Shown: piece by piece, positions 1 through 27,972 of the stretch
Layout of the letters: each line of letters begins with the position of its first letter
Position numbering within the stretch: position 1 is the first letter of the stretch
From: Baffinella frigidus
Taxonomy: Eukaryota > Cryptophyceae > Cryptomonadales > Baffinellaceae
Length of the DNA: 27,972 bases
Assembly (NCBI GenBank): GCA_026770585.1
Contig: MU646836.1
Span: forward strand, 206,401 to 234,372
Direction of reading: 5' to 3'
Position numbers and translations under genes: made by a program
Notes under the pieces: model-generated
Told to the model about the DNA's origin: nothing
Databases searched by the model: none
Seen by the model: only the letters and a program-made list of their open reading frames with translations

Positions 1-330
1 CCCTCTCCCCCCAACCCCCCGAGCGGCCCTAGACACCAGGCTCGCGTCGGTGAGTGTCCCATTGGAAGATCTTCGCCGAGCAGGCGGAGATCCGCAGGGC
101 GCGGTTGTACAGGGCAACGTGTACAGAGTGGTGTCTGTCCGTGGGGCCGCCCGTGAGGTGCCGCAGAAGGGCCTGGGTCTGCGCGGGAAGCGATGGCGTC
201 TGCGCCTCCCTCTCCGTGCGCACCCATCGGCTGACAGGCTTGCGTGTCCTTCGGTTGACATGCTGACCACACTCCCTCCCGCTCAAAATCGCCTGGGCTG
301 CCGCTTCTCCTGCCCCCCGGCCGTCGCATC

Positions 331-386
331 GCCTTTCCAGCAACGTTCGGGCAGTCGCCTTTCCAGCAACGTTCGGGCAGGGTGCA
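331..386. repeat. Two-copy direct tandem repeat (about 28 bp)
   Basis: The segment CGCCTTTCCAGCAACGTTCG followed by GGCAG occurs twice back to back. No gene context is recognised. Confidence 0.8.
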
Positions 387-989
387 GCACGTTTCCTCAA
401 GCTGTTCAGCCCACGAAGAGCTACAACTCACGCGTCGACTCACCCCACCGGGAGATACGAAAAGCAGGGGGGGGTGATAAAAGTTGGTGGGATGAGATTT
501 CTAGATTGCAACTGATATGACCTGATGACATCACGGCAACAACACGGTCATGACTGTGTTCTTTTCGTCCTTTGAATCGTCAAAACATGTTAAAAAGTAG
601 GGATAAGGCGGTTCAAGATTTGAACAGATTTGCAGACAAGCTGCAAATCTGGTCAAAATTCCCAAAGGTTCTGACGCGCGATCCATCGGGAGCGGCCCCT
701 TGAACCACAGCGGGCGGAGCCCAATGCTCTATTTGGGAAGTATGGCAGACCCGGTCCTAGCTTGGGGAAGGCATGGGCTGACACCGACAATCCTGTTGAA
801 TAAACACGAAATCAACGAAATCAACAAAGGTTCGGTGTGTGTGCGAGCGCGTTCCTCTTTCTAGTCTTTGGAGAAAAAAAATGGGACAACTCAAACACCC
901 CAACAGCACCACCCTGTACGAAGTATCCCCTCTTCACGAGCCTCTGCACTGAAGAGCTAAACGCGATCCGAAAGCAAAAATGCTTTCTC

Positions 990-1061
990 TGCAGTCCTTT
1001 CTACGGAAGGGCGTGTCGTTGGGCTATGTTGGGCAAAATTAAAAGCTAAAGGACCTAAAGA
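990..1061 (-). repeat. Dispersed repeat family A, inverted copy
   Basis: Read on the minus strand this begins TTTAGGTCCTTTAGC, continues through TTTTGCCCAACATAG and ends CGCCCTTCCGTAGAAAGGA. It matches the plus-strand copy at 25120-25190 over about 70 bp, with few differences, and the copy at 6267-6349. It belongs to a dispersed interspersed-repeat family with most copies near 24.3-25.2 kb. Confidence 0.8.
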
Positions 1062-1084
1062 AAAGCAGGAGAAATGGTGTTTGA

Positions 1085-1632
1085 GGATTTGAGGATTCGA
1101 TTTTCGGGGTTTGGGTTGAGGGTGCAGGGTTTGGAGTCAGGGAATTGGTTTTTTTAGGGTATAGGGTTTGGGGTTGGGGGTTGGGGGTTTAGGGTTTAGG
1201 GTTTAGGGTTTCGGGTTTAGGGTTTAGGGTCTAGGGTTTCGGGTTTAGGGTTTCGGGTTTAGGGTTTAGGGTTCAGGGTTTTGAGGTTCAGGGGTTTTTT
1301 AGGGTTTAGGGTTTAGGGTTTAGGGGTTAGGGGTTGGTGTTTAGGGTTTGGGGTTCAGGGTTGAAAGTTCAGTGTTTAGGGTTTGGGGTTCGGGTTTGAG
1401 GGTTGGGGGTTGAGGGTTTGGGGTTGAGAGTTTGGGGTTTAGGGTTTAAAGTGAAGAGTGCACGATTTGAGTTTGGGGTTTTGGGTTGAGGATTCAGGGT
1501 TTAGGGTTTAGGGTTTAGGGTTTGGGGTTTAGGGTTTAGGGTTTAGGGTTAAGGGTTAAGGGGCTGGATTTAGGGTTTAGGCTTCAGGCTTCAGGCTTTA
1601 GGCTTTAGGGTTTGTGGTTTAGGGTGAGGGGT
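1085..1632 (-). repeat. Degenerate telomere-like block, TTTAGGG on plus strand
   Basis: There are dozens of imperfect TTTAGGG, TTGAGGG and TTCGGGTTTAGGG units over about 550 bp. The array is too degenerate to be a live telomere end. Elsewhere in the window such blocks are introns and the CCCTAAA strand is usually the sense strand. By analogy this could be an intron of a minus-strand gene, but I found no convincing exon pair around it. Confidence 0.9.
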
Positions 1633-2843
1633 TTAGGGCTGCTGCTCTTTACCTCCACATCCATCTGCATTCCACTTTCCATGGTTTTGAGGTTTGAGGT
1701 TTTAGGTTGCGTGTCTTTTTTTAAGTTGGGCGTCGGAGTTGCACATGTGTTTTGGGTTTGGGGTTTTTGGTTTCTGGTTTCTGTTTTTTTGTTTCTTGTT
1801 TCTAGTTTCGGGTTTTGGGAGACTCTTCGCGTCTCTAGGCTGCTGAGTCCACTGAAGCGCCTTGTTCGTGTCAGTCCTGCGGAACGCGGGCGCGCGGCGC
1901 TCGAGGGGCAGAGGTAACACAGGAGCCGGTGTGTTTTAACACGTGTTGCGAAGTTTACAATCTTTTTGAAGTCGGTTGAAATCTTTGAATTGAAAAGCCT
2001 ATAAAAGACCCCCAACCTAAGAAAAGACCCCCAACCTAAAACCTAAAACCTCGAAACCATGGAAAGTGAACAGATCCAAGGGCTGCTCCCCCCATGCCCT
2101 CCCACAGAAGTCATCTCCTCAAACGCGGACGTTTATTTTTTTTAGATTTTGAGGAGAAGTCGGAGAAAGATCTGCCCGGTGGCCACGCCCTTGGGATTGG
2201 GCCGATTTGACGCGTGCTGCAACCCGTTTTAACCCGTTGCCAGACGCCTCCTCGCTGCCCCTCGCTGTCTTCCAGGCACCGTACCCTGCCGGCAGTGAGC
2301 GGGCTGACAGCCACGATTATCAACGATGACGTGACGAGGCACGCCTGGTCGGCAGCCTTGGGTGGAAACTAGGGTGAACACAAGTGTTAGATTCGAGCGG
2401 CCCAGATTATATGCTACCTTCTCATCTCTTCTATCCATTGCATCCTCGGAATTCTCTCTCTCTCTCTGCCCCCCTCGTATCTCTCCACTCGCGAGTATCG
2501 CACCACCCATCTGCTAGCCTGGAAAACGCCGCAGGGTCTGGCCTTCAAATCCCTCCTGCCATCCTGGAATTTGCGACAGCAGCCTGCTGACCCATCCCAT
2601 ACTTGCAGGTTGCGGAGGCGGTGAGTAAAGGGCTTGCGAGAGAGAGAGAGGAGAAAGAAGTTTCCTTTCGGGTGCGTTCGAGCTCCTTTCGGGTGCGTTC
2701 GAGCTTCGGCTCCCCCCTCCTGGCTTTGTCGCCGCCTGAATTGGTCTCGCCAATTTGGCGAGACAGCGATTGTATTACTTGTTGAGAAGTGACGGGCAGA
2801 TCGTATTCCTCTCAGAGACTCTGATTCTGAGACTCCCACCAGA
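1633..2843. other. No firm gene; possible exon-like segments and short repeats
   Basis: Three segments look partly coding but cannot be joined to anything. The first is plus 1840-1913, bounded by CTCTAG and GTAACA. The second is minus about 1682-1651, an ATG followed by nine codons and a GAG|GTAAAG donor. The third is plus from 2059, a 28-codon ATG frame. The two ATG contexts (AAACCATGGAAAGTG) are inverted copies of each other. A 23-bp direct duplication (CCTTTCGGGTGCGTTCGAGC) lies at about 2664-2707. Short CTAAAACC runs lie at 2014-2052. Confidence 0.35.
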
Positions 2844-5182
2844 ATGTCGACAGCATTTCGGAAAGTCGGGGAACTCACTGCCGCCGCGGGAAAGGGCAAG
2901 GTCCACCGCCGAGGGGACCCTGCACCCTGCACCCTAAACCCTAAACCCTGAACCTTTAACCCTGAACCCCAAACCCTAAACCCTAAACCCGAAACCCGAA
3001 ACCCTCAACCCGAAACCAGGTGGATGAGGTGAAGAGGCTGATCGCAGCGCACTGAAATGTCAAGGAGAGAGACTCGGTGAGTTGAATCCTAAACCCTAGA
3101 CCCTAGCCCTGAACCCCTACGACCTAAACGCAGCGCACGCAAGTATCAAGGGGACTTGGTGAGGTTTCCGGGTGGTCTGGGGATATTGCCCCATGTAGGA
3201 TCCCGGAGTGACTTTACACAGGTCACGTCCGCTCAGTCACGTCCACTATAAGGAGATGTAAGCCCACTGCACGTGCGGCTCCGTCCTTCTCTCAGTGAAA
3301 CCTAACTCGCACACGATGTCTCCGTGTGTCTCTAGCGCCCGAGCGGAGCCCTTCCGCCAGAGGTTCTGAGCCCGGACCGTTCCCGGTGGACGGTTCGGAG
3401 CCAGACCACACCTGCAGCGCGCCATCATGGCTCCTCAAGATCGTCCATCCAGGGGGAGATCTCCTCAACTCCTCCATGCCGGCGGCGGCACCGCCCCGGC
3501 TCTCAGGCTGCGCTGAGACGAGGCACGCCTCGCGTCCGGAGTTCCACCCGACTGACCTGACTCCACCAGCGCAACCGGGGGGGGGGAATGCCACCTTTCT
3601 TCCCTCCCTTTCGACGGCCTGCCAATAAGCCCGTCACCGCGGCGCGTCCCCTCGACGACGGCGCGCCCACTCAAGGCCGGCGGCAACGACACCGCCCCGG
3701 CTCGCGCCACAACGGACCCCTGCACCCCTCGCTCGGCAGTTACGCACTCCATCTGCGCAGGGGGGTCACAAGAGGGGGAGAGCCTCACCGGTTCGGGAAA
3801 CCAGCGCTCCCTCCGGGACTAGCTTTGCAGAGGGGTTGTTCATGTCGTGCCAAGGAGAGAGATTGAGTGAGTATCTCTTCTCCCTTCCCCCCCTCTCGCC
3901 CTCCCTCCGTCCATCCATCCCTTTCTTGTGGGATTCGCAGATCGGTCAGTATGTCCGCGGTACTGATTAATAATTGCTCGGTAAGATGACATCGTGTTAC
4001 CTAATCCGTCGAACACATTGCCTGCGAAGACCACTGTAAGGTGGTCAGGTGGAGTTTTGAAAGAAAGTCTGTATGCTATAACAACCTCAAAGCAAATCAT
4101 TTGGATTTAGGGTTCAAAGTTCGCCAACCTTACACCCTACACCCTACACCCTACACCCTACACCCTACACCCTACACCCTACACCCTACACCCTACACTA
4201 AACACGCATGTCTTGACACACTACACCCTCAACACTAAACCCTAAACCTTAAACCGTGAACCCTGAGGCCTAATCCCTGAAACCTGAAACCTGAACCCTG
4301 AACACTCAACACCGAACCCAAAACTCAAAACCCCAAGTTCTGAACCCTCAGTCCTAAACTCTAAACCCTCAACCCTTGACCCTGCACCCTGAACCCTGAA
4401 CCCTAATACCCGATCTACCAGGCTGCGGTCAAAGGCTTTGCTTTCGTGGTCAAGGTGCTCCTTCCAAATCACTGAACCCCATACCCTATACCCCATACCC
4501 TATACCCTAAACCTTGAACCTTGAACCCTACACTCTACAACCTAAACCCTGAACCCTGAACTATACAACCCAAAACCAACACCCTGAACCACAAACACTA
4601 AACCTTCAACTCTGAACCCTAACTCTTGATTCCTCAACACTGAAAACTAATCACTCATCACTAAACACCAAGCACTAAACAATAAACACTAAGCACTAAG
4701 CACTAAAAACTAAACACTAAACATTAAACAATGAACACTAAACACTAAACACTAAACACCAAACACTAAATACTAAACACTAAACACTAAACACTAAACA
4801 CTAAACACTAAACACTCAACTCTGAACAATAAACACTGAACACTAAACACTCCACAGCAATAAAACCAAAACTCAAAACAAAAACCTTCAACTGTAAACC
4901 CAAAACCCAAAACCCAAAAACCAAAACAAAAAATCCAAAACCCAAAACCCAAAACCCAAAACCCAAAACCCAAAACCCAAAACCCAAAACCCAAAACCCA
5001 CAACACTAAACCCAAAACCCTCAACTCTCTGTATACTCTAAACCCAAAACCCTCAATCTCAAACCCCAAACCCTAAACCCTAAACCCTAAACCCTAAACC
5101 TTAAACCCTAACCCCAACAGTCCAAACTCAAAACCTAAAGGTGCTGCTCGAGGCGGGCGCGGACAAGAACGTCAAGACCGAG
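2844..5182 (+). CDS. Fragmentary ankyrin-repeat gene (possible pseudogene)
   Basis: I recognise ankyrin-repeat helices split over four exons. Exon 1 (2844-2900) starts at an ATG and ends in LTAAAGKGK. After a phase-0 intron, exon 2 (3020-3076) reads VDEVKRLIAAH, then TGA, then NVKERDS, and has a GTGAGT donor. Exon 4422-4454 encodes AAVKGFAFVVK. Exon 5141-5182 encodes VLLEAGADKNVKTE, also followed by GTGAGA. The last two join in phase to give the second helix and loop of a canonical repeat (VVKxLLxxGADxN). Ankyrin repeats are 33-residue protein-binding modules, so a partner cannot be predicted. The TGA at 3053-3055 sits where repeats usually carry Ala, and the TPL-containing start of the second repeat was not found. 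So this is a decayed gene, a sequencing error or an incomplete model. Introns 2901-3019 and 4455-5140 are telomere-like repeat. Confidence 0.62.
2923..3013 (+). repeat. Telomere-like repeat filling ankyrin intron 1 (CCCTAAA)
   Basis: Imperfect CCCTAAA and CCCGAAA units fill most of intron 2901-3019 and run to within a few bases of its acceptor (CGAAACCAG). Confidence 0.9.
3130..3163 (+). repeat. Decayed copy of ankyrin exon 2 inside the following intron
   Basis: GCAGCGCAC, then an AAGTATCAAG-like stretch and a GTGAGG donor-like end, repeat the 3' half of exon 2 (3044-3082). Here the codon at the TGA position is GCA. Another weaker copy is at 3842-3874. These are intron-resident echoes of the exon. 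Confidence 0.6.
3174..3275 (+). repeat. Dispersed repeat family B, single copy
   Basis: This copy starts GGTCTGGGGATATTGCCCC and includes GGAGTGACTTTACACAGGTC and TATAAGGAGATGTAAGCCCA. It matches the arm at 23418-23510 and, inverted, the arm at 24050-24121. It lies in the space between ankyrin exons. Confidence 0.75.
3842..3874 (+). repeat. Second decayed copy of ankyrin exon 2 end
   Basis: TGCCAAGGAGAGAGATTGAG followed by TGAGT resembles the exon-2 end (TCAAGGAGAGAGACTCG|GTGAGT). It has a stop in the exon-2 frame and no matching acceptor, so I take it as a non-functional copy. Confidence 0.45.
4126..4198 (+). repeat. Homogeneous CCCTACA tandem array
   Basis: About ten near-perfect units of the 7-mer CCCTACA, one base away from CCCTAAA. 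This array is far more uniform than the surrounding telomere-like DNA. Confidence 0.95.
4220..4411 (+). repeat. Degenerate CCCTAAA/CCCTGAA block before ankyrin exon
   Basis: Mixed CCCTAAA, CCCTGAA and CACTCAA units end about 10 bp before the acceptor of exon 4422-4454. Confidence 0.9.
4480..5136 (+). repeat. Telomere-like intron with successive variant arrays
   Basis: This fills ankyrin intron 4455-5140. CCCTAAA/CCCTATA units come first, then a run of CACTAAA 7-mers (about 4640-4850). A CCCAAAA array follows (about 4895-5000), then CCCTAAA again, ending at the acceptor ACCTAAAG. The variants are grouped rather than mixed. Confidence 0.92.
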
Positions 5183-6266
5183 GTGAGACACAGGGGACGG
5201 GAAAGGCATTAATTTTTACGTTCTCTCCAATAAAACACAGGCTGGGGGTTGCGTCAAGGGTGCGGACTGACTGGCAGCGTACTGGCGAAGGTTGGACCAT
5301 TTATGGTTGCTCGATGCACGGGAATTGCTCCGACATCCGCGCCAGAAGCTGGGCGGTGCTGGTTTCCACACCTGCTTTCTCACGTCAAGAATTTCGAGAA
5401 TTTCGAGCGACTCAGGCCATACTATTTGCATTTCGTTCAGTAAAAGGCCGCATCGGGTGTGCGTTATTTTTCACACTTTCTTGGACACATGCTACCCCCA
5501 TCCTTAAAAACCGCATCAAAATGGTTTTGACGCATGACGATTCTTTGCCATGGTGGGAGTTGTACTAGAAATGGACATGGGTGGGCATGGGCGGTGTGGT
5601 TCAGCAGAGCGCTGACGCCTGCAGGGAGCACCTGCCCCCCACCCGCCCAGAATACTTTCAACAGAAAACCCCGCACCCACCCAAAATACGTCCCACCTAT
5701 CCACAAGAGGTCCCACCCACCCAAAAGACGTCCCAGCAGGCAACACTTGCACATCTGGCAAGGCCTTATTTCGAAAACACGTACCAACACTACCTAGGAG
5801 CTAAGTAGCCGAGAAGGTCCTGGCGAGAGAGGGCCTCTCTGGCAGAACGGCTCCGCTCGGGAGCTTGAGACACACAGAGACATCGTGTGCGAGTAAGGCT
5901 TCACTGGAGGAAACAGGGGCTCCCCACGAGTGAGGGAGATACAGTGGCGAGTCCCTCAGTGGGGGGACAGTGTGTCTCTTCTATATCTCCTTATGGTGAA
6001 CGTGACTTGCCTCGTACAGATAAAATATTACAGGGCATAACCTTGGCGTGTTTGCTGGGACAAAATCTCGGAATTAGAGAGAGGAGAGAGGAGAGAGCGC
6101 AGATGGGAGAGCGCAGAGGTGCGCGGGGGGGGGGGGGGGGCTCGAGGGTAGCGAGGGCGTGCAGGCGATCTAGCTTCCGTGGGGAGTCATTGAGTCATTG
6201 AGGGTTTAATTAAGAGGATTCGCCGTTTTGCCAAACCCATATGCCATCGCAGGGTCTACGGATGTC

Positions 6267-6349
6267 TTTTAGGTCCTTGAGGTTTTGAACGCTCCCAACA
6301 TAGCCGAACACCTCGCCCTTCCACAGTTATTTCCGAAAGGATGTGCAGG
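6267..6349 (+). repeat. Dispersed repeat family A, copy
   Basis: TTTTAGGTCCTTGAGGTTTT, then CTCCCAACATAGCCGAACAC, CGCCCTTCC and CCGAAAGGATGTGCAG follow the same order as at 25120-25190. Confidence 0.7.
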
Positions 6350-7435
6350 AAAAAAAATGTTGGTTTCAGACATTTTTGAATTTCAATTTCCGTTATTTTG
6401 GTCCTTAATTGGTACCGATCGGGCCTCAAATGGCTCCAAGTTTTGCCATAGCGGGCATCTCTACGATTTTACAAAGAGACGTTTTTCTCTCCGCGATGCT
6501 CCCTGCAACTGCGCGCATCGCACGCTTCGTCACAAACTCGCCGGGCGTCTGGGCGGCGCACCAGCGCCCGGCGTGCTCGTACCCGTGGCCAGGATCCCGT
6601 GCTGACCCCGCCCGTGCGGGATCCCGACTGGCAACGAACGTGGCGACACGGAGGGGAGCAGAGCATCCGCGGCGGAACGGCGCACAGTTCGTGCACGGGA
6701 TCCTGCTTGATATTCCGCATGCCCGTGCCGTCCGCCCTTCCCGCGCCGCAAAGGGGCAGAGTGCCATGTGGAGCGAAGCTGCGAGACAGCGTTCCTTGCA
6801 TGGAGGAGTCTTGCAGCGGGGAATGTTGGGTGGGGGGGGGAAGAGGGCCGGTGGGACACAGAGCTGCTCAACAAAACCGGAAGGCGTGGGTGGCTGGGGA
6901 AGCGAGAGTTGGTGGCAGGCAAGCTCCCTCCAGAACAGCTGATCTCAGACATCAGAACGGTTGAGACGTTTTCTTTGCCTGCCCTATTCTCGTTGACTCT
7001 CTCTCACAAAATCTTTCACGCAATGGCATCTACCCACCGTCTCCCTTCCCACTCCCCCCACCTCTACCGAAAGATCCTCCGTCGGCCCGGGGTTCTCAGG
7101 GGGTTCAGCTGAGTGATGAAGGAGGAGGGCTAGCTGTGTTCTACTTGGGGCGTCCCACCCCAAGAACCCTGCCCATGGGGCGCCTGCAGCATATCGTCCA
7201 TGCCCCATCTCCCTCATCTTCTGCTTCTTCATAATAAATCCGTCGTTTGACCGAGTTTCATCTTTCCGTCTCCCCATTTCAGATGTACCTTTCTTCGAAA
7301 CCAGCATTTACATGTTGACAGTGGTTTTCAGAACGCTGCTGGGCAACAGTGAGTCATACCCCCCCCCCCCCTCCTCTGGCGCAGGAGCATGCAATACACG
7401 TCATCATCGGCGCGAACATCGGGGTGCCATCCCTC

Positions 7436-7560
7436 CCCCAAACCCCAAACCCCAATCACAAACCCGCAACCCGAAACCACAAACCCCAAACCCCAAACCC
7501 CGAACCTTGAACCCGACTCTCTAAGCCCCAAACCCTACACCATAAACTCTGAAATTCCAC
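7436..7560 (+). repeat. CCCCAAA/CCCTAAA telomere-like block
   Basis: CCCCAAA, CCCGAAA and CCCTACA units. It lies upstream of the first recognised rhomboid exon, probably in an intron of that gene. Confidence 0.85.
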
Positions 7561-7847
7561 ACTCAATCCCCGTCTTTGATGCAAATCATCTCAAGCACTT
7601 GACCCCCAAACCTGGGTGCTCGAATCTCTGGGCTCTGATAAGCCAGCGAGTTTCTGCGAACGCGGATCGGCTCTGTGTGGAATCTCCAGGAGCGCCCAGC
7701 GCCCTCAACTTTCCAAACCATTTCCAAAGGAAAACTACCACCCCGGAATCACCTCTCGTAGGTATTCGCGCAACGGAGGAGCGTGGGCTTCAGCAGGCTC
7801 GTAACCTTGATCAGCCTGAGGAGGCTCGTAACCTTCAAACCTGGCAG

Positions 7848-10800
7848 GTTTTCGTGATGTGGCAGAGTCTGAAGCTGCGGAGGTTCATGGCGAAGAACTT
7901 CGCACTCTCCACCACCGGGGTAAGGAGTTTAGGTTTGAGGGTTGAGGGTGGATGGTTTAGGGTTGAGGTTCCCCATGTCCCCCTGCACCCAACACCCGAG
8001 ACCTGTTTAGGGTGTGGGGTGTAGGGGTTTGGGGTGTCCATTTGGGGGTGCGGGGTCTCGGGTCTTGGGAAGAACCCCTCCCCCACTGCCATGCGAGATT
8101 GGAAGAAAGCCTATCTCTAAAACCTGTTTCAGCCTAATTCCAGGCGTCACGCTTGGAATTAGTGCCTTGAAATGGAAATTGCCAGGATCCCTTCGCGACC
8201 CTGAATAGATTCTATTTCAGATGTGACTTGGCGTTGGAGCCATTCCGTACTTTTAGGGATTCAAAATAACTGGGTTTGTACCAGAAATATTTTAGATAGA
8301 CACCTCGCGAAACAAAACCTATTCTGTAATGGGACTAGATCCTCCCGCTCGGTCGAGGGACACTTCCTCGGAGCACAGCATGGTGGATTGGCTGTTCCTC
8401 GGCCCCCACGGACAACACTGTGCTCGCACGCTCAGCCAGCATAATCCCAATCGTTGAAAATGCCCGAGGATGGATTCCTCGGATCTCATCCCCCTGTCGC
8501 CTTCCTCCGGGTTTCAGGTTTCGGTTCTACGGGGTTTGAAGTTAGGGTTTCGGGGTTAGCCTTCCTCACCGCTCCCCTCACCCCCCCTGCCGCACTCCCT
8601 TCGCAGGTCCTGGTCGACTGGAAATTCCACACGGTCCTCACTTCGGTTTTCTCGCACTATGACTGGGTCCATCTCCCTAAACCCTGAACACCAGCCCCTT
8701 AACCCTAAAGCCTGAACTATGAACACTGCACCCTAAACCCTGAACCCTAAACCATGAGCACTGAACCCTCAACCCTAAACCCTAAACCCTAAACCCCAAA
8801 CCCTAAACCCTAAACCCTAAACCCTAAACCCTACGCCTTAAACCATTGACCCTGAACCCTACACCCTAAACCCTAAACCCAGCGCCTTAAACCCTAAACC
8901 ATAAACCCTAAATGTTAAAACCTAAACTCTCAACCCGAAACCCTTAACCCTACACCCTACACCCTACACCCTACACCCTACACCCTAAACACTAAACTTT
9001 AAACCCTAAACCCTCAACCCTCAACCCTAAACCCTGAACCCTATACCCTAAACCCTAAACCCCAAACCCTAAACCCTAAACCCTAAACCCCAAACCCTAA
9101 ACCCTAAACCCCAAACCCTAAACCCTAAACCCCGAACCCCAAACCGTAAACCGTATACCCCAAGCACAAATCTCAAACCCTAATCCCTAAAACCTAAACC
9201 CTGACCCCCACACCCTTAACCCTAAACCCTCAACCCTGAACCTCAAACCCTAAGCCCTGAACCCCATACCCTGAATCCTAAACCAGGTGCATCTGGGGAC
9301 CAACATAGTGACGCTTCTCCTCTTCGGTGCGTGTCCGAAGAGGGGCTCTCTCAACCTACCGTTGCCATTCCGAAGGGTTGGTTGTGCTCTCCGAAGGGGT
9401 GGTTGACATCCTGAAGGGTTGCGTGGGTCCATGTCGGGATCAGACTAGGTTTTAGTGTTTAGGGTTCAGGGTTTAGGGTTTAGGAATTAGGGATTAGGGT
9501 TTAGGGTTTAGTGTTTAGGACGCCGCCTTGCTCCCCATCTTGGCTGCCCCACTTCCCGTAGTGTAGAAATGGGCACCTTCTTACGGGCATCATGGTCCAA
9601 CCCTGCATCCGAAACCCTCCATCGTCCCTTCCCTCGGCATCAACCTAACTTTGGCATTCTCAAAGGTCAAATGGGCAAGCTGGGTGTGTGGTACCGATCC
9701 GTCAGCTTTGGAGAGAACAAGAGCCTGGTCGCGCCCAATTGGTGTTATGGCCGAATCAACTGAGACAGAGCTAAACCCCCACCTTAGATCGAAGACTCTT
9801 CCGGCTATCCCGCGTGAGCGTGTGCCCACCCCACAACATCTGCCGGCCTCGGCTTTGCCCCAGCCCTGCAGGGCTCCTCCGGGGGGGGGGTTACGTGCGA
9901 ATCTCAGTGTGTACTGGCATCTCAGGTTGACCTTCATTTCCCGCCTGGGAATTGGCGAATCCGTAATCCAGATCTGAAGGAGGAGCCCCTAGCTCTGCCT
10001 GGACAAAACTGCGCTCGCCATAATTGCATGTTAGTTACCCTTTGTATTGGAGTTTCTACTCCACGTGTGTTTTACGGCGAGTCCAGTTTGACCCAGGCAG
10101 CGGTAGAAACCCCGCAAAAGGGCCTTGGGTGGTAGGGCGATCGACAGAGTGAGGCAAGTACCTTTCTCTGAAGTCTGCGAGGTGAGCTGAAGGTTGTGAG
10201 CCCTGCAGGGACCGAGACGCTGGCAGTTCTCGGGGCCCGCAGGTTCGTAGCCCTCTACATGGTCGGAGGCCTCTTTTCGAGCTGCTGCCAGGTCTTTCTG
10301 CACTGCCGGGCCGCTTGAATAACCCTTCAGTGTTTGGGGAAACCCGTTAGGGTTTGGGGAAACCCTTGAGGGTTGGGAGAAACCCTTTAGGGTTTGAGGT
10401 TTAGGAGTAAACCCTCGACAGTTTGGGGTTGGGAGGTTGAGAGGTTGGGAGTTAGGTGTTGGTGCTCATGGTGTGGGGTCCCTCCGTTACCACCAGCCAT
10501 TCTCTCGAACGTGGTCCTATCCTTCTGTTCTGGCGTATGTTGCACTGGGGGGGGCACAGTGATATACAGGCGTTCTCGGATCACACCCGCTCCAACACAT
10601 CAAACCAACGCCTCCACACTCTCCCCGAATCGCCCCCCCCCACCAACCTTGGATGCTTGATCCTGCATTCTCTCGAGGTCGCCAGTGTTCCGTCCCACCA
10701 ACGCATCACACACCCATCAAGCATAAAATGATGTGTTGCCGTGTGCCTCATCACGCGCATCGCCCGGCACCTGAATCGTAAAGCAACCTTTTTGTCCCTC

Positions 10801-12533
10801 CGCGAGGGCTGATGATGTTCCCGCCATTTCTGTGTAGTGAAGCTCCCCGACCCATTTAGCAGCAACCGGGGGCTTCATGGATACAGTTCATCAAAACGAT
10901 TTGTACTAGAATATTACGCATTGCCCTGGATTCCAACCGGAATTTCGCCTTGGTTTCAAGGCGAAAAGACACTCGGGCGCTGCTAAGTGGGCATGGCACG
11001 GCAGGTCGCGTGGCCGATCATATCTGGGAGTGCGCGCTACTCCCCGAACCAGCTGGGCCTCGGGGCGTCGGGCGCCATCAACGCGGTCAACCCGAACACC
11101 AAACCCTAAACCATGCACCCTAATCCCTAATCCCTAAACCCTTAACCCTAAACCCTAAACCTTAAACCCTAAACCCCTGAACCCTACACCTTAAACCCTA
11201 AACCCAAAATCCTAACCCCTGGACCCTAAACCCTAAACCCCAAACCCTAAACCCTGACCCCTAAACCCTCAACCCTAAACACCACACCACGCACCCCAAA
11301 CCCTAAACCCTTAACCCCACCCCAAACACCTCAAACCCTAAACGCCAAACACTCAACCCCAAACCTTGCCCCAAAACCCTGAAGCTCAATGGAGACAGGT
11401 GGTGGCATTCTCGGTGCTGACATTCCCGGGGCGGATGCTCCTCTTCTACTGGGTCCTCCCTGTCTCGGCAGGTGCGTCCCATATACCCCCTAAATCCTGA
11501 CCCCTAAACCCTTAATCCTGAGCCCTAACTGGTTCAGATTTCGAGACCTCAGCCTGTCTTTTTTTCGAAGGCGTTGAAGCGATCTTGATTTGGTGTCATT
11601 GGAATCTGTTTGATCCTGCTGTACTTGTTGCTCCCTGTCCCGGCAGGTGCGCGGAACCCTTTCTCTCTCTCTCTCTCTCAAAACCACTTTCTCTCTCCGG
11701 AACCCTTTCTCTCTCTCTTGAACCCTTGCTCTCTCCCCTGAATCCTTTATCTCTGTCTGAAACCCGAACAGCGTCGATAAGGGTACCACCTGATTCGGAT
11801 ACAGGGTTCAGGGTTTCGGGTGTAGCGTGTTCCCGTTCGAAGGCGCGAAAGCGATCTGGTGTTACCCTTCAGGACGACCCCTTCGGCCAGGGTTAAGTTA
11901 ACATATTGACATTCCAAATAGCTGACGAGCCCGCCTCGGCAGCGGGGCTGGGCGTGCTCTTCCTCGGAAAGGATATTGCCGGATTGATGCTCGGCGACCC
12001 CTCCCTCGGGAACCCGGTACACCCAACCTCAAACACTAAACCCTAAACCCCAAACCCTAAACCCTAAACCTTAAACTCTGAAATCTGAACTGTAAACTCT
12101 AATTCCCAAACTCTAAAGCCTCAAATCTGAACTATCAAAACTAAACCCTAAACCCTAAACCCTAAACCCTAAACCCTAAACCCTAAACCCCAAACCCCAA
12201 ACCCCAAACCCTAAACCCTAAACCCTTAACTCTAAACCCCAAACACCGAACCCTCAACCCTAAACCCTAAACCACAAGCCCCAAACCCTGAACCCCTAAC
12301 CCCAAATTCCAAACCCTAAACCCTAAACCCTAAACCCTAAACCCCACACCTCAAACCTCAGTCGCACATCGGGGGCGCGGTATTCGCCGAAACCCTAAAC
12401 ACCACACCCCAAACCCCAAACTATACGCCCCAAACCCTAAACCCCACACCCTTACCCCCAGGCGCATGTCGGGGGCGCGTTGTTCGGCGGGGCGCTCTGG
12501 ATGCGGTGGGGGCGGCCGCGGCCCTTCATCTGA
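7848..12533 (+). CDS. Rhomboid intramembrane serine protease, mitochondrial PARL type
   Basis: Eight exons join in phase into 185 residues: 7848-7919, 8607-8666, 9287-9326, 10227-10291, 11005-11085, 11399-11471, 11922-12016 and 12462-12533 (TGA stop). Landmarks in order are VFVMWQSLKLRRFM (end of the first membrane segment), TSVFSHYDW joined to VHLGTNIVTLLLF (the HxxxN of the second segment), RFVALYMVGGLFSS, GLGASGAINA with the nucleophile Ser at 11068-11070, FYWVLPVSA, and AHVGGALFGG with the catalytic His at 12465-12467. Order and spacing fit PARL/Rbd1 rhomboids, which cleave membrane segments in the mitochondrial inner membrane; localisation is inferred from the family. The start, any targeting peptide and most of membrane segment 1 were not found. 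The C-terminus is short and basic-hydrophobic (GRPRPFI). Five of the eight exons start with GT, and most introns hold telomere-like DNA. Confidence 0.93.
7921..8035 (-). repeat. TTTAGGG block in rhomboid intron (reverse orientation)
   Basis: TTTAGGTTTGAGGG, GGTTTAGGGTTGAGG and TTTAGGGTGTGGGG begin directly at the donor GTAAGGAGTTTAGG. This is one of the few blocks whose G-rich strand is the gene's sense strand. Confidence 0.85.
8671..9283 (+). repeat. Telomere-like repeat forming a whole rhomboid intron
   Basis: Intron 8667-9286 is CCCTAAA-type repeat from its donor (GTCCATCTCCCTAAACC) to its acceptor (CCTAAACCAG). Units include CCCTAAA, CCCTGAA, CCCTACA (a uniform run at about 8947-8986) and CCCCAAA. 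Confidence 0.96.
9327..10226 (+). other. Rhomboid intron of about 900 bp, mostly unique sequence
   Basis: A phase-1 intron between GTGCGTGT at 9327 and TGGCAG at 10226. It has a small TTTAGGG block near 9450-9517; the rest shows no recognised feature. Frames open inside it on both strands have no family motif. Confidence 0.75.
9450..9517 (-). repeat. Short TTTAGGG block in rhomboid intron
   Basis: About nine degenerate TTTAGGG/ATTAGGG units on the plus strand. Confidence 0.9.
10316..10450 (-). repeat. Degenerate TTTAGGG and GGGGAAACCC repeats in rhomboid intron
   Basis: Units such as TTAGGGTTTGGGGAAACCC recur three to four times with a period of about 21-22 bp, followed by GGTTTGAGGTTTAGG and GTTGGGAGGTTGAGAGG. 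The block lies in intron 10292-11004. Confidence 0.8.
11093..11385 (+). repeat. Telomere-like repeat forming a whole rhomboid intron
   Basis: Intron 11086-11398, directly after the Ser-active-site exon, is CCCTAAA-type repeat with only short unique edges. Confidence 0.95.
11456..11651 (+). repeat. Copy of an exon end and its splice donor inside the next intron
   Basis: The end of exon 11399-11471 and its donor (11456-11476, CTCCCTGTCTCGGCAGGTGC then G) recurs at 11631-11651 with one substitution. A second pair of repeats (TCGAAGGCG, then AGCGATCT and GGTGT) lies at about 11565-11600 and 11837-11868, so the intron also carries a duplication with a period of about 270 bp. Confidence 0.85.
11660..11760 (+). 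repeat. CTCTCT-rich low-complexity tract
   Basis: CT microsatellite with a period of roughly 27 bp built on AACCCTTTCTCTCTCTCT. It lies in rhomboid intron 11472-11921. Confidence 0.85.
12026..12450 (+). repeat. Telomere-like repeat forming the last rhomboid intron
   Basis: Intron 12017-12461 is CCCTAAA/CCCCAAA repeat interrupted by a decayed copy of the next exon at 12362-12390. Confidence 0.95.
12362..12390 (+). repeat. Decayed copy of the rhomboid His exon within the intron
   Basis: CAG|TCGCACATCGGGGGCGCG, then GTATTCGCCG, mirrors the true exon start CAG|GCGCATGTCGGGGGCGCG, then TTGTTCGGCG (12462-12489). It keeps an AG acceptor, the reading frame and the catalytic His codon, but runs into telomere repeat with no donor. 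It is either an exon duplicate or a source of aberrant splicing. Confidence 0.8.
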
Positions 12534-12834
12534 CGCGCCAGAGACACGCGAGACCAAAGATACCCTTCAGAAGTCAACCACCGAGGCTCGTCACCTGTCC
12601 GACCGAGGCTCACAGGGAGAGGACAGTTGGATCGTGGTGTGGAGACTGGAGGCGCTTCGTGGAAGGCCTTGATGCGAGGTTGCGGGCTCCGGGGGGTGGT
12701 GCATGATGATCATTATGTACCACGCCGCTGGCCCTCATCCCTCCTCTTTGTGCTTCGTGCTGGCGCCGGCCCTCTCGAGGGCCGCCGTGTGTTGACGAAA
12801 GGGGGGGGTGGGGGGAGGGGGGGGGGGCTGATGA

Positions 12835-12935
12835 CAGAGACGTTTATTACTGCCAATACGGCCGCCATGTGTCCACCTCCACCGAGGCTGAGTCTGAGCA
12901 GGGGCACCGAGAGAGGCCATGGGCACTCTACACGG
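12835..12935 (+). repeat. Dispersed repeat family C, copy 1
   Basis: AGAGACGTTTATTACTGCCA, CGGCCGCCATGTGTCCACCT, CCACCGAGGCTGAGTCTGAG and CACCGAGAGAGGCCATGGGC occur in this order. Partial matches lie at 13280-13380 and 14108-14210, with an inverted one at about 13815-13910. Confidence 0.75.
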
Positions 12936-12944
12936 TGTGTTAGG

Positions 12945-13081
12945 CCCATACAGGGGCACCTCGCTCACAAGGAGCAGCCCCCCCCCCCCCCAGAACCACC
13001 TCAGGGCCATAGACAGGCCTACTGTACTGTAGGGTTTTATGGTGGCGTTGCTCCTTATGAGGGAGGCACCCCTGTAGGGGA
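12945..13081. mobile_element. Inverted-repeat (foldback/MITE-like) element
   Basis: The left arm (CCATACAGGGGCACCTCGCT, then CACAAGGAGCAGC) is an imperfect inverse of the right arm (GTTGCTCCTTATGAGGGAGG, then CACCCCTGTAGGGG). The loop is about 65 bp with no coding capacity, so if mobile it is non-autonomous. Confidence 0.65.
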
Positions 13082-13279
13082 GACCAGGGTTTAGTGATGA
13101 CGTTGCGCGATCGCGGATAGGTAACGCACGCGAAAGCGTCCCCTTCAAATGGAGAGAGACCGTGATCACTCCATTACGATTACGACCCGCTCTCTTCTTT
13201 TCTCTCCTTCTCCCCCTCCATCCCTCTCTCTCTCCCTCTCTCTCTCTCTCTCCCTCTCTCTCACACAGTCTGTTTCAAG

Positions 13280-13380
13280 AGACCTTTATCACAGCACGGC
13301 CGCCTGGTATCGATCCCCACCGAGCCTCAAGAAAAGGTGGAGGACAGCGAGAGGCGTGCGGGCAAGAGTGAATGGCGTAT
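13280..13380 (+). repeat. Dispersed repeat family C, copy 2
   Basis: GAGACCTTTATCACAGCACG, GCCGCCTGGTATCGATCCCC and ACCGAGCCTCAAG follow the family C order. Confidence 0.6.
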
Positions 13381-13814
13381 GCATGGGTGTTGATCAGTCC
13401 CGAAGGGACGGGCTCCAACGCTTTCGAGCAAGCCCTGTACTCAAAAACACACGAACGTTGTTTTCCCCAAGATGGTGGTGAGCGCAAGTCGGACAACTGC
13501 ACGCGTCCTGAACAGGTTTCGGACAAGCACCTGGCCCTCTTTCTTGGTCTTTGAGCTCCCTTAGGTTTATGATATGCACTTAACCCCCGCCGTCTGGATT
13601 GCTCGCGCAGCACGCCGCGTGATTCACCATGCAAATCTGTCGAACTCTCTTGCACCGGCATTGGATTTACAGGAGAGTACGCTGACCTCGAAACTCTTGG
13701 CACGTGAAAGGGGCAGGCGTGGGGTCGTAAACCCATAACGTTTACTGTGCGCATGTCTTCTGTTTCTAATGCTGCTGTCACGTGTCCCAACGCCGTACCA
13801 TCTCCCCACTCTGC

Positions 13815-13910
13815 GTGCGTGGCCTCTCCGCGTCGTCCCTGGCTTAGAGTGCACATGACCTCTCTCGGCGTCCCTGCGCAGACACAGACTCGGTGGGGGT
13901 GCACCCTCGG
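13815..13910 (-). repeat. Dispersed repeat family C, inverted copy
   Basis: On the minus strand: GGTGCACCCCCACCGAGTCT, GTGTCTGCGCAGGGACGCCG, then AGAGAGGTCATGTGCACTCT. It matches copy 1 in order. Confidence 0.7.
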
Positions 13911-14107
13911 GCGCAGTCCGAGTGGATTTCCGCTCCCAGACAAGGCTCCACCTTGTGTGGGAGCCGAAATCATAGTGGGGGTTTGTGCGGACAACAATGG
14001 AGTGGGAAAACGGCTTGAGTCGAGAGCCGGCGGGCATGCTGGTAGTAATCAAGGGCTCTCTCCTGCAACCTTGCCTTCTTGAGCGGGAAGGCATGGGGGG
14101 CTTTGCG

Positions 14108-14210
14108 AGAGAGACCTTCGTTCATGAATACCAATGCGCCCGGCATGTACGCACCCCAACCAGGGCTGTGTCTGAAAAAGGGCTAGGAGAGATGGCTGTA
14201 GCAAAACACG
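14108..14210 (+). repeat. Dispersed repeat family C, copy 3
   Basis: AGAGAGACCTTCGTTCATGA, ATACCAATGCGCCCGGCATG, then ACCAGGGCTGTGTCTGAAAA. A similar order to copy 1. Confidence 0.6.
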
Positions 14211-14217
14211 TCTCTCA

Positions 14218-14415
14218 CGCGACCTCTCACCCTCAAAGGTCGCACGTGTCCCACACGGCATCTGACCCCCCAAGGTCGTGACTTCTGACTCCCAAACGCC
14301 ACGACCCCTGGCCCCGAAACGACGCTACCTCTTAACCCCCCAAGGTCGCGCGACCTCTGGCGCCGAAAGGTCGTATCCCCCAACAGTCGCGACCTGTTTC
14401 GCTCAAAGGTCTAAC
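14218..14415. repeat. GGTCGCGACC-rich short-repeat tract at the 3' end of the Sec14-like gene
   Basis: CAAAGGTCGC, CCAAGGTCGTGAC, CCAAGGTCGCGCGACCTCTG, GAAAGGTCGT and AGTCGCGACC recur every 20-60 bp up to the stop codon. The cores are self-complementary. Confidence 0.7.
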
Positions 14416-17400
14416 TTGGCCATGATCGCGTCCGCCTCCCGGTACCGCTGCGCGCGCGCGTCCCCGAACGCGTCCTCCCACGGTTGCTTCTTCGGCAATG
14501 GGAGATCCCCGAAACGCAGCCCGCCAATGTCCTACCGGAAAGGGGGGTAACTCTTCAGCGAGGGGCTCGCAACCTATTCGTGGGGTGCGCCGCCAGCCGT
14601 GATGTCGGGAGGGTCTATCCCTTAAGTGGCCAGTAGGCACATGCGCCCTACCGTAGGGCCCTAGGACCTGCCTAGGACCTCTTGGCCGTCAAACTTGACG
14701 GCATGGCCACTTAAGGGATACAGTGGCCCTGTTGAGTGGATACACGTTTCTTCCTCTCTGGTTCTGCGGGCTCTGGTTCTGCGGGGGGTTCAGAGCCTTG
14801 CGCTGAGAAAGTGGACTTTAGGATTCAGGGTTGAGGATTGAGGGTAGGATGGAGGGTTTAGGGTTTGGGTTGAGGGTTTAGAGTTTATGGTTTAGGGTGT
14901 AGGGCCTAGGGTTTAGGGTGCAGTGTGAAGGGTTGAGTGTTTATGGTTTATGATTTATGGTTTATGGTTTATGGTTTAGGGTTTGGGGTTTAGGGTTTAG
15001 GGTATAGGGTATAGGGTTTAGGCTTTGGGGTTTGGAGTGTGGGGTTTACGGGTATGCATGCTCCTCGAGCACACATTTCTCCCTCGGGCGCATCTCCCCA
15101 TGCGTCGGGACTGAGACTCTCAGGGACCCTACACCCCACACCAGGGAACACATGCTCGGCATGTTGTTTTCGATCCTGGATAAACGCATTTTATCCCTCC
15201 AAAATCCTCACTCTCGAACAAGAAACCCCAAAACTCCAAACCCTACACCCAAAACCTGATCCGTGGGAAGCTTCCGCAGGGCAACCTCGATCGGCCCCCC
15301 CAGGCCACGCAGCGCCTGGTTGAGGGTTTAGGGTTCAGGGATCCGGGTACAGGGTGTCGGGTTTAGGGTCAGGGAATATGGTGACGCCGTGTCAACTAGG
15401 GGATATGGTGATGCCGTGTCAACTAGGGGCACCCCAAAGCCGCCAGACCCCAGGAAGTGCATACGGTCTCTTTTACTTTTCTCAAGTTGACATCTCGGGT
15501 CTGCAGTACAAACTCGGCCGACTTTGGCGTGAACCCGGTCTCAAGAAAATGGTGAGACCGTATCAGACTGGGACAGAGCAAGAAGGAGTGGGGTGATGCC
15601 TTGTCAACGAGAGGGTCATCGAAGCCGCCACACCCCAGGAAATGTCCCTTTGCTTCCTCGGGCCAGGTCACCTCTCGAACTTGATAGCGTGAGCAGGCTT
15701 TTGATAGTGCCATGTGCGTGGCAGCATTGGTGTTGAGGGATTTATCACACGGTGCAAGGGTTGACACGTGAGTGTAACAAAGGAGGGTCGCTGCCGAGCG
15801 AACTCGGCACAAATAAGACAGTCAGGGTCGAAAAACGACCTTAGCTTTCAGGTGAAAGTCCTTAAAACTAAGGAGTTGCCGCCTCGCTCGACAGTCGAGC
15901 GTTATCGTTATCCGGATAACGAACAGACCTTCCCAACGACGGGGTCCCCAAAGCCGCCTGACCCGAGGAAGTGCATCCGGTCCCGTTGCTTCTCCGGCAG
16001 CAGGAACTTCGCTACCTGCGAGCAAAGACACTCCCGTTTCAGTCAACCCGTTGACTTACTACGCTAGGTCTCAAGAGGGTCAATCCCAAAAGTCAACTCC
16101 AAGTGACCCTCGAGTCATTTTGACGGAATCCCGCGATTTCACGGGATTCTGCCGCTACGGCAACTTTTGATTGATCCACATCACGTCTAAAGTAGAACGA
16201 ACGACGGTTGACTGAATCGGGTGGGGTTTTGTACCAGGGCGGTGACTCAACCAGGAAGGGTGTGTACCAGGTGCATACCGAAGGCGATGGTTAGTCAACC
16301 GCCGAGGGAGCGTGGTATCGGAAACCGATTTTCGGTACGAATCCGATGGACACAACACCATGAAACCAGTCCAAAGTTCTGAGGGCTGGTAGAAGACGGA
16401 GCGAGGAAACGAGAGGCGGAGGGTAAGACCCAGCCCACACACATGCAAACCTGACAAACCCAAGCGAGCAACATGGGTGAGAAACCGCAGGGCTGCCGGA
16501 AGGCACCAACCCCCCTCAACCCGGTGAGATCTCGACCTTGAACCCTGTCAGGAGCGCACTCCCCAGATGGAGGCTGGTAGACGTTCAGGGTTCAGGCTTT
16601 TCGGCTCAGGGGTTCGGGTCTAGGACCTAGGGCTTGGGGCCTAGGGCCTGGGGCCTAGGCCCTGGGACCTAGGGCCTAGGGCCTAGAGCTTAGGGCCTAG
16701 GGTCTAGGGCCTATGGTCTATGGTCTAGGGTCTAGGCTCTAGGGTCCGGGAAATATGATCTAGGTTCTGGGCGTTAAACCCAACAGACGGAGGCGAAGTA
16801 GAAGAGCTCGCGAAAAACGTGTCTGAAACCAGAGGGCTGGTGGAAGGCACCAAACCCCCTCAACCCATAAACCCTCAACTCAAAACACTAGGTTGTGCCG
16901 CCGCAGGGTGAGCGCAAACCCTCAGCCCTCAACCCTGAACCCTGAACCCTAAAACCTAAACGCCGAATCCCGAGCGCACCCCCCCCCCCTGGTCGGATAG
17001 CGAGGGGGCAAACGGATCGTGTACGAATCGAAAATTTGTACCAGCCGCGTCCAGTGTGGACGCTAGACTTCCCCTTTGGAAGGCTGGCAAGAATATGCCT
17101 GCTCCGTTTGCCTGCTCACTATCCGAGCAATGAGACAGAGGCGAAGAAGAAGGGCGTGCATGGGACACCTTGACTCGCTGTGGAAAGCGACTGTCAAGCT
17201 CTGCCCGAGTTTCAGTATGGCTCGTCCTTAAAACTATTCAAGAGCAGAAATTCAGTACAAATAGTTGAATAGAACGCCTTTAGGATGAGGCAGAATAAAA
17301 CTCAGGCAGAGCTAGACAGTAACCTTTCGGTACAAATCCGACGAACCCAACCGACCGAAATGCGTCAGAGTTCGGAAGGCTGCTGGAAGTCTAGGGTTGG

Positions 17401-20400
17401 GTGTTTAAAGGTTTAGGGTTTAGGGATTAGGGATGGGGGTTTAGGTTGTGGGGCTTAGGTATGGAAGTTGAGGGTTGAGGGGATTAGGGTTTAAGGATCG
17501 CGGGATCGCGGGTGGGTCGGGTCTACTAGTAGGGATCAAAGGTGGGTCGGGTCGACTGGCGTCGATCGCGGGTCGGTCCCTTCGACTGGTAGGCATCGCG
17601 GGTGGGTCGAGTCAACTAGTGACGTACCCCCCAGACGGAGGCGAAGTAGAAGGGCTCTCCGAGCATGATGCACGTCGAGATGTTCTGCTCGAAACTGTGC
17701 CACGCGAGACACGCCATGCCACCACCGTTCAGAGCCCACGCGCCAAACGTCCACTACAAAGGGCAACCAGCATGCAAACGTGGCGAGCCGAGTTTTATCA
17801 GGCAGAAACACGGTGGCACACGTCGACGTGTGCCATGGCGCGGTGTTTTGCAAAGCCGCTCTACCCCACGGTCGGAACCCTCCCGCGCACCGAATGTCAT
17901 GCCCCCCGCCTGGACCTAAAGGGGATTTTGACCCGAGGTTGACTGAAATGACCCTGTGGGGGGAATTGCGCCTCCCTGAGGATCCTTCTCAGCCCTCCCC
18001 CCTCGCGCGGCGCTGGGAGCCGAAAAGGTTATGAGCCTGACGATAACGGCCCTCGTCGCATGCGCCGCGACCGCGGTCACAACCTGTCTGTTCAACCCTA
18101 CTCCCCAACCTGGCAGGACAGGACGGGGGCGGCTCTGGGCGAAAGGTGTTCTGGGGCCTTTGTGTCCTGGGAATCGAGGAGTGTGATCGCGTGCACTGTT
18201 CAGGGGTGGAGTGTGACCGAGTGCACTCGCGTGGCATCGGTGGGGCTCAATCCCAGCCTCCGGGGGAGACAATTCATGGCAGACGTGGCGGTATCAATGA
18301 CGCTATCCCCTTGGGCGGCTCCCAGGAGAGAGTACCTGTGTAGCAGCGACATCCCTCCAGAACGCACCTGCACGCCACGAGTCGAGAAGCTTCGTGTTAC
18401 TCCAACACCAAGGCACACCACGTCTGTGCCGATCTAGACGTTTGGTGTTATATCAAGTCACAACAAGTCTGTACCAGGGTGTACCGATCTCACGCGTCCT
18501 CGTGTGAGATGTGCGTGCTCGTGTCAAGTCGCGCCTGCTTGACTGCTGTTTTACCCGCCCCCTCAAACCCGGAAAACAGAACCCGCGTGCAAAACACTCC
18601 CCAGAGGATGGGATTAAGACAAACCCGCTAGAGCTCAGAAAAATGAGCACACGGTACTCGACTAGGGCAGCGCGGTCCCAGGAGCATGGCCGGGCCTACC
18701 GTAGTGGAACGCCACACGCTCACTACCCTGAATGCGAAGAGCGACCGAAGTATCTCGCCTTCTTGAGGCCCCTAGGACATCTCGCCTGAGGCCCCCTAGG
18801 AACGCAGCTCCTGTAGTAGCCCTGGGTGCAACCGCAGTCCCAAACTGTTTGGTGGTTTCCCTGCATTCGAGGCGTTCTCTGACCCATACAATGACTAATG
18901 TTGTGGAACTGTTGGTTAACAAGATATCTTTTGCCCCGGATAATTACTAATTACTACCACGAACATAACTGGAGCGATCTGCGAAGGCCACTGTGTGGTA
19001 GGGTGGACTGTGTGGTAGGGTGGACTGTGTGGTAGGGTGGACTGTGGTAGGGTGGGCGGCACCATGTGCCACATGTCCTTGAGGTGGAAGCCTGACAGGT
19101 CTTGGATCACCACCAGTCCTCGTCCCTGCCCGCCCGGGAATTCGAAATCAATACGAATAATTTTCTTCCGCGAACAACAGAGTGAAACACTTTCACTGGG
19201 AAACCAATGTGAACACACCATGGAAGTTCACGTGAATTCCCAAATCAACAATCTCGCAATTGTCCTGCTTGCCGCGGGCCTTCCACCCGCCCGATTCCAC
19301 CCGCCCGATTTCACCCGCCCTCCCGAAGTGAACAGTTCGATCGGTAAGTCTGGCGGATCTGTTCCAAGGTGTACCGATTTTCGGTAAACCCTGGTGCACA
19401 TCGGGGCTGGGCCAACCGAGCGATATTGCGTCCGAGGCAGGCAGTTCTCAAGGCCGGGTGGGGTTTAGGGTTCAGAAACTCCCCCGTACGACCGTTGGCT
19501 AACCAGAGAGTTTCCCAGTTCTACCCGAATTGGCCATGGTCTGGTCAAAACCCTGACCGGATCATTCAACCGCCGCGGGGCGAATCGGCACAGTTCCGAG
19601 GCGGGTCCTTTTCAAGGCTGGTCGACTTTGGATCACTTTGCTCTATGCGTGAGTGAAGAGCGGTTTCCACATCTGTTGGTCACAAAAATAACAGAACGAG
19701 GGCTGCACTTGACGGTTTAGTAGAGCGACTGTGGTAAATGTTGGCCGCTTTTCGGATTCCCGGTTTGCCGGTTTGCCGGTTTTACAAGTCCCGTCAGGGT
19801 TTTAAATCCGATTTCATTTGAACCAGATTTCTCGAAAAGGTGCGTTTTGAAAGGGTTTTAGTTTACTTTTGGTTCAAATGAAATCTGCTTTAAAACCCTA
19901 ATGGGACTTGAAAAACCGGCAAACCGGCAAACCGGGAACCCGTAAAGCGGCCAACATTTACCACAGTCGCTCTACCAGCACCGTGACCATGTGGCTTTAT
20001 TTCATTCATTTTGTTTGGCCAGCGGATGAGACACCCGCTCTAGTAACAAAAACATAGAGAAGGGCCAACCTGCCAGTCCTGCCTGGAGTACATTGTCTCG
20101 TGCACGTAAACCTGGTTTAGGGTTGAGGGTTGAGGGTTGAGGGTTGAGGGTGAAGGGCTTAGGGTTTAGGGATTAGGGTTTAGGGATTAGGGTTTAGGGA
20201 TTAGGGTTTAGGATTTTGATTTAGAGTTTAAGGTTTGGGGTTTAGGGTTCAGGGTTGGTGGTTTAGGGTTTAGGGTGTAGGGTTGAGGGTTTGGGGTCTA
20301 GGGTCTGGGGTCTAGGGTTTAGGGTTTGGGGTCTAGGGTTTAGGGTTTGGGGTCTAGGGTTTAGAGTTTATGTAGGGATTAGGGTTTAGGGTTTAGGGTG

Positions 20401-21080
20401 TAGGGTTTAGGGTTTAGGGTTTAGGGTTTAGGGTTTAGAATTTATGGTTTAGGGTTTATGGTTTAGTGTTTAGGGTGTGGGGATTGTGGTTCTTGGTCTT
20501 TGGTTTCTGGCTTAGGGTGTGGTGGTGTTAGAACAGGGGGGCTGCGTAAGGAGGCGGATGCACAGTGTGTGGAGGTTACGGCGCCGTTAACGCAGAGAGG
20601 TGGGGTGCCAATTCTTGGAGGAGGGGCACCGTTCATGGAGTGGAAAGCACCGTTTCACAGGGAAACGCATCGTTCATGTATCGCTCAGAACGACCGCGGA
20701 AAGCTGAGGTTCAGTGCCAGGGGGCAGCAGAGGGTGATTGCCAGAGAGGGCGAGGGGCCGTGCCTGCCACTGGAGCATCTCGTGGGGGCTGCGGTCCCAG
20801 TCGAAGAGGCGGTTGCGGATCACGATCACCGGATGGCTCTTGCCGTCATCCAAGACCTGCTCGCAAGCGCCCTGGGGCTGAGCGTCGCCGAGCCCGCATC
20901 CGCACACCGGCCAGCCCCGTTCTCCAAGCGTGCATCACCGATGATCCTCTGCCCTAGCCACGTCCGGACTGGCCCTCGACGGGAGGGATGCACCTCGATA
21001 CCGTTGCGGAGCATGGGTTTGACACCGGCCTGCGTCAGGTTCCCGTACACCTCCGGGTGCTTGATCCGGTAGGCATTCGG
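14403..21080 (-). CDS. Sec14/CRAL-TRIO-like lipid-binding protein (partial 5')
   Basis: Minus-strand exons in order: 21080-20994, 20856-~20768, 19195-~19070, 17694-17628, 16015-15929, 15315-15256, 15118-15050 and 14531-14403 (TGA stop). Landmarks are QAGVKPMLRNGIE joined to VLDDGKSHPVIVIRNRLFDW (the D-G-x-P-V strand opening the lipid pocket), GRGLVVIQDLSGFHLKDM (the vviqDlsG strand), FEQNISTCIMLGEPFYFASV (the YPE-region helix/strand), VAKFLLPEKQRDRMHFLGSG (the pFL...KIhfl element), ALRKLPTDQ, and a helical tail ending DAIMAKLDL. Order and spacing fit a CRAL-TRIO domain, which carries phosphatidylinositol or other lipids between membranes; the ligand is unknown. The N-terminal CRAL-TRIO-N part and start were not found. 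The two donors after exons 2 and 3 are uncertain: TG|GC phase-2 sites keep the frame, GT sites do not. Introns carry exon echoes, MITEs and telomere-like DNA. Confidence 0.8.
14616..14720. mobile_element. 105-bp palindromic MITE with perfect 17-bp terminal inverted repeats
   Basis: TATCCCTTAAGTGGCCA at 14616-14632 is exactly inverted at 14704-14720. The outermost TA on each side could be a TA target duplication, as made by Tc1/mariner-type transposases. A second inner hairpin is GCCGTCAA/TTGACGGC. It has no coding capacity and sits inside a Sec14-like intron (15049-14532). Confidence 0.88.
14818..15048 (-). repeat. Telomere-like block in Sec14-like intron (CCCTAAA on sense strand)
   Basis: TTTAGGG, TTTATGG and TATAGGG units on the plus strand begin at the donor of exon 15118-15050 (minus GTAAACCCCACACTCC). 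Confidence 0.93.
15225..15254 (+). repeat. Short CCCAAAA/CCCTACA run in Sec14-like intron
   Basis: ACCCCAAAACTCCAAACCCT then ACACCCAAAAC directly abuts the donor of exon 15315-15256. Its orientation is opposite to most blocks in this gene. Confidence 0.8.
15322..15370 (-). repeat. Short TTTAGGG block next to Sec14-like acceptor
   Basis: On the minus strand CCCTAAACCCTCAACCAG ends exactly at the acceptor of exon 15315-15256. Confidence 0.85.
15414..15674 (-). repeat. Two decayed copies of a Sec14-like exon within the following intron
   Basis: The plus-strand segments 15414-15492 and 15599-15674 both resemble exon 16015-15929. They share the core CCCCAAAGCCGCC, then GACCC and GGAAGTGCAT, then CGGTC. 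Copy 1 keeps the core best; copy 2 is more diverged. A 28-bp tandem (GATATGGTGATGCCGTGTCA, then ACTAGGGG) precedes them at about 15376-15427. Confidence 0.82.
16330..16395 (+). repeat. Dispersed repeat family D, copy 1
   Basis: TTTTCGGTACGAATCCGATG, then CCAAAGTTCTGAGGGCTGGTAGAAG in order. A second copy is at 17325-17392, and GTACCGATTTTCGGTA fragments lie at 18477 and 19370. The GGTACGAATCC core resembles a tRNA B box, but no tRNA fold is visible. Confidence 0.6.
16575..16780 (-). repeat. GGGCCTA-type array inside Sec14-like intron
   Basis: About twenty units of TAGGGCC, TAGGGTC and TGGGGCC, a 7-mer family related to TTTAGGG but with CC or TC in place of TT. It lies in intron 17627-16016. 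Confidence 0.9.
16784..16808 (-). repeat. Decayed copy of the FYFASVW exon end
   Basis: CAGACGGAGGCGAAGTAGAA, then G, is identical to the 3' part of exon 17694-17628 (plus 17632-17652). A weaker copy is at 17133-17155. Both lie in the intron that follows that exon. Confidence 0.85.
16855..16970 (+). repeat. Short CCCTCAA/CCCTGAA block
   Basis: Telomere-like units in two runs, split by GTGCCGCCGCAGGGTGAGCG. It lies inside a Sec14-like intron with the G-rich strand as sense. Confidence 0.75.
17191..17319. mobile_element. 129-bp inverted-repeat MITE-like element
   Basis: CTGTCAAGCTCTGCCCGAGT at the left and ACTCAGGCAGAGCTAGACAG at the right are inverse with few mismatches, and the similarity runs on through CGTCCTTAAAACTATTCAA against TTGAATAGAACGCCTTTAGG. 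There is no coding capacity. It lies in Sec14-like intron 17627-16016. Confidence 0.8.
17325..17392 (+). repeat. Dispersed repeat family D, copy 2
   Basis: CTTTCGGTACAAATCCGACG and CAGAGTTCGGAAGGCTGCTG then GAAG match copy 1 in order. Confidence 0.6.
17390..17495 (-). repeat. Degenerate TTTAGGG block in Sec14-like intron
   Basis: GGTTTAGGGTTTAGGG and GATTAGGG units with CCCTAAA on the gene's sense strand. Confidence 0.88.
17500..17620. repeat. Four-copy tandem repeat of about 30 bp
   Basis: GATCGCGGGTGGGTCGGGTC, then TACTAGTA, recurs about four times with drift. It ends directly next to the donor of exon 17694-17628. Confidence 0.85.
17695..19062 (-). other. Long Sec14-like intron without a telomere block
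   Basis: Between exons 19195-~19070 and 17694-17628. It is mostly unique and GC-rich, with one tandem repeat near its 5' end. Open frames on both strands lack any family motif. Near the intron ends, TGGCACA occurs both in the exon before the donor and directly before the acceptor. Confidence 0.6.
18985..19056. repeat. Tandem repeat of about 19 bp, four copies
   Basis: GGACTGTGTGGTAGGGT repeats about four times, directly downstream (on the minus strand) of exon 19195-~19070. Confidence 0.9.
19720..19975. mobile_element. 256-bp palindromic foldback/MITE element
   Basis: GTAGAGCGACTGTGGTAAAT at 19720 is exactly inverted at 19956-19975. The arms stay similar for over 100 bp through GTTGGCCGCTTT, triple CCGGTTTGCC-type units, CAAGTCCC, and GATTTCATTTGAACCA against TGGTTCAAATGAAATC. 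TA follows the first G on the left and mirrors on the right, so a TA target site is possible. It has no coding capacity and lies in a Sec14-like intron. Confidence 0.92.
20110..20525 (-). repeat. Large telomere-like block in Sec14-like intron
   Basis: TTGAGGG, GATTAGGGTTTAGG, GGGTCTAGGG and TTTAGGG units in clustered sub-arrays, CCCTAAA on the sense strand. Confidence 0.94.
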
Positions 21081-21390
21081 CTGCACATCCCAGCAGCCAG
21101 CCCGCGCGCGTCATGAGCCAGGGGGTGCAGGTGCCGAACGAGGCGCCCTGCTGCAGCAGTGACTTCCACGCCCGCAGATCCAGAATCCTCAGGACTCGGA
21201 AGCATCTGCACGATGATGCCAACTCGGGAAGGGTGGGGCTGTTTCCTTATTTTGGCCGAGCGTTGCAGATGCGAACAAGCCGCCAACGCACGTTGCGGGA
21301 ATCATCGAGGCGAAACATAGCGCTACAAAGGAGCACCGCAGCATCCTTTCTTTGCCTGGGTGCCCGTCAAATCGCAAAATACTTTTACGG

Positions 21391-21592
21391 CAATCTCGTT
21401 AGAAAAGGCCGCAGTTTCTGGACCCTTGTTTGACCATCAATTGATGGTCTAAGGGCCCCTTAGACCATCAACCTGATGGTCAAAAGTTCGCAGAGGAGTT
21501 TTAAAAAATCTGGAGTTTTAAAATTTGTACCAGGAATTGACTTTTGGACTTAATCAAGGGGCCAGAAACTGGGGCCTTTTCTAATTAAATCT
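21391..21592. mobile_element. About 200-bp inverted-repeat element
   Basis: Left arm TTAGAAAAGGCCGCAGTTTC, then TGGACCCTTG, is inverted in the right arm CAAGGGGCCAGAAACTGGGG, then CCTTTTCTAA. Just inside the left arm is another palindrome, TTGATGGTCTAAGGG/CCCCTTAGACCATCAA. No coding capacity. Confidence 0.8.
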
Positions 21593-21613
21593 CCCTGACA
21601 TTTTTTTTCATAA

Positions 21614-21651
21614 AAATTACTACACGATTTCAGACGTGTAGTAATTTTGTT
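21614..21651. other. Perfect 14-bp stem hairpin
   Basis: AAAATTACTACACG, an 8-base loop, then CGTGTAGTAATTTT. It could be a small element end or a structured site; there is no T-run or gene context that would make it a terminator. Confidence 0.6.
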
Positions 21652-21955
21652 TGAAAATCGATCAGGAGATCGATCGTTGAAAATCGATTTCGGATCGCGT
21701 TGCGGGGTGGCGACTTCAGCCGCAAGACCTTCAAGCTCGGCTCCTGTCTGCAGGTCCGCCACCGCCGCGTGGCGAAAACTGTATATCTTGTTTTTGTCCC
21801 GAACTGGGGCGGTACCGCACGTTCTCGTGGCGCTAATCGCCGCGGGCGGTGGGGGATAAAGCGATTTTCGCTACGGCGAATAAAGTCACCTGAGTTTTGC
21901 CACGCACGTTGCTTGACCGAACGCACGATGCACCACGGGGAAGAAGGCTCGCCCT

Positions 21956-22350
21956 ACCCTGAACCCCAATCCCCAAACCCTGAACCCTGAACCCCAAACC
22001 CTGTCAACCCCACCCCACAAATAGATCCCGAAACACCGAACCCTAAACCCTGACCCTAAACTATGAACCCCAAATCCTAAACCCAAAACCCTGAAACCCT
22101 TTCCTAAAACCTCAACGCCCGAAACCCCGAACAAACCCGAAACCCAGGACCACATGGACATCCTCAAGTCGATCCCGCGAATCCTCGACGGTAATCCCCA
22201 AACCCTGCACACCCCACCCCAAACCCAGAGCCCGAAACACCGAACCCTAAACCCTAAACCCAAAATTCCCAAACCTAAACACTGAACCCCAAATTCCCAA
22301 CAAACTAGACAAACCTACGCCCGAAACCCGAAAACTGAAACCCTAAATGC
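21956..22350 (+). repeat. Telomere-like repeat around the small AhpD-like exon
   Basis: CCCTAAA/CCCTGAA/CCCCAAA units fill the sequence before exon 22148-22190 and nearly all of intron 22191-22352 up to its acceptor CCCTAAATGCAG. Confidence 0.93.
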
Positions 22351-22969
22351 AGGCTACGTTGGGCCGAACAAAATCGCGCCAGCTACGGCGGAGTCGTGCA
22401 TGCTGGCAGTGAACAGCGTCAACGACTGTGCCTTCTGCACCAGTCTGCACGGGGAGCTGGGGCGCATGGCGGGACTCGAGGACAAGGTGGGCAAGATGAA
22501 CTCGGCCAAGACCGCCGGGGAGATCAAGACGCTCTCAGGCAACGACCCCATGGTGGTCTACGCTCGCAAGTTCGGGGAGTGCGACGGCAGGGGCGCGGAT
22601 CTGGAGGAGGCCTTCACGGTCTTGGAGAAGGCGGTGGGTGCGGGCTCTGCTTCGGCCTGCCGCGCGCACTGTTGGTTCCTGCAATGGGGATCAATCGCCG
22701 GGAACACGCTCCTCTCCTTCTACCAGGGCCGCCTCGTCGGCGATGCCAAGAGCGGGTCCAACGTGTTGTTCGAGATCGCCTTCGCCGCCTACTACACGCC
22801 GTGCTACGTCCTCATCAGCGCCACGTCCCTCCTGCTCAAGGCCCTCCCGTCCAAGGTGCCCAACGTCGTCAGCTCTGCGCTCGGCTGTGTCTTGACGTGT
22901 GTGGCAAGCATCTGGATTGTCCCCCTCGGTGTCGTGGGACTGGCCACGGCTCCCTTCCGCAAGAAGTAA
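22148..22969 (+). CDS. AhpD/carboxymuconolactone decarboxylase-like protein with hydrophobic C-terminus
   Basis: A 43-nt exon (22148-22190, MDILKSIPRILDG) joins in phase 1 to exon 22353-22969 (TAA stop), giving 219 visible residues. The junction reads ILDG then YVGPNKIAP. The AhpD core follows: NSVNDCAFCTSLHGELGRMA has the CxxC redox pair (codons 22427 and 22436) and the partner His (22448), as in AhpD peroxidases, where the cysteines reduce hydroperoxides. A later WGSIAGNTLLSF matches the closing helix of the fold. The last 70 or so residues are hydrophobic (AFAAYYTPCYVLIS, then VVSSALGCVLTCVASIWIVP) and end in FRKK, which suggests one or two membrane segments and membrane anchoring. Substrate and compartment are unknown. 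The true start lies upstream in an exon I could not find. The ATG at 22400 is internal to the domain and not the start. Confidence 0.92.
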
Positions 22970-23417
22970 GAAAGAGGAGCACGAGGGGGGGTGCACTTAG
23001 CAGGCGCCGAGTTCCTTTCCGCCCGGATATCCGGTGGGGGGGCGGTTAAAATCCAAAGCAGTGGATACGATTATAGTACACAAAGTTTAGAGGGACTGTA
23101 TCTGTGAAGGCTCCGGACTGCAGCTAAATTGGTGTCCGTAATAAACGCACTTTGCTTCTTCCGAGGTCCTGCTCTTTCCCCCGTGGACTTGGGCTCGCCA
23201 AAAGTATCTTTTGAATGCAAGACCTGTCTCGCTCAAGACCGTGTTGGTAGTAATACAGGTCTCTATCTACACTGTGAGGCAGGGGCCCCTGCACCCAGCG
23301 TGTCGTTGATTCTTCGAGCTACAAGCACAGGCGAAAAGGTGGCTCGTATTTTGCTCTTCTATGCCTTAAGTTGCGAGGCGGTCAAAATTAACGGCCATGA
23401 GGTTCTAGGCAAGTCTT

Positions 23418-24121
23418 CGTCTGGGGATACTACCCCGTGTAGGATGCCCGGAGTGATTTTACACAAGTCACCTTCACATAAGGAGACATAAGCCCACGGC
23501 ATGTGAAGCGCCAGCGCGAATTGCGATTAGATTATTCGAAGTCTCAACCCTCATTAGATTCTTCGGGGTGTCAACATCATTAGTGGGACCCTCAAGATCA
23601 ACAAGTTTACCTCAGGAAGTGATCACAAGTGAATTGCCCTTGAGAGTTTCAAGGTCACGGGCCCGTCACGGAACAGTTTTTTTTTTGACCATCGTACTAA
23701 AGTACCCTGCCCATGGTACCTTAGGGGGTCACGTGACCCCAAGTTTTTTTTAGGTCGGGACTGAACATAGGCGGACCGCTGCCGAGTGAGAACGGGACAC
23801 AATTTCAAAGAATTTCAAAAACTTTCCCCTGAATCGTGAAGTAACTGGACTTTAAAAATGAAAAAGGCAGGTCACAAATCTGGACCTTCTGCAGTTCTAC
23901 AGGGAGAACTAGCAAGAGAGGTGCAGCATGTGGACCGGAGGTCGCGTGCTGGCTTGCATATTTACTGAGGAGAACAGGAGTCCCCGGATCGGACCCGGAG
24001 ATATTCCCGAGATCCCGCTCGGGCTTTGGTGGCGGGACCGAAAGTGGACACTTGGCTAAAGTGGATGTGACTTGTGTAAAGTCGCTCCGGCTATCTCTAT
24101 GCGAGGTATTATCCCCAGACC
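23418..24121. mobile_element. About 700-bp element with long terminal inverted repeats (family B)
   Basis: Left arm GTCTGGGGATACTACCCCGT, then GGAGTGATTTTACACAAGTC. The right arm, read inverted from 24121, is GTCTGGGGATAATACCTCGC, then GGAGCGACTTTACACAAGTC. The arms are similar over about 65 bp. There is no recognisable transposase inside, so it would be non-autonomous. A further copy of one arm lies at 3174-3275. No clear target duplication is visible. Confidence 0.7.
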
Positions 24122-24339
24122 CCCCCTCACGAGCCGTGCTCGGTGAGTGGATTATCCTAGAAACCCCAGGGACCTGGCTTTGGAAAACATGTTTTTGTCG
24201 CTCGAGAGCGGACTGGAACTGGTTCTTCTTTGATGGTGCTCTGGTGGTTTCTACTACTCACATCGAAGGCCACACCCAGACCCCACCCATTTAGGCCCGA
24301 CCGAGCACCCTTTTCACGCACCTTTTTTGGAAAAGCCAT

Positions 24340-24745
24340 GGTTATTCAGGTCCTTTAGGTCCTTTTTGTTCTTTTAACTTCCAACAAAAGCGGACCTCTA
24401 GGTCTTTTAGGTTCTTCGAGCTCCCAACATAGGCGGACACTGGAACTCTTTCTGTACAGTTGGCCATGCTTCCTTTCGGATCACTTCGGGCCCCCCAGAT
24501 CCTTTAGGTCCTTGAGGTTGCGTACCTTCCACCATAGGCGGACACCGATACTGGTCCTGTAAAAAGGCCATGCTTCCTTTCGGATCACATTAAGCCCCAT
24601 GTACACAGCATCGCGACAGTCCCCGAGTAGCTCGAGGAGGAAAGAAGTGAGGAGGGGGGTGAGGGTTCCGAGTCGATATTTTTGAACTCTCCAAAAGACT
24701 TTGAGGTCCTTTGGGTTTTAATATCTCCCAACATATGGCAACGAC
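24340..24745 (+). repeat. Cluster of family A repeat copies
   Basis: At least four copies of TTTAGGTCCTT(T/G)AGGTT, then CCCAACATAGGCGGACAC, start near 24345, 24398, 24497 and 24708. Two are followed by GGCCATGCTTCCTTTCGGAT. Confidence 0.8.
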
Positions 24746-25083
24746 CCGGTCCCGAGGCGGGCTCGTCAGGCGCTCGATTGGGTGTAACTTTCGACCCCAT
24801 GGGCCCATTTCACTTTTCTCGACGGTTCTAGAATCCTCAAAAGGTCCCCTTCAGATCCGCTCAATGAATCTGGGGCATCAGAGGCCCGCAAATATACTCA
24901 AAATATGACTCCCCCAACACCACCGCATCTGGTTTTGCACATCTTTTCACCCATCCTTGCAAAAAACTTGGGACAACAAAGATGCTCAGTTTTTCAAGGC
25001 CTACAACTTTGCGAGGATTTTTTTTTGTTTTAATGGGGGGGCAGAAAAGTTGGAGGCATCATGGTTCGTGACATTGGAGCCAT

Positions 25084-25190
25084 TTTAGGTCCTTTAGGTT
25101 TTAATTTCGCCCAACATAGTTTAGGTCCTTTAGGTTTTAATTTCGCCCAACATATGCCAACGCCACGCCCTTCCGTAGAAAGGATCTGCA
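25084..25190 (+). repeat. Family A repeat, 36-bp unit in tandem plus extended copy
   Basis: The 36-bp unit TTTAGGTCCTTTAGGTTTTA, then ATTTCGCCCAACATAG, occurs at 25084 and again at 25120. The second copy continues through CGCCCTTCCGTAGAAAGGAT, shared with the inverted copy at 990-1061. Confidence 0.92.
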
Positions 25191-25776
25191 TCCCAACAAA
25201 TAACCTGTTCGTGCTTCCCCCCCTCTTTTTGCCTGTCCTTTGGTGCTTTTGACATTTGGCAATTCAGTTGACTTACGCTGACGGTCCCCAGGCCGCCAGG
25301 CGTCTCCCCCTCCTGAGAGGGGTTGGGCAGCTCCCAGCGAGAACACGGCGGAGCCCCAGGTAGCGACGAGTGAAGGACAGGCTGGATCCTGTGTCATGAA
25401 TCCAGAAGGAAGCGTTTTGGGGGTGCGCATTGAGCTAGAGCGAGCATCTAAGCGATGGACCGCTGAGAGAGATAGCTTGCACTGTTAGTGGTACTCGAGG
25501 CAAAGCCAAGGGGGCAGTGGGCTAGAGAGAGAGCGCGTGTTGCGATGCTGTGGCCGTCCCCACCCGAGCCCCCAGCCCTTTCCCCACCTTGAGCTCGAGC
25601 TATTTAGCAAACAGCGAAACTGCCCAGCGTGACTGATCGAGAAAGCACCTTGCTCTATCACAGAGGCTGAGGAAGAAAAATTCTGCATCACATAGCGACC
25701 CTGTCCCGGACCACGCCAGTCGAAATCGCTGACGACGCCAACCGACCCCTCCTCCAGATTGGGCCTGCTGTGCTCC

Positions 25777-27162
25777 ATGTTTCCGATTGGAAAACAAGAT
25801 GAACCGATTCCGGTCAACGGCATGGATGTGTTGCACCAACACTCGTATCTTCGACAGCATGGGTACGAAACGCATGCGCCGGCTCTCTCTCTTTCCTCGC
25901 GCGAACGCCGCACTCCGGCAGAGCCTCAGTCCCTCGCAACTCCTTCGTCGTGGCAGCGAGGGAGCTCCCTCGGACGTCGGGAGAGAGGGACACCATCTCC
26001 GGTCAAGGGCACAGGGGGGGGGATCCGGGCGTCGCGGTCGCCGCCAGAGGCAGTTGGCGGGCGCCCTCGCAGCACCCCGCGGGGGCGTCCGACGTCCACG
26101 GGAGAAGAGAGGGATCCGCGCCAGTACGGGATAACCCCGCGGGCGCAGGCTGCCCAACCTTCTGTCGATTCAGGGCTCCAGGGATCCTTGAATTTTCAGT
26201 CTTCTGGACGAGTGGCGAGGACCGACGTACTCTCACAAAGCTTCCCCTCGCTGGAGGACGGGCGGGCGGGCAGCGCGCTTTCCCTCTCCCTCTCCGCGCC
26301 TCATCTCCCGCAGGAGAGCGGCATCCTCTCGCTGCTGCCGCCTGCGCCTGGACCAGGGCTCTGCACTGTGGGCCTCCAGGTCCGCGCCATTCCGCCCACT
26401 GGGGCCTCACGGCGCAGTGTCGATCCTTACCGCTGCAGCACGCGCCCGCCCTCTTTCTACCACAATGCATCTCGTGCCCACACGCACAGCAGGGTTTGAT
26501 GGGTGCGGCGCGGGGAATAAGCCGAAAGAGACGGGTGGTGCTGGATCGGGCGTGGCTGCACAGTCTGCCACGTGTCTGCCACGTGATAGTCAATACCCGG
26601 GGTCCCCTCACAGGTGGCGGAAGTGACGCCGCACTTGGTGGAGGGTGTCTCCAGGTTGTTGGATTCCTCCGGGAGAGACGTCTCCGCCCAGGTGCGCCCA
26701 TCCATCCGGTGTGTGCCGTGCGTTCCTGCAGCCAGGAGTGGCGAGGGGCACCGCAGTCGTCCTGCGCCTGATCCCCGGGGAAGTGTGACGGCTCACATGG
26801 TGCGGGTGGCTGCGGCTGCCGCAGGTGAAGGTTGGCGACATCCTGCGGTCGGTCCAAGGCTACATGGTCGATCAGGTTGGGGCCCTGCACCCTAAACCTT
26901 GAACCCTAAGCCCCGAACCTTAAATCCTTAAAACTGAACTCCAAACCCTACACCCCCAACCCTGAACCCTCAACCCTAAACCCTAAACCATAAACCCTAA
27001 ACCCCAAACCCACACCCTAAACCCTGAACCCTGAACCCCAAACCCCAAACTCTAACCGCTCAACCCTGAACCCTAAACCCTAAACCCTAAACTCTCAACC
27101 CTAAACCCAAATCTTGAACCCTACACCTTAACCCCTCAACCCTAAACCCCAACCCCTAAACC

Positions 27163-27208
<46 letters not shown>

Positions 27209-27854
27209 ACCCCAAACCCTAAACCCAAAACCCCAAACCCCAAACCCCAAACACTAACCCCTAACCCCTTTACCCTAAAACCTAAACTCCAAACCCTAAA
27301 CTCTAAACCCTAAACCCTAAACCCTAAACTCTAAACCCCAAACTTCAACTCCTAAACCCTAAACCCTGAACCCTTAACCCCAAACCCCAAACCCTAAACC
27401 CTAAACCCCAAACCCCAAACACCAACTCCTCTCCCTCAAACCTAATCCATAAACCCTAAACTCCAATCCCTGAACGCTATACCAGGCGAGCATGGACATC
27501 GTAGAGGAGCTGCTGGTGGGCGAATCAGGTGTGACCCTTCCTCTGCCCTCCTTTTCTTTGATTTCATGTACCTACTCTGCCTTCGTTCCTTCCCTTCCCA
27601 GTACTCTTCCTCCATTTTCTCGGCTGTTGAACAGTCCCTGAGTCAGCTGTCTTGGCAGGCGAAGCATGCAACACCCCTCAACCCTCAACCCTCAACCCCA
27701 AACCCTAAACCCTAAACCCTAAACCCTACACCCAGGCTCGGAGGTGCAGCTAATCCTGCAGTCGATCGCATCGAACAGACTCTACAAACTCGCGGTGGTC
27801 CGCAACGTGCCTCTCGCCAACCAGCCGCCCCCCGTGCGCCGCTACGCCCTCAAG
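25777..27854 (+). CDS. PDZ-domain protein with disordered N-terminus (continues past window end)
   Basis: The proposed exons are 25777-26379, 26614-26646, 26825-26875, 27486-27528 and 27736-27854, all in phase. The first (about 200 codons from ATG 25777) is Ser/Pro/Arg-rich and apparently disordered; its assignment to this gene is inferred from phase (TVGLQ joined to VAEVTPHLVEG) and is less sure than the rest. The PDZ signature is clear: VAEVTP, KVGDILRSVQGYMVDQ, ASMDIVEELLVGES, then GSEVQLILQS and RLYKLAVVRNVPL, which are strands B-F of the fold. PDZ domains bind C-terminal peptides and scaffold complexes. The loop between VTP and KVGD is about three residues shorter than usual. A donor-like AAG|GTCGAA at 27855 points to further exons beyond the poly-C run. 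Introns 26876-27485 and 27529-27735 are wholly or largely telomere-like. Confidence 0.85.
26886..27480 (+). repeat. Telomere-like repeat forming a PDZ intron
   Basis: About 600 bp of CCCTAAA-type units fill intron 26876-27485. They include a uniform CCCTCAA run at about 27166-27212 and CCCCAAA sub-arrays. Confidence 0.96.
27675..27734 (+). repeat. Short CCCTCAA/CCCTAAA array at a PDZ acceptor
   Basis: It occupies the 3' end of intron 27529-27735 and ends exactly in the acceptor CCCTACACCCAG. Confidence 0.95.
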
Positions 27855-27877
27855 GTCGAACCCTCCTCTCTCCCCTC

Positions 27878-27878
<1 letters not shown>

Positions 27879-27972
<94 letters not shown>
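27879..27972. repeat. Terminal poly-C run (94 bp)
   Basis: Uninterrupted C from 27879 to the window end, following CCCCTCA. A run this long at a sequence edge is most likely an assembly or sequencing artefact grown from a shorter genuine C-rich tract. Confidence 0.95.

Follow-up and report, generated by a model that had tools for sequence, protein, structure and literature searches.

Predicted introns built almost wholly of CCCTAAA-type repeat in Baffinella frigidus, and their possible formation and growth through break repair

Several gene families of Baffinella frigidus, an Arctic, single-celled cryptophyte alga, contain predicted introns that consist almost entirely of a degenerate telomere-type repeat, nearly always with the C-rich CCCTAAA strand as the coding strand. 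With confidence that goes only slightly beyond even, we favour the view that these introns were formed and lengthened by telomere-type repeat built in during the repair of DNA breaks; growth of introns is better supported than their birth. The analysis began with one stretch of 27,972 nucleotides, referred to here as the window, and was extended to genes elsewhere in the genome.

The repeat is abundant in this genome. The genome is described, in the portion of the genome paper available to us, as 534.5 Mb with 41.1% repeats and a GC content of 53.9% (PMC9756366), and the main text of that paper has no word beginning with 'intron' or 'telomer'; the GC content of the window is 55%, and Amorphochlora, a chlorarachniophyte with a genome of 27% GC, was rejected as the host on this comparison. 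Across the 382 Mb searched (1364 contigs), (CCCTAAA)3 is found as an exact match 53,120 times, both strands counted, and its reversed control 27 times. The window alone has 165 exact CCCTAAA heptamers, where shuffling gives a mean of 6.3. An array was defined as a run of heptamers with at most one mismatch from CCCTAAA or its complement, and 20 base-shuffled windows had a mean of 1.75 array bases. The unit is degenerate, with 175 CCCTAAA, 66 CCCCAAA and 62 CCCTGAA in one census. Telomerase, the capture of telomere fragments, and slippage in an old minisatellite are all candidate suppliers of the repeat. Among 20 contig ends examined, 9 consist of N, and a clear outward telomere was found at none of the 11 readable ends. 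The window itself terminates in 94 C (27879-27972), and poly-C is also present at three of the 11 readable contig ends (L074, L078 and L082); such ends are probably points at which sequencing or assembly stopped.

Six introns in the window, all on the plus strand, had been predicted to be repeat from donor to acceptor, and they were found to be so, at 85-98% sense-C array. They are ankyrin-gene intron A (4455-5140, 92%), introns 3 (B; 8667-9286, 98%), 6 (C; 11086-11398, 94%) and 8 (D; 12017-12461, 85%, in two blocks) of the PARL rhomboid gene, AhpD-gene intron E (22191-22352, 94%) and PDZ-gene intron F (26876-27485, 97%). The accompanying claim that only a few unique bases remain at the edges is not entirely accurate for 12017-12461, where a decayed copy of the start of the next exon lies between the two arrays (12356-12386). 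Other plus-strand introns are partly filled with sense-C array, namely PARL intron 1 (7424-7847, 27%), a second AhpD-gene intron (21754-22147, 48%, with the array adjoining the acceptor) and PDZ-gene intron G (27529-27735, 28%). Two further PARL introns, 2 (7920-8606, plus strand) and 4 (9327-10208, plus strand), carry G-rich-sense array over 18% and 12% of their lengths, respectively, and are exceptions to the strand rule discussed below. On the minus strand, a CCCTAAA array at 14787-15050 is probably within a minus-strand gene, which was called by eye.

The reality of these introns, which remain predictions from sequence, is supported by an annotated protein and by homology. All three PARL array-intron joins are identical in an annotated Baffinella protein (P0026); a relative at 65% identity (P0027) continues across all three, and a Pfam rhomboid match with an E value of 1.2e-18 covers them. 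The spliced rhomboid matches the annotated B. frigidus protein T484DRAFT_1967501 at 96% over its whole length, and by-eye comparison places the difference between splice and annotation at one intron edge (PVSAADEPASAAGLG versus PVSAAGLG). For the AhpD gene, both joins are matched by a 72% identical protein from a relative's transcriptome (P0003), whose source name is visible as 'Gemini' and is read by us as Geminigera; the Pfam CMD match of the gene is below the cut-off (18.8 versus 23 bits). The PDZ join lies inside a Pfam PDZ match that is likewise below the cut-off (16.5 versus 25 bits, E 0.0088), as does the ankyrin join for Pfam Ank (15.9 versus 21.1 bits, E 0.017). The original prediction was that splicing restores protein motifs in all four genes. 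This stands for PARL, through the annotated protein, and for AhpD, through the relative's protein, and is weaker for PDZ and ankyrin, which have frame and sub-threshold Pfam matches. One might still suspect an artefact of assembly or prediction, with telomere reads collapsed or mis-joined and the introns unreal, given the many N-filled stretches of the genome and the poly-C at some contig ends. Yet the arrays show divergence and are unlike each other, and the flanking exons continue one protein, and we consider such an artefact very improbable.

Introns built nearly wholly of repeat recur outside the window, in genes for CCT-alpha, kinesins and HSP70. Exon positions were taken from Pfam searches of the organism's own genome (10 matches for CCT, 45 for kinesin and 17 for HSP70), and 46 introns were mapped by hand, 14 in the window and 32 outside it, the latter from DNA around some of the Pfam matches. 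Boundaries were placed by hand from GT/AG, frame and homology, and an intron was included only if both of its ends could be placed; seven of the 46 (KIN2_1, KIN2_2, KIN249_1, KIN481_1-3 and KIN941_1) come from kinesin pieces that were picked mostly for having arrays. At least half of the length is array in 17 of the 46 introns (6/14 in the window and 11/32 outside); these are called array introns below. The splice ends are GT-AG in 45 introns and GC-AG in one, a count that includes a one-base correction to CCT39_GDG, an array-free intron that had been tabled one base off and whose count in the six-base test described below stays at 2 in a by-eye recount. An apparent GC donor in place of GT is seen in the C941 kinesin (L061), in a 135-base array intron.

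Alignments of the conceptually spliced proteins to PDB sequences are gapless at seven array-intron joins, three in CCT-alpha, two in HSP70, one in the C2 kinesin and one, the first, in the C942 kinesin. The second C942 kinesin join falls in a variable loop and is supported by frame only, while the third HSP70 join is supported by frame and neighbouring profile matches, and the C249 and C941 kinesin joins by frame and our own reading of the motor domain. The array-bearing HSP70 gene is on contig C62. On C709, there is a pair of HSP70 genes of equal score in inverted orientation (130108-131931 on the minus strand and 132798-134621 on the plus strand), each a single open frame over the whole family profile and therefore intronless there.

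The repeat is denser in the sampled introns than in blindly placed DNA. For 25 introns chosen blind to arrays (8 from CCT, 12 from the first batch of kinesins and 5 from HSP70), eight have array over half or more of their length, and 37.9% of all bases are sense-C array with 0% sense-G. Blindly placed DNA, counted on both strands, is 13.7% array on other contigs (28,710 readable bases) and 11.1% array on the window's contig (32,472 bases). The comparison of 38% with 11-14% is with bulk DNA rather than purely intergenic DNA, and within that scope it goes against the notion that the repeat is no more common in introns than elsewhere.

A second regularity is orientation. All 17 array introns have CCCTAAA on the coding strand. 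Some sense-C array is present in 28 of the 46 introns, and some sense-G array in three, where it makes up at most 18% of intron length. In 28 kinesin pieces (31,061 bases on 21 contigs), sense-C arrays number 23 and cover 3698 bases, against 309 bases for the 6 sense-G arrays (binomial p 0.0023 for the array counts); by gene, 12 are mainly C, 2 are mainly G (C834 and C657) and 7 are array-free (p 0.013). The clearest exception is the C657 kinesin (L059), which has 201 bases of sense-G array soon after the donor and zero sense-C, and which is outside the set of 46 introns because its next exon could not be placed.

The orientation rule may have a simple basis in splicing. In a table of 34 introns, sense-C arrays (6177 bases) contain GT at 4.9 per kb and AG at 9.9 per kb, compared with 62.0 and 57.8 per kb in non-array intron DNA and 144.2 and 102.5 per kb when those arrays are read on the opposite strand. 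Because the C-rich strand is almost devoid of GT and AG, it should be inert to the spliceosome, whereas an array with G-rich sense would offer many donors and acceptors. We infer that selection against mis-splicing lies behind the strand bias. The bias could instead be mutational, with transcription exposing one strand so that repeat is added in one orientation; the kinesin array counts fit selection or mutation alike. The favoured sense, though, is the one that is poor in splice dinucleotides, as selection predicts with no extra assumption, and we think a purely mutational origin unlikely.

Two kinds of scar bear on how the introns arose. The first is an intron start that copies the start of the next exon. 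In ankyrin-gene intron A, the intron start TCAAGGTGCTCCT and the next exon TAAAGGTGCTGCT form a direct repeat at the two intron ends. PARL intron B begins GTCCATCT and is followed by an exon that begins GTGCATCT, the corresponding stretches being GGTCCATCT and GGTGCATCT; there are similar pairs in CCT-alpha (GGTCATTCCCAA and GGTGATCCCGAA) and HSP70 (GGTCTTCGAGAG and GGTGTTCGAGGG). We scored an intron as positive if its bases 3 to 8 agreed with the next exon at no fewer than four of six positions. By this six-base test, 5 of the 17 array introns are positive (0.99 expected by permutation), compared with 0 of the 29 others (1.14 expected). The permutation p of 0.00085 and the Fisher p of 0.0045 are biased, because the cut was set with four of the five positives already known. 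The sole independent test is the HSP70 set, added later, in which one of three array introns is positive. A broader junction score is weak and depends on the set (p 0.019, 0.099 and 0.034). Flank-to-flank duplication as a general feature of arrays was also considered and set aside, as only 9 of 74 arrays score at least 18, a mild excess over the 3.0% of control pairings that do so.

The idea that these introns were born at double-strand breaks is therefore suggestive only: start copies are confined to array introns, under a cut set late, and 12 of the 17 array introns have no junction copy. Birth through repeat insertion is plausible for about a third of the array introns, a suggestion and no stronger.

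The other possibility raised in the original prediction, a spread of repeat inside older introns, is also supported, by 11 more of the 46 introns, in which sense-C array occupies less than half, and by exon-edge copies that lie among arrays. In its purest form, such a spread would require neither telomerase nor break repair. A CCCTAAA-type minisatellite would have been seeded inside old introns and would have filled them through slippage and unequal exchange, giving growth alone. This account fits the frequency of partial filling, the local clustering of variant units (such as the CCCTACA type at 4127-4198 of the window) and the majority of array introns that lack a junction copy. It does not predict start copies in array introns only, for which the late cut again applies, nor does it predict an intron such as that of the C2 kinesin, which is 149 bases long and 97% array, with repeat almost from its first base. 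We regard the minisatellite account as possible but rather doubtful.

The second scar is a decayed copy of an exon edge inside the adjoining intron. With arrays masked in 41 introns (the five HSP70 introns being omitted), 9 of 82 exon edges have a copy in their own intron that scores at least 28, compared with 1 of 2126 pairings of an edge with a foreign intron. Among kinesins, a near copy with a score of at least 40 lies in the same locus for 12 of 36 exon matches, as opposed to 17 of 954 in other kinesin loci, a control that is inflated by genuine homology among kinesins and in which two second-copy matches were deliberately excluded as queries. Introns thus contain more copies of flanking sequence than chance would give, as is required if they lengthen through staggered breaks or tandem duplication.

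The splice site is part of several of these copies. The one inside PARL intron 7 (11611-11651, plus strand) consists of the exon end plus GTGCG and corresponds to the real sequence at 11436-11476. The copy between the arrays of PARL intron 8, also on the plus strand, consists of CCTCAG followed by the first bases of the last PARL exon, the real sequence being at 12456-12486. A CCT-alpha copy has CAG plus 29 exon bases. Exon copies may abut the repeat directly, as where GAACATGAACC passes straight into CTAAAACCC; on C123, the exon copy ends in ACGAACATGAACC and continues at once as CTAAAACCC. The order on C249 is exon end, 211-base array and a second, copied exon end.

Some introns with no array (CCT94_LE and KIN23_1) have exon-edge copies too, which implies that duplication can do without the repeat. 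It is conceivable, then, that the primary process is one in which template switching or fill-in makes local tandem duplications that cross exon-intron borders, and that the telomere-type repeat is a bystander that expands as filler in the slack. The presence of copies with and without arrays agrees with this, as does the C112 kinesin, in which a piece of exon is duplicated with no array. What such duplication leaves unexplained is why a single heptamer type makes up 38% of the bases in 25 introns, and why it keeps to one strand; we consider it an improbable account of the whole.

Under the break-repair reading that we favour, there are four putative steps. First, as the scars suggest, a staggered break within an exon or next to one would be filled in, which would duplicate between about 8 and about 80 bases of the flanking sequence, and telomere-type repeat would be joined at the site. 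Second, where the duplicate holds AG/GT, the left copy could provide the donor GT and the insert or the right copy the acceptor AG, a proposal prompted by intron starts that copy the next exon. The duplicated AG/GT would in this way supply both donor and acceptor, making the insert spliceable and leaving the protein unchanged. Third, inserts would persist mainly when CCCTAAA is on the message strand; the dinucleotide counts are observed, and selection is our interpretation of them. C-rich inserts would survive because the CCCTAAA unit is free of GT and AG, the two dinucleotides that recur with every unit of a TTTAGGG repeat. Fourth, later events at the same introns would duplicate exon edges, splice site included, and would bring in more repeat or expand what is there, so that the introns grow, the copies being observed and their order being our reconstruction; exon-edge copies that are not used would decay.

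The data suggest that, in Baffinella, the repair of DNA breaks often involves local duplication and filler of telomere type, the result being concealed by splicing. The lengthening of introns is well supported. A bolder version, which we put forward tentatively and at somewhat less than even confidence, is that the genome maintains a standing intron factory, in which exon breaks are patched with telomere repeat, AG/GT edges make the patch spliceable, C-rich sense passes the spliceosome, and hundreds to thousands of introns are patches at varied stages of decay.

There are partial parallels in other systems. In primates and rodents, interstitial telomeric sequences have been inserted at double-strand breaks, and Table 1 of that study, which was available to us in part, records target duplication at six of the 130 rodent loci and four of the 25 primate loci (PMC2246262). 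The Baffinella arrays are similar in that telomere-type repeat is internal and sometimes accompanied by putative target duplication. The mammalian insertions are repair products that the available part of the study does not describe as introns, whereas in Baffinella several gene families have predicted introns made up entirely of the repeat, which is biased towards one orientation on the coding strand. For Daphnia, it has been reported that introns are gained when double-strand breaks are repaired; direct repeats located at introns or within them are interpreted as traces of staggered breaks, and a trend to longer introns is proposed (PMC4202315, in the part available). Some Baffinella introns have candidate repeats of this kind; the accessible Daphnia text has no word beginning with 'telomer', whereas the Baffinella filler is of one heptamer type and the copies include splice sites. 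In the tandem genomic duplication model, as presented in the portion available, a duplicated AG/GT gives both splice sites (PMC3443670), but the Baffinella copies lie apart, with long telomere-type repeat between them.

Introners, described in the accessible part of a further paper as intron-generating transposable elements (PMC12730881), resemble the Baffinella introns in that one sequence type recurs as introns across genes. Unlike introners, the array introns share only a simple heptamer, and by eye they have no common ends, inverted repeats or fixed duplication length. A transposon-like introner was set aside as a candidate on this by-eye comparison of ends. Among the matches listed in our literature searches, whose scope left out bioRxiv and most subscription papers, we saw no case of whole introns of telomere repeat in many genes with a strand rule, and a phrase query on introns made of telomere repeat gave zero matches.

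The origin of new introns is a long-standing question, and in Baffinella telomere-type repeat, known as a product of repair, seems to fill introns in several gene families. The rule of orientation is simple, in that the message strand is to be free of GT and AG, and the decayed exon-edge copies would be a readable record of intron lengthening.

Some additional features were noted. By eye, 14300-17800 of the window holds a minus-strand gene with several decayed exon-edge copies, and self-comparison of the window gives exon-edge-like repeat pairs at 15438-15468 and 15952-15982, and at 16784-16809 and 17632-17657. At another locus (L025; C20:300001-310000), one unique stretch is present in several copies that alternate with telomere-type arrays (8450-9050 of the locus, minus strand). 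An inverted repeat at 19720-19975 of the window has 106-base arms that are 93% complementary and a 44-base spacer, and a foldback of similar appearance is found in an HSP70 intron (L089:665-852). The two may belong to a family of foldback elements; a search for a shared pattern across the loci analysed gave none. Finally, a dispersed repeat links positions 3175-3275 and 23419-23505 of the window, which are 74.5% identical and 20 kb apart.
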